Source: Fidelibacterota bacterium (GTDB lineage: Bacteria; Fidelibacterota; Marinisomatia; Marinisomatales; TCS55). From it: a DNA stretch of 64,000 nucleotides. The translations under genes were made by a program, and so were the position numbers. The notes under the pieces were generated by a model. It saw nothing but the letters and a program-made list of their open reading frames with translations. It made no database searches and was not told the DNA's origin. Shown one piece after another: positions 1 through 64,000 of this stretch (the first letter of the stretch is position 1; each line of letters opens with the position of its first letter). Where the stretch lies: contig JAERSH010000044.1 in assembly GCA_016845785.1 (NCBI GenBank), positions 1 to 64,000 of the forward strand, given 5' to 3'.

Positions 1-1
1 A

Positions 2-511
2 TCAGCCGGTGTGGATTACGTGATTGTGGGTCATTCTGAACGCCGACATATATTCGGCGAAACAGATGGATGGATCAATCAAAAGATCCAAACGGTAATT
101 GAAAGTGGATTGACGCCTATGTTTTGCATTGGCGAAACATTGGATGATAGGAAAGCCGGCCAGACGTCAACTGTTCTGAAAGAACAAATTGAATTGGGAT
201 TGGCTGGATTAACAGATATTAATCCGAATCAATTCATTGTGGCTTACGAGCCCGTATGGGCCATCGGTACAGGAGAAACTGCATCGGTTGATCAAGTGGA
301 AGCGGCCCATAAAGATGTGAAAAATATTTTGGGATCCTTGTTTGATGCCAATGGTACAAACATTCCCATTCTATATGGTGGATCGGTCAATGCTGAAAAT
401 GCAAAAACCTTGATCCAAACAAAAGGTGTAGATGGCTTCCTCATTGGAGGTGCCAGTTTGAAAATTGAAAGTTTTTGCCACATTATTGAAACAGTGGCAG
501 CCCATTATTAA
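2..511 (+). CDS. tpiA: triosephosphate isomerase, 5'-truncated by window edge
   Basis: Triosephosphate isomerase interconverts dihydroxyacetone phosphate and glyceraldehyde 3-phosphate in glycolysis and gluconeogenesis. About 170 C-terminal residues of a roughly 250-residue (beta/alpha)8 barrel are present. The motif YVIVGHSERR carries the electrophilic His. AYEPVWAIGTG carries the catalytic Glu and the start of loop 6. YGGSVN and DGFLIGGASL bind phosphate. The frame is open to the left edge, so the true start lies outside; GTG at 11 is an internal Val codon. secG follows after 10 bases, so co-transcription is likely. Confidence 0.97.
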   Translation, partial: SAGVDYVIVGHSERRHIFGETDGWINQKIQTVIESGLTPMFCIGETLDDRKAGQTSTVLKEQIELGLAGLTDINPNQFIVAYEPVWAIGTGETASVDQVEAAHKDVKNILGSLFDANGTNIPILYGGSVNAENAKTLIQTKGVDGFLIGGASLKIESFCHIIETVAAHY

Positions 512-521
512 GAGGTAAATC

Positions 522-866
522 GTGTTAGGATTTTTAATTACAATACATGCCATTATCAGTTTATTGCTGATTACAGTGGTATTAATGCAAGCGAGTCAAG
601 GCGGTGGATTGGCAGGATCGATTGGTGGACAAACCACCAATGCTATTTTCGGCGGTCGGAGTGCAGCCACGGCGCTGAGTAAAATTACAACGTATCTGGC
701 CATTGCATTCATGGGATTAGCATTGTTGATTAGTTTGGTGGGTGCACCGGATGCGAGTGGCACCGGTTCTGTCGTCGAAGAAGCACAGGAAGAGCGTACA
801 TTGGCGCCTTCAGCTGAATCGTTAGACCTCCCCACCACACCCGTTCAGGAAAAAGAAAATAATTAA
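522..866 (+). CDS. secG: SecG preprotein translocase subunit
   Basis: SecG is the small accessory subunit of the SecYEG channel in the inner membrane. The 114-residue protein starts with a hydrophobic helix (about residues 2-22). It then has the family's Gly-rich cytoplasmic loop (QASQGGGLAGSIGG, then FGGRSAATALSKIT), where the FGGRSA-type motif is diagnostic. A second helix covers about residues 53-72, followed by an acidic, low-complexity C-terminal tail. The start is GTG at 522, preceded by AGAGGT at 511-516. The tpiA-secG order is common in bacteria. tRNA-Leu lies 12 bases downstream. Confidence 0.95.
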   Translation: MLGFLITIHAIISLLLITVVLMQASQGGGLAGSIGGQTTNAIFGGRSAATALSKITTYLAIAFMGLALLISLVGAPDASGTGSVVEEAQEERTLAPSAESLDLPTTPVQEKENN

Positions 867-878
867 TTTTGCCTAAAG

Positions 879-962
879 GCCGAAGTGGTGGAATTGGTAG
901 ACACGCTGTCTTGAGGGGGCAGTGGGGGAAACCTCGTGCCGGTTCGAGTCCGGCCTTCGGCA
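879..962 (+). tRNA. tRNA-Leu (anticodon GAG)
   Basis: The 84-nt gene folds as a class II (long variable arm) tRNA. The acceptor stem GCCGAAG pairs with CTTCGGC. The D-loop contains AATTGGTAGAC. The anticodon stem CTGTC/GGCAG encloses loop TTGAGGG, giving anticodon GAG for CUU/CUC leucine codons. The T-arm has GGTTCGAGTCC. The discriminator base is A at 962. The 3' CCA is not encoded, because CAA follows. Unlike the second tRNA-Leu at 47.4 kb, no GIY-YIG element sits at its 3' end. Confidence 0.96.
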
Positions 963-975
963 CAAAAAGTTTAAA

Positions 976-2301
976 ATGAGGAAAATGAGGATAATGATTA
1001 AAAAAGTATCCATATTGATGTTGGTCATTGGGTCAGTTTTGGCTCAATCACCTGATGAGTTGTTCAATTCGGCCCAAGCCAGTTTAGATGCAGGTAATGT
1101 AACTGAAGCGGAATCTGGTTTTAATGCAGCATTGCAGGCGGATCCAACCTTTGCCCCCGCTTATCTTGGGCTTGCCCATGTGGCTATGCGAAAAGGAGAC
1201 CTGAAAGAAGCCGGTTCTAAATTAAAAGAAGCGATTGAATCTGAACCTGAAAATCAGGGATACCGCGATGAATTTGAAAAAATGAATGAATTGAATACAC
1301 TCATGAGTAAAGGAAATCGATCCATGAAAAATGGCGATGCGGACAATGCATTTGAATCATTTCGTGTGGCCGCTGAAAAATTTCCTCATTATCCCGAGTC
1401 CGTTTTCAATATGGGACTAACCCATTTTCGGAAAAAAGAATTTTCTGATGCGGTGGGATATTTTCATAAAACATTGGAAATATATCCGGATCACAAAACC
1501 GCTTCTGCAGCTATCCGCAACGTAGCGAAAAATTATTTTAATAACGGAAACCAGTCTTATAAACGAGGCGATTTAGAAGGTGCATTGGCATCTTATAATG
1601 AAGTGCTAAGCGTTGATGAATCATTTTTTCAAGCCCATTACCAGATCGGTGTGATTCAATCCAAAATGGGTGATAAAGACGCAGCCGTAGCCTCTTATGA
1701 AAAAGCATTGGCTGTAAACCCAAAATTCTATAAAGGATTCTTCGCACTTGGATTGGCCAAAAGTTCAATGAATGATACCGATGGTGCTATTGCTGCGCTG
1801 GAATCTGCAGTAGATATTCATCCCGGTTATGATAAAGCATATGGTGCCATGGGGGATATTTACATAAATGCCAAAAATTATGAAAAGGCCAAGCAAGTCT
1901 TGACCATGGCCATTACGGTTAATCCAAACTATGCCAAAGGATATGCAAACCTTGGTATTGTCAACGGTGAAGAACAGGATTGGGAACAAGCTGTATCCAA
2001 TCTTGAAATGGCTGTTGCACTGAATGAGCGGGATGCCATGAGCTTTTTCCGATTAGCAGGAGCCCATAATACATTGGGAAATTGTGATGGTGCAAAAAAC
2101 GCAGCCCGTAGCAGTACAGAATTGAAGCAGCGATTCGGCGGTGCATGGTTTGAGTTGGGTATGGCCGAATGGTGCGGCGGTAAAGGAAATAAAACCGCAG
2201 CCCTGAATGCTTTTGAAAAAGCTCGTGGAGATCGTGCTTGGCGGAAAATGGCCGAGTACGAAATTGATAAGGTTAAAAATCCGCAAAAGTACGAAAATTA
2301 A
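976..2301 (+). CDS. secreted tetratricopeptide-repeat protein
   Basis: After a short basic start and a hydrophobic signal peptide (KKVSILMLVIGSVLAQ, with signal cleavage after Ala), the remaining roughly 415 residues are TPR repeats with the usual W/L-G-Y-A-F-A-P pattern. Recognisable units include AYLGLAHVAMRKGDLKEA, FQAHYQIGVIQSKMGDKDAA and AYGAMGDIYINAKNYEKA. A C-terminal pair of Cys (CDGAK, EWCGG) may form a disulfide. TPR arrays are protein-interaction scaffolds, so a periplasmic or outer-membrane-associated role is inferred. The reading frame also runs open upstream through the tRNA to 922, which cannot be coding. ATGs at 976, 985 and 994 are all possible; 994 gives the shortest signal peptide. 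Confidence 0.85.
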   Translation: MRKMRIMIKKVSILMLVIGSVLAQSPDELFNSAQASLDAGNVTEAESGFNAALQADPTFAPAYLGLAHVAMRKGDLKEAGSKLKEAIESEPENQGYRDEFEKMNELNTLMSKGNRSMKNGDADNAFESFRVAAEKFPHYPESVFNMGLTHFRKKEFSDAVGYFHKTLEIYPDHKTASAAIRNVAKNYFNNGNQSYKRGDLEGALASYNEVLSVDESFFQAHYQIGVIQSKMGDKDAAVASYEKALAVNPKFYKGFFALGLAKSSMNDTDGAIAALESAVDIHPGYDKAYGAMGDIYINAKNYEKAKQVLTMAITVNPNYAKGYANLGIVNGEEQDWEQAVSNLEMAVALNERDAMSFFRLAGAHNTLGNCDGAKNAARSSTELKQRFGGAWFELGMAEWCGGKGNKTAALNAFEKARGDRAWRKMAEYEIDKVKNPQKYEN

Positions 2302-2326
2302 TTCGAGAATATTTGATTTATAATCC

Positions 2327-3010
2327 ATGATAAAAGCGATCATATTTGACCTAGATAATACACTGCTTGATTTTATCAAGATGAAGCAGTTTGCGGTTAA
2401 AGCGGCCATCACAGCCATGATTGAAGCAGGCCTAGAAGTGGATGAAGAGAGTGCCTACGAAGATATATTTAATCTATACATGGAAAAAGGGTGGGAAAAT
2501 CAACAGGTATTTGACGATTACCTCACTCAAACTGTGGGAGAAGTGAGCAATAAAATTCTCGCTGCAGGCATTGTATCATACCGTCGTGCACGTGAAGCGA
2601 CACTGCTTGTATATCCCAATGTGAATAAGACCCTGATTGAATTAATCAAGATGGGAATCAAGTTGGCCGTAGTTTCTGATGCGCCCAGCCGAGAAGCATG
2701 GATGCGGTTATATTATTTGAATCTTCATCACGTTTTTGAACCGGTACTCACATTTGATGACACAGGTGTGCGAAAGCCATCTCCAAAGCCATTTGAAATG
2801 GCATTACAGCATTTGGATGTAAAACCGGAAGAAGCGCTCATGATTGGCGATTGGCCGGATCGAGATGTGGTGGGTGCAAAGCAAATCGGCATGAAAACCA
2901 TTTTTGCCCGGTATGGTGATACATTCGGTACCGTCGAATCCGGCGCAGATTGGGACGTGAATGATGTGTATGAAGTGGTGGGCATAATCAAGGAGTTGAA
3001 CGACGTCTAA
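2327..3010 (+). CDS. HAD-superfamily hydrolase (haloacid dehalogenase-like phosphatase)
   Basis: The 227-residue protein has all four HAD motifs. Motif I is FDLDNTLLD, with nucleophile and acid/base Asp. Motif II is in VVSDAPS. The motif III Lys is in RKPSPKPF. Motif IV is MIGDWPDRDVVGAK. A helical C1 cap lies between motifs I and II (about residues 15-90), as in phosphoglycolate phosphatase and YjjG-type nucleotidases. The substrate cannot be read from sequence. Its last codons contain the AAGGAG (2990-2995) that appears to serve acpS, with which it overlaps by a few bases, so translation of the two is probably coupled. Confidence 0.9.
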   Translation: MIKAIIFDLDNTLLDFIKMKQFAVKAAITAMIEAGLEVDEESAYEDIFNLYMEKGWENQQVFDDYLTQTVGEVSNKILAAGIVSYRRAREATLLVYPNVNKTLIELIKMGIKLAVVSDAPSREAWMRLYYLNLHHVFEPVLTFDDTGVRKPSPKPFEMALQHLDVKPEEALMIGDWPDRDVVGAKQIGMKTIFARYGDTFGTVESGADWDVNDVYEVVGIIKELNDV

Positions 3011-3365
3011 TCCTTTCATCGGTACGGATATAGTTTCCGTCCAACGGATTGACGGATTGCTGAAAAAACACGGCAATCGGTTCAAACAAAAAACATTCTC
3101 TCCGCAAGAAATTGCATATTGTGACACCAAGGCAAATCCAGCCATTCATTATGCGGGTCGATTCGCCGCAAAAGAAGCCATTAAAAAATGTATTTTATCT
3201 TCAGGGGAATTGGTTCAAGTTGATTTTACTGCCATCGAAATTTTGAATGAATCAAATGGTGCCCCCATTGTCTCTCCTATAGAAATCCTCTCATTTTCTT
3301 CCCTAAAAGTAAGTATTTCTCACGAATCGGATTATGCCATAGCTATGGCTATTCTTGTTCTGTAA
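3003..3365 (+). CDS. acpS: holo-[acyl-carrier-protein] synthase, apparently with ACG start
   Basis: AcpS transfers 4'-phosphopantetheine from CoA to apo-ACP and is needed for fatty-acid synthesis. The product has the N-terminal IGTDIV segment whose Asp binds Mg2+, then KKHGNRF, RFAAKEAIKK (metal-binding Glu) and a terminal VSISHESDYA strand. There is no ATG, GTG or TTG between the in-frame stop at 2997 and the TTG at 3057. Starting at 3057 would delete the essential GTDIV segment. A strong Shine-Dalgarno, AAGGAG, sits at 2990-2995, followed by ACG at 3000 and 3003. ACG at 3003 (7-nt spacing) gives about 120 residues, the usual family length. The start is an inference; a sequence error that destroyed a normal start is the alternative. 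Confidence 0.85.
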   Translation, partial: TSNPFIGTDIVSVQRIDGLLKKHGNRFKQKTFSPQEIAYCDTKANPAIHYAGRFAAKEAIKKCILSSGELVQVDFTAIEILNESNGAPIVSPIEILSFSSLKVSISHESDYAIAMAILVL

Positions 3366-4892
3366 ATGCGTGTATTAACCCAATCCCAGGCCAAATCATT
3401 AGATCAACTGGCCATGGAAGATCATGGCATTCCCGGCGAAATATTGATGGGAAACGCCGGTGAAAAAATCGCCGCACATGTTCAGTCATTATTAGGAGAT
3501 ATTCATTCACCAAAAATTGGTATTGTTTGTGGAAAGGGAAACAATGGCGGTGATGGATATGCTGCTGGGCATTTGCTCCACAGCCGTGGATTTAATATCA
3601 CCATTTATACATTGATGGAGAAAAGTACGATTAAAGGTGACAGCCTCATTTTCCATGATAAATGCGTGAAAAATGATATGTCAATTATCTATACCAAAAC
3701 ACGCCCGGAACTAAAGCCTAAATTTGATTTAATGATTGATGCTATTCTTGGTACGGGATTTTCAGGCGAATTGAGAAATGAACTTCTCCCATGGATAGAT
3801 TGGCTAAATGAAGATCATATTACGATCTCAGCCGATATACCCACCGGTGTCAATGCCAATACGGGGCATGTGGCCAATGGTGTTGTCTGTGCCAATCACA
3901 CCATTACGATGGGGTGGACAAAACTGGGAATGACACTTGAACCGGGAAAAAGCAATTGTGGTGAGATTCAAAATGCGGATATTGGATTCCCCAATAGTCT
4001 TGAAGTACTAGAGGGTAGAGCATGGTCATTAATCCAAGGTGGAGATATTCAATCAATACTTCAACCCCTAGAGAAAACGACCCATAAGCATGTGCAGGGT
4101 AAAGTGCTCGTTCTGGCCGGATCATCTGGGATGACCGGTGCTGCATATTTGACATCCATGGCTGCACTCAGAAGCGGCGCTGGAATGGTCATTACATTTT
4201 CACCAGAGTCTTTACATCCGATTTATGAAACAAAAATTACTGAAGGTATGACAGTATCTTGCCCAGACGAAGGTAAAGGATATTTCATCATGGATAATTT
4301 TGACACCATCATGTCACATCTGAGTTGGTGCGATGTGTTGGCCATCGGTCCTGGTTTGGGTGATCATGATGATACGGTTACCCTTGTAGAAAATGTGGTA
4401 AAAAATGTAGATAAACCCATGGTGATTGATGCGGATGGGCTACGTCCTTTTTATGAAAATCCGTCTCTTTTTCAAGATATTAAAAGTGATTTTGTCATTA
4501 CGCCTCACTTAGGTGAGTTCTCTAAAATAGTGGGGCATTCAGCTGGATCAGTTCGCAATGACTTTCCTGCAGCGATTGATGCATATATGGCGGATTTCCC
4601 CGGTGTATTGTTGGCAAAATATTCTCCTTCTTTAGTTGCATGGAAATCCAAAGGGTGTGTTAATTCTATAGGGAATCCGGGCCTTGCCACAGCAGGGTCA
4701 GGCGATGTGCTTACCGGTATGGTGGCTTCATTTATAGCCCAAGGGATTCAAACAGAGTTAGCAGCAAAAGCAGGCATGTATATCCATGGTAAAGCAGGAG
4801 ACCAATTGGCAAAGTCCATGAGTCAGCGTGGTATGGTTGCCAGCGATTTATTAAACCAAATTGGTAGTGTGATAGCCGATTATGAATCATAA
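3366..4892 (+). CDS. nnrD: bifunctional NAD(P)HX epimerase / ADP-dependent dehydratase
   Basis: This enzyme repairs hydrated NADH/NADPH. The N-terminal YjeF_N domain (about residues 1-215, GKGNNGGDGYAAG and DAILGTGFSG) epimerises R- and S-NAD(P)HX. The C-terminal ribokinase-like domain (about 225-505, GSSGMTGAAYL, GPGLGDHDD, VIDADGLRPF, ITPHLGEF, GSGDVLTGM) dehydrates the S form with ADP. The length of 508 residues matches the fused bacterial form (NnrE-NnrD). The ATG follows the acpS stop directly and the 3' end overlaps the VanZ gene by 11 bases, so the cluster is translationally coupled. Confidence 0.95.
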   Translation: MRVLTQSQAKSLDQLAMEDHGIPGEILMGNAGEKIAAHVQSLLGDIHSPKIGIVCGKGNNGGDGYAAGHLLHSRGFNITIYTLMEKSTIKGDSLIFHDKCVKNDMSIIYTKTRPELKPKFDLMIDAILGTGFSGELRNELLPWIDWLNEDHITISADIPTGVNANTGHVANGVVCANHTITMGWTKLGMTLEPGKSNCGEIQNADIGFPNSLEVLEGRAWSLIQGGDIQSILQPLEKTTHKHVQGKVLVLAGSSGMTGAAYLTSMAALRSGAGMVITFSPESLHPIYETKITEGMTVSCPDEGKGYFIMDNFDTIMSHLSWCDVLAIGPGLGDHDDTVTLVENVVKNVDKPMVIDADGLRPFYENPSLFQDIKSDFVITPHLGEFSKIVGHSAGSVRNDFPAAIDAYMADFPGVLLAKYSPSLVAWKSKGCVNSIGNPGLATAGSGDVLTGMVASFIAQGIQTELAAKAGMYIHGKAGDQLAKSMSQRGMVASDLLNQIGSVIADYES

Positions 4893-5229
4893 AACATTTC
4901 GTATTTTATTGGTGGCCTATATGATCGTCATCCTCAGCGTATCTTCTTTGCCCGGTCAAAGTATTCCAAAAACATGGTTGTTAACTTGGGACAAACTTAT
5001 TCATTTGGTGGAATATTTTATTTTTGGGATTTTGGCCATGAAAAGTATGAACACTATTTCATCGAAAATGCTGTTGGTGGTTATTCCCTTTGGGATGGCT
5101 TTTGGGATTGCAGATGAATATCTACAATCATTTATTTCCGGTAGATATTCTAGTGGATGGGATGTGTTGGCAGACACAATCGGTGTGGCCATTGGTGCAC
5201 TGTTGGTTTTAGGGAATCGTGACGAATGA
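4882..5229 (+). CDS. VanZ-like integral membrane protein
   Basis: The 115-residue VanZ-family protein has about three or four predicted membrane helices. The family pattern is visible: a first helix with SVSSLPGQSIP, then WDKLIHLVEYFIFGILA (conserved D-K-x-x-H-xxx-YF), and ADEYLQSFISGRYSSGWDVLADTIGVAIG (conserved DE-xxQ and R-x-x-xxDxxxNxxG-like). The molecular role of stand-alone VanZ proteins is not established; the founding member affects teicoplanin resistance. Both neighbours overlap it (nnrD at the 5' end, recN by four bases at ATGA), so it is a middle operon member. Confidence 0.85.
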   Translation: MNHKTFRILLVAYMIVILSVSSLPGQSIPKTWLLTWDKLIHLVEYFIFGILAMKSMNTISSKMLLVVIPFGMAFGIADEYLQSFISGRYSSGWDVLADTIGVAIGALLVLGNRDE

Positions 5230-6872
5230 TTCAGCGGATTTATATTAAAGATTTTGCCATTATTCGTGAAACTGAGGTTTCACTACAAAATGGACTGACT
5301 GTCATTACCGGTGAAACTGGTGCAGGAAAATCAATTTTATTAAAATCCTTGGGCATAGCACTTGGGGGTAAAGCAGACAAAACAGACGTCCGCAGTGGGC
5401 AATCACAATCCGTTGTAGAAGCTGAGCTATCAGACGAGAATATCTATAGACGGATCATCAGTAAAGGCGGCCGAACAAGATCATTCATTGATGATGAACC
5501 ATTGGCCGAATCAGCTTATAGAGAATCAGTTCAATCACTGGCAGATTTTCATGGCCAACATGAACAACAATACATTATGAATGCCCACACACATATTGAT
5601 TTTTTAGATCGGTTTTGTAAAGCAGAAAAGATGGTGGAGAAAATCGATACCCTTTATAGCCAATTAATGGACAATATTAGCGCACTAAAAGAAGCCAAAT
5701 CCAAATTGGAAAATGCATCTAATGAGAAGGAACTTCTTCAATTTCAAGTCCAGGAGATTGAGGCGGTTTCACCGGAGATTGATGAGGATATTTCCTTGGG
5801 TAAAGAATTCAAACGATTGAACCATATGGACGAATTGGTCTCTACCGTCCAGCGCTTAAATCAATCTCTCACAGAGCATGATCATTCCATATACCGTCAA
5901 TTATCTTCAGCATTAAGTGAATTGGAAAGTTTATCAAAATATGATGAATCTATTCTGTCATTTATTGAATCGATTAAACAAGCATCTGTTTCTATTCAGG
6001 ATGCCTCATCTGATCTTATCCAATATGCAGGTGGAATTGAAAATGATCCGAGTCGATTGCAAGAAGTGGAAGAACGATTACATGCCATTGAAAGCCTGAA
6101 GCGGAAATATGGTGGATCTATAGAAGCGGTACATGACTTTGTTCATTCTGCCGGAGAAAAGTTGAAAGACTTATCCGGATTGGATGAGAAGATAAATGAG
6201 TTAGTATCGGAACAAAAATTGTTAATTCATCAATATCAAATCAATGCCGATACATTGCATGAAAAACGATCTGAAATTGCCAAAACCATTTCAAAACAAA
6301 TCGAAGATGAAATGGCCAAATTGAACATGGCCGGCGCTACATTTGAAGTGGCCATTAATGTAAAATCGGAAATGGATAGTCCCATTAAAAAAGATAGGGA
6401 TGGTGTGAAATTTGGTTCAAAAGGGTATGACCATGTGGAATTTTTTCTCAGTGCCAATCCGGGTGAAATGCCCAAACCATTAACCAAAGTGGCTTCAGGC
6501 GGTGAGGTCTCGCGCATTATGTTGGCGATCAAGTCGGTGCTGAAGAAAAGTGATCCTGTTGAAACATTGATTTTTGATGAGATTGACTCAGGCATCTCTG
6601 GACAAGCAGCAGAAAAAGTGGCAGACGCATTGGCTGATTTATCCAAAGAAAAACAGGTCATCTGTATTACCCATTTACCTCAAATTGCTTCCAAAGCTGA
6701 CCACCATTTATATGTACATAAATCTATAAAAAATGAACAAACTGATGTGGTGGTGCGTTACTTGAGCGAATCAGAAAAAGTGGAAGCAATTGCAGAATTA
6801 TTTAGCGGCGAAAGCATATCAGTCGAAGGCATATCCTCAGCAAAACATTTCAGGAGTCAGGCCCGTGGATAA
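5226..6872 (+). CDS. recN: DNA repair protein RecN
   Basis: RecN is an SMC-like ATPase acting in double-strand-break repair. The N-terminal half-site has Walker A GETGAGKSIL (about residues 31-40) and the family HGQHEQQYIM motif. A long central coiled coil spans about 150-370. The C-terminal half has the ABC signature VASGGEVSRIMLAIK and Walker B TLIFDEIDSGISGQAAEKV, then CITHLPQIAS with the switch His. The 548 residues match the family. ATG at 5226 overlaps the VanZ stop. The 3' end overlaps the murA GTG by eight bases. Confidence 0.97.
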   Translation: MIQRIYIKDFAIIRETEVSLQNGLTVITGETGAGKSILLKSLGIALGGKADKTDVRSGQSQSVVEAELSDENIYRRIISKGGRTRSFIDDEPLAESAYRESVQSLADFHGQHEQQYIMNAHTHIDFLDRFCKAEKMVEKIDTLYSQLMDNISALKEAKSKLENASNEKELLQFQVQEIEAVSPEIDEDISLGKEFKRLNHMDELVSTVQRLNQSLTEHDHSIYRQLSSALSELESLSKYDESILSFIESIKQASVSIQDASSDLIQYAGGIENDPSRLQEVEERLHAIESLKRKYGGSIEAVHDFVHSAGEKLKDLSGLDEKINELVSEQKLLIHQYQINADTLHEKRSEIAKTISKQIEDEMAKLNMAGATFEVAINVKSEMDSPIKKDRDGVKFGSKGYDHVEFFLSANPGEMPKPLTKVASGGEVSRIMLAIKSVLKKSDPVETLIFDEIDSGISGQAAEKVADALADLSKEKQVICITHLPQIASKADHHLYVHKSIKNEQTDVVVRYLSESEKVEAIAELFSGESISVEGISSAKHFRSQARG

Positions 6873-8115
6873 ATTGGTCGTTCATGGCGGAAAACCACTG
6901 AGTGGTGCCATTGATGTTGGTGGCGCAAAAAATGCAATTCTGCCCATGATGGCGGCTGCATTATTAGCCGATGGCAAAACAGAAATAGATCGCGTTCCTG
7001 ATCTGCGTGACACACGAACATTTATCAGACTTTTGGATATGCTGGGCGCTAGTTCCACATTTTCAAATAATAAAATTTCCATTGATGCATCCAACATCAC
7101 CTCTTTAGAAGCGCCTTATGATTTGGTAAAAACCATGCGTGCTTCATTTTATGTGATGGGTCCCTTGTTGGCACGCTTTGGTGAGGCCAGGGTCTCCTTA
7201 CCCGGCGGATGTGCATGGGGACCACGGCCAGTGGATTATCATTTAAAAGGATTTGAAGCCTTAGGTGCAGAAGTAATCCTCGAAAGTGGATATATCCTCG
7301 CACGGGCAGAAAAGCTGAAAGGAGCTCGGATTCATTTTGAAATTCCTTCTGTTGGTGCAACGGCCAATATTGCCATGGCGGCTGTATTGGCTGAAGGAAC
7401 GACTCGCATCACCAACGCAGCCATGGAACCCCATATTGTCCAATTATGCAATGTATTAAATGAAATGGGTGCAAACATCGAAGGGGTGGGGACGAATCGG
7501 CTAAAAATTCATGGTGTGGAATCATTAAATCCTATAAAAGTCACAACCATTCCGGATATGATTGAAGCAGGCACTTTTTTAATGGCCGGTGCCACTTTAG
7601 GTGAAATTACCCTCAATCATGTGGATCCATCTCATCTTGCCATCGTCTTGGAAAAATTAGAGCAGGCAGGATGTGAATTAAATGTTTCTTCCAATTCGAT
7701 TACTATTTTCAAATGTGATCATTTAAAAGCAGTGGATATGACAACTGATGTTCACCCCGGATTTCCCACTGATTTACAAGCCCAATGGATTGCATTAATG
7801 GCGGTGGCAGAAGGATCCAGCATTATTACAGACACCATCTATAAAGATCGATTTGCCCACGTACCGGAATTGAATCGATTGGGTGCCAATATTTCTTTAG
7901 AAAATAATGTAGCCATTGTGCGGGGGGTAAAATCATTGAAAGGTGCACCGGTTATGTCCACGGATATCCGGGCCAGCGCATCATTGGTAATTGCTGCATT
8001 GATGTCAGAAGGTCGTTCGGATATAAGCCGGATTTATCACATCGATCGCGGATATGAGCGAATTGAAGAAAAATTTCAATCTCTTGGTGCGGACATACGT
8101 CGAGAAAGTGAATGA
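6865..8115 (+). CDS. murA: UDP-N-acetylglucosamine 1-carboxyvinyltransferase
   Basis: MurA performs the first committed step of peptidoglycan synthesis, transferring enolpyruvate from PEP to UDP-GlcNAc. The protein has GGAKNAILPMMAA (Lys/Asn of the active site), LPGGCAWGPRPVD with the Cys that fosfomycin alkylates, and HPGFPTDLQAQW with the catalytic Asp. From GTG at 6865 it is 416 residues, the normal length. That start has CAGGAG at 6851-6856. The frame is open upstream into recN, but those codons are not MurA sequence. Cys rather than Asp at the active site predicts fosfomycin sensitivity (inference). Confidence 0.97.
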   Translation: MDKLVVHGGKPLSGAIDVGGAKNAILPMMAAALLADGKTEIDRVPDLRDTRTFIRLLDMLGASSTFSNNKISIDASNITSLEAPYDLVKTMRASFYVMGPLLARFGEARVSLPGGCAWGPRPVDYHLKGFEALGAEVILESGYILARAEKLKGARIHFEIPSVGATANIAMAAVLAEGTTRITNAAMEPHIVQLCNVLNEMGANIEGVGTNRLKIHGVESLNPIKVTTIPDMIEAGTFLMAGATLGEITLNHVDPSHLAIVLEKLEQAGCELNVSSNSITIFKCDHLKAVDMTTDVHPGFPTDLQAQWIALMAVAEGSSIITDTIYKDRFAHVPELNRLGANISLENNVAIVRGVKSLKGAPVMSTDIRASASLVIAALMSEGRSDISRIYHIDRGYERIEEKFQSLGADIRRESE

Positions 8116-8181
8116 ATAAAAGAATGGGAAGCATTTACTATTTTTAGTTAAAATGCGTGCTTTTACCAGAAAGGATTCATC

Positions 8182-9528
8182 ATGCGAATCGTAATCATAG
8201 GTGTAGGTGAAGTGGGGTACCACGTTGCCAAGGCATTAAGCCAAGAAGATCATGACATCATTGTGATGGATATTGATCCGGCCAAATGCAAGCGAGCCAC
8301 AGAAAGTTTAGACGTCATTGTGGTGGAAGGGAATGGAGCCAGTCCCAGAAATCTTTCCATGGCCAATGTACAAGATGCAGATTACGTCCTTTGTCTCACC
8401 CGTGTAGATGAAGTTAATCTAATTGCATCTCAGCAAGCCCATGAATTGGGTGCCAAAAAAATTATCGCTCGGTTGAGAAATCAACAGTACACCACACGGG
8501 ATTCCATTATAAAGCCTGAAAAATTCGGCATCGATCTTGTTATACACCCTGAAAAAGAAGCCTGCCGTGAAATTGTGCAATTGGTACGTCATTCCTATGC
8601 AACACAAGTGATGGATTTTGAAGGTGGGCGGATGCAAATGATTGGTATCCGACTGGAAAATGATTGTCCGATCATTGGAAAATCCGTTCGGGAAATTTGC
8701 GAAGAAGAGCGCGATTTTAAATTTGGAATTATTACCGTCGTCCGGGATGGGGAGTCTCACGTGCCATGGGCAGATTATAAATTTCAAGAATGTGATATAG
8801 CTTATTTCATTGTGAAAACCGAACGACTTGAATCGCTTATGTATATTCTCGGAAAAGAAGCCACCCAGACCAATTCAATTATCATTTTAGGCGGCAGTAA
8901 AATTGGCCGTAGTGTAGCGGAGCAATTGGAAAATGAAATGAGTGTCCGTTTGATTGACAATCGTCGAGATAAGGCAGAATGGCTCGCATCCAATTTGAAA
9001 GAAACCATGATTCTTCATGGCGATGGTACGGATGTTGAATTGCTCAAATCTGAAAATATTCAGGATGCTGATAGTTTTATTGCAGTGACAGAAAGTGAAC
9101 AAACCAATCTCCTTTCAGGTATGTTGGCCCATCATTTGGGTGTGAAGCAAACAGTCATCCATGTAAGCACCACTGAATATATGCCCATTGTGAAGGAACT
9201 TGGTGTTGGTGCGGTATTAAGTAAAAATATGTCCACTGTAAATTCAATTCTCAGATTTATTACCAGTGATCAAACGGAAACATCCGTTACCACTTTTGAT
9301 GAAATTGATGTGGATGTAATTGAATTTAGTCCCGACCCGGGCAGTAAGGTGACCAAAGCACCATTAGAGGATGTAAAATTCCCAGAAGACAGTATTGTGG
9401 GTGTCATCAATCATCACGGCCATTTATCTATTGCCAGAGGATCAACCCAGCTTACTGAAGAGGACACAGTGCTTGTGTTTGCTAAATCAAAGGCAGTTTC
9501 AAAATTGAGACGGCTATTTGAGGTTTAA
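8182..9528 (+). CDS. trkA: Trk potassium uptake system regulatory protein TrkA
   Basis: TrkA is the cytoplasmic NAD(H)- and nucleotide-binding gating subunit of the Trk K+ channel. The 448-residue protein has the expected duplicated layout. RCK-N1 (GVGEVGYHVAKALSQEDHDI, acidic end of strand 2 in VMDIDP) and a TrkA-C domain are followed by RCK-N2 (IIILGGSKIGRSVAEQLE, LIDNRR) and a second TrkA-C domain ending near residue 448. The start ATG at 8182 follows AAAGGA. The 66-nt gap after murA holds an imperfect GCATTT/AAATGC dyad. trkH starts immediately at the trkA stop, forming a two-gene K+ uptake unit. Confidence 0.96.
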   Translation: MRIVIIGVGEVGYHVAKALSQEDHDIIVMDIDPAKCKRATESLDVIVVEGNGASPRNLSMANVQDADYVLCLTRVDEVNLIASQQAHELGAKKIIARLRNQQYTTRDSIIKPEKFGIDLVIHPEKEACREIVQLVRHSYATQVMDFEGGRMQMIGIRLENDCPIIGKSVREICEEERDFKFGIITVVRDGESHVPWADYKFQECDIAYFIVKTERLESLMYILGKEATQTNSIIILGGSKIGRSVAEQLENEMSVRLIDNRRDKAEWLASNLKETMILHGDGTDVELLKSENIQDADSFIAVTESEQTNLLSGMLAHHLGVKQTVIHVSTTEYMPIVKELGVGAVLSKNMSTVNSILRFITSDQTETSVTTFDEIDVDVIEFSPDPGSKVTKAPLEDVKFPEDSIVGVINHHGHLSIARGSTQLTEEDTVLVFAKSKAVSKLRRLFEV

Positions 9529-10998
9529 TTGAATTTAAAAACCATTTCAAATATTCTGGGTGCCATGCTGGTGCTGACAGGATTATCCATGGCCATACCG
9601 GCGCTTATTGCTTGGGGGTATGGTGAATCGGATTTAAATGGTCATATCAAATCCATGGTCTTATGTGTAGTCGTTGGTATCCCCATTTGGTTTTTTACCC
9701 GAAAAAATCGATCGTTAAATAGTAAAGACGGTTTTGCTATTGTGACTTTGGCTTGGTTGTTGGTTGCCCTTGCGGGCGCCATGCCATTCTATTTAACCGG
9801 GGCTATTCCGAATTTTACGGACGCATGGTTTGAATCTATGTCTGGTGTGACAACGACTGGCGCATCCATAATCGGGAATCCTCAAACACTTCCTAATTTA
9901 CCCAATGGTATCGAAAGTCTGCCTCATGGTGTACTGTTTTGGCGATCATTTATCCAATGGATCGGTGGTATGGGTATCATCGTCTTTACCATCGCCATTT
10001 TGCCATTGTTAGGCGTAGGTGGTGTTCAGTTATTTAAAGCAGAAGTACCGGGTCCTGTTGCGGATAAAATTCGCCCTCGCGTAAAAGAAACAGCAAAAAT
10101 TTTATGGATGGTTTATGTTGGCTTGACTGCGCTAGAGACGATTTTATTGGGAATGAGTGGGATGAAATGGTTTGATGCGGTATGTCATGCTTTTACCACC
10201 ATGCCTACCGGTGGGTTCAGTACTCAAAATGCAAGTATTGCTGCCTATTCCAATCCCGTGATTCATTATATTATTATTTTATTTATGTTTATTGCCGGAG
10301 TGAATTTCACATTGCATTTCAGGGCACTTACCGGAAATGTGAAAGGCTATTTTAAGGATACAGAATTTTTGACTTATATGGGCATTTTGGCCGGTGTAAC
10401 CTTTTTTATTTTTATCAATATTGCTTCAGCAAGTCAATCATGGTCGCACGATAACTTTTTAGGCGCATTGTTCCAAAGCATCTCTATTTTAACCACCACA
10501 GGATTTGGTTCTGCGGATTACGAATTATGGCCATTTTTTAGTCAATATTTATTATTAATTCTCATGTTCATTGGGGGTATGGGTGGATCGACTGGTGGTG
10601 GTATGAAAATTGCTCGAATCATCCTGTTAATTAAATACTCTGCCACAGAAACGAGACGGATGCTCCATTCTCGCGCCATTATCCCCATTCGGATCGGCAA
10701 CCGTTATATTGGTGAAGATGTCATTCGAAATACATTGGGATTCTTTTTAATCTATATGTCCATTTTTGCCATTACAACGCTTATCCTTACTGCACTGAAT
10801 TTAGATGTGCAATCGGCTATTGGAGCGGCTGCATCCGCCATTGGAAATATTGGTCCAGGTTTGGGTGCTTTTGGTCCCACAGATAATTATGCATTACTCC
10901 ATCCTATTGGAAAATGGATGTTAACATTTTGTATGCTCTTGGGTCGGTTAGAAATTTTTACAATTATGGTTCTATTTAGTCGAACATTCTGGAAATAG
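9529..10998 (+). CDS. trkH: Trk potassium uptake system channel subunit TrkH
   Basis: TrkH is the K+-translocating membrane subunit that works with TrkA. The 489-residue protein has four membrane-pore-membrane repeats. Selectivity-filter-like segments are visible at MSGVTTTGASI, HAFTTMPTGGFSTQNAS, SISILTTTGFGSADY and SAIGNIGPGLGAFGP. GGMGGSTGGGMKIARI and LGRLEIFTIMVLFSRTFWK are typical family C-terminal motifs. The start is TTG at 9529, directly abutting the trkA stop, with GAGG at 9520-9523. It terminates in TAG, so amber is a real stop in this genome. Na+ or H+ may be involved in gating (family knowledge). Confidence 0.96.
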   Translation: MNLKTISNILGAMLVLTGLSMAIPALIAWGYGESDLNGHIKSMVLCVVVGIPIWFFTRKNRSLNSKDGFAIVTLAWLLVALAGAMPFYLTGAIPNFTDAWFESMSGVTTTGASIIGNPQTLPNLPNGIESLPHGVLFWRSFIQWIGGMGIIVFTIAILPLLGVGGVQLFKAEVPGPVADKIRPRVKETAKILWMVYVGLTALETILLGMSGMKWFDAVCHAFTTMPTGGFSTQNASIAAYSNPVIHYIIILFMFIAGVNFTLHFRALTGNVKGYFKDTEFLTYMGILAGVTFFIFINIASASQSWSHDNFLGALFQSISILTTTGFGSADYELWPFFSQYLLLILMFIGGMGGSTGGGMKIARIILLIKYSATETRRMLHSRAIIPIRIGNRYIGEDVIRNTLGFFLIYMSIFAITTLILTALNLDVQSAIGAAASAIGNIGPGLGAFGPTDNYALLHPIGKWMLTFCMLLGRLEIFTIMVLFSRTFWK

Positions 10999-11009
10999 GG
11001 GAGGAATTC

Positions 11010-11783
11010 ATGTCGTTCGTAGAGAAAAAAATTGAAAATTATATTGCCACTTTAACCATCAATAGACCTGATGCATTGAATGCCATGAATGATGAAGTAG
11101 TGTCCGATTTAGAATCTGCGGTTCAATCCTGTATAAACGATGAACGTGTTGGTGTTATTATTATAACCGGATCTGGCGATAAAGCATTTGTTGCTGGAGC
11201 TGATATTAAAAAAATGCAATCAATGGGACCGGAAGGGGCACTGGCTTTTGGCAAAGCCGGTCAGCAAATGACATTGACAATTGAAAATTCCCCTAAGCCT
11301 GTGATTGCAGCTGTAAACGGTTTTGCCCTTGGTGGCGGCTGTGAAATCAGTATGGCCTGCCACATTCGCGTGGCTAGTGAAAATGCCACATTCGGTCAAC
11401 CGGAAGTTTTATTGGGAATTTTGCCGGGATGGGGCGGGACGCAACGATTACCCCGATTGGTGGGTTCTGGCCTGGCCAATGAAATAATTACCACTGGTCG
11501 CATGGTAAAGGCAGATGAAGCCAAGGCAATCGGATTGGTAAACCATGTTGTGCCCCAAGATGCATTAATGGACAAATGTAAAGACATTGCAAATCAAATA
11601 TTAAGGAATGGACCCAATGCCATTGCACAATCTCTGGATTGTATTCGCAAAGGGGTGGGTAAATCCACCGAAGAGGGATTGGCTGTAGAAGTAGAAAATT
11701 TCAGTAAATTATTTGGGACAGAAGAAGCATCAGAAGGATTGACCGCCTTTGTTGAAAAACGATCTCCAAAATTTAGAAAGTAA
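11010..11783 (+). CDS. enoyl-CoA hydratase / crotonase family
   Basis: The 257-residue crotonase-fold protein has oxyanion-hole segments AGADIKKM and NGFALGGGCEISMACHIR. Both catalytic Glu positions of short-chain enoyl-CoA hydratase are present (the Glu of GGCEI and the Glu of QPEVLLGILPGWGGTQRLPRLVG), so hydration of 2-enoyl-CoA in fatty-acid or amino-acid catabolism is likely. Chain-length preference cannot be read. The start ATG has an excellent GGGGAGGAA ribosome site. nhaC begins two bases after its stop. The family resembles the single-gene crotonases of branched-chain and butyrate pathways. Confidence 0.92.
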   Translation: MSFVEKKIENYIATLTINRPDALNAMNDEVVSDLESAVQSCINDERVGVIIITGSGDKAFVAGADIKKMQSMGPEGALAFGKAGQQMTLTIENSPKPVIAAVNGFALGGGCEISMACHIRVASENATFGQPEVLLGILPGWGGTQRLPRLVGSGLANEIITTGRMVKADEAKAIGLVNHVVPQDALMDKCKDIANQILRNGPNAIAQSLDCIRKGVGKSTEEGLAVEVENFSKLFGTEEASEGLTAFVEKRSPKFRK

Positions 11784-11785
11784 AC

Positions 11786-13237
11786 ATGAATAAGACGACA
11801 AAAACGCCTTCGATAACGGATGCACTAATCCCCATAGTATTGCTCATAGTCATGTTGTCAATGTCAGTCTATCTTTATGGGGATAACTCCTCATATGGCG
11901 GTAATCAGATTGCATTGATTTTAGCGGCAGGGGTGGGTGCAATTATCGGCATCAAAAATGGATTTACATGGAAAGAAATTGAAAAAGGAATCGTTCAAGG
12001 TGTATCCATGGGGATGGGTGCCATCATGATTTTATTGGCTGTGGGCGCACTCATCGGAACGTGGATAATGTCTGGTACGGTTCCAGCCATGATTTATTAC
12101 GGATTGAATATTTTATCTCCGTCTATTTTTTATTTTGCTGCATGTATCATTTGTGCTGTTTCTGCAATAAGTATTGGGAGTTCATGGACGGTAGCCGGCA
12201 CACTCGGTGTAGCGCTCATGGGTATTGCGGCTGGGTTGGGTCTTTCCCCTGAGATTACAGCAGGCGCTGTGATTTCCGGTGCATATTTTGGTGATAAAAT
12301 GTCTCCTTTATCTGACACAACTAATTTGGCACCGGCAGTGGCTGGCACCGATTTATTTACACATATCCAGCATATGATTTGGACGACGGGACCCAGTTTA
12401 ATTATCGCGCTGATTTTGTTCTTAATCATTGGTATGACAGGGTCTGCTTCCGGTGAAGCCGGTGGCTTTGCCATTATTCAAGACACCATCCAAAGCACTT
12501 TTAAAATCAGTGTATTTTCATTCATTCCATTATTGGTGGTATTTGCTTTGGCAATGAAGAAAATGCCTGCATTTCCAACGGTATTAATTGGCGCCCTTTT
12601 GGGTGGCTTATTTGCGGTCGTTTTGCAGCCCAATATTGTAAGTGCGTTTGTGGGCAGACCTGATTTGTCGGGAGGGCTTACCATGATTTCGGGTGTGTGG
12701 ACGGCTCTTCATTCGGGGTTTGTATTAAACAGCGGTGTAGAAGTGGTAGATGATTTACTATCCCGCGGGGGAATGGTGAGTATGCTCAATACGATTTGGC
12801 TCGTCATGTGTGCCCTTACTTTTGGTGCTGTGATAGAAACGATTGGTGCATTAAATCGGGTGGTTGAGAGTTTGCTCACATTTGCCAAATCCACTGGTTC
12901 TTTAATTGTCACCACCATTGCCACATGTATTGGCATTAACATTATTACGGCCGATCAATATATTGCGATTGTTCTGCCGGGGCGTATGTATCGCACCGAA
13001 TTTGCCCGACGAAATTTGGCGCCAAAAAATCTATCCAGAACGTTGGAAGATGCAGGCACCATTACTTCACCATTAATCCCTTGGAATACCTGCGGCGCGT
13101 ATATGTCCGCATCGTTGGGTGTGGCGACTTTTGCTTATTTGCCCTTTTGCTTTTTCAATTTAGCCAACCCCATCGTGGCATTGGTCTATGGCCTTCTCAA
13201 CGTTAAAATTGAAAAATTAGAACCAGAATCAGTTTAA
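11786..13237 (+). CDS. nhaC: NhaC-family Na+/H+ antiporter
   Basis: The 483-residue polytopic membrane protein has about 11-12 hydrophobic segments. NhaC-family signatures are visible: SAISIGSSWTVAGTLGVAL, GAVISGAYFGDKMSPLSDTT (charged Asp within the transport core), and near the C-terminus IITADQYIAIVLPGRM and EDAGTITSPLIPWNTCGAYM. Family members exchange Na+ for H+ or, in some lineages, metabolite pairs such as malate/lactate. The gene is in an operon with the upstream crotonase and precedes a YheO-type regulator by 23 bases, so that regulator may control it or sense a related substrate. Confidence 0.92.
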   Translation: MNKTTKTPSITDALIPIVLLIVMLSMSVYLYGDNSSYGGNQIALILAAGVGAIIGIKNGFTWKEIEKGIVQGVSMGMGAIMILLAVGALIGTWIMSGTVPAMIYYGLNILSPSIFYFAACIICAVSAISIGSSWTVAGTLGVALMGIAAGLGLSPEITAGAVISGAYFGDKMSPLSDTTNLAPAVAGTDLFTHIQHMIWTTGPSLIIALILFLIIGMTGSASGEAGGFAIIQDTIQSTFKISVFSFIPLLVVFALAMKKMPAFPTVLIGALLGGLFAVVLQPNIVSAFVGRPDLSGGLTMISGVWTALHSGFVLNSGVEVVDDLLSRGGMVSMLNTIWLVMCALTFGAVIETIGALNRVVESLLTFAKSTGSLIVTTIATCIGINIITADQYIAIVLPGRMYRTEFARRNLAPKNLSRTLEDAGTITSPLIPWNTCGAYMSASLGVATFAYLPFCFFNLANPIVALVYGLLNVKIEKLEPESV

Positions 13238-13260
13238 GTTTTTAAATTCATCATCCCATT

Positions 13261-13920
13261 ATGGCTAAAAGCAATCGACTTACGGATAAAGCAATATTTT
13301 CCCACTATATAAACATGGGAGAATTGTTAGCGGAAATGTTCAAACCTCATTTAGAGGTGATTGTTCATGACCTGCGATATCCTGAACATTCAATTATTGC
13401 CATTTTTAACAATCATATTACGGGAAGAAAAATCGGCGAGGGGACGAGTGATTTTGGCTATAAAAAGGTAAAGGGAGAGGTGCCTGATCAGGTGGTGAAC
13501 TATAAAAATGAAAGTCCGGACGGTAGACCATTAAAATCTTCTTCATTAACTATCCGGAACGAGAAAAATGAAATTATTGGCTCATTAGGCTTAAACTATG
13601 ACATTTCCGTTTTCGAACAATTTTCTGATGTATTGTCCTTATTTACAGGCACAAAAGCCAACCCGGTCATGGATGATTCTGAGGCATTCTTTTACGGCAG
13701 CACCAAAGAAGATATCCAAATTGCCATTAACCATTTTCGCGTGTCTCATGGATTGACCAATCGTGTATTTTCTCGTAAAGATAAATATAATGTAATCAAA
13801 TTCTTGATTAAGGGTGGCCATTTGAACAAACGGGGCGCCGTGGCCATTATCGGCGAATCTTTATCTGTTACACGTCCAACTGTATATAAATACATTAAGA
13901 AAATAAAGGCAGAACATTAA
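13261..13920 (+). CDS. YheO/DauR-type PAS-HTH transcriptional regulator
   Basis: The 219-residue protein has an N-terminal PAS-like YheO domain (about residues 10-125). Its opening, MGELLAEMFKPHLEVIVHDL, and LTIRNEKNEIIGSLGLNYD are typical. The C-terminal helix-turn-helix is RGAVAIIGESLSVTRPTVYKY (about residues 195-215). Known relatives such as DauR regulate D-arginine or other amino-acid catabolic genes by sensing a small ligand. Here the partner gene is probably nhaC just upstream. The stop is followed by a very AT-rich gap before the SusC operon, which it does not obviously control. Confidence 0.85.
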   Translation: MAKSNRLTDKAIFSHYINMGELLAEMFKPHLEVIVHDLRYPEHSIIAIFNNHITGRKIGEGTSDFGYKKVKGEVPDQVVNYKNESPDGRPLKSSSLTIRNEKNEIIGSLGLNYDISVFEQFSDVLSLFTGTKANPVMDDSEAFFYGSTKEDIQIAINHFRVSHGLTNRVFSRKDKYNVIKFLIKGGHLNKRGAVAIIGESLSVTRPTVYKYIKKIKAEH

Positions 13921-14092
13921 TTTTTTGTAAAATAATTAATATTTTTTATTTTATTAATTGCATCGTATTATTTTATTGAATTAGCATCTACAAAGGGTTC
14001 TACTTCGTTTTGATTCACCATCAATTAAAAATCAGAAGAGTAGAACGAAAAATTCCATAATTGTTTAAATACATTATTTGGAGGGTATTCAA
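13921..14092 (+). promoter_or_regulatory. AT-rich leader of the SusC/SusD operon with an inverted repeat
   Basis: This 172-nt intergenic region starts with a run of A/T (13921-13985). It contains perfect 8-base arms GTTCTACT (13997-14004) and AGTAGAAC (14039-14046). Inside these, TGATT and AATCA arms extend an imperfect stem. A strong ribosome site, GGAGGG at 14080-14085, sits 7 nt before the ATG at 14093. The dyad could be a 5'-UTR hairpin or an operator. No extracytoplasmic sigma/anti-sigma pair, the usual SusC regulators, is nearby. Confidence 0.55.
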
Positions 14093-17000
14093 ATGAAATC
14101 AATCTTAAAGGGTATCCTTTTTGCAACCATTCTGTTCGGGGCTTTAAGTGCCCAGTCAACCGTTTCTGGTACAGTGACGGATGATAATGGAAATCCATTG
14201 GCAGGCGCCAATGTAGTTGTAGATGGGACATCAATTGGTGCAGCTGCCGGTTCTGACGGTACATATACTATTAATGTGCCTGCGGGAACTGTGGGCGGTC
14301 AAACGGTGACCTTAACTGCCAGCTATATTGGTCATGAAAGCCAATCGGTGCAATTGGCAGTACCGGCCAGCGGAAGCACGACTCAAAACTTTTCTTTAAA
14401 TATCGATGCGATTGGATTAAAAGCGGTCAGTGTTACAGCGCTGGGTTTTGAGGCCAATCGTGATCAACAAGGCTCTACCAGTGTTTCGGTAACACCAGCA
14501 GATATGACACGATCCGGTGAAGCGTTAATTGCCAATTCATTGGCAGGAAAAGCATCCAATGTGATTGTGAATGCAGTCAGTGGAGACCCCGGTGCAGGGA
14601 CATCCATTCGTATTCGTGGATCCAACACCATTTCAGGTGCAAGTCAACCATTAGTGGTTGTGGATGGTATGCCCATCAACAATTCTCAAATTTATGGTGG
14701 TGCTTCCCGTTTTGGCGGTACATCTCAGCAGTCTCGGCTTAATGACCTAAATGCCAACGATATTAAATCAGTGGAGGTGTTAAAAGGTGCATCAGCCGCA
14801 GCACTATGGGGATCGAAAGCATCCAATGGCGTGATCGTTATTAATACCAAAGAAGGGTCAGCCGGTCGCATGAAAATGAGTTACAAGCGGACAGAATCGT
14901 TTGATGAAATTCATGAAAGATTGCCCATGTAGACAACTTATGGTCAAGGTCGTAATGGTGTATGGACTACTCACGCAGAATCTTGGGGTGATAAAATTGC
15001 TGATCGTGCCGGTGGTAAAGATACCTATGATACGAATAAAGCATACTTTGTTTCAGACGTAGGTGATTTTACGCAGTACACGATTACGCAAAAGAACTCA
15101 AAAGAAACATTCGTAGATAAGAATTTTAACGCCGTATTTAGAACCGGTCGTTATGCGCAGGATGATTTCCAAATCTCCGGTGGTGATGCCTCCAAAACAT
15201 ACTTATTCAGCTATAGCCGTTTACGGCAGGATGGTATCGTACGAGGATCTCACTATGACAGAGATAACTTCAGATTGAACACGAAATTCCGTCTGGCAGA
15301 TAATGTTTCTATGACATCCAAAGTGGGTTACTCTTACAGTAACTCCAATCGAATTCAGCGTGGTTCAAACGTCGCTGGACTTTTGCTGGGACTATTACGG
15401 ACAGCCCCCGATTTTGATCTGGAACATTATAAAGGGACTTATGTCAGCGGTGGGGTAGAATATCCTGGCCGTCATCGTGCCTATCGCCGGTATTTGGGTG
15501 GTTCAAGTACAAACCCCATTTATAATAATCCATTGTGGACAATTAATGAGCAGAAAAACATTACACGTGTAAACCGTCTCATTATGTCCAATGAAATGAA
15601 TATTACGCCATATACAGGTACAGAAGTTGTGCTTCGTGCCGGTGTGGATACATATACAGATAACAGAGAAGGATTCTTCCCACCGGGAAGTGCCGGATCA
15701 GGGCTTAACTCTGGTGCATTTGATATTGATCGAATTACAAACCGAGAAACAAATTATGATGTGATTGCCCGTCAAAATCTTGATTTGGGTACCATTTCTA
15801 TGCTGGTTACAGCCGGTTGGAATTTGAATGATCGTACCTATAGCCGATTATCTTCTTACATCAATGGATTTTTGGTAAATACAGATAAACATACGACTAA
15901 TGTTAACACTGCCGCAGAAGCGTCTGCAACTCATAACAGTAGAATGTTTATCCGCTCTACGAGAGCCTATGGTGTTTTGTCATTGGATGCGTTAGATCAA
16001 ATTTTTGTGAATCTTTCCATGGCAAACGAAACACATTCAACCATCAGTGATTCATACTTATATCCTGCAATGGATATGGCCTATCAGTTTACGGATATGG
16101 CCAATGGTGTCGCACCATTCATTAGTTTTGCAAAACTGCGGGTAGCCTACGGTAAAGTGGGTGTGCGACCAGCTGCGCATCGATTTGAAACCTTGGCTGA
16201 GTCCGGTTTTAGCTATAGCTCTTATAGTGATCCCGTATCTGTGGGGCAATGGGGCGGTGGCTATCGCGTGGATGATGACAAAGGCAATGAGAACCTCAAA
16301 CCTGAGGTCAAAACCGAAACTGAATTTGGTGTTGACCTGCGGTTCTTAGATGACAAGTTTTCATTAAGTTTAACCAGTTATTCGAATACCATTGCAGATA
16401 TGCTTATTAACACGACTTTGGCCCCATCAAAAGGGTTTGATAGTCAATATGCAAATGCAGCAACCATGACCAATGATGGATTAGAAATTGATGGTTCATG
16501 GGATGTAATGAGCAATGCTACTCAAGGTGTTGAATTGACATTCAACTGGTCTAAGAATGACAATATGGTGACCAAACTTGGTGCCAATGAGAACGAAGTA
16601 TTGTATCTTGGCTCTGGTTCGGTTAACTCTGTTGCCATGGTGGGATATCCAATCGGTACCCTTTATGGTACAGGATCACAGACCGACAATGGTAAAGTGG
16701 ATGGTAAACTCACATTGAATGCCAACGGCTTCCCACAGATTACGTCTACAAAGATTGCCTTAGGTGATCCCAACCCTGATTGGCGCGGCACACTCGGCTT
16801 AAACGCCCAGTGGAAAAACCTTGCAGTGAATGTTTTGTTTGAACATTCACAAGGTGGCGACTATTCTCCACGGACGCAATGGGTGCTGAGACGTTTCGGT
16901 ACAACTAAAGATACTGAAAATGAAGTGACGTTGACCAAAGATCTGAAGAACTTTGATGGTAATACCATCCCTTCAGGTACAACCGTTCGCGGCAAAATTG

Positions 17001-17353
17001 AAAACTTTGGTGGTGGCGATGTACTCTTAGATGAAGCATGGTACCGTCATGGTATTGGTGGTGGATTTGGTGATAACCAGGCCTACAACTTTGCCATCTT
17101 TGATGCAACCTATTCTCGAATCAGAGAATTATCAATGTCTTACACCATGAATTCTGATGCCCTCCGCGGCGCCACTGGTCTAAACTCCCTTACCTTTACT
17201 GCAACCGGTCGTAACCTGTTTGCATGGTATAAAGAGTTAGTCGGTGTTGATCCCGGTGTAAACGTCGGTGGTATCCAAACTGGTTCAGGTTTGGATTATT
17301 TTGCTAACCCGTCTACCAAGTCGTTCCTGTTTTCAGTAACGGCAGACTTTTAA
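14093..17353 (+). pseudogene. SusC/RagA-family TonB-linked outer-membrane receptor with an in-frame amber stop
   Basis: SusC proteins are 22-stranded TonB-dependent barrels that import oligosaccharides or peptides with a SusD lid. A signal peptide (ILKGILFATILFGALSAQ) precedes a carboxypeptidase-like beta domain (VSGTVTDDNGNPLAGANVVV). The plug follows (SIRIRGSNTISG, LVVVDGMPINN, VEVLKGASAAALWG), then the barrel to the terminal SVTADF. TAG at 14930-14932 (codon 280) splits the frame. Reading continues in the same frame with clear SusC sequence (TTYGQGRNG) to 17353. The context ERLPM-stop-TTYGQG suggests CAG (Gln) to TAG. It could be a fresh nonsense mutation, readthrough or a base-call error. 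No other lesion is visible, so decay would be very recent. Confidence 0.9.
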
Positions 17354-17368
17354 GGGGAGGGGTTAACG

Positions 17369-18805
17369 ATGAAAACACAAACAAAAAGGTTTAAAACCAT
17401 GAAGCATATTTTAGCACCATTAACGGCTATTGCATTGATTGCAACCGGGTGCGATGTGGATAAATCAATTAATGATAACCCCAATGAAATCACATTGTCT
17501 GATGTGGATGCACGGTTATTCCTAAATGGTGCGCAGTTGGCAAATGTGATTGTTCAAGTTGGACACCTGAATAGGATTTCAGGTATGTTCTCAGGACAAT
17601 TAATTGGATTTACATCCTTGTACTCCAATATCTATGGATATTCACTTTCAACAGTAGAATCCAATGGCGTATGGAGACGGGCTTACACAGGTGTGGTCAC
17701 CAATGCACGGCACATCATTGAATCCGCGCCGGACGACAAATTGCTCGTCGGTATTGCAAAGGTTCTTGAAGCCAATGCAATTGGAACTCTGGCTATCTTG
17801 ATGGGTGATGTGCCCTATTCAGAAATCGGTGGTACTGTTGATCCGAAATTTGACGGTCAAAAATCAGTACTGTCTGCAGTCACCTCTTTGCTGGATGCTG
17901 CCATTTCTGATCTGGGCTCTGCTTCTTCAAGAAAAGAGTCTTACGATATCTATTTTGGTGGAGACAAAGATAAATGGATTGCCGCTGCATATACATTAAA
18001 AGCACGTTATGCCTTAGCAAATAAGGATTATTCCGGTGCCCTATCTGCAGCAAATAGTGGTATTGGATCTGCAGCAGGAGATATGTTGTACGTTCCTCGT
18101 GGTGATGCAGCCATTAACTCCGGTGATAAAAACCTGTTTTACACCATTCTTGCCGGTTCACGAACCGGTGATATCGGTAATGCAGGCAGCTATCTGTTGG
18201 AGATATTGGATCCATCCAATGCGAAATATCGTGGGAATGCGAAGACCAACGAAACAGCGCGCCATGGATACTACACCATTGATGAAAGTTCCGCTTCAGG
18301 GAATACAGGTGTGATTGAACAATTCGAGCCACAACCTATGGCCACCTATACAGAAAATCAACTGATCAAAGCAGAAGCATCTGCACGATCAGGATTTGCA
18401 GGTGGGCTTGCTGCATTGAATGCGTATCGAGCATGGTTAGCCGGCGGTGGCCGTTTGAATGCCAATTTTGACGTAGCTGCGAATTACAAATATGACCCGT
18501 ATGTTGAAGCTGACTTTGAAGCTGGCGGTATGGAAAATGCTGATAATATCAGTAAAGATAATGCATTGCTCCGTGAGATTATTGAAGAACGATATGTATC
18601 CGGATTCGGATCATATATGCCATTCAACGATCAACGTCGTCTCAGAGGGGCGGGAGAAACTGCATTGATTCCTGCATTTCCCTTAAATACAGCCGCAGCC
18701 ACGCAGCATGTAGAACGGATTCCTTATGCACAGGATGAAATTAGTTCTAATCCAAATGCGATCGATGGACTGACGTTGTATGATAAAACAGAAGTAAATA
18801 AATAA
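17369..18805 (+). CDS. SusD/RagB-family nutrient-binding lipoprotein
   Basis: SusD-like proteins sit on the outer membrane as a lid over SusC and bind the substrate. The 478-residue protein has a lipoprotein signal peptide ending in a lipobox (IALIATGC, Cys about residue 28). Mostly helical SusD-type sequence follows, including TYTENQLIKAEASARSGF and LLREIIEERYVSGFGSYMPFNDQRRL, which match the C-terminal SusD signature. The start ATG has GGGGAGGGG upstream. It lies 15 bases after susC and is followed by a strong terminator, so the two form one operon. Its intactness suggests that susC has been lost only recently, if at all. Confidence 0.92.
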   Translation: MKTQTKRFKTMKHILAPLTAIALIATGCDVDKSINDNPNEITLSDVDARLFLNGAQLANVIVQVGHLNRISGMFSGQLIGFTSLYSNIYGYSLSTVESNGVWRRAYTGVVTNARHIIESAPDDKLLVGIAKVLEANAIGTLAILMGDVPYSEIGGTVDPKFDGQKSVLSAVTSLLDAAISDLGSASSRKESYDIYFGGDKDKWIAAAYTLKARYALANKDYSGALSAANSGIGSAAGDMLYVPRGDAAINSGDKNLFYTILAGSRTGDIGNAGSYLLEILDPSNAKYRGNAKTNETARHGYYTIDESSASGNTGVIEQFEPQPMATYTENQLIKAEASARSGFAGGLAALNAYRAWLAGGGRLNANFDVAANYKYDPYVEADFEAGGMENADNISKDNALLREIIEERYVSGFGSYMPFNDQRRLRGAGETALIPAFPLNTAAATQHVERIPYAQDEISSNPNAIDGLTLYDKTEVNK

Positions 18806-18844
18806 GACGCTACTCTCCGATTTTCCAAGGTGAGTAATGTAGAT

Positions 18845-18878
18845 AAAAAGCCTCCTTCAACGGAGGCTTTTTATTTTC
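18845..18878 (+). terminator. rho-independent terminator of the SusC/SusD operon
   Basis: Arms AAAAAGCCTCC (18845-18855) and GGAGGCTTTTT (18862-18872) flank a 6-nt loop and run into a T-rich tail. It starts 40 nt after the susD stop. The A-tract on the left makes it potentially bidirectional. Confidence 0.93.
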
Positions 18879-18902
18879 TATGAATCCCACTAAAATAATA
18901 TC

Positions 18903-21872
18903 ATGAAAAAATACACCTTATGCTTGAGTGCGCTAATCAGTATCTCAGCCCAAACCATTACAACAGAACAATTAGATCAACTACATTTTAGGAATATCGG
19001 CCCATCCGTTGCTGGTGGTCGAATTCATGATGTAGAAGTGGTGCCCAACTCACCGGAAATTATATTTATCGCCAGTGCTTCTGGTGGTATTTGGAAATCC
19101 ACGAGTAAAGGTACAATGTGGAAACCGGTATTTGATCATGAAACTGTATCTACTTTTGGTGATATGGCTATTTCACTTTCCAATCCAAATGTGATTTATG
19201 CAGGTACTGGAGAACAGCAAAATCGCCAAAGTACATCATGGGGGAATGGCGTATATAAATCCACAGATCAAGGTGATACATGGACATCCATTGGGTTGAA
19301 AAAAACCTATCATATCGGTCGAGTGATTATCCATCCAAAAAATGCCAATATTGTTTATGTGGCTGCATTGGGTAACTTGTGGGATTCATCCACAGAAAGG
19401 GGTGTATATAAGACCACCAATGGGGGTCGATCTTGGAAAAAAGTTCTCTATATTGACGAAAATACAGGGGTGGTGGATTTAGCCATAGATAGAAATGATC
19501 CAAACGTACTTTATGCGGCCACTTATCAGCGAATGCGGAAAGTGTGGGGCTTTAATGGGGGCGGCCCGGGAAGTGGCATTTATAAAACGAGAAATGGTGG
19601 TTCTACATGGCAGAAAATTGAAAATGGATTACCGACCGGAGATAAAGGGAGAATCGGACTCGCCACATCGAGAACTCGATCACATGTATTGTATGCGACG
19701 GTAGAGCACGCGGATTCCAGTGGATTTTATCGAAGTGGGAACGGGGGCCAAACTTGGAAACGGATGAATAGCTTAAATCCAAGGCCCATGTATTACAGTC
19801 ACATTTTCGTAGATCCTACAAACGATGATATTGTATATATGCTCGCCACAGAATTTTATCGGACGGAAAATAAAGGCGAAACATTCCACCAAATGCCTAC
19901 GCGACCCACCTATGATGTTGGCGTTCACAGTGATCACCATTCATTATGGATTGATCCGAAAAATCCAAAACATTTCTATTTGGCAGGGGATGCAGGTCTC
20001 CATGAAAGTTGGGATTATGGCAAAACATATAATCGACTGAACAATATGCCTATTGGCCAATTTTATGGAATGGGTGTAGATATGGAAGTCCCCTACAATA
20101 TTTATGGCGGTATGCAGGATAATCATTCATGGATGGGACCCAGTTCCACGCGTCATTGGTTGGGCATTTTAGCAGATGATTGGAAACAGGTTGGATTTGG
20201 CGATGGCATGTATCAGCAACCACATCCCAATTCTTCTATTGTGTATAATGCATCTCAAAATGGAAATATGATCCGATTCGATCGAAATACAGGGAATATG
20301 CAGGGATTGAAACCATTCCCCTCAGATCCAGATGAAAAATATCGATTTGATTGGGTAACCCCGCTGATGGTTTCAAAGCACAGTTCCAATCGCGTGTATT
20401 TGGGTGGGAACCGCTTATTTATTAGCAATGATGGAGGGCAATCCTGGGAGCGAACTAAGGATTTAACCAAAAATATAGATCGTGAAGCGCTATCCATTAT
20501 GGATGTGTTGGGCGCAGATACAAAAATATCAAAAAATGATGGTACATCAACATTTGGTGAAATTATTTCTATGGATGAATCACCCTTATGGCATAAAATA
20601 ATTTGGGTAGGCACCGATGATGGAAATGTGCAAGTATCCAAAGATGGCGGAAGAACATGGACGGAGGTGAGTCAAAATATTCCTGACCTCCCCACTGGAT
20701 CTTATGTGAGCCGAGTAGAAGCATCTCACGATGGACGTGGTGCTGCTTATGTTACCTTTGACCGTCACCGTGAGGGAGATTGGTCACCATATGTTTACCG
20801 CACAGATGATTATGGACAATCTTGGCAAAACCTATCTCATGGACTTCCATCTGGATCCATTAATGTTATTTTAGAGCATCCTGATAACCCGAACGTAGTT
20901 TTTTTGGGTACGGAACATCATGTATTTATTTCCGTGAATCGTGGTGAAAATTGGGTGAAATTCAGTTCCAATTTGCCAACCACTCTTTATGATGATATGG
21001 TGATTCATCCTCGAGAAAAAGATTTAATCTTGGGAACTCATGGCAGAAGCTTTTGGGTATTGGATGATACAACACCATTGGCAGAATGGTCAGAATCCGT
21101 AGGTAAAGATGTTCATATTTTTTCTGTGCGTCCATCTACATTATTTCATTATTGGAAAGATACTTCTTATCGGGGGCAGGAGGAATGGGCAGGGCCTAAT
21201 CCTCAATATGGCGCATTGATACATTTTGTCATGAATCAGGATGTAGATTCGGTAACTGTAAAAATTGGACGAAGATCAGAGACGATTCGCTCCCAAAAGG
21301 TCAAAGTGGATAATGGGATCATTCAGCGATATGTGTGGAATTTGAAACATCCTGCACCACCATTCACAAGAAATGAACGAAACCGTGAAGGGCTTACCAA
21401 ACCGGATAAATCAGAATTGCTGCCAATCCCACCTCATGACTTGGATCCGCAAGGCCCTCATGTTTCCCCGGGTAATTATTGGGTTACGATTGAATCAGGT
21501 GAATTTTCAATGACGCAAGATATCAAAGTTTTAGGGGATCCAAAACTGGATTTACTCACAGGAGATTATCGACAGCGCGAGAAATTTTTATTAGAAGTTC
21601 ATCATCTACATCGCAACGTATTTTTTGCAAATGCAGAATTGAAAGAAATAGTTAAACAATTGGAAGAAAATATGGATGAAAACGATCCCAAATTGATTGC
21701 CATGAAGGATCGTCAGAAAAAAGTCAATTCTGTTCGGTCAGGGCTCATGCGGTTGGCAGGAGAATTGCAGGGTGGCGGCGTTCGCCAAGGATCATTCTTC
21801 CCGCCCACGGATACCCACAAAGATCGATTGAACCAACTCCAAGAAATTTGGGATTCGGTTCAGGATAAATAA
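18903..21872 (+). CDS. secreted VPS10/sortilin-like Asp-box propeller protein
   Basis: The 989-residue exported protein starts with a signal peptide (LCLSALISISAQ). It consists mainly of beta-propeller blades with about eight Asp-boxes of the S-x-D-x-G-x-x-W type (STDQGDTW, TTNGGRSW, TRNGGSTW, SNDGGQSW, SKDGGRTW, TDDYGQSW). The family opening FRNIGPSVAGGRI and the HGRSFWVLDD motif are typical of proteins annotated as glycosyl hydrolase or VPS10-domain in FCB bacteria. A C-terminal roughly 150-residue helical part follows a beta domain. No catalytic residues can be assigned. A role in binding or degrading polymers outside the cell is inferred. It directly precedes a DASS transporter, with only 2 bases between. 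Confidence 0.88.
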   Translation: MKKYTLCLSALISISAQTITTEQLDQLHFRNIGPSVAGGRIHDVEVVPNSPEIIFIASASGGIWKSTSKGTMWKPVFDHETVSTFGDMAISLSNPNVIYAGTGEQQNRQSTSWGNGVYKSTDQGDTWTSIGLKKTYHIGRVIIHPKNANIVYVAALGNLWDSSTERGVYKTTNGGRSWKKVLYIDENTGVVDLAIDRNDPNVLYAATYQRMRKVWGFNGGGPGSGIYKTRNGGSTWQKIENGLPTGDKGRIGLATSRTRSHVLYATVEHADSSGFYRSGNGGQTWKRMNSLNPRPMYYSHIFVDPTNDDIVYMLATEFYRTENKGETFHQMPTRPTYDVGVHSDHHSLWIDPKNPKHFYLAGDAGLHESWDYGKTYNRLNNMPIGQFYGMGVDMEVPYNIYGGMQDNHSWMGPSSTRHWLGILADDWKQVGFGDGMYQQPHPNSSIVYNASQNGNMIRFDRNTGNMQGLKPFPSDPDEKYRFDWVTPLMVSKHSSNRVYLGGNRLFISNDGGQSWERTKDLTKNIDREALSIMDVLGADTKISKNDGTSTFGEIISMDESPLWHKIIWVGTDDGNVQVSKDGGRTWTEVSQNIPDLPTGSYVSRVEASHDGRGAAYVTFDRHREGDWSPYVYRTDDYGQSWQNLSHGLPSGSINVILEHPDNPNVVFLGTEHHVFISVNRGENWVKFSSNLPTTLYDDMVIHPREKDLILGTHGRSFWVLDDTTPLAEWSESVGKDVHIFSVRPSTLFHYWKDTSYRGQEEWAGPNPQYGALIHFVMNQDVDSVTVKIGRRSETIRSQKVKVDNGIIQRYVWNLKHPAPPFTRNERNREGLTKPDKSELLPIPPHDLDPQGPHVSPGNYWVTIESGEFSMTQDIKVLGDPKLDLLTGDYRQREKFLLEVHHLHRNVFFANAELKEIVKQLEENMDENDPKLIAMKDRQKKVNSVRSGLMRLAGELQGGGVRQGSFFPPTDTHKDRLNQLQEIWDSVQDK

Positions 21873-21874
21873 AT

Positions 21875-23221
21875 ATGAATCACCTTCCAATATCGAAAAA
21901 GATCATCATTATTTTGTTATGGGGCATATTTAGTTATGCACTCAGTCACTTTATCATGGATGTGGACATTACCCAAAAGGGGCTATTTATCCTTCTCATT
22001 TGTGCAGGATTATGGATGACGGAAATATTACCACTGCCCGTAACGGCACTTTTGGTACCTGTGATGGCCTATTTTTCCGGTGTACTGGCACCAAAAGCGG
22101 CCATGGCACCGTTTTCAAGCACAATTATTTTTCTGTTTATGGGTGGGTTTACACTTGCTGCCCTGTTAAATAAATATGGTATCGATCGATGGTTGGCTCA
22201 GTATGTAATAAATTTGGGGAGAGGACAGTTATGGTTATCCATAATTGGATTCTTTAGTGTCGTGTCATTCTTATCCATGTGGATGAGTAATACAGCAACC
22301 ACAGCTATGATGCTGCCCATCGCACTGGCATTGGTGGATGGACGATATCCTCGCATGAGAACATTTATTGTGTTGGGTACAGCCTACGCTGCCAATATTG
22401 GTGGACTGGCCACAGTGGTAGGTTCACCACCTAATGGCATCGCCGTTGCGGCATTGGATATTGACTTCTTTACATGGTTTAAAGTGGGCTTTCCTGCCAC
22501 GGTGATGATGTTCCCATTTGTAATATTGGTGTTGAGATTTGTACTTAAACCAGAATCCGATGCGCAACTCAATCGACTACAACAGTCAGATGAAAGTATG
22601 GATTGGTCACCAAATGCAAGGGGGAGTGTTGGATTATTTGTCTTTACGGTGATTTGCTGGATTTTTTCCAGCCAATTCAATCAGTGGATTGGTGTCATTC
22701 AATTTGATCGAATGATTGCCATTTTAATTACGGCCTTGGCGCCGGCACTGGGACTCATATCCTGGAAAGAATTGGAAGATAGAATTCAATGGGGAATTTT
22801 ACTATTATTCGGAGGCGGACTTTGTTTATCGGTTGTTTTGACAAAAACAGGGACAACCAAATGGTTGGCCACTGCCATATTAGATTCAATCGTTGGCGCA
22901 CCCGAATGGCTTATTGTGATGGTCTGTATTGGGTTTATGATATTCTTGACCGAATTGGCTTCGAATACAGGGTCTGCAGCTATTCTGGTGCCGGTGATGA
23001 TGGCATTATCCGTTCAGTTTAGCCCCGCTATGACTTATGCCTTAGTCTTCGGAATTGGCGTAGCCGCAACGTGTGCATTTATGCTGCCGGTAGCCACCCC
23101 GCCCAATGCATTGGTTTATGGCACAGGATATATTCAGCAGAAGCAAATGCTCCGTGCGGGACTTATTTTAAACATTATTGGCATTTTTGTTGTGTTTACA
23201 TCTGTGAGTTTGTTCGCGTAG
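21875..23221 (+). CDS. DASS (SLC13)-family sodium-coupled anion transporter
   Basis: The 448-residue membrane protein has about 11-12 helices and both conserved Ser-Asn-Thr hairpin motifs of the divalent anion/Na+ symporter family: MSNTATTAMMLPIAL and ELASNTGSAAILVPVM. ATPPNALVYGTGYI near the C-terminus is also diagnostic. Family members import dicarboxylates, citrate or sulfate with Na+; the exact anion is unknown. It ends with TAG. Its position between a secreted Asp-box protein and an amidohydrolase-like lipoprotein suggests it takes up acidic products, for example glutamate-like or dicarboxylate compounds (inference). Confidence 0.93.
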   Translation: MNHLPISKKIIIILLWGIFSYALSHFIMDVDITQKGLFILLICAGLWMTEILPLPVTALLVPVMAYFSGVLAPKAAMAPFSSTIIFLFMGGFTLAALLNKYGIDRWLAQYVINLGRGQLWLSIIGFFSVVSFLSMWMSNTATTAMMLPIALALVDGRYPRMRTFIVLGTAYAANIGGLATVVGSPPNGIAVAALDIDFFTWFKVGFPATVMMFPFVILVLRFVLKPESDAQLNRLQQSDESMDWSPNARGSVGLFVFTVICWIFSSQFNQWIGVIQFDRMIAILITALAPALGLISWKELEDRIQWGILLLFGGGLCLSVVLTKTGTTKWLATAILDSIVGAPEWLIVMVCIGFMIFLTELASNTGSAAILVPVMMALSVQFSPAMTYALVFGIGVAATCAFMLPVATPPNALVYGTGYIQQKQMLRAGLILNIIGIFVVFTSVSLFA

Positions 23222-23224
23222 ATC

Positions 23225-24226
23225 ATGGATCGTTATAAGTTATTATTCGTTAGTTTCATCACAATTGGCTCAATTATTGTGGGGTGCGAAGATGGAGAAA
23301 AGGAGCCGGATGAAATTGTACCGCCCGATACCACACCGGTCAAACAAGATACATTTCCTGCCTTGGGCCATGATGGTCCTTATTATGCAGATTCGGTATA
23401 CTATGGTCGTGAAGAATATGTAGAATATTGGGCAGGGGATTTACCCATTATTCTTTCGGCGCCACATGGCGGAAGCCTTACACCTGACGAAATACCTAAT
23501 CGTACATATGGAACAACGGTCACGGATGTCAATACTTATCAACTGACGAAAACCCTTATGGATACGATGGTGGCGCGGTTTGGTGGGCGACCTCATGTCA
23601 TTCTCTGCAGATTAAAGCGAACCAAACTGGATGCGAATCGAGATAGTGTAGAGGCAGCGCAAGAAGATAAATATGCATTAAGAGCATGGCAGGAGTATCA
23701 CCATTATATCGGTGTGGCAAAAAAGAAGATTGAAAATGATTTTGGTAGTGGACTATTTTTTGATATGCATGGCCATGGTGCGAATCCGGATGGGTATTAT
23801 GATTTAAGGAATTGGTTGGGATATTTACTCTCAGGGAGTGAATTGGATTTATCTGATGCAGTTCTGAATACAAATAAGTTTAAGAATGAATCCAGTATTC
23901 GGGCATTGGTGGATTCTTCATCTTACTCTTTTATTGAGGTGCTACGCGGTCCAAATAGCTTTGGCGCCCTTTTGGATAGCTTGGGTTATAAGAGTGTGCC
24001 CAGCGTAAATGATCCCGGTCCGGGAGGAATGCGATATTTTTCGGGCGGTTATAATACGGCCAGACATGGATCGAGAGATGGAGGAATCATTAGTGCCATC
24101 CAGGTGGAGGCACCTAAACCTGGGATCAGGGAAAACCAATCCACGTGGTCGAGTTTTTCAAGTGCTTTTACTTCAACGGTAAGTATATATTACAATAGAC
24201 ACCTCAAGCGAAACTTGAATCGTTAA
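23225..24226 (+). CDS. N-formylglutamate amidohydrolase-like lipoprotein
   Basis: The 333-residue exported protein has a lipobox at its N-terminus (ITIGSIIVGC) followed by an acidic/Pro-rich linker. The remainder resembles the FGase family. SAPHGG carries a likely Zn-ligand His, KLDANRDS matches the D-x-NR motif, and DMHGHG is a likely second metal site. Classical FGase releases formate from N-formylglutamate in His degradation. This one is extracytoplasmic, so the substrate may instead be a peptide or acyl amino acid. It is convergent with the next gene and overlaps its stop by four bases. Confidence 0.75.
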   Translation: MDRYKLLFVSFITIGSIIVGCEDGEKEPDEIVPPDTTPVKQDTFPALGHDGPYYADSVYYGREEYVEYWAGDLPIILSAPHGGSLTPDEIPNRTYGTTVTDVNTYQLTKTLMDTMVARFGGRPHVILCRLKRTKLDANRDSVEAAQEDKYALRAWQEYHHYIGVAKKKIENDFGSGLFFDMHGHGANPDGYYDLRNWLGYLLSGSELDLSDAVLNTNKFKNESSIRALVDSSSYSFIEVLRGPNSFGALLDSLGYKSVPSVNDPGPGGMRYFSGGYNTARHGSRDGGIISAIQVEAPKPGIRENQSTWSSFSSAFTSTVSIYYNRHLKRNLNR

Positions 24227-25155
24227 TTCTTATATTTATTATAAAATTGTTTCGCCGCTGCTGGTGCCATGCCTGAGTTCGAGTGTGATACGCCGGGAAC
24301 GGTTTCTATGGTCCAATTAAAATCGACACCTAATGAATCGGCAATTGTCTTTGCAGTATTGAAAAAATAATGACCCCGTTCGAAACGATGTTTTCCTTGA
24401 CGCATGGCTTCTTCAGTTTTTCGCAGAGACGAATGATTCGGGTCTGTATCGTTTTCTCCCAGTAAAATGACTATGGGTAGCTGAAATTTTGTTTTCAATT
24501 GATCAATGGTGATGGGACTATCTTTTAATCCATAAGGGAATCCGATATCTATTTCAGTTGTGGTGTACCATCCTGCATTTGCTGGGATGATGATGGATGC
24601 ATGTTTAGGTTCTGTGAATAAAGAGAGTCGATGCACAAATTGTGATCCCGCTGAATGGCCATAAAGACCGTATGATTCTGCTGTGGTTACTTTCTCAGTG
24701 CGCAAATATTCAAAAATGGATTCAATATAGTTGAACGCCCACCTAGATGAATCCTGCCACACACCATTATTCTGCATACCGCCGAGATTATATTGTTCAG
24801 AACCGGGATACATGGCATCCGTGAAATCGGGACAAATGGTAATAAATTGGTATGCTTTCGCGTGAGATACCCATGCAAAGCAGTAATCTTTGGGATTTCG
24901 ACTGGCACCATGCATGACAAACATAACAGGCAAATCAGTCCGTATGGAATCAGGTAGGTATGTGTGCACATTGATGGGTTTATCCTTTAGGGGAGCATAT
25001 CCATTATAGTGAAATTGGTTGACGCCAAATGGAACCAATTTTGTCTCTTCTTTTTTCTCTTCCTCATTTGATTGAGTGTCCTCACAGCCCAAGCAAACCA
25101 AAGTCACGAAAAAAGTAAATATTCTAAAAAATTTAAAGTGTAAAATAATTTTCAT
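24223..25155 (-). CDS. alpha/beta-hydrolase lipoprotein (esterase/dienelactone-hydrolase-like)
   Basis: The approximately 310-residue protein starts at the ATG complementary to 25153-25155 and carries a lipobox (TLVCLGC). An alpha/beta-hydrolase fold follows: oxyanion segment MFVMHGASRNPKD, nucleophile elbow GHSAGSQ, acid in LLGENDTDPN and catalytic His in PGVSHSNSG. Relatives are annotated as poly(3-hydroxybutyrate) depolymerase-like or feruloyl esterase-like; the substrate is not assignable. The open frame extends 34 codons further upstream into the divergent DUF1611 gene, but those codons are not needed and would bury the signal peptide. Confidence 0.85.
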   Translation of the reverse strand: MKIILHFKFFRIFTFFVTLVCLGCEDTQSNEEEKKEETKLVPFGVNQFHYNGYAPLKDKPINVHTYLPDSIRTDLPVMFVMHGASRNPKDYCFAWVSHAKAYQFITICPDFTDAMYPGSEQYNLGGMQNNGVWQDSSRWAFNYIESIFEYLRTEKVTTAESYGLYGHSAGSQFVHRLSLFTEPKHASIIIPANAGWYTTTEIDIGFPYGLKDSPITIDQLKTKFQLPIVILLGENDTDPNHSSLRKTEEAMRQGKHRFERGHYFFNTAKTIADSLGVDFNWTIETVPGVSHSNSGMAPAAAKQFYNKYKN

Positions 25156-25242
25156 TTTGTTAATTTTCCGAGGGATTAATTGAATCATATTAAGTAATTT
25201 TATTAAAAAATATAAACTTAAACTTAAGAAAAATAAATATTC
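25156..25242. promoter_or_regulatory. divergent promoter region between hydrolase and DUF1611 operon
   Basis: This 87-nt, extremely AT-rich gap separates two divergently transcribed genes, so it must hold both promoters. It includes the tandem motif AAACTTAAACTTAAG near 25215-25230. No clear sigma-70 boxes or long dyad can be named. Confidence 0.5.
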
Positions 25243-26283
25243 ATGAGTGGCAACCATAAAAAAATAGCAATATTATGTCACGGCGCATTTAATTATATCA
25301 AAAATAAAACGGGGAATATGCTCATCCGTTACCGATCCGATGAGGTGTTGGCTGTGATAGACAAAACCAAATCTGGTTCCACATCTCAAGACGAATTGGG
25401 CTATGGGGGTGACATTCCTGTTGTCGATAGTTTTGATGCTTGTAAGTCAATGGATCCAGATACACTGGTGATTGGCAACGCATCCCAGGGAGGGTTTATT
25501 AGTCATGAGTATCGCGTTGAGGTGATCAATGCCATTCAAAATGGCTGTGATATAATTAGCGGTATGCATCAATTCATTAATGATGATCCGGAATTGTCAA
25601 ATATGGCGAAGGAATACGGTGTTACATTGACTGATCTTCGCCGGCCGCCAAGTCCTCCTCATTTTCCTAAAGGTTCTTGGCACGATAGAAAAATTCCTGT
25701 TTTGCTCATTGTGGGTACGGATTGTGATACTGGTAAAATGACCACAGGATGGGAAATGACCCAGCGTCTGAAGGCAAAAGGGAGAAATGTGGCATTTGTT
25801 GGTACAGGGCAAACCGGCATCCTTCTTAGCGGATCAGGTGTGCCTATCGATGCGGTCACTGCTGATTTTATGGCAGGTGAGATAGAACATGAAATTGACA
25901 AATTTAACTCAAACACAGAGTTAATTATTGTGGAAGGGCAAGGGTCCCTGACTAATCAATATTATGCAGGTGTTACGCTGGGGTTACTCCACGGTGCTAT
26001 GCCGGATTATATGGTCATGACACATGACCCTGGACGCGCAGACGATGTAACGGAATATCCAATGGCTACGATGGATCAAGTGATGGATCTTCATTTAGAC
26101 TTAATGAAAAATTTTAAAGCATCAACATTTATAGGTATCAATTTGTTAACATTCAAATTATCGGAATCAGAAGCGAAAGCGGAAATCCAAAGGACAGTTG
26201 AGAAATATGGTATGGCTACTACTGATTTGGTGCGATTTGGTAATTTAGATTTCATTGATGCAATTGAACAGGTATTAGCTTGA
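25243..26283 (+). CDS. DUF1611 / DgcN-family protein
   Basis: The 346-residue protein has an N-terminal Rossmann-like domain and a C-terminal P-loop-type domain with GTDCDTGKMTTG (about residues 158-169) followed by EGQGSLTN and MTHDPGR. This is the DUF1611 family, which includes DgcN, linked in marine Pseudoalteromonas to D-glutamate catabolism together with DgcA. DUF1611 genes often neighbour Ala-Glu dipeptide epimerases, as here two genes downstream. A role in D-glutamate or muropeptide metabolism is inferred from that context. It heads a three-gene operon, with TGATG coupling into the gamma-glutamyltransferase. Confidence 0.85.
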   Translation: MSGNHKKIAILCHGAFNYIKNKTGNMLIRYRSDEVLAVIDKTKSGSTSQDELGYGGDIPVVDSFDACKSMDPDTLVIGNASQGGFISHEYRVEVINAIQNGCDIISGMHQFINDDPELSNMAKEYGVTLTDLRRPPSPPHFPKGSWHDRKIPVLLIVGTDCDTGKMTTGWEMTQRLKAKGRNVAFVGTGQTGILLSGSGVPIDAVTADFMAGEIEHEIDKFNSNTELIIVEGQGSLTNQYYAGVTLGLLHGAMPDYMVMTHDPGRADDVTEYPMATMDQVMDLHLDLMKNFKASTFIGINLLTFKLSESEAKAEIQRTVEKYGMATTDLVRFGNLDFIDAIEQVLA

Positions 26284-27908
26284 TGAAACGATCATTGTTT
26301 ATAATATTTTTGCTATGGTATGGGTGTGCTCGACCTACCACCTCTGAATATGGGGACACTCAATCAGCACAAAAAGTTCGACAGTCCAAAAACGGTATAG
26401 TTGTCACCGGCCACCCTTTAGCCACAGAGGCTGGGGTGGATGTACTGTCGCGAGGAGGTAATGCCGTCGATGCTGCAGTGGCTGCTGCTTTTAGTCTCGC
26501 AGTAGTCGAGCCCTCTATGAGTGGTATCGGCGGTAGAACCCAGATATTAATCTATTCACCCGACACTGGATTCCATGGCATTGATGGGACTACGGCTGCG
26601 CCCAGTGATTATGATTATGAAAATGCGCCGAAGAAACGATACGGGTATCCCTCCATTGGAGTGCCCGGCGTGGTGCGTGGACTATCAAAAGCGTTGAATG
26701 AACATGGTTCACTCCAACGATCGGTGGTGATGAAACCGGCCATTGATCTTGCAGAAAAGGGGCATGCACTCATAAATGGAGAAGCCATTCGAATGGCAAT
26801 GGTAAATGAGCAGTTGAATGAATTTGAAGGATCACGCCAACATTTTTTAAATCCCGATGGAACGCCATTGGCATCCGGACAATGGGTTGTACAAGAAGAA
26901 TTAGCCAAAGTCTTACAATCGATTTCGGATGAAGGTCCTGATGTATTTTATACCGGATGGATAGCCGAAAAGATTATAGCAGATAATCAGGCCAATGGTG
27001 GTGTGTTAAGCATGAAGGCATTGGCAGAATATAAAGCAATGGATTCACACATTGTTTCGGGATCTTATCGTGGTCATGATTTAACTGCCCTGTGGATGCC
27101 GGCATTTGGCGCCATCACCATTGAAGCATTGCAAATTTTAGAATTACTTTCAGACGATCTCTCTACCAGCCAAGATTGGGGAGAAAATGTATATCATGCC
27201 ATTGAAGCTGCCTATTTGGATCGTCGTGAACAAAAGACTTTGGCCGATGCGGATCGGCTTACGTCAAAAGATTGGGCAGAAAAACGGGCGGCTGAAGTGC
27301 ATAATGAACAAGCGTTTATAGATTGGACTTCCCTACCTGAATCTTTCACTGCACCCATGGGGCATACCACCCATTTAACTGTCGTGGATAAAAATGGTAT
27401 GATTGTTTCTCTGACCCAAACCGTTGGGACTATTATGGGTTCGAAGGTGGCCACACCGGGATTGGGATTTGTATATGCCCAAACACTTGGGGGTTATTTA
27501 GGGGAAGTGAAAGGCGGAGATAGAGCGCCATCACATATTTCGCCAATGATTGTATCTAAAGATGGCCAACCATTTCTTGGACTCGGTGCCGCTGGTGGCT
27601 CTCGAATTCCATCTTCCATTGTGGCTGTGGTAAGTCGAATTATTGATCAAGGACAGTCTTTGGAAAGGGCAATGGCTATGCCGAGAGTCCAACCTACCGA
27701 TGAGGGGATTGATATTGAATTTACAGGCCAAGATGGATTTACACTGGCTGATAGTGCCTATTTTGCAACCATGGGGCATGGCGTTTCTATTCAGCGGAAA
27801 CCAGGGAGATTTGGCCGAATCCATGCAGTTATGAAAAATAAAGAAGGAGATGGGTGGATAGGTGTAGCCGATCCCGATTGGGAAGGCAGTGCCGGTTCGC
27901 CGAAGTAA
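26283..27908 (+). CDS. ggt: gamma-glutamyltransferase (lipoprotein)
   Basis: GGT cleaves gamma-glutamyl amides such as glutathione, transferring glutamate to water or amino acids. The protein has GGNAVDAAVAAAFSL, VEPSMSGIGG (oxyanion/substrate region) and the autoprocessing site MGHTTHLTVVDKNG, whose Thr is the nucleophile. GAAGGSRIPSS near the C-terminus binds the glutamyl carboxylate. The N-terminal FLLWYGC is a lipobox, so a periplasmic, membrane-anchored enzyme is predicted. ATG at 26283 is preferred over TTG at 26280 and overlaps the previous stop by one base. Confidence 0.93.
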   Translation: MKRSLFIIFLLWYGCARPTTSEYGDTQSAQKVRQSKNGIVVTGHPLATEAGVDVLSRGGNAVDAAVAAAFSLAVVEPSMSGIGGRTQILIYSPDTGFHGIDGTTAAPSDYDYENAPKKRYGYPSIGVPGVVRGLSKALNEHGSLQRSVVMKPAIDLAEKGHALINGEAIRMAMVNEQLNEFEGSRQHFLNPDGTPLASGQWVVQEELAKVLQSISDEGPDVFYTGWIAEKIIADNQANGGVLSMKALAEYKAMDSHIVSGSYRGHDLTALWMPAFGAITIEALQILELLSDDLSTSQDWGENVYHAIEAAYLDRREQKTLADADRLTSKDWAEKRAAEVHNEQAFIDWTSLPESFTAPMGHTTHLTVVDKNGMIVSLTQTVGTIMGSKVATPGLGFVYAQTLGGYLGEVKGGDRAPSHISPMIVSKDGQPFLGLGAAGGSRIPSSIVAVVSRIIDQGQSLERAMAMPRVQPTDEGIDIEFTGQDGFTLADSAYFATMGHGVSIQRKPGRFGRIHAVMKNKEGDGWIGVADPDWEGSAGSPK

Positions 27909-27910
27909 AA

Positions 27911-28945
27911 ATGAATTTATCCTATACCACATACCGGATTTATTGTAACCATCCATTCGGAATTTCACGAAGTACTCACGACCATTATGATGTTGCATTT
28001 GTTTTTTTAGAACAGGATGGTATCATTGGCCGGGGCGAAGCTGCCCCTTCAGGGCGGTATAATGAATTTACGTCCGATATTCTCAGTGTTTTGGATGATG
28101 GTATTTCTTTGCCTCAATCCATGGATGACCCCATTGCATTTTCTGATACTGTATTACCACAATGCAGAGGCATAAAATCGCTAGAAGTAGCATTTTCTAT
28201 TGCCATTTTAGATTGGTGGTGTCAAAAGAATGAAATGCCACTGTATCAATATTTAGGTGCAGATCCGACAAAAACACCCAAAACTTCATATACAATTTCA
28301 ATTGGGGATATGGACCTCATTCCAGAAAAAGTGAAGGAGGGTGCACCTTACCACATCCTGAAAGTGAAATTGGGGATGGGGATGGAGAAGGATAAGTCCA
28401 TTATAAATGCCATTCGAAAAGAAACAGATCAGTTGATTCGTATCGATGCCAATGAAGGGTGGGATTTGGAAACGGGTATCGACATGTCTAGATGGCTAGC
28501 GGATAGAAATGTGGAATTTGTAGAGCAGCCATTTAAATCCACAAATTTGAAGGATACGGCCGAATTGCGGCAGAAATCACCCTTACCCTTGATTGCCGAT
28601 GAAAACAGCCTGAATTCAGGCGATATCCCCGGCATTGAAGGTGTATTTGACGGGATCAATATTAAACTCATGAAATGTGGTAGCTTAATGGAAGGGTTAA
28701 AGATGGTCAAAATGGCTCGTGAGCGTGATATGCAAATCATGCTTGGCTGTATGATTGAATCTTCAATTGGGATTACGGCTGCCGCTCATTTATCACCTTT
28801 AGTAGATTATGCAGATTTGGATGGAAATCTACTCATTAATAACGATCCTTATAGCGGGGTAATGGTGATGGATGGAAAATTGGTTTTACCACGAGGGAAT
28901 GGCCTTGGTGTGTCTTTATCTTCTAACGATTCAAATTTAATTTAA
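27911..28945 (+). CDS. L-Ala-D/L-Glu (dipeptide) epimerase, enolase superfamily
   Basis: This 344-residue enolase-superfamily protein has the muconate-lactonizing subgroup catalytic set: a Lys in LKVKLGMG, metal ligands in RIDANEGW, EQPF and ADEN, and the opposite Lys in IKLMKCGS. This pattern matches L-Ala-D/L-Glu epimerases, which convert the murein dipeptide for recycling. Start at ATG 27911 (two bases after the ggt stop) is chosen over upstream in-frame codons lying inside ggt. With ggt and DUF1611 it makes a plausible gamma-glutamyl/muropeptide salvage operon. A REP-like hairpin follows at 28948. Confidence 0.9.
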   Translation: MNLSYTTYRIYCNHPFGISRSTHDHYDVAFVFLEQDGIIGRGEAAPSGRYNEFTSDILSVLDDGISLPQSMDDPIAFSDTVLPQCRGIKSLEVAFSIAILDWWCQKNEMPLYQYLGADPTKTPKTSYTISIGDMDLIPEKVKEGAPYHILKVKLGMGMEKDKSIINAIRKETDQLIRIDANEGWDLETGIDMSRWLADRNVEFVEQPFKSTNLKDTAELRQKSPLPLIADENSLNSGDIPGIEGVFDGINIKLMKCGSLMEGLKMVKMARERDMQIMLGCMIESSIGITAAAHLSPLVDYADLDGNLLINNDPYSGVMVMDGKLVLPRGNGLGVSLSSNDSNLI

Positions 28946-28947
28946 TT

Positions 28948-28975
28948 GTAGAGGCGCATGGTTATGCGTCTTTAC
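28948..28975 (+). repeat. REP-like palindrome, copy A
   Basis: This 28-nt palindrome begins GTAGAGGCGCATG and ends TATGCGTCTTTAC. It matches the 28-nt palindrome inside the RAYT gene (34619-34646) at 24 of 28 positions. It starts 2 nt after the epimerase stop and 9 nt before the next ATG, so it would form a hairpin in the mRNA between the two genes. The GTAG foot is like that of classical REP elements. Confidence 0.8.
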
Positions 28976-28983
28976 ATTTTATC

Positions 28984-29388
28984 ATGAAAATTCTTGGGAT
29001 TGAACATATCGGCATTGCAGTTAAAGATATTGCAAATGATGCACCTTTTTGGAGGCATATCCTCAATATTTCGCATCGAAGCACAGAAGTGGTGGCAGAC
29101 CAAGGTGTGACCACGGATATCTATGATACAGGGCAGGGAAAAGTTGAGTTATTGGAGGCCACCGGTCCCGATACACCTATCGGTAAATATTTAGAAAAAA
29201 GAGGTCCCGGCGTCCATCATGTATGTTTTGAAGTGGATAATATAACCGAAGCAATAAAAGAACTTAAAGAATCAAATATTCAAGTATTATCTGATAAGCC
29301 TACGGTCGGTGCTGAGGGATTTAAAGTCGTATTTATCCACCCCAAAAGTACAGGCGGTGTTTTAGTCGAACTGGCAGAAAAGCCTTAA
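28984..29388 (+). CDS. mce: methylmalonyl-CoA epimerase
   Basis: This 134-residue vicinal-oxygen-chelate protein epimerises (R)/(S)-methylmalonyl-CoA in propionate metabolism. It has two beta-alpha-beta-beta-beta modules: EHIGIAVKDI (first metal His) and GPGVHHVCFEVDN (second metal His). VELLEATGPDTPIGKYLEKRG matches the family and VLVELAEKP ends it with the metal Glu. The length is normal. No mutase or carboxylase subunit is in the window. A REP-like palindrome precedes it and a palindrome array follows. Confidence 0.93.
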   Translation: MKILGIEHIGIAVKDIANDAPFWRHILNISHRSTEVVADQGVTTDIYDTGQGKVELLEATGPDTPIGKYLEKRGPGVHHVCFEVDNITEAIKELKESNIQVLSDKPTVGAEGFKVVFIHPKSTGGVLVELAEKP

Positions 29389-29409
29389 AATTTGTGTGCA
29401 AAATTGGTG

Positions 29410-29476
29410 TGCAATGATGAGATGAAATCGAATCATTGCAGGTGCAAAGAAATGATTCGCAAACCCTCATCATTTC
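29410..29476. repeat. four alternating AATGAT/ATCATT palindrome arms between convergent genes
   Basis: This short gap between two converging genes holds AATGAT cores at 29413 and 29451 and their reverse complements at 29432 and 29469. The arms can pair as TGCAATGAT(29410-29418)/ATCATTGCA(29432-29440) plus GAAATGAT(29449-29456)/ATCATTTC(29469-29476). Alternatively they pair as CGAATCATT(29429-29437)/AATGATTCG(29451-29459) nested inside AATGATGAG(29413-29421)/CTCATCATT(29466-29474). It may act as a transcription barrier for both genes or be a degenerate REP doublet. Confidence 0.8.
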
Positions 29477-29483
29477 AATCCTT

Positions 29484-30926
29484 CTATGGCGTTTTCTCTA
29501 ATTCATCTACCGATTTCAAAATTAATTCCCAAGACTTTTTCAAATGATCCAATGTGGTGGTGGCTTGTCCCACAGAAAAACGAATCACAAATTGATCGTT
29601 CAATTTTGTATGGGTCAAGTATATTTTTCCGCTTTCGTTTAGCCTGTTCATAAGTTTTTCGTTGAATGCATCACCTTTCTTGTGACGGAAACAAATCAAA
29701 TTCAGTTTGGCTGGCGCGACAATTTCAAACCGATCATCTGCCTCGACCCAGGATTTTAACTCCTGAGCATTGGCCACATGCTCACGAATATATTCCTGCA
29801 ACCCTTCTACGCCATAATAATTGATCACATGCCACAGTTTTAATGCGCGAAATCGTCGACCTAAAGGAATCCCCCAGTCCCGATAATCAAACACGGCACC
29901 GGATTCCGTGGCCTTATTCTTCAAATACTCCGGTAAAATGGACATGGCATCTATGAGGCTTTTTCTATCCGCGACATAAAACACACTACAGTCAAAATTG
30001 GTTAGCATCCATTTATGTGGATTGAAGGTATAGCTATCTGCAAATTCGATCCCATCGTGGATAAAACGGAATTCAGGGCATAAGGCTGCAGGACCGGCCA
30101 TAGCTGCATCTACATGAAGCCAAATTCCAAATTCCTCACATATTTTTCCAATTTTATCTATGGGGTCAAAAGCAGTGCTAGAAGTCGTCCCTGCGGTGGC
30201 GCAAACAAAAGCGGGAGTCAATCCATTGTCTATATCATTTTTAATTAATTCCCGAAGATGATTAGAATCCATAGCGAATTGGGAATCCACATCAACAAGC
30301 CGAAGGCTCATTTTGCCCATTCCCGCAAGCTTCACGGCCTTTTCTATTGACGAGTGGGCTTGGGTGGAGGTATAGACAGTCAATTGGCCATTATAACCTT
30401 TTTTGTTTATTTCTCCATTGGATGTTCTTTCCCTGGCGGCAATCAATGCCACAAGACTGGAGGAAGATGCCGTATCTTGCAGGACGCCCCCGCCTCTGGA
30501 ATTGGATTTGAATTTCTGTGGAAGAGCCATCATGTCTACAAGCCAATCTAATACGTGGGTTTCTACTTCGGTGCAGGCAGGGCTGGTGGCCCAGATCATC
30601 CCCTGAATACCCAATCCTGTAGAGATAAGATCTCCTAAAATAGCCGGTCCGCTGGTTGCACAAGGGAAGTAGGCATGAAAATTTGGGGACTGCCAGTGGG
30701 TGATGCCCGGCATGAATTGATCCATGTCGGATAGAATCTCCTCATAAGATCGACCTTTTTGTGGTGCGGATTTCGGAAGGGAGTTTCGAATATCTCCCGG
30801 TTGGACTTGAGAAAGAACAGGATAGTCCTCAATTTGATCATAATAATCGGCAATCCAATTAATGACTGCATGACCTTGTTTACGGAATTCATCTGTTGTC
30901 ATATGGAGGTTTGATTGTTTATTCAT
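29484..30926 (-). CDS. PLP-dependent group II amino-acid decarboxylase (aromatic-L-amino-acid type)
   Basis: The 480-residue protein belongs to the aromatic-L-amino-acid/Trp-Tyr decarboxylase family. Visible features are HWQSPNFHAYFPC (typical substrate region), QDTASSSSLVALIAAR, the PLP Asp and Ala in WLHVDAAMAG, and the Schiff-base Lys in FNPHKWMLTNFDCS. RFRALKLWHVINYYGVEGL is also conserved. It decarboxylates an aromatic amino acid to an amine, or in some marine relatives performs oxidative deamination to an aldehyde. The exact substrate is unknown. It is divergently transcribed from the threonine-dehydratase-like gene (52-nt shared promoter region). Confidence 0.9.
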   Translation of the reverse strand: MNKQSNLHMTTDEFRKQGHAVINWIADYYDQIEDYPVLSQVQPGDIRNSLPKSAPQKGRSYEEILSDMDQFMPGITHWQSPNFHAYFPCATSGPAILGDLISTGLGIQGMIWATSPACTEVETHVLDWLVDMMALPQKFKSNSRGGGVLQDTASSSSLVALIAARERTSNGEINKKGYNGQLTVYTSTQAHSSIEKAVKLAGMGKMSLRLVDVDSQFAMDSNHLRELIKNDIDNGLTPAFVCATAGTTSSTAFDPIDKIGKICEEFGIWLHVDAAMAGPAALCPEFRFIHDGIEFADSYTFNPHKWMLTNFDCSVFYVADRKSLIDAMSILPEYLKNKATESGAVFDYRDWGIPLGRRFRALKLWHVINYYGVEGLQEYIREHVANAQELKSWVEADDRFEIVAPAKLNLICFRHKKGDAFNEKLMNRLNESGKIYLTHTKLNDQFVIRFSVGQATTTLDHLKKSWELILKSVDELEKTP

Positions 30927-30978
30927 CAGTTTCCCTTAAAGAATATGAAATTATTTATATTCGAATTTAGATTTGACC

Positions 30979-31917
30979 ATGGTAACTCTGAAAGATATTG
31001 CAGCGGCCCACGATCGGATTCGTCCATTTGTTCATAGAACGCCGATTTTGACGAACAAAAGTTTGGATGATCTGAGTGGTGCGACCCTCTATTTCAAGTG
31101 TGAAAATTTCCAAAAAGCCGGTTCATTCAAAATCCGTGGTGCCACCAATACAGTTGAACAATTATCTCAGACTGAGTTAGATCGAGGTGTGGCAACCACT
31201 TCTTCGGGGAATCATGGTGCAGCTCTCTCTATGGCCGTGACGAGACGAGGTGGAAAAACGAAAGTGGTCATGCCCCACAATACGCCGAAAATTAAAGTAA
31301 ACAATGTAGAGCGGAACGGGGGTGAAGTGGTGTGGTGCGATCCGGATCAACCTTCACGTGAGCGTATTCTCCATGAACTTGTGGAAGAAACAGGCGCAAC
31401 GGTTGTCCATCCCTATAACGATGAGCGCATCGTGGCAGGACAAGGAACGGCCGCCAAAGAATTGTTAGAAGATCACCCCGATTTGGATTCTATTATTTCT
31501 CCCGTCAGTGGTGGCGGATTATTAGGTGGGACATTATTAGCAACGAAAGGATTGAATCCTGAGATTGAAGTTTTTGGTGCAGAACCGTCAGAAGCAGATG
31601 ATGCTTATCGATCTCTTGAAAAAGGGGAAATTGTAGCAAATAAAACCATTGATACCATTTGTGATGGTCTTCGGGCGCAAATTGGTACAATCACTTTTCC
31701 CATAATCCAAGAGCATGTGGATGGCATTATTACTGTCACAGAATCAGAAATTATCGATGCAATGAAAATGGTATGGGAGCGAATGAAGATTATCGCCGAA
31801 CCATCCTCTGTAATCACCCTTGGTGCATTATTGAAAAATAAAGATATGTTTTCCGGCAAAAAGGTTGGATTGATTCTGTCGGGCGGAAATGTAGATTTGA
31901 ATCAGTTGCCTTGGTGA
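30979..31917 (+). CDS. threonine/serine dehydratase (serine racemase-like), PLP fold II
   Basis: The 312-residue protein has the Schiff-base Lys in FKCENFQKAGSFKIRGA, the PLP-phosphate loop SGGGLLGGT and SSGNHGAALS contacting the cofactor ring. The length is that of catabolic threonine ammonia-lyase or serine racemase without a regulatory domain. The two cannot be separated by sequence alone. ATG at 30979 is preferred over TTG at 30973. No SD is obvious. Confidence 0.88.
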   Translation: MVTLKDIAAAHDRIRPFVHRTPILTNKSLDDLSGATLYFKCENFQKAGSFKIRGATNTVEQLSQTELDRGVATTSSGNHGAALSMAVTRRGGKTKVVMPHNTPKIKVNNVERNGGEVVWCDPDQPSRERILHELVEETGATVVHPYNDERIVAGQGTAAKELLEDHPDLDSIISPVSGGGLLGGTLLATKGLNPEIEVFGAEPSEADDAYRSLEKGEIVANKTIDTICDGLRAQIGTITFPIIQEHVDGIITVTESEIIDAMKMVWERMKIIAEPSSVITLGALLKNKDMFSGKKVGLILSGGNVDLNQLPW

Positions 31918-31949
31918 ACAATTAAATTATTGATTAGAAATACATATAT

Positions 31950-31969
31950 GTTATACATTGTAGTATAAC
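31950..31969. promoter_or_regulatory. VapBC operator: perfect inverted repeat
   Basis: GTTATAC (31950-31956) and GTATAAC (31963-31969) are perfect 7-base arms around a 6-nt AT spacer, 15 nt upstream of the vapB ATG. AbrB-type antitoxins usually repress their own operon through such palindromes. The surrounding TATAC/TATAAC also resembles a -10 region, so promoter and operator probably overlap. Confidence 0.7.
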
Positions 31970-31984
31970 CATTGGGAATTTGCC

Positions 31985-32236
31985 ATGAAAATGAAAATAC
32001 ATAATAAAGGTCAAGTGGTCATTCCGTCTGAAATTCGGAAAAAATTCGATTTAGATGTGGGAGATCAAATGGATGTAGTCGTTGATGATAATGGCGTTCA
32101 TTTGTACCCGGTAATTGACGAATCTGTCCATTTAGAAGGTGTGATCAAAGAGGAAGCAGAAAAATTCGGTTTCCCTGATGAAACAGAAATAGATAAAGCA
32201 TCAGAAAAAGGGTTTGCCGGAAATGAACCTGATTGA
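31985..32236 (+). CDS. vapB: AbrB/VapB-family antitoxin
   Basis: The 83-residue protein has an N-terminal AbrB/MazE swapped-hairpin DNA-binding domain (KGQVVIPSEIRKKFDLDVGDQ, about residues 9-30, then DVVVDDNGVHLYP). A charged C-terminal tail probably wraps the toxin. The gene overlaps the downstream PIN gene by 14 bases, the usual VapBC arrangement. Autoregulation through the upstream perfect palindrome is likely. Confidence 0.9.
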   Translation: MKMKIHNKGQVVIPSEIRKKFDLDVGDQMDVVVDDNGVHLYPVIDESVHLEGVIKEEAEKFGFPDETEIDKASEKGFAGNEPD

Positions 32237-32621
32237 CACGAATGTCATTCTTCGATATTTCGTTGGAGATCGATCGGCGCATAAAGGGGTATTCACTCTA
32301 TTTTCGCGACTAAATGCCAATGAAGAAAAAGTGGAGTGCACACTTTTGGTTTTCTTTCAGGTCATATTTGTCCTGAAAAGTTTTTATAATATATCTATAA
32401 ATAGAATCATTGAAATCATGGGCGCATTTATCAATATCCCCGGGATTTTTATTAAAGAAAAACGAATTTTAAAATCAACCCTTACATTGTGGAATAATCA
32501 TGGCGGCGATATCATAGATGCCTATTTGGTATCTGTTTCAGACCATGGACAAGGACGAAAAATTTACAGTTTGGACAAAGGTATGAATAAAATGACCCAA
32601 AACAGGATTAATCCCAATTGA
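32223..32621 (+). CDS. vapC: VapC-type PIN-domain toxin with Glu-to-Gln change
   Basis: The 132-residue PIN domain protein begins NLIDTNVILRYFVGD with the first catalytic Asp. It has later acidic positions in GGDIIDAYL and in YSLDKGM. In the family, the second helix carries a metal-binding Glu (pattern E-V-x-x-VL). Here the equivalent segment reads VFFQVIFVLKSFY, with Gln (codon CAG at about 32357-32362). Known VapC toxins are Mg-dependent RNases that cut tRNA or rRNA. Loss of the Glu may weaken activity. ATG at 32223 is preferred over TTG at 32214. Gene overlap with vapB gives coupled translation. Confidence 0.85.
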   Translation: MNLIDTNVILRYFVGDRSAHKGVFTLFSRLNANEEKVECTLLVFFQVIFVLKSFYNISINRIIEIMGAFINIPGIFIKEKRILKSTLTLWNNHGGDIIDAYLVSVSDHGQGRKIYSLDKGMNKMTQNRINPN

Positions 32622-32625
32622 GATA

Positions 32626-32661
32626 TAGAAACGTATCGTCCTAATTATCGAGACGTCTCTA
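32626..32661 (+). repeat. degenerate REP-like inverted repeat
   Basis: TAGAAACGT (32626-32634) and ACGTCTCTA (32653-32661) pair at 8 of 9 positions. The right arm has the GACGTCTCTA-type end also seen in REP-like copies B and C (CGTCTCTAC). It lies between the vapC stop and the next lipoprotein gene. The middle has drifted, so this is a weak, eroded copy. Confidence 0.5.
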
Positions 32662-32671
32662 GATAACTAAC

Positions 32672-33424
32672 ATGAAAAAACGATTATTTATATTATTTCT
32701 CATTGGCCTCTTTACGAGTTGCACTGCCTATCGCGAAGCACAGCTTCGAAAAAAACTGGAGCCGATTGCGTTTGTAAACATCCCCGGGGGGACATTCATG
32801 ATGGGTGATTTTTATAATCAAAAAAATGAGGATGCCCTGCCGCTCCACCATGTGGATATTCAATCATTTGCCATGTCAAAATATGAAATCACCTACCGCC
32901 AGTATGATACATATGCAAAATTGAAAAATATGCCTTTACCCGATGACATGGGCCATGATCGGGGCGATCGGGCCGTAGTGAATGTCAGTTGGTTTGAAGC
33001 GAAAGCATTTTGTGAATGTTATGGATATCGACTTCCCACTGAAGCTGAATGGGAGTATGCAGCAAGAAGTGGAGGGAAAAATGAATTGTGGTCCGGGACA
33101 AATGATTACCGTGAAATTGATGAATATGCCCGTCATGTGGATAACAGTCTGGAATATTCTTTTTATGTGGGAGAGAAAAAGCCCAATAATTTTGGTTTAT
33201 TCGATATGACGGGGAATGTGTACGAATGGATTGGCGATTATTATCCTCAATACCCCGATTCAGGCGAAGCGCCGGTTTATGCGGATTTTTCAATCAATGG
33301 TATTCGTATTATTCGCGGTGGGAGTTTTAAAACCGATCCCAAAAGAAATTATACGCGAGTAGCAACTATCGTTGATATACAATCAGAAATGATGGGTTTT
33401 CGGTGTGTAAAAGATTTGGAATAA
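32672..33424 (+). CDS. SUMF1/formylglycine-generating-enzyme-like lipoprotein
   Basis: The 250-residue protein begins with a lipobox (GLFTSC). It then has the sulfatase-modifying-factor (FGE) fold: VNIPGGTFMMGDF, SKYEITYRQYDTYAK, VSWFEAKAFCECYGYRLPTEAEWEYAARSG (read as separate conserved segments), FGLFDMTGNVYEWIGDYY and RIIRGGSF, ending MGFRCVKDL. True FGE needs an active-site Cys pair in its C-terminal part, which I do not see, so this is probably a non-FGE SUMF1 relative such as a structural or binding lipoprotein of the kind common in FCB bacteria. Confidence 0.88.
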   Translation: MKKRLFILFLIGLFTSCTAYREAQLRKKLEPIAFVNIPGGTFMMGDFYNQKNEDALPLHHVDIQSFAMSKYEITYRQYDTYAKLKNMPLPDDMGHDRGDRAVVNVSWFEAKAFCECYGYRLPTEAEWEYAARSGGKNELWSGTNDYREIDEYARHVDNSLEYSFYVGEKKPNNFGLFDMTGNVYEWIGDYYPQYPDSGEAPVYADFSINGIRIIRGGSFKTDPKRNYTRVATIVDIQSEMMGFRCVKDLE

Positions 33425-33485
33425 TAAGGACAACTTTTTCTTTTATAATCAACCCTATATTCAATTCAACCTTTAAGGATAATCA

Positions 33486-34337
33486 ATGAAATTTCGACCA
33501 ATTATATTTGTTCTCACGATCGCAGGACTTTCTGCCCAGACACAAGTGGTCATGGAAGAAGTGATGCACATGGATGCGCCCTATGTGGGTGAAGTCATGA
33601 CCACAACCACAAAGTATGCATCGGAGAATATATTTCGTCAGGAGTCCGCCGTTGAGGTCGATCGATTTTTAGTTCGAATGGCTATGGGTGGAAATAAAAT
33701 CATCGGTAGTCTATTAGATGGGGAAACAGAATCACGAATTGTTTATAATGTTAAGGATGAAGAATTTGCCATGGAAACATTTGAAACCATTCGAGAAAAT
33801 GATGGTAAACCAAATCTTCGAGCCATGAGCGGATTTAATATGAGGAACGGTTCCGATGATGATTCGGAGAAAAAGGAATCAACGGATGGAGATAATGGAG
33901 ATGAGTCCGAAGATCAAAATCCAGAAAATGAATATTCCCGAACCATTTCAGAATCCTTAGAAACCGTATCCGGATTTAATTCACAAAAAGTCACCACCAT
34001 AATTAAAAGTGATGAGGGGATGGTGGAGATTCAAGAATGGTTTACCACCGACACCACTTTATTTCTTTTTGTATTGGATGTTGAGACCAAATTAATTGAA
34101 TCTTATGGTGGAGAGAAAAGAGGAAATCCCCGCAGTTTTTCTGAATCCATGTTGAAACAGGCTGAAAAAGAGTTTGAATCCGTTCCGGGACGAATGGTGA
34201 AATACACCATGGAGATGAAGGACGATGACGATGGATTTAAAATGGAATGGAAATTAAAACGAATTCAAGAAGTACCATTCAAGCAATCCGATTTTGAAAT
34301 ATATAAAAAATTCGATAAGGTAGATGAGTTGGATTGA
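33486..34337 (+). CDS. secreted hypothetical protein (DUF4412-like)
   Basis: This 283-residue protein has a signal peptide (IIFVLTIAGLSAQ). Beta-rich sequence follows, with an acidic insert of about 30 residues near 125-150 (DDDSEKKESTDGDNGDES). The pattern of a molecule-wide VYNVKDEEFAMETFE followed by KVTTIIKSDEGMVEIQEWFTTD resembles the DUF4412 family of exported FCB proteins. No catalytic residues are evident. It stands alone between the SUMF1-like lipoprotein and the RAYT transposase. The ATG follows AAGGAT. Confidence 0.6.
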   Translation: MKFRPIIFVLTIAGLSAQTQVVMEEVMHMDAPYVGEVMTTTTKYASENIFRQESAVEVDRFLVRMAMGGNKIIGSLLDGETESRIVYNVKDEEFAMETFETIRENDGKPNLRAMSGFNMRNGSDDDSEKKESTDGDNGDESEDQNPENEYSRTISESLETVSGFNSQKVTTIIKSDEGMVEIQEWFTTDTTLFLFVLDVETKLIESYGGEKRGNPRSFSESMLKQAEKEFESVPGRMVKYTMEMKDDDDGFKMEWKLKRIQEVPFKQSDFEIYKKFDKVDELD

Positions 34338-34345
34338 ATGTATAA

Positions 34346-34897
34346 GTGACAAAATTCAAAAGTAAATATCGTATAGAATCCACCCGTTTGTCAAATTGGG
34401 ATTACAGTCATCCTGGATTATACTTTATTACTATTTGTACAAAAAATATGGTTGAATGGTTTGGTGATGTCGTTGAAGGAAAAATGCAATTAAATCAAAT
34501 TGGAAAAATTGTTGCAGAAGAATGGATAAAGACACCCATAATTAGGGATTATATTGAATTGTATGAATGGGTTGTCATGCCCAACCATTTTCATGGTATA
34601 ATCGGAATAAATGACAATGTAGAGACGCATAGCTATGCGTCTCTACGAACCAATCGTTTTGGACCACAAAAACATAATTTGTCATCAATGGTTAGGGGAT
34701 TTAAAGGTGCGTGCACCAAACGCATCAGAAAAGACCACAACCCCAAATTCGCATGGCAATCGCGGTTTTGGGATCATATCATTAGAAATGAACATTCATT
34801 CAAAAGGATTACAAAATATATCAGATTGAATCCCCAAAACTGGGAACGGGATAAAAATAATCGAAATGTGGATTCAGATTTTATAAATCATTTGTAG
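34346..34897 (+). CDS. REP-associated tyrosine transposase (RAYT, Y1/IS200-like)
   Basis: The 183-residue Y1 single-strand DNA transposase domain protein has FITICTKNMVEWFG, WVVMPNHFHGIIGI with the metal-binding His-x-His (HFH), and a C-terminal FWDHIIRNEHSFKRITKYI. That last segment has no catalytic Tyr, but ITKYIRLNPQNW does. RAYTs are domesticated IS200/IS605 relatives that move REP palindromes. The start is GTG at 34346, 6 bases after the preceding stop. A perfect 28-nt REP-like palindrome lies inside the coding frame (34619-34646), translated as VETHSYASLRT. Related palindromes flank the gene. Confidence 0.9.
   Translation: MTKFKSKYRIESTRLSNWDYSHPGLYFITICTKNMVEWFGDVVEGKMQLNQIGKIVAEEWIKTPIIRDYIELYEWVVMPNHFHGIIGINDNVETHSYASLRTNRFGPQKHNLSSMVRGFKGACTKRIRKDHNPKFAWQSRFWDHIIRNEHSFKRITKYIRLNPQNWERDKNNRNVDSDFINHL
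34619..34646 (+). repeat. REP-like palindrome, copy B (inside the RAYT gene)
   Basis: This is a perfect 28-nt palindrome: left arm GTAGAGACGCATAG, right arm CTATGCGTCTCTAC. It sits within the RAYT coding sequence and keeps the frame open. It shares the GTAG foot and the GAGACG/CGTCTC ends with copies A and C. Confidence 0.95.
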
Positions 34898-34932
34898 AAG
34901 GACTTTGGGGAGGTCGATTAATTATGTAACAG

Positions 34933-34955
34933 GAGACGATCCGACGGATCGTCTC
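34933..34955 (+). repeat. REP-like palindrome, copy C
   Basis: Perfect 11-base arms GAGACGATCCG (34933-34943) and CGGATCGTCTC (34945-34955) have one central base. The right end continues into TAC as in copy B (CGTCTCTAC). It lies 35 nt after the RAYT stop, next to the converging cytochrome gene. The inner palindrome differs from copy B while the outer GAGACG/CGTCTC is shared. Confidence 0.9.
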
Positions 34956-34966
34956 TACAGAAGGGA

Positions 34967-36004
34967 CTATCTCATATTTTTAATCCATTCCCGAACCAAG
35001 GCCACCCCTTCTTTATGAACCAACTTTCGGCCTAATTCCGGCATCATAACCCCTGGGTCGGTAGATTCCATCCGATAAATCATAATAGATTCATCAGGCT
35101 TCCCCGGGACGATGGTATGGAGTCTATCCCCTGAACCACGACCGGCGGCTACAGGCGGTTTCAATATTCCCAATCGTGTGGGGTCCGTTTCTTCAATATT
35201 CAAAAATAATCCCGACGTTTCTCCCGGGGCACCCTTCATATGGCAATGGGCGCAGTTGATGTCGATCCATGCCCGAGCACGATCATCTAAGGATCCATCG
35301 TTCGGATTGCCATAATTCGGTGTGTGGGGCAATGATGCAATTTCCGGTAAACCATTTATCATATCCAAAGCGGACCATTTTTTCAATTGATTCATCTTGC
35401 CGTCAGAATAGTCAAAATCATGGTTGAGTAAGCGGACTTTCGGGCCGATAGGAATCATGCGATTCTGATTCACATGACATCCTTTGCATTGGTTAAAATT
35501 GGGGACGCTATAACTCAAGTTGACAGATTCACCATCATTATCAATAAATGACGCATCCATCCGTTCGCCGGCGATTTCTAATACGGCTTCTGTTTGGGCC
35601 TCATTCCAAACATAAGGAAATCCAAGCCATCCTTCCGGTGTATGGATCAGTAATCGAGTTTCCATGATTCGTATATCTTTATCGGGAATTCGAAAATCAG
35701 CAGGATAATAGAATGTTTTAATGAGTGTGGTCCCCATAGGGAAATCAAAAGAACCATCGGTTTGATAATCCAATTTTTGTCCTTTGGGTAGGACTATAAA
35801 GCGGGACTTTAGGGCATAATCAGAAAAGAGTTGTGCGGATACATCATAGGGAATGACACCATCACGTGGATTGTGATCGGCCATATTTCCAATGAAAAAA
35901 CCGTAATCGGATAGTTTTGGTTTAGCGTATTTGAGGGGATTTGCCCCGAACAAAAATGATATGAGAAGTAAAGCGGAAATGGCTTTACGAGAAAAGGAAT
36001 TCAT
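34967..36004 (-). CDS. exported diheme c-type cytochrome-like protein (SO_2930/HNE_0200 family)
   Basis: The 345-residue protein has a signal peptide (KAISALLLISFLFGAN) and two class I heme-binding motifs, CKGCH (after VPNFNQ) and CAHCH (after WIDIN). A C-terminal MMPELGRKL Met could be an axial ligand. The family is usually encoded beside a parallel beta-helix protein, as here, where the two genes overlap at TGATG (ATG complement 36002-36004). The function of the family is not established. Possible roles are electron transfer linked to oxidative breakdown of a polymer, or sensing. REP-like copy C lies just beyond its 3' end. Confidence 0.85.
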   Translation of the reverse strand: MNSFSRKAISALLLISFLFGANPLKYAKPKLSDYGFFIGNMADHNPRDGVIPYDVSAQLFSDYALKSRFIVLPKGQKLDYQTDGSFDFPMGTTLIKTFYYPADFRIPDKDIRIMETRLLIHTPEGWLGFPYVWNEAQTEAVLEIAGERMDASFIDNDGESVNLSYSVPNFNQCKGCHVNQNRMIPIGPKVRLLNHDFDYSDGKMNQLKKWSALDMINGLPEIASLPHTPNYGNPNDGSLDDRARAWIDINCAHCHMKGAPGETSGLFLNIEETDPTRLGILKPPVAAGRGSGDRLHTIVPGKPDESIMIYRMESTDPGVMMPELGRKLVHKEGVALVREWIKNMR

Positions 36005-37191
36005 CAATCAGGAATAGACGTAGCTAAATGGGGTGAGGGACAACTATGTTTTGATGCATCCTCTGAGAAATTAGAAATAAAGGGGGAATACCATTTTTCA
36101 AAATTATGTTCTATGTCCAGATTTGTGAAGTCCGCACGCCCATTATTTTGAATGCACAATCCAGACATAACATCCGGATCCTGCATGCCATCATAAATAA
36201 TGTCTGGTGTATTGCGACCATATTTGATGGCCAATAATTGACCAATTTCAAAATCGAGAGTGGGGAAGCCGGCCGGTCTTTCATAAAAGTTATTATAGAC
36301 ATGAATATCGGAGGTATAGGGGTTATACAAGCTATCGGTCATGGCTTCTTCCGTAATAAAATAGCTCACAATCCCCGTCCCCACACTTTTATTATTCCGA
36401 ATCACATTTTCATATATATGCACATTATGAGCGGCTAAAACCATCACACCTGTCCCGGGGAGAACTTTTCCCACGATATTCCCCGGTGGAGCGAAATTGG
36501 CTATATTATTTTTCTCTACAAGATTGCGATATATATGAACATTTTCACCTTTTTTCAGAACAAGATCCGGCAGGTCAAATACCAGAATACCACCCGTATT
36601 TTCATAGGCATGATTGTCATAGACTTCTGCATTAATGGAATTCTCTATCTCAATCCCTGCTACGTTGTGATATGCTTTTGAATTTCGCACCACAATATTT
36701 TTGGATTGCCCCACATAGATGCCCGCATCGGATGCGCCGATGGCTACAGAAAATTCGATAAGTACATTTGTGCACTGTACAGGGTAAAGTCCGTAGGCAC
36801 CATTGTTGGGGTCGGGACCGCCGGTCCATTCTGCCGTAACACCACGAAACACAATCCTGTCCACATATTGCGCTTTGATTGCATCTCCTTTGGAATCCTT
36901 TACGGCAAAATCTTCAAGTATGATATTTTGAGAATTGGTAATGCTGATGCCCTGCGCACCTTCATCTTGATTGTTAAAAGAGAGAATGGATCGATCCATT
37001 CCAAAACCCTTAATCACCAAATTATTTTTACCTTCGATGGATAAGGTCCCCTTAATGGAATGGGTGCCCTCAGGGATATAAATGGTGTCTCCCGGTTCAG
37101 CCAGAATAAATTGGGTTTGCAATTCTTTTTCTAAGTCAGATGAAAAGAGGAATTGAGATATCACTGTGAAAAGGATGAGGGCACGTTTCAT
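36004..37191 (-). CDS. exported parallel beta-helix protein (TIGR03805-like)
   Basis: The 395-residue protein starts at the ATG complementary to 37189-37191 and has a signal peptide (RALILFTVISQFLFSS). A right-handed parallel beta-helix follows, with repeated N/D ladders such as VIKGFGMDRSIL, NVLIEFSVAIGASDAGIYVG, NIVVRNSKAYHNVAGIEIEN and NVHIYRNLVEKNNIANFAPP. Such folds are frequent in polysaccharide lyases and in proteins binding glycans. Its gene order with the diheme cytochrome matches a known paired family. The open frame runs 27 codons further upstream but those codons overlap the next gene's end. Confidence 0.88.
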   Translation of the reverse strand: MKRALILFTVISQFLFSSDLEKELQTQFILAEPGDTIYIPEGTHSIKGTLSIEGKNNLVIKGFGMDRSILSFNNQDEGAQGISITNSQNIILEDFAVKDSKGDAIKAQYVDRIVFRGVTAEWTGGPDPNNGAYGLYPVQCTNVLIEFSVAIGASDAGIYVGQSKNIVVRNSKAYHNVAGIEIENSINAEVYDNHAYENTGGILVFDLPDLVLKKGENVHIYRNLVEKNNIANFAPPGNIVGKVLPGTGVMVLAAHNVHIYENVIRNNKSVGTGIVSYFITEEAMTDSLYNPYTSDIHVYNNFYERPAGFPTLDFEIGQLLAIKYGRNTPDIIYDGMQDPDVMSGLCIQNNGRADFTNLDIEHNFEKWYSPFISNFSEDASKHSCPSPHLATSIPD

Positions 37192-37205
37192 AATATTTTT
37201 GTCTG

Positions 37206-38465
37206 TTATTTGAGGTGCATATGAATTGCAGTATTGTAGTTCGTATAGTGAATATAATGCCCATTCATCCACAATACATGGTCTTTATTCCCGTCATACC
37301 CATGGGGCACAACAGGTCGCGAATTTAATTTTTTAGAAATTTTTGTAATAGGGATAACTGACCATGTTGAACCCTTATCATTGGTGGTCCATTTTTCAAT
37401 TTCGAATTGGCCATTAATCGGTCTAGAAGTATAGACAACTGATGGATTATCTTGATTGATGGATATGCCGCCGGAGTAGTGGGATTCAAATTCTTTTTTT
37501 CCTTCAGGCGTTTCGGGGAACCATTTTCCACCTTCCGTGAATTCTACATCCAGCCATGATTCGCCCGTCCAGCGAGCGTAGGCATAACGATGATCTGTTT
37601 CGGAAGGTAATCGCGTATATGCGATTACAGGAAATTGATCTTTATCCAAGGCAATATCCCAAACCCACGTCCGAATTTTTGAAGATTTAGCATCGTACAC
37701 AAGGTCACTATGGGCATGGCTCACCGGGAGATTCTTCATAGAGCCTGACTCACTCCCGTCGGCCTTATAGAATTTTCCACCTTTATATTTTAAATAGTAA
37801 ACCGAATTGAATGGTTCATTTCTGGGATGGCCGTCCGTGAAAGTAAAATGGATCGATGATTCTCCATCTGAAACCACTTTTAAATATGGGCGAATGGTTT
37901 TGGCTTCACGTCCCGCTTCTTGGATTAAAATTTTAGGCTCACTCCATGATTTACCATCTTTGGAGGTAGAAAAAGTAGGCTTCCAACTGGGGCCGCGCCA
38001 GAAAACATAAAATAGTTTTTCATCACTCAAATAGACGGGGTGGTTGTAGGAAATATTATTGGTATTTGAAACGGTAACTTCCTCCTCCCATTGGGTAATA
38101 TCTTCCGGAAACTTAGACGTTCGGCAATGGAGACCGACCTTTCCGTGGCGGGCGTAAAAGATCATAAATCGCTTATCAGGGAGTACGAGAATGGAGCCGA
38201 CATTATGATCATCCACATCCCAATCGGTTTTGAGAGTATCGGTCAGGATTTCTTTCGTGTTATGGTCAAAAGCACCCATAATCAGGACACCGTCTTTGGT
38301 CATCCATTGGGCGTATGTCCGTTCATGTTCGCCTTTTACATAGACTGCCCGTGGATCCTGAAACCAGCACCATGCGCCATCATCAGAAAACTGAAAATTT
38401 TCTGATGAAAATAAAAGTCCATGGATGAAAAGAATGGCGAATGATTTAATTAGTTGATAAATCAT
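37206..38465 (-). CDS. exported BNR_4-family (sialidase/lyase-like propeller) protein
   Basis: The 419-residue protein has a signal peptide (SFAILFIHGLLFSS). Its opening DDGAWCWFQDPRAV and DVDDHNVGSILVLPDKRFM are hallmarks of BNR_4 proteins, a seven-bladed propeller family that includes some ulvan and other polysaccharide lyases. GFDGNKDHVLWMNG-like C-terminal sequence is also consistent. The catalytic activity is not assignable without structural alignment. It is the upstream gene of a three-gene minus-strand operon with the beta-helix protein and diheme cytochrome. The stop lies 14 nt before the beta-helix ATG. Confidence 0.8.
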   Translation of the reverse strand: MIYQLIKSFAILFIHGLLFSSENFQFSDDGAWCWFQDPRAVYVKGEHERTYAQWMTKDGVLIMGAFDHNTKEILTDTLKTDWDVDDHNVGSILVLPDKRFMIFYARHGKVGLHCRTSKFPEDITQWEEEVTVSNTNNISYNHPVYLSDEKLFYVFWRGPSWKPTFSTSKDGKSWSEPKILIQEAGREAKTIRPYLKVVSDGESSIHFTFTDGHPRNEPFNSVYYLKYKGGKFYKADGSESGSMKNLPVSHAHSDLVYDAKSSKIRTWVWDIALDKDQFPVIAYTRLPSETDHRYAYARWTGESWLDVEFTEGGKWFPETPEGKKEFESHYSGGISINQDNPSVVYTSRPINGQFEIEKWTTNDKGSTWSVIPITKISKKLNSRPVVPHGYDGNKDHVLWMNGHYIHYTNYNTAIHMHLK

Positions 38466-38497
38466 GAATAAATTCCACGAGGATAATAATTATTCTC

Positions 38498-40324
38498 ATG
38501 GCTCAAATCAAGAAAAACAGAATTCAGCAAGTGCCCACCAAACCGGGAGTGTACTTCTTTAAAGACGATGCAGGAGATATTCTTTATATCGGCAAGGCGA
38601 AGCATTTACGCAATCGCGTTCGATCCTATTTTCAACAGAGCAAACATCAGTCCGCCAAAAATGTATCTATGATTAAACGTATCGCTGATGTGGAATGGTT
38701 AGTGGTGCGAACCGAAGTGGAAGCGCTCTTAACCGAAGCGAATCTCATTAAACAGCATCAGCCCCACTATAATGTAAGTTTAAAGGACGATAAATCTTTT
38801 CCCTATATCCGAATCACTAAAGAGCCATACCCAAGGGTGTTTATCACGCGAAAAATCGCTCGGGATGGGTCAAAATATTTCGGCCCTTATACGGATGTGC
38901 TTCACCTGAGACGATCACTGAAGGCAGTCCATAAGATTTTTCCCGTCCGCAGTTGCGATTACTTTATTGATGATACATCCATTGCAGCAAAAAAAGTAAG
39001 TCTCTGTTTGGATTATCATATTAAGAAATGTCAGGGACCCTGCGAAGGAATGGTGTCAGAATCGGATTACAATGAAATGATTAAGCAGGTGATTCAGTTT
39101 CTGCAGGGACGGACGAAGGACACAGAAGTTTATATCCAAGAACAGATGGAAAAAGCATCTGATGAAATGCGGTTCGAGGATGCGGGCATGTATCGCGATC
39201 AGCTTCATGCCATTGGCCGATTTAAAGATCGTCAGCGAAAAGTGACGGCAGATTTTGAAGATCGGGATGTGTTTGCACTGGCGAAGGAAGAAGATTACGG
39301 TGTGGCCGTTATCGTTCGAATTCGAAATGGACGAATCACCAGTCGTGAAAAATTGTCATTAAGAAATTTGGATGAATCGGATGGAGTCATGATGGAAACC
39401 ATTATTACCCGTTTTTATCTCGAATCTGATTTTATTCCCAAAGAAATATCTTTGCCTGCTGAACCGGAAAACCAAAAGCAATTGATACAATGGTTAAAAG
39501 ATAAGCGTGGTGGGGCGGTTCATTTTACCATTCCACAAAGGGGGGAACGAGCTAAAGAAGTACGATTGGCATTTCAGAATGCAAAACTGCTTTTGGGCGA
39601 ATGGATGATCAACCGGAAGAAACGGCGGGAATTGGTGCCAAAAATGGTGAATCAACTTCAGGAAGATCTCCAGATGAAAGTACCACCGCGTCGAATTGAA
39701 GCGTTTGATATTTCTCATTTGGGCGGGACCAATACGGTGGCATCCATGGTTTGTTTTGTGGATGGAAAGCCCAGAAAATCAGAATATCGAAAATTCAAGG
39801 TGAAGACTGTGGATGGAATTGACGATTTTGCATCCATGCGGGAGATCGTCCATAGGCGCTACAAACGGGTAAAAGAAGAGGGTGCGGGATTGCCCGATCT
39901 TATTCTTATCGATGGGGGCAAGGGGCAACTAAGTATGGCTGTTTCAGCTTTAAGAGAATTGGGGCTAGACTATTTACCCATAATCGGATTGGCAAAGCGA
40001 TTAGAAGAAGTGTTTGTTCCGGGACAATCTGAAGCCCAATCCATTCATAAACAAAGTCCGGGGTTGATCTTATTGCGGCGAATTCGAGATGAAGCCCATC
40101 GATTTGCAATTACATATCAAAAGCAGAAGCGAACTGATTCCGTCACCAAATCCATTTTTCATGCATTACCGGGGATGGGGGAAAAACGGGTGCAAAAATT
40201 ATTATCGGAATATAAAAATGTAGAAACCATCGCTGGATTGGAACCGGATCAAATTCAAAGTGATTTGAAATTTCCGAAATTGATTGCTGAAGCGATAGTA
40301 GAGATGGCGATAAAAAATAAGTAG
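38498..40324 (+). CDS. uvrC: excinuclease ABC subunit C
   Basis: UvrC makes both incisions in nucleotide excision repair. The 608-residue protein has an N-terminal GIY-YIG domain (GVYFFKDDAGDILYIGKAKHLRNRVRSYF), a Cys cluster (CLDYHIKKCQGPCEG), a UVR motif (about residues 205-240), the RNase H-like 5' incision domain (RIEAFDISHLGGT, LILIDGGKGQL, DEAHRFAI) and a C-terminal helix-hairpin-helix. Its terminal TAG lies within the GTAG foot of the downstream REP-like element. The GAGG upstream is 13 nt from the ATG, a loose ribosome site. Confidence 0.97.
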   Translation: MAQIKKNRIQQVPTKPGVYFFKDDAGDILYIGKAKHLRNRVRSYFQQSKHQSAKNVSMIKRIADVEWLVVRTEVEALLTEANLIKQHQPHYNVSLKDDKSFPYIRITKEPYPRVFITRKIARDGSKYFGPYTDVLHLRRSLKAVHKIFPVRSCDYFIDDTSIAAKKVSLCLDYHIKKCQGPCEGMVSESDYNEMIKQVIQFLQGRTKDTEVYIQEQMEKASDEMRFEDAGMYRDQLHAIGRFKDRQRKVTADFEDRDVFALAKEEDYGVAVIVRIRNGRITSREKLSLRNLDESDGVMMETIITRFYLESDFIPKEISLPAEPENQKQLIQWLKDKRGGAVHFTIPQRGERAKEVRLAFQNAKLLLGEWMINRKKRRELVPKMVNQLQEDLQMKVPPRRIEAFDISHLGGTNTVASMVCFVDGKPRKSEYRKFKVKTVDGIDDFASMREIVHRRYKRVKEEGAGLPDLILIDGGKGQLSMAVSALRELGLDYLPIIGLAKRLEEVFVPGQSEAQSIHKQSPGLILLRRIRDEAHRFAITYQKQKRTDSVTKSIFHALPGMGEKRVQKLLSEYKNVETIAGLEPDQIQSDLKFPKLIAEAIVEMAIKNK

Positions 40325-40350
40325 GGGCGCAATAAAGTGTCCCTTGCTAC
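40321..40350 (+). repeat. REP-like imperfect hairpin, copy E
   Basis: It starts GTAGGGGCGC and ends GTCCCTTGCTAC. GTAG/CTAC and GGG/CCC arms pair with small bulges. It has the GTAG foot shared with the other copies, and the uvrC stop codon lies inside that foot. The family relation is weaker than for A, B and C. Confidence 0.5.
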
Positions 40351-40365
40351 TTTTAATACAATGTA

Positions 40366-41319
40366 TTAAATAGTAAACCCTTGCTCTTTCATCCATTCAT
40401 CAGACACAAATTTGCCGAGATAATTTCTAATACCATCAGCGAGGATGCAGAGGCATTTTTGTCCGGGTGCTAATGATTTTGCCGCTTGGAGTGCCGCCCA
40501 TACTACCGTCCCGCTGGAACCGCCGCAAAGCAAACCTTCTTCTTTAATAAGGCGTCGAGCTACATCAAATGAATCCTGATCATTGATCTTAACGTATTGA
40601 TCCACAAGCGAATTATCCAAAACATCGGGGAAAAAGTCATAGCCGATTCCTTCGACTTGATATGGGAATATTTCATCACCGCCACCTAAAATTGAACCGA
40701 AAGGATCCGCACCCACAATTTGAATATTGGGATTCATTTCTTTCAGTTTCTTGGCGATCCCTGTAATCGTGCCGCCGGTGCCGACGCCGATCACGACCAT
40801 ATCGAGATCTGCACCAAAATCGTTCCATATTTCTTCTGCTGTCCCTTCGTAATGGGCATCGGGATTATCAGGATTGGCATATTGATCTAAAATGTGTGCA
40901 TTGGGGATTTCCTGCTGCATGCGTTTCGCCACTTCAATGAGTCCATCAGGATCGTCGTGGGCTGCTTCTGTGGGGGTGCGAACTACCTCAGCACCAAGTG
41001 CTTTTAGTGTATATTCCTTTTCCATACTCATTTTTTCAGGCATAACGATAATCATGCGGTACCCTTTTACGGCGGCTGCCATCGCCAGTCCTATACCTGT
41101 ATTCCCGGAAGTGGGTTCGATCAATGTATCCCCCGGTTTAATTCGGCCGGATTTTTCTGCATTTTCTACCATTCGAAGGCCAATCCGGTCTTTTAATGAT
41201 CCGCCTGCATTAAAAAATTCACACTTGGCATAGAGATCGCAATCCAACTCGTTGCCGATAGAATTCAGTTTTACCACGGGCGTATTTCCAACGGCACCTA
41301 ATATATTATTTAAGATCAT
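40366..41319 (-). CDS. cystathionine beta-synthase/cysteine synthase (PLP fold II)
   Basis: The 317-residue enzyme has the PLP Lys in [19 protein letters not shown] and [29 protein letters not shown] holds the phosphate-binding loop. The [10 protein letters not shown] form and [16 protein letters not shown] are closer to eukaryotic-type CBS than to CysK, but the C-terminal CBS regulatory domains are missing. It would join serine or O-acetylserine with homocysteine or sulfide. The ATG complement 41317-41319 is preferred over 41344-41346 because the sequence from MILNNIL aligns with the family start. Transcription is divergent from the SDR gene. Confidence 0.87.
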
Positions 41320-41349
41320 TGGGTTCTTTCTTTCAATCCATTTCAAAAG

Positions 41350-41373
41350 GTAATTTCATTACTTAGAAATTAC
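41350..41373. promoter_or_regulatory. inverted repeat in the divergent CBS/SDR promoter
   Basis: GTAATTT (41350-41356) and AAATTAC (41367-41373) are perfect 7-base arms around a 10-nt spacer, between two divergent start codons. This could be a regulator-binding site controlling one or both genes. No regulator gene adjoins it. Confidence 0.5.
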
Positions 41374-41397
41374 AGTAATTATGATGGAGTTATACTA

Positions 41398-42126
41398 ATG
41401 AACTTACTCAACGATCAGGTTTGTATCATCACAGGGGGCGGCCGCGGCATTGGCAAAGCCACTGCAATAAAATTTGCTGAAGAAGGTGCAAAAGTGGTGA
41501 TTGCGGAATTTGATGACGCCTCTGGACAATCCACTGCAAATGAGGTTAATGGACTTTTTGTCAAAACGAATGTTGGTGATAAGGGAAGCGTTGATTCGTT
41601 AATTCAATCCACCATGGATACTTATGGTCGCGTGGATGTGCTGGTGAACAATGCAGGCATCCTTATGGATAGTACATTAATCAAAATGGAAGAAGATCAA
41701 TTTGATAAAGTGATCGAAGTGAATTTAAAGGGTGTATATCTTTGCACACAGGCCGTGGCACCCATCATGAAAGCACAGGGAAGTGGCGTCATTTTAAATG
41801 CTTCATCGGTGGTTGGGCATTATGGAAATTTTGGACAAACCAATTATGTAGCGACGAAATCGGGTGTGATTGGCATGACAAAAGTGTGGGCTCGTGAATT
41901 GGGCAAGGATGGGATTCGTGTGAATGCAGTTGCCCCGGGATTTATTAAAACGGACATGACCGCACAAATGCCTGAAAAAATTATCAAAATGATGGGGGAT
42001 AAGGTGCCGGTAAAACGGTGGGGTGAACCGGAAGATGTGGCCAATGCCTATTGTTTTTTGGCCAGTGAAGAAGCATCCTATATTAGTGGAACCGTTCTAA
42101 ATGTAGATGGAGGCGTGGTAGTCTAA
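41398..42126 (+). CDS. short-chain dehydrogenase/reductase (FabG-like)
   Basis: The 242-residue SDR has the NAD(P) motif GGGRGIGKA, NNAG near residue 85, the catalytic Ser in NASSVVGHYG and the Tyr-Lys pair in TNYVATKSG. PGFIKTDMT and SGTVLNVDGG are typical of 3-oxoacyl-ACP reductase (FabG) family members. Physiological substrate is unknown. GATGGAG precedes the ATG. Its stop overlaps the next gene start (TAATG). Confidence 0.88.
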   Translation: MNLLNDQVCIITGGGRGIGKATAIKFAEEGAKVVIAEFDDASGQSTANEVNGLFVKTNVGDKGSVDSLIQSTMDTYGRVDVLVNNAGILMDSTLIKMEEDQFDKVIEVNLKGVYLCTQAVAPIMKAQGSGVILNASSVVGHYGNFGQTNYVATKSGVIGMTKVWARELGKDGIRVNAVAPGFIKTDMTAQMPEKIIKMMGDKVPVKRWGEPEDVANAYCFLASEEASYISGTVLNVDGGVVV

Positions 42127-42623
42127 TGGGAAGAATAGCTATTATTTCAGCAACCAATGACAGCAACTTGGAATTGGCCAACAACCTTAATGAATTATTA
42201 AAGGAGATGGGCCATGAAGGGAATGTGATCAGTTTAGAAGATCAATCTCTGCCATTGTTTATTGGTGGTGCAGCAGTAGAAGATGAATCTATTGAACCTT
42301 TGGTAAATGCATTTAACGATGCGGATGGATTTATTTTTTGTTCTCCGGAATATAATGGAGGTGTACCACCAGTGTTATCCAATGCCATCACATGGATAAC
42401 CGTAAAGTCTGAAAATTGGCGTGATGCATTTAATGGTAAATTCGCATTGATTTGTACCCATAGCTGGGGAAGTGGTCACCGATTTTTATCCGCATTCCGC
42501 TCTCAATTGGAATATATGGGGACGAATGTATTGGCACGATCGATCTCTGTAAATAAAGATAATCCATTAAATGAGGATTCAGCGAAAAGGATTCTACAGG
42601 GATTGTTAGATTTGGTTAAATAA
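42126..42623 (+). CDS. NADPH-dependent FMN reductase family protein
   Basis: The 165-residue flavodoxin-fold protein has an initial beta strand (RIAIISATNDSNLELA) with the FMN phosphate loop. FCSPEYNGGVPPVLSNAITWIT is the characteristic reductase segment, followed by ICTHSWGSGHRFLSAFR. Family members reduce FMN, quinones or azo dyes with NAD(P)H. It is coupled to the SDR by overlapping start/stop and ends just before a bidirectional terminator. Confidence 0.88.
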   Translation: MGRIAIISATNDSNLELANNLNELLKEMGHEGNVISLEDQSLPLFIGGAAVEDESIEPLVNAFNDADGFIFCSPEYNGGVPPVLSNAITWITVKSENWRDAFNGKFALICTHSWGSGHRFLSAFRSQLEYMGTNVLARSISVNKDNPLNEDSAKRILQGLLDLVK

Positions 42624-42658
42624 AAGTAGGGAACGCAAAAGTGAGTTCCCTACTTTTA
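42621..42658. terminator. bidirectional terminator between FMN reductase and hsp20
   Basis: Perfect 14-base arms, TAAAAGTAGGGAAC (42621-42634) and GTTCCCTACTTTTA (42645-42658), lie between convergent genes. The A-tract on the left and T-tract on the right make it active in both directions. The core GTAGGGAAC also looks like a REP-type hairpin with GTAG foot. Confidence 0.85.
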
Positions 42659-42664
42659 TCATGA

Positions 42665-43099
42665 TTAACCGATTTTAATTTGACGAACGTCAGGTTTGAC
42701 TTCTTCTGCTTTTGGAATGGTCACAGTTAATGTGCCATTTTTGAATTTGGCGCTGATATCGTCAGCCAATACATTCTCAGGCAAGGTAAAACTGCGGCTG
42801 AATGATCCGGCACGTCTTTCCCGTATTCGGTAAGCACCATCTGTAGATTTTTTATCCGGTTCCCGATTGGCGCTCAAGGTTAATACACCTTCTTCAACAG
42901 TGAGATTCACGTCCTTTTTGTCAAATCCTGGAAAATCTGCATTCAATAAAAATGCATTATCATTTTCCGCAATGTCAACAGGTATGGCATTGGTGCGAAT
43001 TGTTGGATTTAAATTCCATCCATCGTTAAAAATACCATCGAGCATCCGGTCAAAATCCGTAATCAATGAGCGAGTTGGGTTCCATTTTACTAAAGTCAT
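42665..43099 (-). CDS. small heat shock protein, Hsp20/alpha-crystallin family
   Basis: The 144-residue protein has the alpha-crystallin core (about residues 38-135). ADFPGFDKKDVNLTVEEGVLT, the REPDKKSTDGAYRIRERRAGSF region and FKNGTLTVTIPKAEE match the family. The N-terminal arm FDRMLDGIF is typical. It is an ATP-independent chaperone binding unfolded proteins. On the minus strand the ribosome site is AAGGAGTCTCAA before the ATG (43097-43099). No CIRCE box was seen in the upstream 218 bases. Confidence 0.93.
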   Translation of the reverse strand: MTLVKWNPTRSLITDFDRMLDGIFNDGWNLNPTIRTNAIPVDIAENDNAFLLNADFPGFDKKDVNLTVEEGVLTLSANREPDKKSTDGAYRIRERRAGSFSRSFTLPENVLADDISAKFKNGTLTVTIPKAEEVKPDVRQIKIG

Positions 43100-43317
43100 T
43101 TGAGACTCCTTTGTTGTTTAGTTTGAGAAATTTTCACTTTTCTTTATTCAATGGCCGTGCCATCATTGGAAAATTGCCGATATTTCATTCTAAACTGTCT
43201 ATCTGACAGTATGGTGTGAATAATTGACAAGCGACTATGAAAATGAGGCGGAGTTGAATAGTTAATTGGTGGACATTTTATTAATTCATTAATATTCGGC
43301 TTACAGATTTAAGGAAT
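43100..43317. other. divergent intergenic region (hsp20 / aminotransferase)
   Basis: These 218 bases lie between divergent hsp20 and DegT genes. A short dyad CTGTC-TATCT-GACAG lies near 43197-43211. A TTGACA-like hexamer at about 43224-43229 faces rightwards. No CIRCE motif, tRNA or ORF is evident. Confidence 0.5.
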
Positions 43318-44556
43318 ATGAAAGAAATCATGTCTACACTAGCAATCCACGGCGGCGAACCAATCCGCACGAAGCCATTTCCCGAATGGCCAAGACCTAC
43401 ATCCGAATTAAAAGATGCCATTATTTCTACATTAGAAAATGAAGGATGGGGCGTAGGTAGTGAAGCCATTAGCCGATTCGATGAAAAATTTGCCGCATTC
43501 CAAGATGCGAAATATTGTATTAGCACCAGTTCCGGGACCACAGCTTTGTGGGTGATGCTCAAGGCTGCCGGCGTAAAAGCGGGAGATGAAGTGATCGTGC
43601 CGCCATACACATTTATAGCCACTGCTTCAGCTGTGCTCATGGCCAATGCAGTGCCTGTTTTTGTGGATATTGATGAAAATACCTTTAACCTTAATCCCAA
43701 TTTGATTGAGGATGCCATTACCGAAAAAACCAAAGCCATCATGCCGGTTCATATAGCAGGGAATCCTGCTGACATGGATGCAATTGTGGCCATAGGCAAT
43801 AAACATGGAATTCCAATCCTTGAAGATGCAGCCCAAGCACATGGTGCCGAATGGAAAGGGAAAAAAGTTGGGGCATTAGGATTGGGAGGCATTTTTAGTT
43901 TTCAGACCTCGAAAAATATGTCCGCCGGAGAAGGGGGCGCTATTGTATCTAATGATGAAGCATTTTATGAAACCTGTTTTTCTTATCACAATTGTGGTCG
44001 GACAAAAGGTGGGGCATTTTATGAACATTCATTTTTAGGTGGAAATTTCAGATTGAATGCTATGGCCACCAGTATGCTCATGCCTCAGATCTATACGGTC
44101 GTGAATGATATGGCATTACGAGATAAAAATAGAAAAACTCTAGATGATGCCATCGGTCAAATCGAGGGGCTGACGATAAATAGTGCATATGAGGGAACCA
44201 CACGTGAGGCCAATCATATTTATCTCACTCGGTACAATTCAGAAGCATTTCATGGCATCCCTCGGGAACAATTCTTTAAAGCCATGCAGGCAGAAGGCGT
44301 CTATACTTACATGGGTTATACACCTTTATACCGTGAAAAGCTTTTCGTGACGGATTATGAAGAATACCCTTGGCTAAAAGGGTATGATTATGGATCAATC
44401 CATATGCCTGTAACTGAACGACTGGCTGACACAGAAGCCGTATGGTTAAAGCAAAATCATTTGCTCGGCGAAGAGCAAGATATTCAAGATATTATTGATG
44501 CATTTGAGAAGGTGACGACTGCCTTAAAAACATCACCCGAATTATTTAAAGATTAA
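43318..44556 (+). CDS. DegT/DnrJ/EryC1/StrS-family aminotransferase
   Basis: The 412-residue PLP aminotransferase has STSSGTTALWVMLKAAGVK, DEVIVPPYTFIATASAVLM, LEDAAQAHGAEWKGKKVG and the PLP Lys in FQTSKNMSAGEGGA. These enzymes transfer amino groups onto keto-sugars or cyclitols; the substrate is unknown. No nucleotide-sugar partner gene is in the window. Start could be ATG 43318 or 43330 (STLAIHGGEPI gives the usual family N-terminus). It converges with the glycosyltransferase gene and overlaps it by four bases. Confidence 0.9.
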   Translation: MKEIMSTLAIHGGEPIRTKPFPEWPRPTSELKDAIISTLENEGWGVGSEAISRFDEKFAAFQDAKYCISTSSGTTALWVMLKAAGVKAGDEVIVPPYTFIATASAVLMANAVPVFVDIDENTFNLNPNLIEDAITEKTKAIMPVHIAGNPADMDAIVAIGNKHGIPILEDAAQAHGAEWKGKKVGALGLGGIFSFQTSKNMSAGEGGAIVSNDEAFYETCFSYHNCGRTKGGAFYEHSFLGGNFRLNAMATSMLMPQIYTVVNDMALRDKNRKTLDDAIGQIEGLTINSAYEGTTREANHIYLTRYNSEAFHGIPREQFFKAMQAEGVYTYMGYTPLYREKLFVTDYEEYPWLKGYDYGSIHMPVTERLADTEAVWLKQNHLLGEEQDIQDIIDAFEKVTTALKTSPELFKD

Positions 44557-45653
44557 TCGATAAAGGACGAAAATAATTCGTCATAAATCGGTGCCATATT
44601 GGACCAATCAAATTTTTCAGCGATAGATGAGAAATTTAATTTTCTCGTTTTTAATATATCTGTAATTGCATTTTTCAGCTTCATAAAAAGATCTACATCA
44701 TCTTTGTAAATTTGATCTTTATGGTATTTATCCGGCAATAATTCAGGATACGTGAGTCGATTAGGCAATAGTGGATAAGTGTTACAGTATATGGCCTCCA
44801 TAATACTCATGCCAAAAAAGTCTTGAATATTGGTCACCGGTAAAATATCTGCTATCCACAGCCACTGAGCATAATCTTCAAACGACTCACAAAATCCAAA
44901 ATGAACAATTTTATTTTCAAGTTTTTCTTTGGCTTCGTTAAAAATTGAAGGTGATGTCTTGAAGTTTTCACCCAAAACTGCCAATTGAAAATCATATTCT
45001 TCATTATCTAGTTGAAATAGGGTTTTAAAAAACGCTTCCGGATTTTTATCATATTCCCAGCGATGATTCCAAAGTATAAGAGGGGGGCCTTCATTATCAT
45101 TTTTGAACGGATCAAACTTTTCTAAATCCATACCAAGATATAAAACACTACTTTTCGCTTCAATCTCGTTGATGGTGTCAAATTCATTATAATCAGGAAA
45201 ATGTTTTAATAAATTTTTCGCTTCATCAATGAACGACTCTTTGTGGTAGTTTGAATTAAATAATACATGATCGGCTGCAAGCGCAGAGGAATAATTAATA
45301 AATCCATAATGCTTATTTCGATTTTCTACCACATCCCTATCTGTAGGTGACCACGGATAGGATAGTTGATTCTCATGAAAATAGATTGCAGTAGGAATGC
45401 CATTGGTTTTTTCTCGCGTTAAGGCAAGAAAAGTTGTGAGGTCCACCATGCTTGTGGCCAATATTAAATCGGGCTTACTGTGCAGTTCATTAAATTGATT
45501 GGCTAAGGATATTGCACCGCCATGCATGCGCCATTTCCAAAATTGGCCTTTCATAGACAATATCTCAATTTCATGCCGTGAATGAAATTGGAGCCCTTCA
45601 GACCACGCCCGGTGTGACCCCGTATAATATGGTTCAATGAGTAAAATGTTCAT
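44553..45653 (-). CDS. DUF3524/QTMAN-type glycosyltransferase (GTDC1-like)
   Basis: The approximately 366-residue GT-B glycosyltransferase has LLIEPYYTGSHRAWSEG, then FKWRMHGGA-like WKWRMHGGAISLA. IYFHENQLSYPWSP, VLFNSNYHKESF, LWNHRWEYDKNPE and FGMSIMEAIYCNTYPLLPNR follow. This sequence pattern is that of the family including vertebrate QTMAN/GTDC1, which adds mannose to queuosine in tRNA-Asp, and its bacterial homologues. Function here is by family analogy; Q biosynthesis genes are not in the window. ATG at complement 45651-45653 gives the family N-terminus; the open frame runs 15 codons further. Confidence 0.85.
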   Translation of the reverse strand: MNILLIEPYYTGSHRAWSEGLQFHSRHEIEILSMKGQFWKWRMHGGAISLANQFNELHSKPDLILATSMVDLTTFLALTREKTNGIPTAIYFHENQLSYPWSPTDRDVVENRNKHYGFINYSSALAADHVLFNSNYHKESFIDEAKNLLKHFPDYNEFDTINEIEAKSSVLYLGMDLEKFDPFKNDNEGPPLILWNHRWEYDKNPEAFFKTLFQLDNEEYDFQLAVLGENFKTSPSIFNEAKEKLENKIVHFGFCESFEDYAQWLWIADILPVTNIQDFFGMSIMEAIYCNTYPLLPNRLTYPELLPDKYHKDQIYKDDVDLFMKLKNAITDILKTRKLNFSSIAEKFDWSNMAPIYDELFSSFID

Positions 45654-45755
45654 ATTGAAAGTTAGGTTGATATGGAAAATGAGGTAAAGCATATTCATCT
45701 TTACCCATAATTTTTGAAGAGGTAAATTAAACGACTACCATTTGGAGGAATCAAA

Positions 45756-46718
45756 ATGAATCATCTCTTAAAATCAAATCGAATTTTAATTTTTGTTACC
45801 ACATTAATGTCCACAGTAATCTGGGCTCAAGATGTGAATGTTACATATCCTGTTGCAGAAATTGAGCGAAAGCTTACCCATGACGAGTTTACAATTTTCA
45901 GATTCCGGGATCTCCGATTTAAAGGAGATATCGGGAAACGAGTCATACTCCAATACCCTGATCGAAAGGATTTACAAATCAAGTGGAGACGAGCTTTGCC
46001 AGGTGGACATGAGTTCAATAATGCGCCTCGATTTGAAGTTGCTGCGTACCAATTACAAAAATTATTTCTGGATGAAACCAATTTTGTAGTTCCCCCTACT
46101 GTGGTCCGAGGATATAGTTTTGAAGATTATAAAACGATTGAATCTGATGCGGATCCTACATTTAAGAAACCAGATATAGTAATTGTAATGCTTCAATATT
46201 GGCTAAACGAGGTGACCGTTGGTGGTGAAGTTTACAATAAGAAAAAATTCAATTCTGATCCAGTTTATGCCAAACATTTCGCAAATACAAATATCATGAC
46301 TTATATCATTAATCATCAGGATAGCAATGAGGGTAATTTACTGACATCAACGAATGCTGAAAATCCTCGTGTATTTACGGTGGATAATGGTGTCACATTT
46401 AGTAGTCCAAAAAGTAATAGAGGGGCAAAGTGGAAACATATCCGTGTGAAAAAACTACCGAAAGATACTATAGAGAAATTGCAGGGATTATCCTCAGGGA
46501 CCTTATATGAAAAGATGGGTGTTATTGCTCAATTTGAATATGTAGATGGTAAAGTTTTATCTGTAAATCCTACAGAAAATATCAATCCAAATAAAGGCGT
46601 GCGCCAATCAGGAAACATTGTTCAGTTTGGATTAACAAAAAGAGAAATTCGAGATGTGGAAAAGAAAATAAAGACTATTTTAAAACAAGTGGAAAAAGGA
46701 AAATACGATTTAATTTAA
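45756..46718 (+). CDS. secreted protein with kinase-like fold signatures
   Basis: The 320-residue protein has a signal peptide (FVTTLMSTVIWAQ, residues about 10-25). It then shows several kinase-like landmarks. Lys76 is in LQIKWRRALPGG and Glu94 is in RFEVAAYQLQKLFL. VPPTVVRGY follows, then INHQDSNEGNLLTS (residues 186-198, H187-x-D189-x-N191) and VDNGVTF (D210). This resembles HipA/PI3K/FAM20-type catalytic loops (D-x-N-x-GN...DNG). A function as a periplasmic or extracellular kinase is an inference; pseudokinase or non-kinase is possible. It is monocistronic, with TTGGAGGA before the ATG. Confidence 0.6.
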   Translation: MNHLLKSNRILIFVTTLMSTVIWAQDVNVTYPVAEIERKLTHDEFTIFRFRDLRFKGDIGKRVILQYPDRKDLQIKWRRALPGGHEFNNAPRFEVAAYQLQKLFLDETNFVVPPTVVRGYSFEDYKTIESDADPTFKKPDIVIVMLQYWLNEVTVGGEVYNKKKFNSDPVYAKHFANTNIMTYIINHQDSNEGNLLTSTNAENPRVFTVDNGVTFSSPKSNRGAKWKHIRVKKLPKDTIEKLQGLSSGTLYEKMGVIAQFEYVDGKVLSVNPTENINPNKGVRQSGNIVQFGLTKREIRDVEKKIKTILKQVEKGKYDLI

Positions 46719-46746
46719 TTCAGAATATATAAACATGCCCGACCCA

Positions 46747-46986
46747 TTATAACTTCATCTGATTTAACCATTTTTGTCCTTCAGCGGATTTGAAAAACCG
46801 CTCCCTTATAATGGCGTCTTTTTCAAATTTAAACTTTTCAGAATAAATCACTTCCCATGGGCGATGATCTCGCGTTGCCCTAACATTTCTCGCATTGTGC
46901 TGATTCAATTGGGATTTTAGGTTTTTGCAATGGCCTACATAACGATGTTTGCCATCGATGGATCGAAGTACATAAGAAAAATACAT
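46747..46986 (-). CDS. GIY-YIG nuclease, copy 1 (Arg to Gln change)
   Basis: The 79-residue single-domain GIY-YIG protein reads MYFSYVLRSIDGKHRYVGHC (the GIY- and YIG-equivalents are SYV and YVG). NLKSQLNQHNARN and AIIRERFFKSAEGQKWL follow. In the family, an Arg at the start of the following helix (KSRLNQHN in copy 2) is catalytic; this copy has Gln. The conserved Glu (IIRERFF) is kept. It therefore looks degraded relative to copy 2. A tRNA-Leu 3'-end fragment lies 7 nt upstream (46994-47053). Confidence 0.9.
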   Translation of the reverse strand: MYFSYVLRSIDGKHRYVGHCKNLKSQLNQHNARNVRATRDHRPWEVIYSEKFKFEKDAIIRERFFKSAEGQKWLNQMKL

Positions 46987-46993
46987 AATGTAG

Positions 46994-47053
46994 TGCCCGA
47001 GACTGGAGTCCCCGCCAGCCCTCCCGTTGGTCGGGAGCGGGCTGGGAACCAGC
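46994..47053 (-). repeat. tRNA-Leu 3'-end fragment with 35-nt hairpin insert, copy 1
   Basis: Read on the minus strand, this 60-nt segment holds GCTGGTTC, then a 35-nt GC-rich insert (47011-47045), then GACTCCAGTCTCGGGCA. The tRNA parts match the 3' 25 nt of the adjacent tRNA-Leu(CAG) exactly. The insert splits the T-loop between TTC and GACT. It holds CTCCCG/CGGGAG arms. It is 59/60 identical to copy 2. Confidence 0.93.
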
Positions 47054-47292
47054 TATATCCCTTGATTATCCAGCCACTTTCTCCCAAAGCCGGACTTTAA
47101 ATATCTCTCCCTCGAAACGGCTTCTGCTCTGGTCTTGAAAGATTCTGAGTGAACGATTTTCCATGGACGAAAAGCTTTCGTTGCTTTCACATTCCTTGAA
47201 TTATGTTGATTTAATCGAGATTTAAGATTCTTGCAATGGCCTACATAGCGATGTTTGCCATCGATGGATCGAAGTACATAAGTAAAATACAT
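47053..47292 (-). CDS. GIY-YIG nuclease, copy 2 (intact catalytic Arg)
   Basis: This 79-residue GIY-YIG protein reads MYFTYVLRSIDGKHRYVGHC. It keeps the catalytic Arg (KNLKSRLNQHNSRN) and the Glu (VSRERYLKSG). The ATG is at complement 47290-47292; the open frame runs further upstream into the tRNA fragment, but that part is not coding. It is about 60% identical in protein to copy 1 and nearly identical in DNA at the 5' end. Small free-standing GIY-YIG proteins are usually of unknown function; here the arrangement suggests a homing-like nuclease. Confidence 0.92.
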   Translation of the reverse strand: MYFTYVLRSIDGKHRYVGHCKNLKSRLNQHNSRNVKATKAFRPWKIVHSESFKTRAEAVSRERYLKSGFGRKWLDNQGI

Positions 47293-47299
47293 AATGTTG

Positions 47300-47359
47300 T
47301 GCCCGAGACTGGAGTCCCCGCCAGCCCTCCCGTTGGTCGGGAGCGGGCAGGGAACCAGC
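47300..47359 (-). repeat. tRNA-Leu 3'-end fragment with 35-nt hairpin insert, copy 2
   Basis: It has the same layout as copy 1, with insert at 47317-47351 and tRNA parts GCTGGTTC (47352-47359) and GACTCCAGTCTCGGGCA (47300-47316). One base differs from copy 1 (47349 versus 47043). It lies 18 nt beyond the intact tRNA-Leu 3' end. Confidence 0.93.
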
Positions 47360-47377
47360 ATATTTTATTAATTGAAG

Positions 47378-47461
47378 TGCCCGAGACTGGAGTCGAACCA
47401 GCACGTCTGTTAGGACACACGGACCTGAACCGTGCGCGTCTACCAATTCCGCCACCCGGGC
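47378..47461 (-). tRNA. tRNA-Leu (anticodon CAG)
   Basis: This 84-nt class II tRNA on the minus strand has acceptor stem GCCCGGG/CTCGGGC with one G-T pair. AATTGGTAGACGCG is in the D region. Anticodon stem CACGG/CCGTG flanks loop TTCAGGT, giving anticodon CAG for CUG. T-arm GCTGGTTCGACTCCAGT and discriminator A are present. CCA is not encoded. Its 3' 25 nt are repeated in the two adjacent GIY-YIG units. Confidence 0.96.
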
Positions 47462-47565
47462 ATAAAAAATCGGTCGAAAATTAAGATTTTGGTTATTCGA
47501 TGGGCAAGGAATAAACTTGGAAGCGGAAAGGCGAATTCCGTAGTTTTGCCGTCAGAATTTTGACT

Positions 47566-48024
47566 ATGGATAATCAGGTTGTCGCCACCAATCGCAAAGC
47601 CTTCCACGAATATCACATCCTGGATACCTATGAAGCCGGTATCGAATTATTGGGAAGTGAAGTAAAAAGTCTGCGGGAAGGCAATGCCAATATTAAAGAA
47701 GCATATGTCGCGATCCGTAAAGGACAGGCATGGGTGGTTGGTGTGCATATTAATCCTTATTCCCATACGGGGACCGAAGGTCATGAACCGGTGAGGAATC
47801 GGCGACTATTACTCCATAAAAGGGAAATTTCAAAAATACAGGCATCTTTGGATCAAAAAGGATTAACAGCTGTACCATTGAAAATATATTTTAATAATAA
47901 AGGAAGGGCAAAATTAGAAGTTGGAATGGCGAAAGGAAAAAAGACTTTTGATAAGAAAGATGCCATCAAAGAACGAGATATTAAGCGCGATGCACAACGG
48001 GAATTACGGAATAGAGGAAGATGA
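47566..48024 (+). CDS. smpB: SsrA-binding protein SmpB
   Basis: SmpB binds tmRNA and brings it to stalled ribosomes. The 152-residue protein has the beta-barrel core: NRKAFHEYHILDTYEAGIEL, GSEVKSLREGNANIKEAYV and PLKIYFNNKGRAKLEVGMAKGKK. The basic C-terminal tail (KKDAIKERDIKRDAQREL) folds in the ribosomal decoding site. ATG at 47566 is chosen over the in-frame TTG at 47560. Its stop overlaps the tyrS start (ATGA). Confidence 0.96.
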   Translation: MDNQVVATNRKAFHEYHILDTYEAGIELLGSEVKSLREGNANIKEAYVAIRKGQAWVVGVHINPYSHTGTEGHEPVRNRRLLLHKREISKIQASLDQKGLTAVPLKIYFNNKGRAKLEVGMAKGKKTFDKKDAIKERDIKRDAQRELRNRGR

Positions 48025-49226
48025 CATTTAAATCGATAGATACGCAATGGGAATTGATTAGTCGCGGTGCTGAAGAAATCATCCCGGAGAATGAATTAAA
48101 ATCCAAACTGGAAAAATCTAAATCCAGTGGAGCGCCACTGATCGTGAAATTGGGGTGCGATCCCAGTCGTGCCGACTTGCATGTAGGCCATGGTGTCGTC
48201 CTTCGAAAGTTACGCCATTTTCAAGATTTAGGTCATCAGGCCGTCCTTGTGATTGGCGATTTTACCGCCATGATTGGCGATCCATCTGGTCGAAATAAAA
48301 CGCGCCCTCAATTGACATTAGAAGAAACGAAAGCCAATGCGCAATCCTATATTGAGCAGGCAGGGCACATTCTCAATATTGATACATTAAAAATAGTCTA
48401 TAACTCCGATTGGCTCAATGTCATGAATTTTAGTGATGTGATTCGTTTAACGAGTCATTATACAGTGGCTAGAATGCTCGAGCGGGATGACTTCACGAAG
48501 CGATATCAGTCTGAAACGCCTATTTCTATTCATGAATTTATGTATCCGCTTGCCCAAGGGATGGATTCAGTAGAATTAAAAGCGGATGTTGAATTGGGCG
48601 GTACAGATCAAAAATTCAATCTATTGGTGGGGCGAGATCTTCAGCGTGAGTATGATCAACCTCCCCAAGCGATTATTACCTGTCCATTATTAGAAGGAAC
48701 GGACGGTGTTGAAAAGATGTCCAAATCATATGGTAACGATATTGGGCTGACAGATTCGCCTGAGGACATGTATGGAAAATCCATGTCTATTTCAGATGAA
48801 ATGATTGAAAAATACTATTTACTCGCCGCTGATGCAGATGAAAAAACAATGAATGATGTAAGAAGCCAATTAAGCGATTCTTCTGTAAATCCGAGAGATG
48901 TGAAGCGGGCTTTGGGTCGGGCCATTGTGGCATTGTACCACAGCGATGAAGCAGCGCAAAGGGCCGAACAGCATTTTGATCAAGTGATAGTGAATAAGGA
49001 TGTGCCCGATGATATGGATGAAATATCTTTAGATGAAGACATGTCAATCTTAGATATTATTGTAGATAACGGAATGACTAAAAGTAAAGGTGAAGCAAGG
49101 AGAATGGTGAAACAAGGTGCCGTTCGAATTGATAATGAAAAGGTTACGGATATGGATCTAGTTATTTCTAAAGGAACAAATATGGTAATTAAAGTTGGCA
49201 AGCGAAGATTTTTGAGGGTGAAATGA
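48021..49226 (+). CDS. tyrS: tyrosyl-tRNA synthetase
   Basis: The 401-residue class I enzyme charges tRNA-Tyr. HVGHG is the HIGH motif (in LHVGHGVVLRKL) and KMSKSYGN is the KMSKS loop, with ELGGTDQKFNLLVGRD in the Tyr-binding region. An S4 RNA-binding domain follows at the C-terminus (about residues 340-400, SKGEARRMVKQGAVRID). The length and the S4 type fit the TyrS2-like or shorter bacterial form. The ATGA overlap with smpB and with the next gene indicate a coupled operon. Confidence 0.95.
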   Translation: MTFKSIDTQWELISRGAEEIIPENELKSKLEKSKSSGAPLIVKLGCDPSRADLHVGHGVVLRKLRHFQDLGHQAVLVIGDFTAMIGDPSGRNKTRPQLTLEETKANAQSYIEQAGHILNIDTLKIVYNSDWLNVMNFSDVIRLTSHYTVARMLERDDFTKRYQSETPISIHEFMYPLAQGMDSVELKADVELGGTDQKFNLLVGRDLQREYDQPPQAIITCPLLEGTDGVEKMSKSYGNDIGLTDSPEDMYGKSMSISDEMIEKYYLLAADADEKTMNDVRSQLSDSSVNPRDVKRALGRAIVALYHSDEAAQRAEQHFDQVIVNKDVPDDMDEISLDEDMSILDIIVDNGMTKSKGEARRMVKQGAVRIDNEKVTDMDLVISKGTNMVIKVGKRRFLRVK

Positions 49227-50830
49227 AAAAATGGATTTTATTGCCGTTAACAGCGGCATTTTTCTTTTATGGATTTACGACGAAAACTATCGATAATCCT
49301 AAATTGGTCGTTTTTATTTCGGTCGATCAGGGGATGCCCAGTTTATTGAAGAAATATGATCATTTATTTACAGGTGGATATCGGTGGCTATTGGATCATG
49401 GCATTCAATTTGAAAATGCCTATCATAACCATGGATATACAACCACAGGTCCTGGGCACTATGTATTGACTTCAGGGCGCCATCCGGGGAATGGGGGCGT
49501 CATCACCAATCAATGGTTTGATAGGGAACTGCGCCGTGGATGGTATTGTGTAGAAGATACATCTTCAACGGAGTTGATTGATGGTTCTACAGGACGGTCG
49601 TATAAGTATATTCATAATACCACTTTAGGAGACTGGATGAAATCTGCCAATTCGAAAGCTAAGGTAGTCTCCATTGCCGGAAAAGATCGTTCGGCTGTTC
49701 TATTGGGTGGAAAATCACCGGAAATTGCCTTGTGGTATGATAAAAAAGGGGGTTGGACATCTTCCACATATTATACTGAAGAATTGCCTCAATGGGTCAA
49801 TGATATGAATAGCCAATTAAAAGTGGAAACCTATGTGGATTCCACATGGGATCGATTGGTGTCGGAATCTGTATATCTAACGAACGCATCTCGCCAAGAC
49901 AGCACTTATGGTGAATCAGATTGGTCACAAAAAAGTGGTTATAATCCAACATTTCCAATCGTACTAGAAGAAATGGGGTTGCCATCCTTAATGGGCGCTT
50001 TTTATATCACACCATATGGAGATAAGACTGTACTTCAGTATGCTCAAAAAGCTTTGGATGAGTATCAGTTAGGCGGAGATGATGTAACAGACATTTTATT
50101 TTTAGGCTTATCTGCCACCGATGGGATTGGTCATGAATTTGGCGCTCACTCTCATGAACAATTGGATAACTATCTTCGATTGGATAAAAACTTAGGTGAA
50201 TTTATTCATGAATTGGAATCACAATTTGGAGAAGGAAATGTACTCTATGTGGTTTCTAGTGATCATGGTGCCATTGAACTGCCGGAATATTTGGTGGCTC
50301 AAGGCATAGATGGCGGACGAATCCCTAAACCCACCAGAGATGAATTATATAGTCGAACCATGAAAGAGATTGGTCAAAAAATTGGGCCCAATAAAGTGTA
50401 TCGTTATGGAAACTTTTTTTATTATGATAAATCCATGGGATTCTTTGCCAAGCGAAAAGCAACGAAGATTCTGAAAAAGAATTTAATTAATATTCCGGGA
50501 ATTGCATCTGTATCCACTAGAGAGGAATTATTAAAAGGTGGTGATTCCGATGTAGCCGTTCGACTCAAAAATATGGTTCATCCTGAAAAAAGCCCGAATG
50601 TATATCTCATTCCCAAAAAAAATTGGACATGGCGATACCCAATGGGCTCAAGCCATGGTTCGCCTTACGACTATGATGCCCATATTCCGTTAATATTTGC
50701 GAAAGGTGGTGCAAAGGGGAAGACAATAAGCAAAGAAGTATATTCGGTAGATATTGCGCCCACCGTGGCAAAATTATTGGGCATACCTTACCCGGATGAT
50801 CTGGATGGGAAGCCCATTTCATTTAAGTAG
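49223..50830 (+). CDS. PafA-type alkaline phosphatase family protein
   Basis: The 535-residue exported protein has an N-terminal hydrophobic signal (LLPLTAAFFFYGF). The alkaline-phosphatase superfamily core follows: a catalytic Thr in YTTTGPGHYVLTSGRHP, and metal sites in LGLSATDGIGHEFGAHSHE and SSDHGAIELPEY. A C-terminal SHGSPYDYDAHIPLIF gives another metal His. PafA-like phosphomonoesterases release phosphate from organic P in the periplasm, with broad substrate use in marine bacteria. The start ATG overlaps the tyrS stop (ATGA). Confidence 0.92.
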   Translation: MKKWILLPLTAAFFFYGFTTKTIDNPKLVVFISVDQGMPSLLKKYDHLFTGGYRWLLDHGIQFENAYHNHGYTTTGPGHYVLTSGRHPGNGGVITNQWFDRELRRGWYCVEDTSSTELIDGSTGRSYKYIHNTTLGDWMKSANSKAKVVSIAGKDRSAVLLGGKSPEIALWYDKKGGWTSSTYYTEELPQWVNDMNSQLKVETYVDSTWDRLVSESVYLTNASRQDSTYGESDWSQKSGYNPTFPIVLEEMGLPSLMGAFYITPYGDKTVLQYAQKALDEYQLGGDDVTDILFLGLSATDGIGHEFGAHSHEQLDNYLRLDKNLGEFIHELESQFGEGNVLYVVSSDHGAIELPEYLVAQGIDGGRIPKPTRDELYSRTMKEIGQKIGPNKVYRYGNFFYYDKSMGFFAKRKATKILKKNLINIPGIASVSTREELLKGGDSDVAVRLKNMVHPEKSPNVYLIPKKNWTWRYPMGSSHGSPYDYDAHIPLIFAKGGAKGKTISKEVYSVDIAPTVAKLLGIPYPDDLDGKPISFK

Positions 50831-50937
50831 TGATACATAAACAAAAAAAATAAAAATATAAGAAATTGGTATTTTTTGCATGGGGTTAAATCCCCTAAGT
50901 TTCGAGCCAATTTTTTAATCCTAAACAAGGAGAAGAC

Positions 50938-51264
50938 ATGTCTGAAAATGTCAAAGAATTTACTGCAGCAAATTTTGATGCTGAAGTATTGCAGTCCGAT
51001 TCACCTGTGCTCGTCGATTTCTGGGCAGAATGGTGCGGACCTTGTCGCGCAATTGCGCCGGTAGTCGATGAAGTGGCCGAAGAATATTCCGATTCAGTTA
51101 AAGTCGGAAAATTAAATGTCGACACCGATAACCAAGTGGCCAGTCAGTTTGGCGTAAGAAGTATTCCTGCGCTACTCATATTCAACAACGGTGCAGTCGT
51201 GAATCAGATTGTAGGTGCTGTACCCAAAACCAGAATAACTGATCTACTCGATACAGTTGTTTAA
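50938..51264 (+). CDS. trxA: thioredoxin
   Basis: This is a small redox protein with the active site WAEWCGPCRAIAP (WCGPC) at about residues 28-40, then the cis-Pro segment VRSIPALLIFNNG and the final LLDTVV. The 108 residues match cytosolic thioredoxin. AAGGAG lies 8 bases upstream. It is followed by trxB, forming a reduction pair. Confidence 0.97.
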   Translation: MSENVKEFTAANFDAEVLQSDSPVLVDFWAEWCGPCRAIAPVVDEVAEEYSDSVKVGKLNVDTDNQVASQFGVRSIPALLIFNNGAVVNQIVGAVPKTRITDLLDTVV

Positions 51265-51282
51265 AGATTAATTAACCATAGA

Positions 51283-52212
51283 ATGAATCGAAAGGTTATC
51301 ATTATTGGCTCTGGCCCTGCAGGATTGACTGCAGCTTTATATACGGCCCGAGCAAATTTAAATCCGTTGGTACTCGAAGGGAATCAACCGGGAGGCCAGT
51401 TGACCATTACAACTGATGTTGAAAATTATCCCGGATTTCCTGAAGGCATAATGGGGCCGGAATTGATGGAACAATTCCGTAAACAAGCTACCCGATTTGG
51501 TGCCGAGTGCCATTTTAAGCATGTGACAAAAGTGGATCTCAGTGAACGCCCATTCAAAGTATGGGTAGGGGATGAACAGTATACAGGAGATTCACTAATC
51601 ATTGCCACTGGCGCATCTGCAAAAATGCTCGGCCTAGAGAGTGAAAAAGAACTCATGGGCTATGGCGTGTCTGCATGTGCAACCTGTGATGGGTTCTTCT
51701 TTAAAGATAAAAAAGTACTCGTCGTTGGTGGTGGGGATTCTGCCATGGAAGAAGCAACATATTTGACGAAGTTTGCCTCTGAAGTAGTGATTGTCCATCG
51801 TCGTGAAGAATTCCGCGCATCAAAAATCATGGTTGATCGCGCACTGGCCAATCCAAAAATCACGGTCGCATGGAATTCAACCATCCATGAAATTTTGGGG
51901 ACCCAAGAAAAAGGCGTCCATGGTGTCACAATTGAAGACACACAAAATGGAGATATGCGTGAAGAGGCATGTGATGGTGTATTTATGGCTATCGGTCATA
52001 AACCCAATACGGATTTATTTGGAGATTATTTAGACGCAGACCAAGCTGGATACTTGGTCACTAAAAACGGCAGTACAGCGACAAATATCGAAGGTGTGTT
52101 TGCTTGCGGAGATGTGCAGGATCATATCTATCGCCAAGCCGTCACCGCCGCCGGTTCAGGCTGTATGTCTGCCATTGATGCTGAGCGATATTTAGAGGCA
52201 CAGCATAGCTAG
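51283..52212 (+). CDS. trxB: thioredoxin reductase
   Basis: The 309-residue flavoenzyme transfers electrons from NADPH to thioredoxin. [16 protein letters not shown] is the FAD motif. [16 protein letters not shown] carries the redox CxxC (CATC), [12 protein letters not shown] binds NADPH, and [23 protein letters not shown] is the second FAD region. It is a normal TrxB and lies 18 nt after trxA. Confidence 0.97.
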
Positions 52213-52250
52213 ATAACCAATCGATTCATCATAAACTTTTAGGAGAAGTG

Positions 52251-52991
52251 ATGAATCAACGATCCACTTTAATATATGAGTTAAAAGGGCTTAAAAAGAC
52301 TTTTAACAACGAAACAGTTCTTAATATTGGCCGACTCCAATTTCACAGGGGTACAGTATATGGTATCGTCGGCTCTGTCGGTTCTGGGAAATCCACCTTA
52401 TTGAACATTATGGCTGGATTGGAAAAAGAATCTGAAGGAACGGTCAAATACGATAATTCTTCATTTGAAACCAATTGGCTTGGCAAAGTCAAATCCAACC
52501 CAGAAATACAATTGTCATGCCTGGATGCAGAATTGAAAGGTGGGAAGGTATCCGATCTATTTAAAGGAAAATCAGCAGATCAAATTTTATCTCGGTATAT
52601 CAAAAATGGCAGTTGGAAGCCTTTATTGGATCGAAATGTAAATGAATTATCCAAAGGGGAAATTGCTTGTATACAAATGGCATTAGGGGTTGAATCAGAC
52701 CCGAGAGTGTTATTGGTCGATGATTATGGCATTTATTTCGATAAGGATATGGAATCAGAATTCCGTAAACGATTACATCGAATGAATAAAGATCAAGGTA
52801 CCACCATTCTCTTATCATCACCTCACGATCAACATTTGAAATTCATGGCATCCGTATTGATCTATCTGGACAACGGTCATATTGCAAAAATTAGACCGGG
52901 TGTAGGGAAGGGAACAGGCCCAAGACAACAACAGCGACCACAACGATCAGGACGACAAAATCAAAGAAGAAAGTATTCAAAGCAAAGATAA
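52251..52991 (+). CDS. ABC transporter ATP-binding protein with non-canonical Walker B
   Basis: The 246-residue ABC ATPase has Walker A GSVGSGKSTLLN and a signature LSKGE (NELSKGEIACIQMALG). Walker B is VLLVDDYG, in which the catalytic Glu is Asp. The H-loop region is LLSSPHDQH. A C-terminal extension rich in Gln, Arg and Pro (RQQQRPQRSGRQNQRRK) follows. No membrane partner is adjacent. It could be an ABC-F-like or atypical soluble protein. ATG at 52251 with AGGAG (52241-52245) is preferred over GTG at 52248. Confidence 0.8.
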   Translation: MNQRSTLIYELKGLKKTFNNETVLNIGRLQFHRGTVYGIVGSVGSGKSTLLNIMAGLEKESEGTVKYDNSSFETNWLGKVKSNPEIQLSCLDAELKGGKVSDLFKGKSADQILSRYIKNGSWKPLLDRNVNELSKGEIACIQMALGVESDPRVLLVDDYGIYFDKDMESEFRKRLHRMNKDQGTTILLSSPHDQHLKFMASVLIYLDNGHIAKIRPGVGKGTGPRQQQRPQRSGRQNQRRKYSKQR

Positions 52992-53027
52992 GCGCGCTAA
53001 TTTTGTGAATTGATGTAAATTTCGGTA

Positions 53028-53651
53028 ATGAAACGAATATACAGATCAGAATCTGACCGATTGATTGCCGGTGTCTGTGGCGGACTAGCACAATACTTTT
53101 CAATTGACCCCACATTGGTTCGAGTTGTGCTGGTGTTTTTTACCATTTTTGGTGGTGCGGGAATTTTGGCATATGTCGTATCCTGGATTATGATACCTGA
53201 TGAATCAGAAACGCCCAAAAAGATTAATCTGGATTCGATTAAACAAAACCCGCTGTGGGGGATTTTATTGATTATTGCAGGGATTGCTGTATTTATTCGG
53301 TTTGATCATGCATTATTTATCATTTGGGATATTTTTTGGGATAATCTTCTCAATATTTTTGTAGCATTATTACTGGTTGGCTCAGGCATATTTTTACTGT
53401 ATTCACGATCTACAGAGGTGAAAGGATCCAATGAAGATGATCAAGATTGGGAACCGCTTCATCTATCCGATCAGGATAAAAAGATAGCTGGTGTATGCGG
53501 TGGATTGGGCGAATCCTTGGGCATAGATCCAACCATCATTCGCGCCCTTTGGGTTTTTGGATCACTCATGAGCATTGGGATTGGATTATTGTTATATATC
53601 ATTCTGGCTGTTGTTCTGCCCGAACGTACCATTTTGACTGAAGATATCTGA
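53028..53651 (+). CDS. protein with two PspC domains
   Basis: The 207-residue membrane protein has an N-terminal PspC module (RIYRSESDRLIAGVCGGLAQYF, then a helix WIMIP) and a second PspC module near residues 145-205 (IAGVCGGLGESLGIDPTIIR and a terminal helix). Two central helices lie between. PspC responds to membrane stress in enterobacteria; tandem domains are seen in FCB species. Function here is not determined. rfaE1 starts two bases beyond its stop. Confidence 0.85.
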   Translation: MKRIYRSESDRLIAGVCGGLAQYFSIDPTLVRVVLVFFTIFGGAGILAYVVSWIMIPDESETPKKINLDSIKQNPLWGILLIIAGIAVFIRFDHALFIIWDIFWDNLLNIFVALLLVGSGIFLLYSRSTEVKGSNEDDQDWEPLHLSDQDKKIAGVCGGLGESLGIDPTIIRALWVFGSLMSIGIGLLLYIILAVVLPERTILTEDI

Positions 53652-53653
53652 TT

Positions 53654-54628
53654 ATGCAAAAAGAACGATTTCAAGAAATCACATCGGCTTTTTCGAGTAA
53701 AAAAGTTTTAGTCGTCGGTGACTTAATGCTTGATACTTATTTGTGGGGACATACAGATCGCATTTCACCAGAGGCACCTGTGCCCGTGGTTCAAGTGAAT
53801 AAAATTGAGCACAATCCCGGCGGTGCTGCGAATGTGGCATTGAATTTGGCATCATTAGGATGCGAAGTATCTGTCATCGGATTGATCGGGTCAGACCCTG
53901 AAGGAAAAATTTTAGCAGATCAATTGGATCAGCGAAATATCGTGTGTACCAATTTAGTTGAGAGCGATCAACGGCCCACCACAGTTAAATCCAGAATTAT
54001 GGCCCAAAATCAACAAGTGGTGCGAGCCGATAGGGAAGTTCATACTGATTTATCAGAAGCATCGAACCATGCACTGGCGGAATCGGTGAAATCCACTCTA
54101 GATCAAGTGGATGCCATTGTGTTAGAAGATTATAACAAAGGTGTCTTGAATTTGAATTCGATTGGCACACTGATTCAAATGGCTAATGATCAGGGGAAAC
54201 CCATTTATGTGGATCCCAAAAAAGCCAATTTTAATGCCTATAAAAATGTACGCCTATTTAAACCCAATTTAGTCGAATTTAGAAACGCATTTGGTGAAAT
54301 GGATTCGTTAGAGGTTTCCGGTTTCAATCTAAAAAATGAGTTGAATGCAGAAATTTTAATGATTACCCGAGGTGCAGACGGCGTTTCATTATTTGATGGT
54401 TCTGATTATCATCATATTCCTACAAAGGCGCGGCGCGTTCACGATGTTTCCGGTGCAGGGGATACGGTGATTGCTACGTTCACTCTGGCAGATTTATGCG
54501 GTGCGTCTCCTGAAGAATCGGTGGCGCTTTCCAATTATGCCGCAGGAAGAGTTTGCGAAGAAGCGGGCGTCGTACCCATCACACTTGCCATGCTGAATGA
54601 AATGGTTGAACACCATAACAGCATTTAA
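53654..54628 (+). CDS. rfaE1: D-glycero-beta-D-manno-heptose-7-phosphate kinase
   Basis: The 324-residue pfkB/ribokinase-type kinase starts VLVVGDLMLDTYLWGHTDRI. NPGGAANVALNLASLG is substrate-binding and DVSGAGDTVIATF is the anion-hole motif with catalytic Asp (HDVSGAGDTV). It phosphorylates heptose 7-phosphate for LPS inner core synthesis (the N-terminal half of HldE). The nucleotidyltransferase half is absent. The presence of heptose supports an LPS-bearing envelope. Confidence 0.93.
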   Translation: MQKERFQEITSAFSSKKVLVVGDLMLDTYLWGHTDRISPEAPVPVVQVNKIEHNPGGAANVALNLASLGCEVSVIGLIGSDPEGKILADQLDQRNIVCTNLVESDQRPTTVKSRIMAQNQQVVRADREVHTDLSEASNHALAESVKSTLDQVDAIVLEDYNKGVLNLNSIGTLIQMANDQGKPIYVDPKKANFNAYKNVRLFKPNLVEFRNAFGEMDSLEVSGFNLKNELNAEILMITRGADGVSLFDGSDYHHIPTKARRVHDVSGAGDTVIATFTLADLCGASPEESVALSNYAAGRVCEEAGVVPITLAMLNEMVEHHNSI

Positions 54629-54660
54629 TTTCCCTTTTTTTCTTTATTAAATTCCAATCC

Positions 54661-56292
54661 ATGCTTGATCGAAATTCTTCATTTCGTCACTTTTTTGTGT
54701 TCATGCTATTATGGACAATTGGTGCAGCCCAACCAGACCTTCGGTTTCATCCATTTGATTGGGTGCAATATCGAAAACCAGGAAAAGTTAATTCAATTTC
54801 ATTTAGTGATCAGTATGCTTATATCGGTACCCAATACGGTGGTGTTCAACGTTTTAATTTATTCTCTAATCGATTTGAAGAACCGATTACCCGTGCCCAA
54901 GGATTAAGAAGTAATTCTATAATTGCAGTCCATCGTGCCGCCAATGGCGTTTTATGGGTGGCCACACCATTTGGTGTCGAACACAGTTATGATGAAGCGG
55001 GGAATTGGCGATTCATGGCAAATAATCATTTTGGATTTTTTGCAGACCAATTCGTGGAAAGGATTGGAGAATCGGAGAATTATATTTGGCTTGATGTCGG
55101 TTCAGAAGTGCGACGTGTGGATCCATTGACGGGCGTTCAACTGGGGATTTTGCCGAATCCTGATGAGCCGGTGACATGGAGTTCTGGCTTGGCACGGTTT
55201 CAATTGGATTTATCGAACGAGTTGATTGATTATTCCATCACCGATGGATGGATGACAGATCTCCATTCTCTATTTAATCCCGATGGACGGCAAATGCGGT
55301 TAACCACTTATGCCCGAAATCGAATGAATGAACTTTGGATTGGTACAGAAGATGGTACATTTTTTCGAGGGGATCCAACCATGAGAACATTCACGCCCTA
55401 TCATTTTGGATTGGGACAAGTTGATATACAATCCATCGGTGGGAAGGACTCATTTTGGATTGGGGGGCTGCTGAACAATTTATCCGATGGTATAACATAT
55501 TTTGATTCGGATAGAGAAATTTCTGACGTTTATGTATTTGAAGATCGAATCAACATGGATCCCACTTCAATATTTTCGATTCTTGAATTGAAAAAAGAAG
55601 TTTGGTTCGGCGGTGAAGACGGTTTATTGATCTATAATAAGAAAAAAGAATTTTGGCGAAATTATGGACTGAGTCTCGGTGGTCAAAAAAATTGGGTAAC
55701 AGATCTAATCGAAATTGAGGGACAGGTATGGATTGGTTCTCCACATGGTCTAGCGATTGTAAATATTAAAGATAAAAAACAGATTGATCATGATTTGGTG
55801 GATCAGTTTAAAAATATATACATCCATGATTTGGCATTGGGTAAGGGATTAATCTTTATTGCCACTGAATCAGGATTGTTTATTTACGACATAAAAAATA
55901 CAAAACTGTATGATGGGGAATCATATGGGTATAAATCTGAAGAATTTCTATATCCCAATCGTCATGATGACTTTACGGTTATTACACGAGATAAACGAAA
56001 TGTATATATTGCGAATCGATCAGGGATTTTAAAATTTAATCTTCGGGATCGTCATTGGTCTAATGCAGTTGATGCGAGTATTTATGGTGGATTAGATGTG
56101 AAATCCATGGTGGTGGATAAAAATACAATTTTCATTTCCACCGTAAATGGCATCACGAAATACGACATGAAAAAACATTTAATGGATATTTACAATTATC
56201 GGTTTATCGGTCAAGTAAACGACATGTATATTCGTGATAGAAAAATTTGGCTGGGAACATCCGAAGGCCTCATTTCGTATCGATACAAATGA
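54661..56292 (+). CDS. exported beta-propeller protein (PorZ/two-component-regulator-propeller-like)
   Basis: The 543-residue protein has a signal peptide (FFVFMLLWTIGAAQ). Repeated blades follow with the pattern W-V/I-G-T-x-x-G-L/V: VLWVATPFGVEHSY, LWIGTEDGTFF, VWFGGEDGLLIYN, VWIGSPHGLAIVN and IWLGTSEGLISY. Such propellers occur in hybrid sensors and in PorZ of the type IX secretion pathway. No signalling domain is attached. The ATGA overlap with the GWxTD gene ties the two. Confidence 0.78.
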   Translation: MLDRNSSFRHFFVFMLLWTIGAAQPDLRFHPFDWVQYRKPGKVNSISFSDQYAYIGTQYGGVQRFNLFSNRFEEPITRAQGLRSNSIIAVHRAANGVLWVATPFGVEHSYDEAGNWRFMANNHFGFFADQFVERIGESENYIWLDVGSEVRRVDPLTGVQLGILPNPDEPVTWSSGLARFQLDLSNELIDYSITDGWMTDLHSLFNPDGRQMRLTTYARNRMNELWIGTEDGTFFRGDPTMRTFTPYHFGLGQVDIQSIGGKDSFWIGGLLNNLSDGITYFDSDREISDVYVFEDRINMDPTSIFSILELKKEVWFGGEDGLLIYNKKKEFWRNYGLSLGGQKNWVTDLIEIEGQVWIGSPHGLAIVNIKDKKQIDHDLVDQFKNIYIHDLALGKGLIFIATESGLFIYDIKNTKLYDGESYGYKSEEFLYPNRHDDFTVITRDKRNVYIANRSGILKFNLRDRHWSNAVDASIYGGLDVKSMVVDKNTIFISTVNGITKYDMKKHLMDIYNYRFIGQVNDMYIRDRKIWLGTSEGLISYRYK

Positions 56293-57554
56293 AAAAAATA
56301 ACTAGAATAACAATATTTGCCTGTTTGATGCTGGCCGGTCATTTAATGGCCCAAATGAATCCGTCCAATAAGCGGGAAAAAGATTTAATCCGGCAATACG
56401 GATTTTCCGTATACAGTGTGGCCGATACCCAATCAGATTCCATTCGAGTTTTGTCTTATTTATCCGTACCCAACCATGTGCTTCAGTTTATTAAATCCGG
56501 AAATGGATTTGAAGCTGAATATGAAGCCACCATTTCTTTAAAAGAGAAAAAAGGTATGCAGGTTGGCCGTAAACATTGGTCCAAGACACTCAAGACAGAA
56601 AATTATCTTGAATCGGCTTCACGTGATATATTTACGATCCACTTTTATGAATTCAAAATTCCACCTGGTGATTATGTTATTTCCGCTGAATTACTAGACA
56701 GAGATTCAAACGATAGCGGCGTGCGGCATAAAGAACTCAAATTCAAAAAACACCAAGATAAAGTCGCCCTTTATACACCTTTCTTCTTGGATTATTTATC
56801 CGGCAGATGGGGATTGAATGACAATGAAATTCCATTATTTCAAAGTATGCTTGGTGAAAAATTAACGCGCACATCCGTATTCATTTCTGGTAAAGTGGAA
56901 AAAGGGCCTTATGATCTAGAAGTGGTCATTCGTAATTCTAAGAAAAAAGAATTGTGGAAAAAGACATTTCAATCCACTGCATCAGAAAATTATTTTCATC
57001 AGCGGATCATCATTCCTGAAGAAGTAGCCAAACAGGGTCTACGGAAACGTGTAGATATTGTCCTGAAACAAAAAGGTGCAAAAAAGAAGGCATCCGTTAT
57101 GCTTGCGATTTCTCGTCAAGGCATCTCACGATCCATTGGTGATATTGCCCAAGCCGTTCAAAATATGCGCTATATTTTAGAAGATGATGAATGGAAAACA
57201 TTGAGCAAGGCAAAAGGAGATGATCAAGAAACCCTGTTTTTAGAATATTGGGATGGAAAAGATCCGACGCCGGAAACACCAGAAAATGAATTGATGGATG
57301 AATATTTCTCTCGGGTGAGTTATTCAAATGCGAATTTTAAAGGATACACCCACGGATGGAAAACGGATATGGGTATGATTTATATTTTATTTGGCCCTCC
57401 AGACGATCTTGAAGTATATAACGACCCCATGACAAGGTTTTATTCTCAACGATGGCATTATTATCGAATCAATAAATATTTTGATTTTGTAGATGAACAA
57501 GGATTTGGTGATTATAGATTAACCACACCATTTTTTCGCGGACAGAGCTGGTAA
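56289..57554 (+). CDS. GWxTD-domain protein
   Basis: The 421-residue exported protein has a signal peptide (TIFACLMLAGHLMAQ). Its C-terminal domain has the GWxTD signature HGWKTDMGMIYILFGPPDD with RFYSQRWHYY. This domain is widespread in FCB and Acidobacteria proteins but its role is unknown. ATG at 56289 overlaps the upstream stop and is preferred over the upstream in-frame codon at 56247 because it gives the signal peptide. Co-occurrence with an exported propeller suggests a shared envelope function. Confidence 0.88.
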   Translation: MKKITRITIFACLMLAGHLMAQMNPSNKREKDLIRQYGFSVYSVADTQSDSIRVLSYLSVPNHVLQFIKSGNGFEAEYEATISLKEKKGMQVGRKHWSKTLKTENYLESASRDIFTIHFYEFKIPPGDYVISAELLDRDSNDSGVRHKELKFKKHQDKVALYTPFFLDYLSGRWGLNDNEIPLFQSMLGEKLTRTSVFISGKVEKGPYDLEVVIRNSKKKELWKKTFQSTASENYFHQRIIIPEEVAKQGLRKRVDIVLKQKGAKKKASVMLAISRQGISRSIGDIAQAVQNMRYILEDDEWKTLSKAKGDDQETLFLEYWDGKDPTPETPENELMDEYFSRVSYSNANFKGYTHGWKTDMGMIYILFGPPDDLEVYNDPMTRFYSQRWHYYRINKYFDFVDEQGFGDYRLTTPFFRGQSW

Positions 57555-57663
57555 TAGCCGGTTCTTTTCTTTTTATAAAATATATCCATACTAATCGCTT
57601 CTGTCGTGGATTCAGACAATAGCCTCGACGTATCTTTCGCCTCGATAAAATATCGATCTATTT

Positions 57664-58452
57664 ATGATTGAACGATTTTCATACAGCAGTCTAGAAACAT
57701 ATAAAAAATGCCCTGCCCAATTTCGATTCCGTTATATCGATAAGGTGGTGAAACGGGATGAGGGTATAGAATCATTTATGGGCAAACGTGTCCATGAGGC
57801 ATTAGAATATCTTTATGATGAAGTTTTAGCCAGCCGTTTACCATTTTTGGATAGTGTGATGGAAAAATATCATGAAGTATGGGAATCCCATTGGCACGAT
57901 CGAATTGCTATCGTCCGGAAAGAGAACTCAGTAAAATTCTACTATGAACTGGGCGAACGATGTATTGCAGCCTATTATCGAACACACAGTCCCTTTGCTG
58001 AGCCCGTGATCGGTACAGAAGTGGAGTTTGTATTCTCCATTGATAATTCTGACGATTACATGATGAAGGGGATTGTTGATCGAATTGACCACGATGGCAA
58101 TGGTAATTACGAAATCCATGATTATAAAAGTGGTAAAAGAGCCATGAATCAATACAATGCGGATCGAGATGGGCAATTGGCCACCTATCAAGTGGCATTG
58201 GCGCAAACCAAATCAGATATTTCTTCCGTCAAATTGGTATGGCATTTTTTACAGCATAATTTAGAGGTGTACTCCACGCGAACGTCTACCCAGATTACTC
58301 AATTAGTGAATCAAACCAAATCACGAATCGATGAAATTAGAGGCCATATCCAGAATGGGGGCGCATTTGCTCCAAAAGAAAGTATCCTTTGCAATTGGTG
58401 TTATTATTGGGAAGAATGTTCAGCAAAGGATGGAACCAATCCATACATTTAA
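57664..58452 (+). CDS. PD-(D/E)XK nuclease with Cas4/AddB-type FeS Cys pattern
   Basis: The 262-residue RecB-family nuclease has FSYSSLETYKKCPAQF (Cys16) and GIVDRIDHDG followed by HDYKSGKR, the D...E/D-x-K active site. The C-terminal segment ILCNWCYYWEEC has CxxC-x5-C. One N-terminal plus three C-terminal Cys is the 4Fe-4S arrangement of Cas4 and AddB exonucleases. No cas genes or CRISPR are nearby. It is probably a DNA repair exonuclease. It lies 6 bases upstream of RNase HI. Confidence 0.85.
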   Translation: MIERFSYSSLETYKKCPAQFRFRYIDKVVKRDEGIESFMGKRVHEALEYLYDEVLASRLPFLDSVMEKYHEVWESHWHDRIAIVRKENSVKFYYELGERCIAAYYRTHSPFAEPVIGTEVEFVFSIDNSDDYMMKGIVDRIDHDGNGNYEIHDYKSGKRAMNQYNADRDGQLATYQVALAQTKSDISSVKLVWHFLQHNLEVYSTRTSTQITQLVNQTKSRIDEIRGHIQNGGAFAPKESILCNWCYYWEECSAKDGTNPYI

Positions 58453-58458
58453 ATCAAA

Positions 58459-58968
58459 ATGAAATTAGATAAAAACGAAATTCAAGCACTAAAAACTTTG
58501 CTGGCCAAACCATCAAATAGAAGGAATAAAACATTGGAATCATTATTTGACCGCTTGGAGGGCGGCGAAGACATTACTTTATACATAGATGGTGCAGCAG
58601 ACCTCCACTCAAAAACTGCCGGCATTGGTGGTGTAATCTATCGCAACAATGAAGAATTATTTTCCTTTTCGGAATATTTGGATAATGCCACCAATAATGA
58701 AGCAGAATATACCGCACTGATTCGCGGGTTAGAGCATTTGATCGCATTAGATCAACTTTCAGTAAAAATATACTCTGACAGTGAATTGGTTGTTAAACAA
58801 ATCAGTGGCGAGTACAGGGTAAAAAACCCACGAATGCAAAACCTGTATCAAAAGGCCATGACCTTATTCAATCAATTGGATCAGTACACATTTACCCATG
58901 TATTTCGGGACAAAAACACAGTGGCAGATAAATTGGCCAATGCGGGACGTGCAATGGGTAAAAAATAA
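58459..58968 (+). CDS. ribonuclease HI family protein
   Basis: The 169-residue RNase H-fold protein has active-site residues in LYIDGAADLHS (Asp), NNEAEYTALI (Glu), YSDSELVVKQISGEY (Asp) and RDKNTVADKLAN (Asp). An approximately 35-residue N-terminal extension precedes the domain. These proteins degrade RNA in DNA-RNA hybrids. It forms a short operon with the upstream nuclease. MreB follows 96 bases later. Confidence 0.9.
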   Translation: MKLDKNEIQALKTLLAKPSNRRNKTLESLFDRLEGGEDITLYIDGAADLHSKTAGIGGVIYRNNEELFSFSEYLDNATNNEAEYTALIRGLEHLIALDQLSVKIYSDSELVVKQISGEYRVKNPRMQNLYQKAMTLFNQLDQYTFTHVFRDKNTVADKLANAGRAMGKK

Positions 58969-59064
58969 TTCCCTTTTTCCAGTTTTATTTAATGAATCGA
59001 TACGGACTTTTAAATTAACTTTGGCGTCATTAATCCGAGCATAAAAATATAAGTAGAACAATTC

Positions 59065-60093
59065 ATGGGCCTTTTTAATTCCTTCACCAATCCATTAAGC
59101 TGGGTCTCCGGCGATATTGCCATCGATTTGGGTACTGCCAATACATTGGTGTACATCAAGGGTAGAGGTGTGCTTATCAATGAGCCATCCATCGTTGCAA
59201 AATCTGTCCATGATGATAAAATTATTGCGGTGGGATATGAAGCAAAAGCCATGGTGGGAAGAACCCATCGTGAAATCGAAACGATTCGTCCTTTGCGTGA
59301 TGGTGTAATTGCAGATTTCAACATGACTGACGGTTTACTGCAGGGATTCATCAACAAGATTAATATGAATCGATTGGCCCGCCCAAGGATGGTGATTTGT
59401 GTACCGTCCGGCGTAACAGAAGTGGAACGTCGAGCTGTGAGAGATTCTGGTGAAAGGGCCAACGCGCGCGAAGTATATCTCATTGAAGAACCGGTAGCCG
59501 CGGCCATTGGTATTGGATTAGATATTTCTAAACCCATTGGTAACATCATTATTGATATTGGTGGCGGCACCACAGAAATTGCAGTCATTGCGTTAGATGG
59601 CGTGGTGACAAAAGAAGCCATCCGCGTAGCAGGAGATGAAATGGATGAAGCGATTATTCAGTGGTTTAGAAATGAGCATAAATTGGATATTGGTTCATCC
59701 ACTGCAGAAAATATTAAAAAATCCGTTGGATCTGCCATGCGCGTGCAAAGTGAGATGATTGGTGTAAAAGGTCGGGATCTCGTCTCCGGTATCCCAAAGA
59801 CCATCGAAGTATCTTCTGATGAAATTAGACAGGCATTAAAAGATCCAATCAACGCCATTGTAGAAGCGGTAAAGCGTGCTTTGGAGCAAACGCCTCCAGA
59901 ATTATCTGCTGATATTTTAGACCGCGGTATTATTATGACCGGGGGCGGCAGTATGCTAAAAGGCATTGATCAACTTATTCGAGAGCGAACCAATGTGCCT
60001 GTAAATATTGCTGAAGAACCGCTTTTATCCGTTGTAAGAGGTACAGGAAAAGTACTCGAAGATGTTAAAAAATACGAGTCCGTTCTGATTTAA
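59065..60093 (+). CDS. mreB: rod shape-determining actin homolog MreB
   Basis: The 342-residue protein is a bacterial actin. IAIDLGTANTLVYIKGRGVL is phosphate-1, IGNIIIDIGGGTTEIAVI phosphate-2, and IIMTGGGSMLKGID the adenosine motif. It organises lateral wall synthesis as membrane-bound filaments. It heads the mreB-mreC-mreD-mrdA-rodA cell-shape operon. The 96-nt upstream gap is AT-rich and probably holds the promoter; no dyad is evident. A rod- or elongated-shape cell is suggested. Confidence 0.97.
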   Translation: MGLFNSFTNPLSWVSGDIAIDLGTANTLVYIKGRGVLINEPSIVAKSVHDDKIIAVGYEAKAMVGRTHREIETIRPLRDGVIADFNMTDGLLQGFINKINMNRLARPRMVICVPSGVTEVERRAVRDSGERANAREVYLIEEPVAAAIGIGLDISKPIGNIIIDIGGGTTEIAVIALDGVVTKEAIRVAGDEMDEAIIQWFRNEHKLDIGSSTAENIKKSVGSAMRVQSEMIGVKGRDLVSGIPKTIEVSSDEIRQALKDPINAIVEAVKRALEQTPPELSADILDRGIIMTGGGSMLKGIDQLIRERTNVPVNIAEEPLLSVVRGTGKVLEDVKKYESVLI

Positions 60094-60100
60094 GCCTTGA

Positions 60101-60901
60101 ATGCGGAACGTTGTACTAGCTCTTCTAAAATATAAAGATCATTTTATTTTACTGATAGCGGTCTCGCTATCACTCACAATCCTTTTGAAAAACGATTCGC
60201 CGAATGTGCACATCATTCGGGGAAAATTCAGTGATACTTTTTCTATTATTTCTTCTCCCTTCGCATGGATGCGGAGTATGACACAGTTGCAAGAGGAAAC
60301 TCAATTGCTCCGTGAAAAAAATGTACAACTCACATTACAAATGGAATCGATGCTCCAGGCCGAAGCACAATTTCACAAAATGAGAGAATTGGTGGGTTTC
60401 AAACAGGATAGCAGTCTTACCTTGTTGGCGGGTCAAGTGGTTAATATGGGTGCATCTTCTAATCTTTCATCTATTACAATAGATATTGGTTCAGACCATG
60501 GTGTAAAAGTGGGGCAGCCAGTGGTTGTGCCGGAAGGTGTAGTCGGTAAGACAATTGTGGTGGGAAAAAATACCACAATCGTTCAAATTATTAATGATGT
60601 GAATTATCGATTGTCCGTCCGGATTTTACCTTCCGGAACTGCAGGTATACTCCAGTTTTTAAATGATAATATTTGTGAGGTACGGGAACTCCAAAAGAAT
60701 GCAGAAATTTCCATTGGTGATAAAGTCGTAACCTCAGGATTTAGTAAAATTTACCCAAAAAATTTACCCGTGGGCGAGGTGGTTGAAGTTTTAGATGAAA
60801 GAAGCAGTTTTCAAAAGGTAGCGCGGATTCGAATTAAACCGAACTTGGGTGCTTTAATGTATGTATTTATTGTGTCAGGAGCACAAGATGGTTTGGATTA
60901 A
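60101..60901 (+). CDS. mreC: rod shape-determining protein MreC
   Basis: The 266-residue protein has an N-terminal membrane helix (LIAVSLSLTILL), a coiled coil (about residues 60-95) and a periplasmic beta domain (INDVNYRLSVRILPSGTAGIL, VVTSGFSKIYPKNLPVGEV). It links the MreB cytoskeleton with PBP2 and RodA. It overlaps mreD by 14 nt. Confidence 0.93.
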   Translation: MRNVVLALLKYKDHFILLIAVSLSLTILLKNDSPNVHIIRGKFSDTFSIISSPFAWMRSMTQLQEETQLLREKNVQLTLQMESMLQAEAQFHKMRELVGFKQDSSLTLLAGQVVNMGASSNLSSITIDIGSDHGVKVGQPVVVPEGVVGKTIVVGKNTTIVQIINDVNYRLSVRILPSGTAGILQFLNDNICEVRELQKNAEISIGDKVVTSGFSKIYPKNLPVGEVVEVLDERSSFQKVARIRIKPNLGALMYVFIVSGAQDGLD

Positions 60902-61379
60902 TCGAATCATACCCCCAGTCTTGGTATTGTTGGTCCAATTCCTTTTGGTTGACTTTTTATCTATAAACATGATTCGCCCGGATTTCGTAGTGATTTACGT
61001 ATTTTACTTTAGTCTGATGTTTGGAAGAACGCCGGGAATTATTATGGGTTTTTCAATCGGATTATTATCAGATTTTACCGGTGTGGGTTCTCATTTTGGA
61101 TTGGCGCCATTGACATTATCTATCACCGCATATTTAACAGGATATCTTAATGGGAAGTATGAACGCTTGTTGCCCTATGTCTTCCATTTATTCTGGATTG
61201 GTATCATTGGATTTCACTTTTTTATGGTGACATACGTTCGATTTCAAACGGTACTGGTTGGAGATATAATGGAATTCGGAATCAAATGGGTATTATCCTT
61301 CGGCTATACAATGATATTTTTCTTAATCATTCAATTCTTTTATCCTGTGAGAGAAGCATCTCGTGCTGAGATCAACTAA
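60888..61379 (+). CDS. mreD: rod shape-determining protein MreD
   Basis: The 163-residue polytopic membrane protein has about five helices (VLVLLVQFLLVDFLSI, FVVIYVFYFSLMFGRTPGIIMG, GLAPLTLSITAYLTGYLNGK and others). The GRTPGIIMGFSIGLLSDF segment is family-like. ATG at 60888, with AGGAG at 60878-60882, is chosen over the upstream in-frame codon at 60861. Overlaps with mreC and mrdA suggest coupling. Confidence 0.88.
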   Translation: MVWINRIIPPVLVLLVQFLLVDFLSINMIRPDFVVIYVFYFSLMFGRTPGIIMGFSIGLLSDFTGVGSHFGLAPLTLSITAYLTGYLNGKYERLLPYVFHLFWIGIIGFHFFMVTYVRFQTVLVGDIMEFGIKWVLSFGYTMIFFLIIQFFYPVREASRAEIN

Positions 61380-63129
61380 TACAGTTTCAAAATCCAAATT
61401 CTGGATTTTATCCGGTTTTGTCATTTTTATTCATATCATTCTGGCATATCGGTTTTTTCAGTTACAGGTACTTGACCATGATGAATATAGTCGTCGTGCT
61501 GAAAACAATCGCATTCGGGCCACTTCAATTCCTGCGCCAAGAGGATTAATATTGGATCGGCATGGCGAAATTATTGTGGATAATTATCCCACATATATTG
61601 TTTCAGCCATTGGATCTGAAATTGTTAATAAAGAAAAAAATTATAAAGTCATCAGTGCTGCCACTGGTATTGATACGGCCACATTAAAGAAAAACTATAA
61701 GAATTATTACCGAAACCGGTTTTTACCTACACGATTGGCAAAAGACCTTACCATTGGCCAACTCAGCCGGTTAGAAGAGGCAAAGGATGAATTGACCGGT
61801 ATAATCTATTCCCAATTTCCCGAACGTATTTTTAATCCAAAAATTCGTGCATCACACGTACTAGGATATTTGAAAGAAATCGATCAGAGTATGATAGATG
61901 GAATGGATGAAAATAGTGATTATCAATATGGTGATCTCATTGGATGGTCCGGATTGGAACGTCAATATGAGTCCCGATTACGGGGTGATAAAGGTGTGAC
62001 CTATTATCAGGTAGATGCATTTGGTCGTGAAGCCGGCAATGTAGAAGGGCATGGAAACATTTTACCCAACCCTGGCAATGATATTCATACCACATTAGAT
62101 GTATCCCTTCAGGCGTTACTTGAATCTGAGTTCAAAAATAAAAAGGGGACCGCAATCGTTTCTAATCCGAGGACTGGCGGAATTTTGGCTTATGTCAGCG
62201 CCCCTGATTACAAACCGGATTTATTTACGGGTTTGATCTCAAACCAAGATTGGAAAACCGTTATTGCTGATACGAATCGCCCACTCTTAAACCGTGTAAC
62301 GAACGGGACATATCCACCTGGATCTATATATAAAATGGTGGTGGGTGTTGAATTATTGGAGAAGCGATTGGTCACCACAGATTGGTCAGTTTTTTGTACC
62401 GGTGCATATGAATTTTACGATCGCACCTTTCGCTGTTGGGATGAAAATGGCCACGGTAAAATTAACCTGGAGCAGGCCATTGTGCAGTCTTGTGATGTGT
62501 ATTTTTATCAAGCCATCCAAAATGTCGATATTAATGATTTGGCCGTCCGGTCTAAACAGTTTCTGCATGGTGCACAAACCTATATTGATTTGCCCACAGA
62601 AATGAAAGGTCGCGTTCCTGATCGACAATTCATGAATAAACTACATGGCCGTTATGGATGGTCTAAAGGGGCCATGTTAAATCTATCCATTGGTCAGGGA
62701 GAAATATTGGTGACGCCGTTACAAATGGCTGCCTACACGAATCTGTTGGCCACTAGAGGAAAAACATATCCGCTTCACCTGGTTCAAAAGCAGGATATAA
62801 TGATAAATGCCCCATCCATTCAGATTAGGACTTGGGCATTAATTCAAGATTATATGGAACTGACCATCACTCAATCAAATGGGACGGGACGCCGATCGAA
62901 TCCAAAAATTCCCGGTTTAAGGATTGGTGGCAAAACAGGTACAGCTGAAAATCCCCACGGCGAACCCCATGCTTGGTTCATTGCTTACGGCGAAAAAGAT
63001 GATGACATGATTTCTATTACCATTATGATTGAAAATGGCGGAAGTGGCGGAGAAGTAGCTGCGCCCATGGCAAGAAAAGTATTTCAGCATTATTATGGTC
63101 CTAAATCAACAAAACTGGTTTCAAAATAA
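61363..63129 (+). CDS. mrdA: penicillin-binding protein 2 (elongasome transpeptidase)
   Basis: The 588-residue class B PBP cross-links peptidoglycan in the elongasome. It has a single N-terminal helix, a PBP dimer domain (RGLILDRHGEIIVDN) and the transpeptidase domain: SxxK in PPGSIYKMV, QSCDVYFYQ as the SxN-equivalent and GGKTGTAENPHGEPHAW (KTG). The start is GTG at 61363, inside mreD. It overlaps rodA by one base (TAATG). Confidence 0.95.
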   Translation: MLRSTNTVSKSKFWILSGFVIFIHIILAYRFFQLQVLDHDEYSRRAENNRIRATSIPAPRGLILDRHGEIIVDNYPTYIVSAIGSEIVNKEKNYKVISAATGIDTATLKKNYKNYYRNRFLPTRLAKDLTIGQLSRLEEAKDELTGIIYSQFPERIFNPKIRASHVLGYLKEIDQSMIDGMDENSDYQYGDLIGWSGLERQYESRLRGDKGVTYYQVDAFGREAGNVEGHGNILPNPGNDIHTTLDVSLQALLESEFKNKKGTAIVSNPRTGGILAYVSAPDYKPDLFTGLISNQDWKTVIADTNRPLLNRVTNGTYPPGSIYKMVVGVELLEKRLVTTDWSVFCTGAYEFYDRTFRCWDENGHGKINLEQAIVQSCDVYFYQAIQNVDINDLAVRSKQFLHGAQTYIDLPTEMKGRVPDRQFMNKLHGRYGWSKGAMLNLSIGQGEILVTPLQMAAYTNLLATRGKTYPLHLVQKQDIMINAPSIQIRTWALIQDYMELTITQSNGTGRRSNPKIPGLRIGGKTGTAENPHGEPHAWFIAYGEKDDDMISITIMIENGGSGGEVAAPMARKVFQHYYGPKSTKLVSK

Positions 63130-64000
63130 TGATTGCGGAATTTTGGTATAAGATTAAAACCTCTCCATTGAGTCTATTATTCGTAATTGGACTTTTATTG
63201 TCGTTGGGCTTAGGCACACTTTACAGCATTGCGCAGGTTCAACTCCAAGCGCCGCCCAATGCATTTTCTAAACAGGTCATCTTTTTAATTCCTGCCACCA
63301 TATTAATGATTTTTATGACCCTTGTTTCAAAGCGGTTGGTTCATAAGTATGTTTATTTGGGATATGGGTTTATTGTATTAGCCGTTTTTCTTCCATTCTT
63401 CGGTCAAAAAGTTGCGGGTACATATCGATGGATTAATTTGGGTCTCCCATTTGGATTGCAGCCATCTGAAATTGCAAAATGGGTTATCGTCATTACCCTA
63501 GCAAGGTATTTATCAGACCACAATCTTCAGATGAATAATTTTGCATCAAACCTGGTTCCATTTGCCATCGCACTAATACCTACTTTTATTGTATTGAATC
63601 AGCCGGACCTCGGTACAGCATTTGTCATGATGACACCGGTGATTCCCATGTTGTTTTGGGTGGGTGCACGTCCCTACCATTTATTTTTGATTGTGGCACC
63701 ATTATTCAGCATTTTGGCCGCATCAAATGTGTTGGCATTCTCAATTTGGGCTGCAATAATGGCGATTGTTCTTTATATGGCAAAACCACAGTTGTGGCAT
63801 GGGGTCGCTATTTATTTTGGGAATATATTTCTAGGATTGATTTTTCCACTCCTCTGGGATACGTTGCGCCCATTTCAACAAAAACGAGTATTAACCCTTA
63901 TTAACCCCGAATTAGATCCATTGGGTGCAGGCTATCAAATTATCCAAAGTAAAACCGCTTTAGGTTCCGGGGGATTATTCGGTAAGGGGTGGGGACAAGG
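63129..64000 (+). CDS. rodA: RodA peptidoglycan glycosyltransferase, 3'-truncated by window edge
   Basis: RodA is the SEDS-family polymerase that works with PBP2 in wall elongation. About 290 residues are present, with the family motifs YRWINLGLPFGLQPSEIAKW, LNQPDLGTAFVMM and NPELDPLGAGYQIIQSKTAL. At least eight membrane helices precede the edge. ATG at 63129 overlaps the mrdA stop. The C-terminus is outside the window. Confidence 0.95.
   Translation, partial: MIAEFWYKIKTSPLSLLFVIGLLLSLGLGTLYSIAQVQLQAPPNAFSKQVIFLIPATILMIFMTLVSKRLVHKYVYLGYGFIVLAVFLPFFGQKVAGTYRWINLGLPFGLQPSEIAKWVIVITLARYLSDHNLQMNNFASNLVPFAIALIPTFIVLNQPDLGTAFVMMTPVIPMLFWVGARPYHLFLIVAPLFSILAASNVLAFSIWAAIMAIVLYMAKPQLWHGVAIYFGNIFLGLIFPLLWDTLRPFQQKRVLTLINPELDPLGAGYQIIQSKTALGSGGLFGKGWGQ

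Follow-up and report, generated by a model that had tools for sequence, protein, structure and literature searches.

Small GIY-YIG units that probably invade tRNA genes and rebuild their target

How did an intact tRNA-Leu(CAG) gene in a Fidelibacterota genome come to be followed by two broken copies of its own 3′ end, each leading into a small GIY-YIG nuclease gene? The site lies in a stretch of 64,000 nt (GCA_016845785.1, contig JAERSH010000044.1, positions 1 to 64,000), here called the window; its genome, a Candidatus Neomarinimicrobiota MAG, is G000. The intact gene (47377..47461, minus strand; ARAGORN, Rfam RF00005 and boundary analysis) and both GIY-YIG ORFs share the minus strand, and the site is flanked by smpB and by a gene on the opposite strand. 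Read along the minus strand, tRNA-Leu is followed by a spacer of ~17 nt, then by TGCTGGTTC, a 35-nt hairpin and GACTCCAGTCTCGGGCAC, and after 6 nt by ORF1; behind ORF1 stand GCTGGTTC, a hairpin and GACTCCAGTCTCGGGCAC, and after 6 nt ORF2. The two partial tRNA copies (TGCTGGTTC or GCTGGTTC plus GACTCCAGTCTCGGGCAC) are 26-27 nt long, and both are split at TTC^GAC by the 35-nt hairpin, whose two versions differ in one base. The two fragment/ORF units start 306 nt apart, and the G of the ORF1 stop codon TAG is also the first base of the next fragment. Much of this had been predicted from the sequence: the copies, each interrupted by a 35-nt hairpin (their length was put at 25 nt), the two 79-codon GIY-YIG ORFs beside an intact tRNA-Leu(CAG), borne out by PF01541, ARAGORN and Rfam, and the stop codon overlapping the next unit. 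The spacer before each ATG, given as 7 nt, is 6 nt. A tRNA-like tail after ORF2 (TGGGTCGGGCATG, 46734-46746) was set aside as too short to rely on.

The original prediction took the array for two 306-bp head-to-tail duplicates, a description that has to be replaced. Measured from a cut in the T-loop at TTC^GAC (47394..47395, minus strand; tRNA position 67/68 of 85), a point common to both inserts, one inserted piece measures 78 bp and the other 306 bp, so a resident ORF preceded by two insertions is the better description of the array. Excision of everything from the TTC^ of the tRNA to the end of each hairpin takes out exactly 78 bp in the first step and 306 bp in the second, leaving tRNA-Leu, 6 nt and ORF2; this is the order found in the sister species G012 and G009, where an intact tRNA stands 4-5 nt ahead of the ORF2 orthologue. 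From these boundaries and that order it follows that each insert delivered a new tRNA 3′ end, and that the original one (GACTCCAGTCTCGGGCAC, 46993..47010, minus strand) still lies, displaced, 6 nt ahead of ORF2. Each inserted piece starts with GACTCCAGTCTCGGGCAC and ends with the hairpin. Insert A (47317..47394, minus strand, 78 bp) consists of the tRNA 3′ end, the 17-nt spacer, GCTGGTTC and hairpin 1 (47317..47351, minus strand); on the insertion model, the last 18 nt of tRNA-Leu(CAG) (47377-47394) would be its left end. It has no ORF and is a non-autonomous unit, comparable to an ORF-less unit behind the tRNA-Leu(CAG) of G014 (L217). Insert B (47011..47316, minus strand, 306 bp) is an autonomous unit made of the tRNA 3′ end, the 6-nt spacer, ORF1 (47053..47292, minus strand), CTGGTTC and, at its right end, hairpin 2 (47011..47045, minus strand). 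A point of the TTC^GAC type is used in many other tRNAs as well.

A group I or group II intron was ruled out, as no Rfam intron fold was matched at the insertion (46500-47700, E up to 5). No integrase is encoded: the only gene-length ORF in the inserts is the GIY-YIG gene, and 78 and 306 bp leave no room for an integrase. A Y1 HUH transposase is likewise absent, PF01541 being the only domain in the two ORFs.

To see how widely such ORFs accompany tRNA genes, GIY-YIG proteins were gathered from relatives, from the phylum, from a Bacteroidota order and from a Patescibacteria class, in a sample consisting mostly of MAGs, one per species. They fall into 175 distinct loci in three phyla: at 127 a tRNA or tmRNA gene is found no more than 400 nt away, at 37 none is, and 11 are undecidable because of contig ends. 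The linked share (127/164 decidable loci) compares with 2-7% expected by chance, and in all 127 the ORF is on the RNA gene's own strand, its ATG often lying no more than 16 nt from the 3′ end of the tRNA. The neighboring tRNA or tmRNA was aligned to the remainder of the locus, and a second partial copy was scored when the best alignment outscored every one of 100 shuffles; 98 of the 127 loci have such a copy, against 3 of 127 in a control with tRNAs of mismatched identity; about a quarter of the tRNA-linked loci have no detectable second copy. The possibility that these ORFs occur equally often without tRNA fragments, which would have told against the original prediction, is answered by these counts. 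Hairpin-like inserts at TTC^GA are found in Leu, Ser, Met, Glu and Arg genes, and elsewhere the D-loop, the anticodon arm or tmRNA is affected. In a mirror form, seen at L024, L028 and L045, the order is partial 5′ half, ORF, intact tRNA. ORF clades track the RNA gene: 27 labels on 119 rows require 52 label changes, where the lowest of 200 shuffles requires 88, on a tree built from 86 columns in which many forks are open. The tmRNA-linked ORFs of Neomarinimicrobiota and Patescibacteria form one supported clade.

The smpB/tRNA-Leu site itself occurs in several states among relatives: empty (for example in G005, G008 and G011), with the ORF alone (G009, G012), with ORF and fragment (G020, G021, G024), with the fragment alone (G014), with a decayed ORF (G001, G010) and with the tRNA lost (G007, G004). 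Such presence and absence at a conserved site is one of the features of free-standing homing endonucleases. At another tRNA-Leu(CAG) site, two species of genus g10 differ by 316 bp at TTC^GAT, present in G039 and absent from G026; with the 316 bp taken out, G039 is 95.6% identical to G026 across the junction. The two are an exact occupied/unoccupied pair that does not itself give the direction of change, and pairs of this kind could equally have arisen by gain or by precise loss through recombination between the tRNA repeats. The comparison of empty and occupied tRNA-Leu sites proposed with the original prediction has thus yielded empty, ORF-only, fragment-only and occupied forms and one exact pair.

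Each insert sits at one exact T-loop point and opens with a whole tRNA 3′ end; a GIY-YIG ORF or just a spacer comes next, then the T-stem GCTGGTTC and a hairpin, with the old tRNA 3′ end displaced behind the hairpin. The ORF lineage follows tRNA identity. We consider it probable that these are minimal, homing-like mobile elements: a single-domain GIY-YIG nuclease would drive their entry into tRNA genes, and the target would be rebuilt in the process. The nuclease would cut an unoccupied tRNA gene in the T-loop, and repair from an occupied copy would install the tRNA 3′ end, the ORF, the T-stem and the hairpin. As the element would deliver a functional 3′ end, the tRNA would be whole again and the host would survive. 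The hairpin at the distal junction would form the right end of the element and break the target in the displaced copy. The ORF may be expressed by read-through from the tRNA promoter, and ORF-less units such as the 78-bp insert A, having the same ends, would move in trans. The earlier idea of a minimal element that uses the tRNA 3′ end as its target survives in part: a minimal GIY-YIG element is tied to the 3′ half of the tRNA, but insertion takes place in the T-loop, and the hairpin forms the far end of each insert. Against the homing-like reading, the nuclease has no separate DNA-binding domain with which it would recognize one tRNA gene, and the anatomy does not explain how the intact tRNA in an occupied cell escapes cutting. 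The linked loci with no second copy and the 37 loci away from any tRNA or tmRNA gene count against it too.

The two ORFs match PF01541 with E values of 9e-18 (ORF1, 47053-47292) and 1.5e-13 (ORF2, 46747-46986). ORF1, with 79 codons, keeps all conserved residues (Y5, Y16, G18, R26, H30 and E62), including the catalytic set of GIY-YIG homing endonucleases. AlphaFold2 models it as a single domain (pLDDT 95.5), and no separate DNA-binding domain is present in the protein, the GIY-YIG domain filling its 79 aa. The nearest solved folds in Foldseek are UPF0213 BH0048 and the branched-DNA nuclease Slx1, with no match below E 0.001 and a best probability of 1.00. By analogy with Slx1, it is plausible that an ORF1-type nuclease recognizes a hairpin or cruciform, and the hairpin may be the structure recognized. 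A different role for the same parts would be an RNA decoy or toxin-antitoxin system resembling type III, in which the tRNA itself would be the nuclease's substrate, and the tRNA fragments, transcribed and blocked by the hairpin, would serve as antidote or decoy. This would suit the constant single strand of ORF, fragment and tRNA, a hairpin that blocks exactly the loop and whose structure is conserved by compensatory changes, and the fact that fragments can be tandem (G043). We regard it as improbable nonetheless: the ORFs of G009 and G012 are among several for which no fragment was detected, 13 of 20 T-arm sites have no nearby ORF, other members of the protein family occupy 23S rRNA or lie next to inverted repeats in protein genes, and the nearest folds include a nuclease of DNA branches. 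The protein at the site is GIY-YIG, not a ToxN-family endoribonuclease.

A generic T-arm/hairpin pattern, designed from examples already seen, occurs in 25 of 244 genomes of the phylum (about 50 matches listed), and its reversed control in none; the arrangement is far beyond chance. A search with the hairpin core only, independent of the tRNA flanks, placed 20 of 31 sites in the TTC^hairpin^GA frame, 19 of these 20 beside an intact tRNA. An ORF lies within 500 nt at 7 of the 20 sites, and the other 13 have none nearby, so ORF-less units exist; besides the 78-bp insert A in the window, they include three 80-bp units behind tRNA-Leu(TAG) in G008. Hairpin 1 folds as an extended T-arm, and across 15 T-arm hairpins the covariation is 0.198 against 0.079 when shuffled, the pairing being backed by compensatory changes; the percentage of paired bases alone proves little, because the structure was drawn from the same sequences. 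As two of its helices cross, the structure may be a pseudoknot or alternate between two states. The 35 nt of hairpin 2 also stand in a T-arm fragment behind tRNA-Arg(TCT) in the same genome (G000:C7:10212-10257, L101), with no ORF.

One could still suppose two independent things, GC-rich palindromes that, in the manner of Rickettsia palindromic elements, invade any dead tRNA copy and a GIY-YIG ORF that is a separate passenger or a host repair gene. TCCCGA-type palindromes in G000 do occur outside tRNA-linked loci, 35-nt hairpins lie outside tRNA in G094, G218 and G028, and fragments are found without an ORF. Against this, the hairpin sits at the junction of old and new tRNA, where the window inserts and the G039 insert end exactly, and the ORF family is present in 24 of the 25 genomes with the T-arm pattern compared with 131 of 244 overall (Fisher 1.5e-6, a value that ignores shared ancestry). 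On this balance an independent origin of hairpin and ORF seems unlikely, and a dispersed hairpin family moving independently of tRNA is only partly true as a description. In G000, TCCCGA...TCGGGA palindromes were recorded at 12 sites (L089-L100), 12 per strand against 1 in the reversed control, mostly in dispersed hairpin repeats away from tRNA genes.

ORF2 (46747..46986, minus strand, 79 codons) differs from ORF1 in descent and in its active site. In the ORF tree it joins the single ORFs of G012, G009, G007 and G004 (support 100/99) and ORF1 falls outside that group, which indicates that ORF1 was added upstream of a resident ORF2. The two genes are 97% identical over codons 1-20 (the first 60 nt) and 56-57% identical over codons 38-78; the identical part suggests, at the level of sequence, gene conversion across the hairpin and the 5′ end of the ORF. 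Local tandem duplication of one unit, or an assembly artefact, would suit the 306-nt spacing, the near-identical hairpins and this shared start, but is very unlikely, because the ORF tree rules out simple tandem duplication at tRNA-Leu(CAG), the 3′ halves of the ORFs differ by >40%, too much for an artefact, and arrays also occur in the one-contig genome G043 (four 692-bp units), where local duplication does seem to have occurred. ORF2 carries R26Q and so lacks the catalytic set seen in ORF1; the catalytic Arg is kept in 161 of 167 proteins, with Gln only in the ORF2 lineage (n=5) and Ile in one other. Pairwise dN/dS is 0.04 for ORF2 against G012, where dS is saturated, and 0.10 for G007 against G004. 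Together, the Arg-to-Gln change and the low dN/dS suggest that ORF2 is probably an old, cleavage-dead resident still kept by selection. In G000, a new element (ORF1) and a non-autonomous unit would then have landed ahead of this older gene. In G007 and G004 (L012, L013) the smpB site has lost tRNA-Leu(CAG) and kept the Arg-to-Gln ORF, with a dN/dS of about 0.1, and the sequences suggest a domesticated protein.

Several known systems share features with these units. Islands, ICEs and prophages that tyrosine integrases insert at tRNA 3′ ends carry a replacement 3′ end and leave a displaced 3′ fragment, and in the window, too, a displaced partial 3′ copy flanks the element. The units described here, however, have no integrase, measure 78-316 bp rather than kilobases, carry a hairpin inside the displaced copy and have a mirror-image 5′ form. 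Rickettsia palindromic elements and REP/RAYT systems are small palindromes that spread; in the present units, by contrast, the palindrome comes attached to a tRNA fragment, in many cases with a GIY-YIG ORF as well, and there is no Y1 transposase. For SegB, a free-standing GIY-YIG homing endonuclease of T4-like phages, tandem amplification of the tRNA/nuclease segment is reported (PMC2988022, PMC13096335). Like the ORFs studied here, it is a GIY-YIG gene without intron or intein among tRNA genes, and the tandem array at tRNA-Asp in G043 resembles its segmental amplification (PMC13096335). SegB is nevertheless encoded by phages, and its target, a sequence that contains tRNA, lies at a distance from its own gene, whereas the present units encode a 79-aa single-domain protein in bacterial chromosomes, insert into the tRNA gene and rebuild its 3′ end, and have a hairpin border and ORF-less derivatives. 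SegB-like enzymes and tRNA-targeting islands each have half of the anatomy. A phage origin was rejected, the only phage matches being two remote Staphylococcus phage hits at 34% identity. UPF0213 (BH0048, PDB 1zg2) and Slx1 resemble the ORF proteins in fold and sequence; Slx1 works with Slx4 on branched DNA, and the UPF0213 entries come from structural genomics and carry no assigned role. Insertions in rRNA genes of CPR bacteria are reported to encode GIY-YIG proteins and to match neither group I nor group II introns, in a paper that makes no mention of tRNA and, in the passages considered here, of neither target rebuilding nor a hairpin border (PMC11270868). They are similar in placing GIY-YIG genes in structural RNA genes without a known intron, and two ORFs of the present family (L241, L247) lie inside a 23S rRNA gene in Patescibacteria. 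In the open-access literature we found no description of a unit of tRNA fragment, hairpin and GIY-YIG gene, and an earlier one may exist elsewhere; the presence of similar units in tRNA genes of at least three bacterial phyla suggests a minimal mobile element of a little-known kind.

Small genes of the GIY-YIG (UPF0213-like) type are common. If the homing-like reading is true, then in Neomarinimicrobiota, Bacteroidota and Patescibacteria a large share of these genes would be mobile elements residing in tRNA and tmRNA genes, and the hairpin-broken tRNA fragments behind many tRNA genes would be accounted for. At 306 bp, the unit would be among the smallest protein-coding mobile elements, with a way to enter an essential gene harmlessly by repairing it in the same step. 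A bolder view, which we put forward tentatively and which may well prove too generous, is that of a separate class of transposable element: one small GIY-YIG nuclease would carry a hairpin-ended module of 80-320 bp into structural RNA genes, at their loops, and the module would supply the missing half of the gene every time. Such a class would include non-autonomous derivatives, each tRNA would have its own sub-lineage, at least three phyla would be covered, and a sister clade would do likewise with inverted-repeat ends in protein genes.

Some further loci deserve mention. The genome of the window has two more GIY-YIG ORFs, L003 (G000:C44:202877-203086) and L004 (G000:C10:2294-2512), which sit behind tRNA-Ser(TGA) and tRNA-Ala(GGC), respectively, with matching broken tRNA fragments. 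In the one-contig genome G043 (L187, G043:C1:2678800-2683200), tRNA-Asp is followed by four identical-scoring 692-bp GIY-YIG units and by about a dozen 100-bp tRNA-Asp 3′ fragments, in each of which TCCCGACATGTCGGGA or a near copy replaces the 5′ half of the T-arm. The sister clade without tRNA comprises the ORFs L051, L052, L061, L242, L288, L295, L298 and L303, which are flanked by the inverted repeats CCCCGTTAGA/TCTAACGGGG or CCCTGTGAAATA/TATTTCACAGGG and lie in or beside protein genes. Judging the genes by eye, the element at L061 splits a recombinase-like gene, and at L052 the 5′ end of an epimerase-like gene seems to be restored behind the element.
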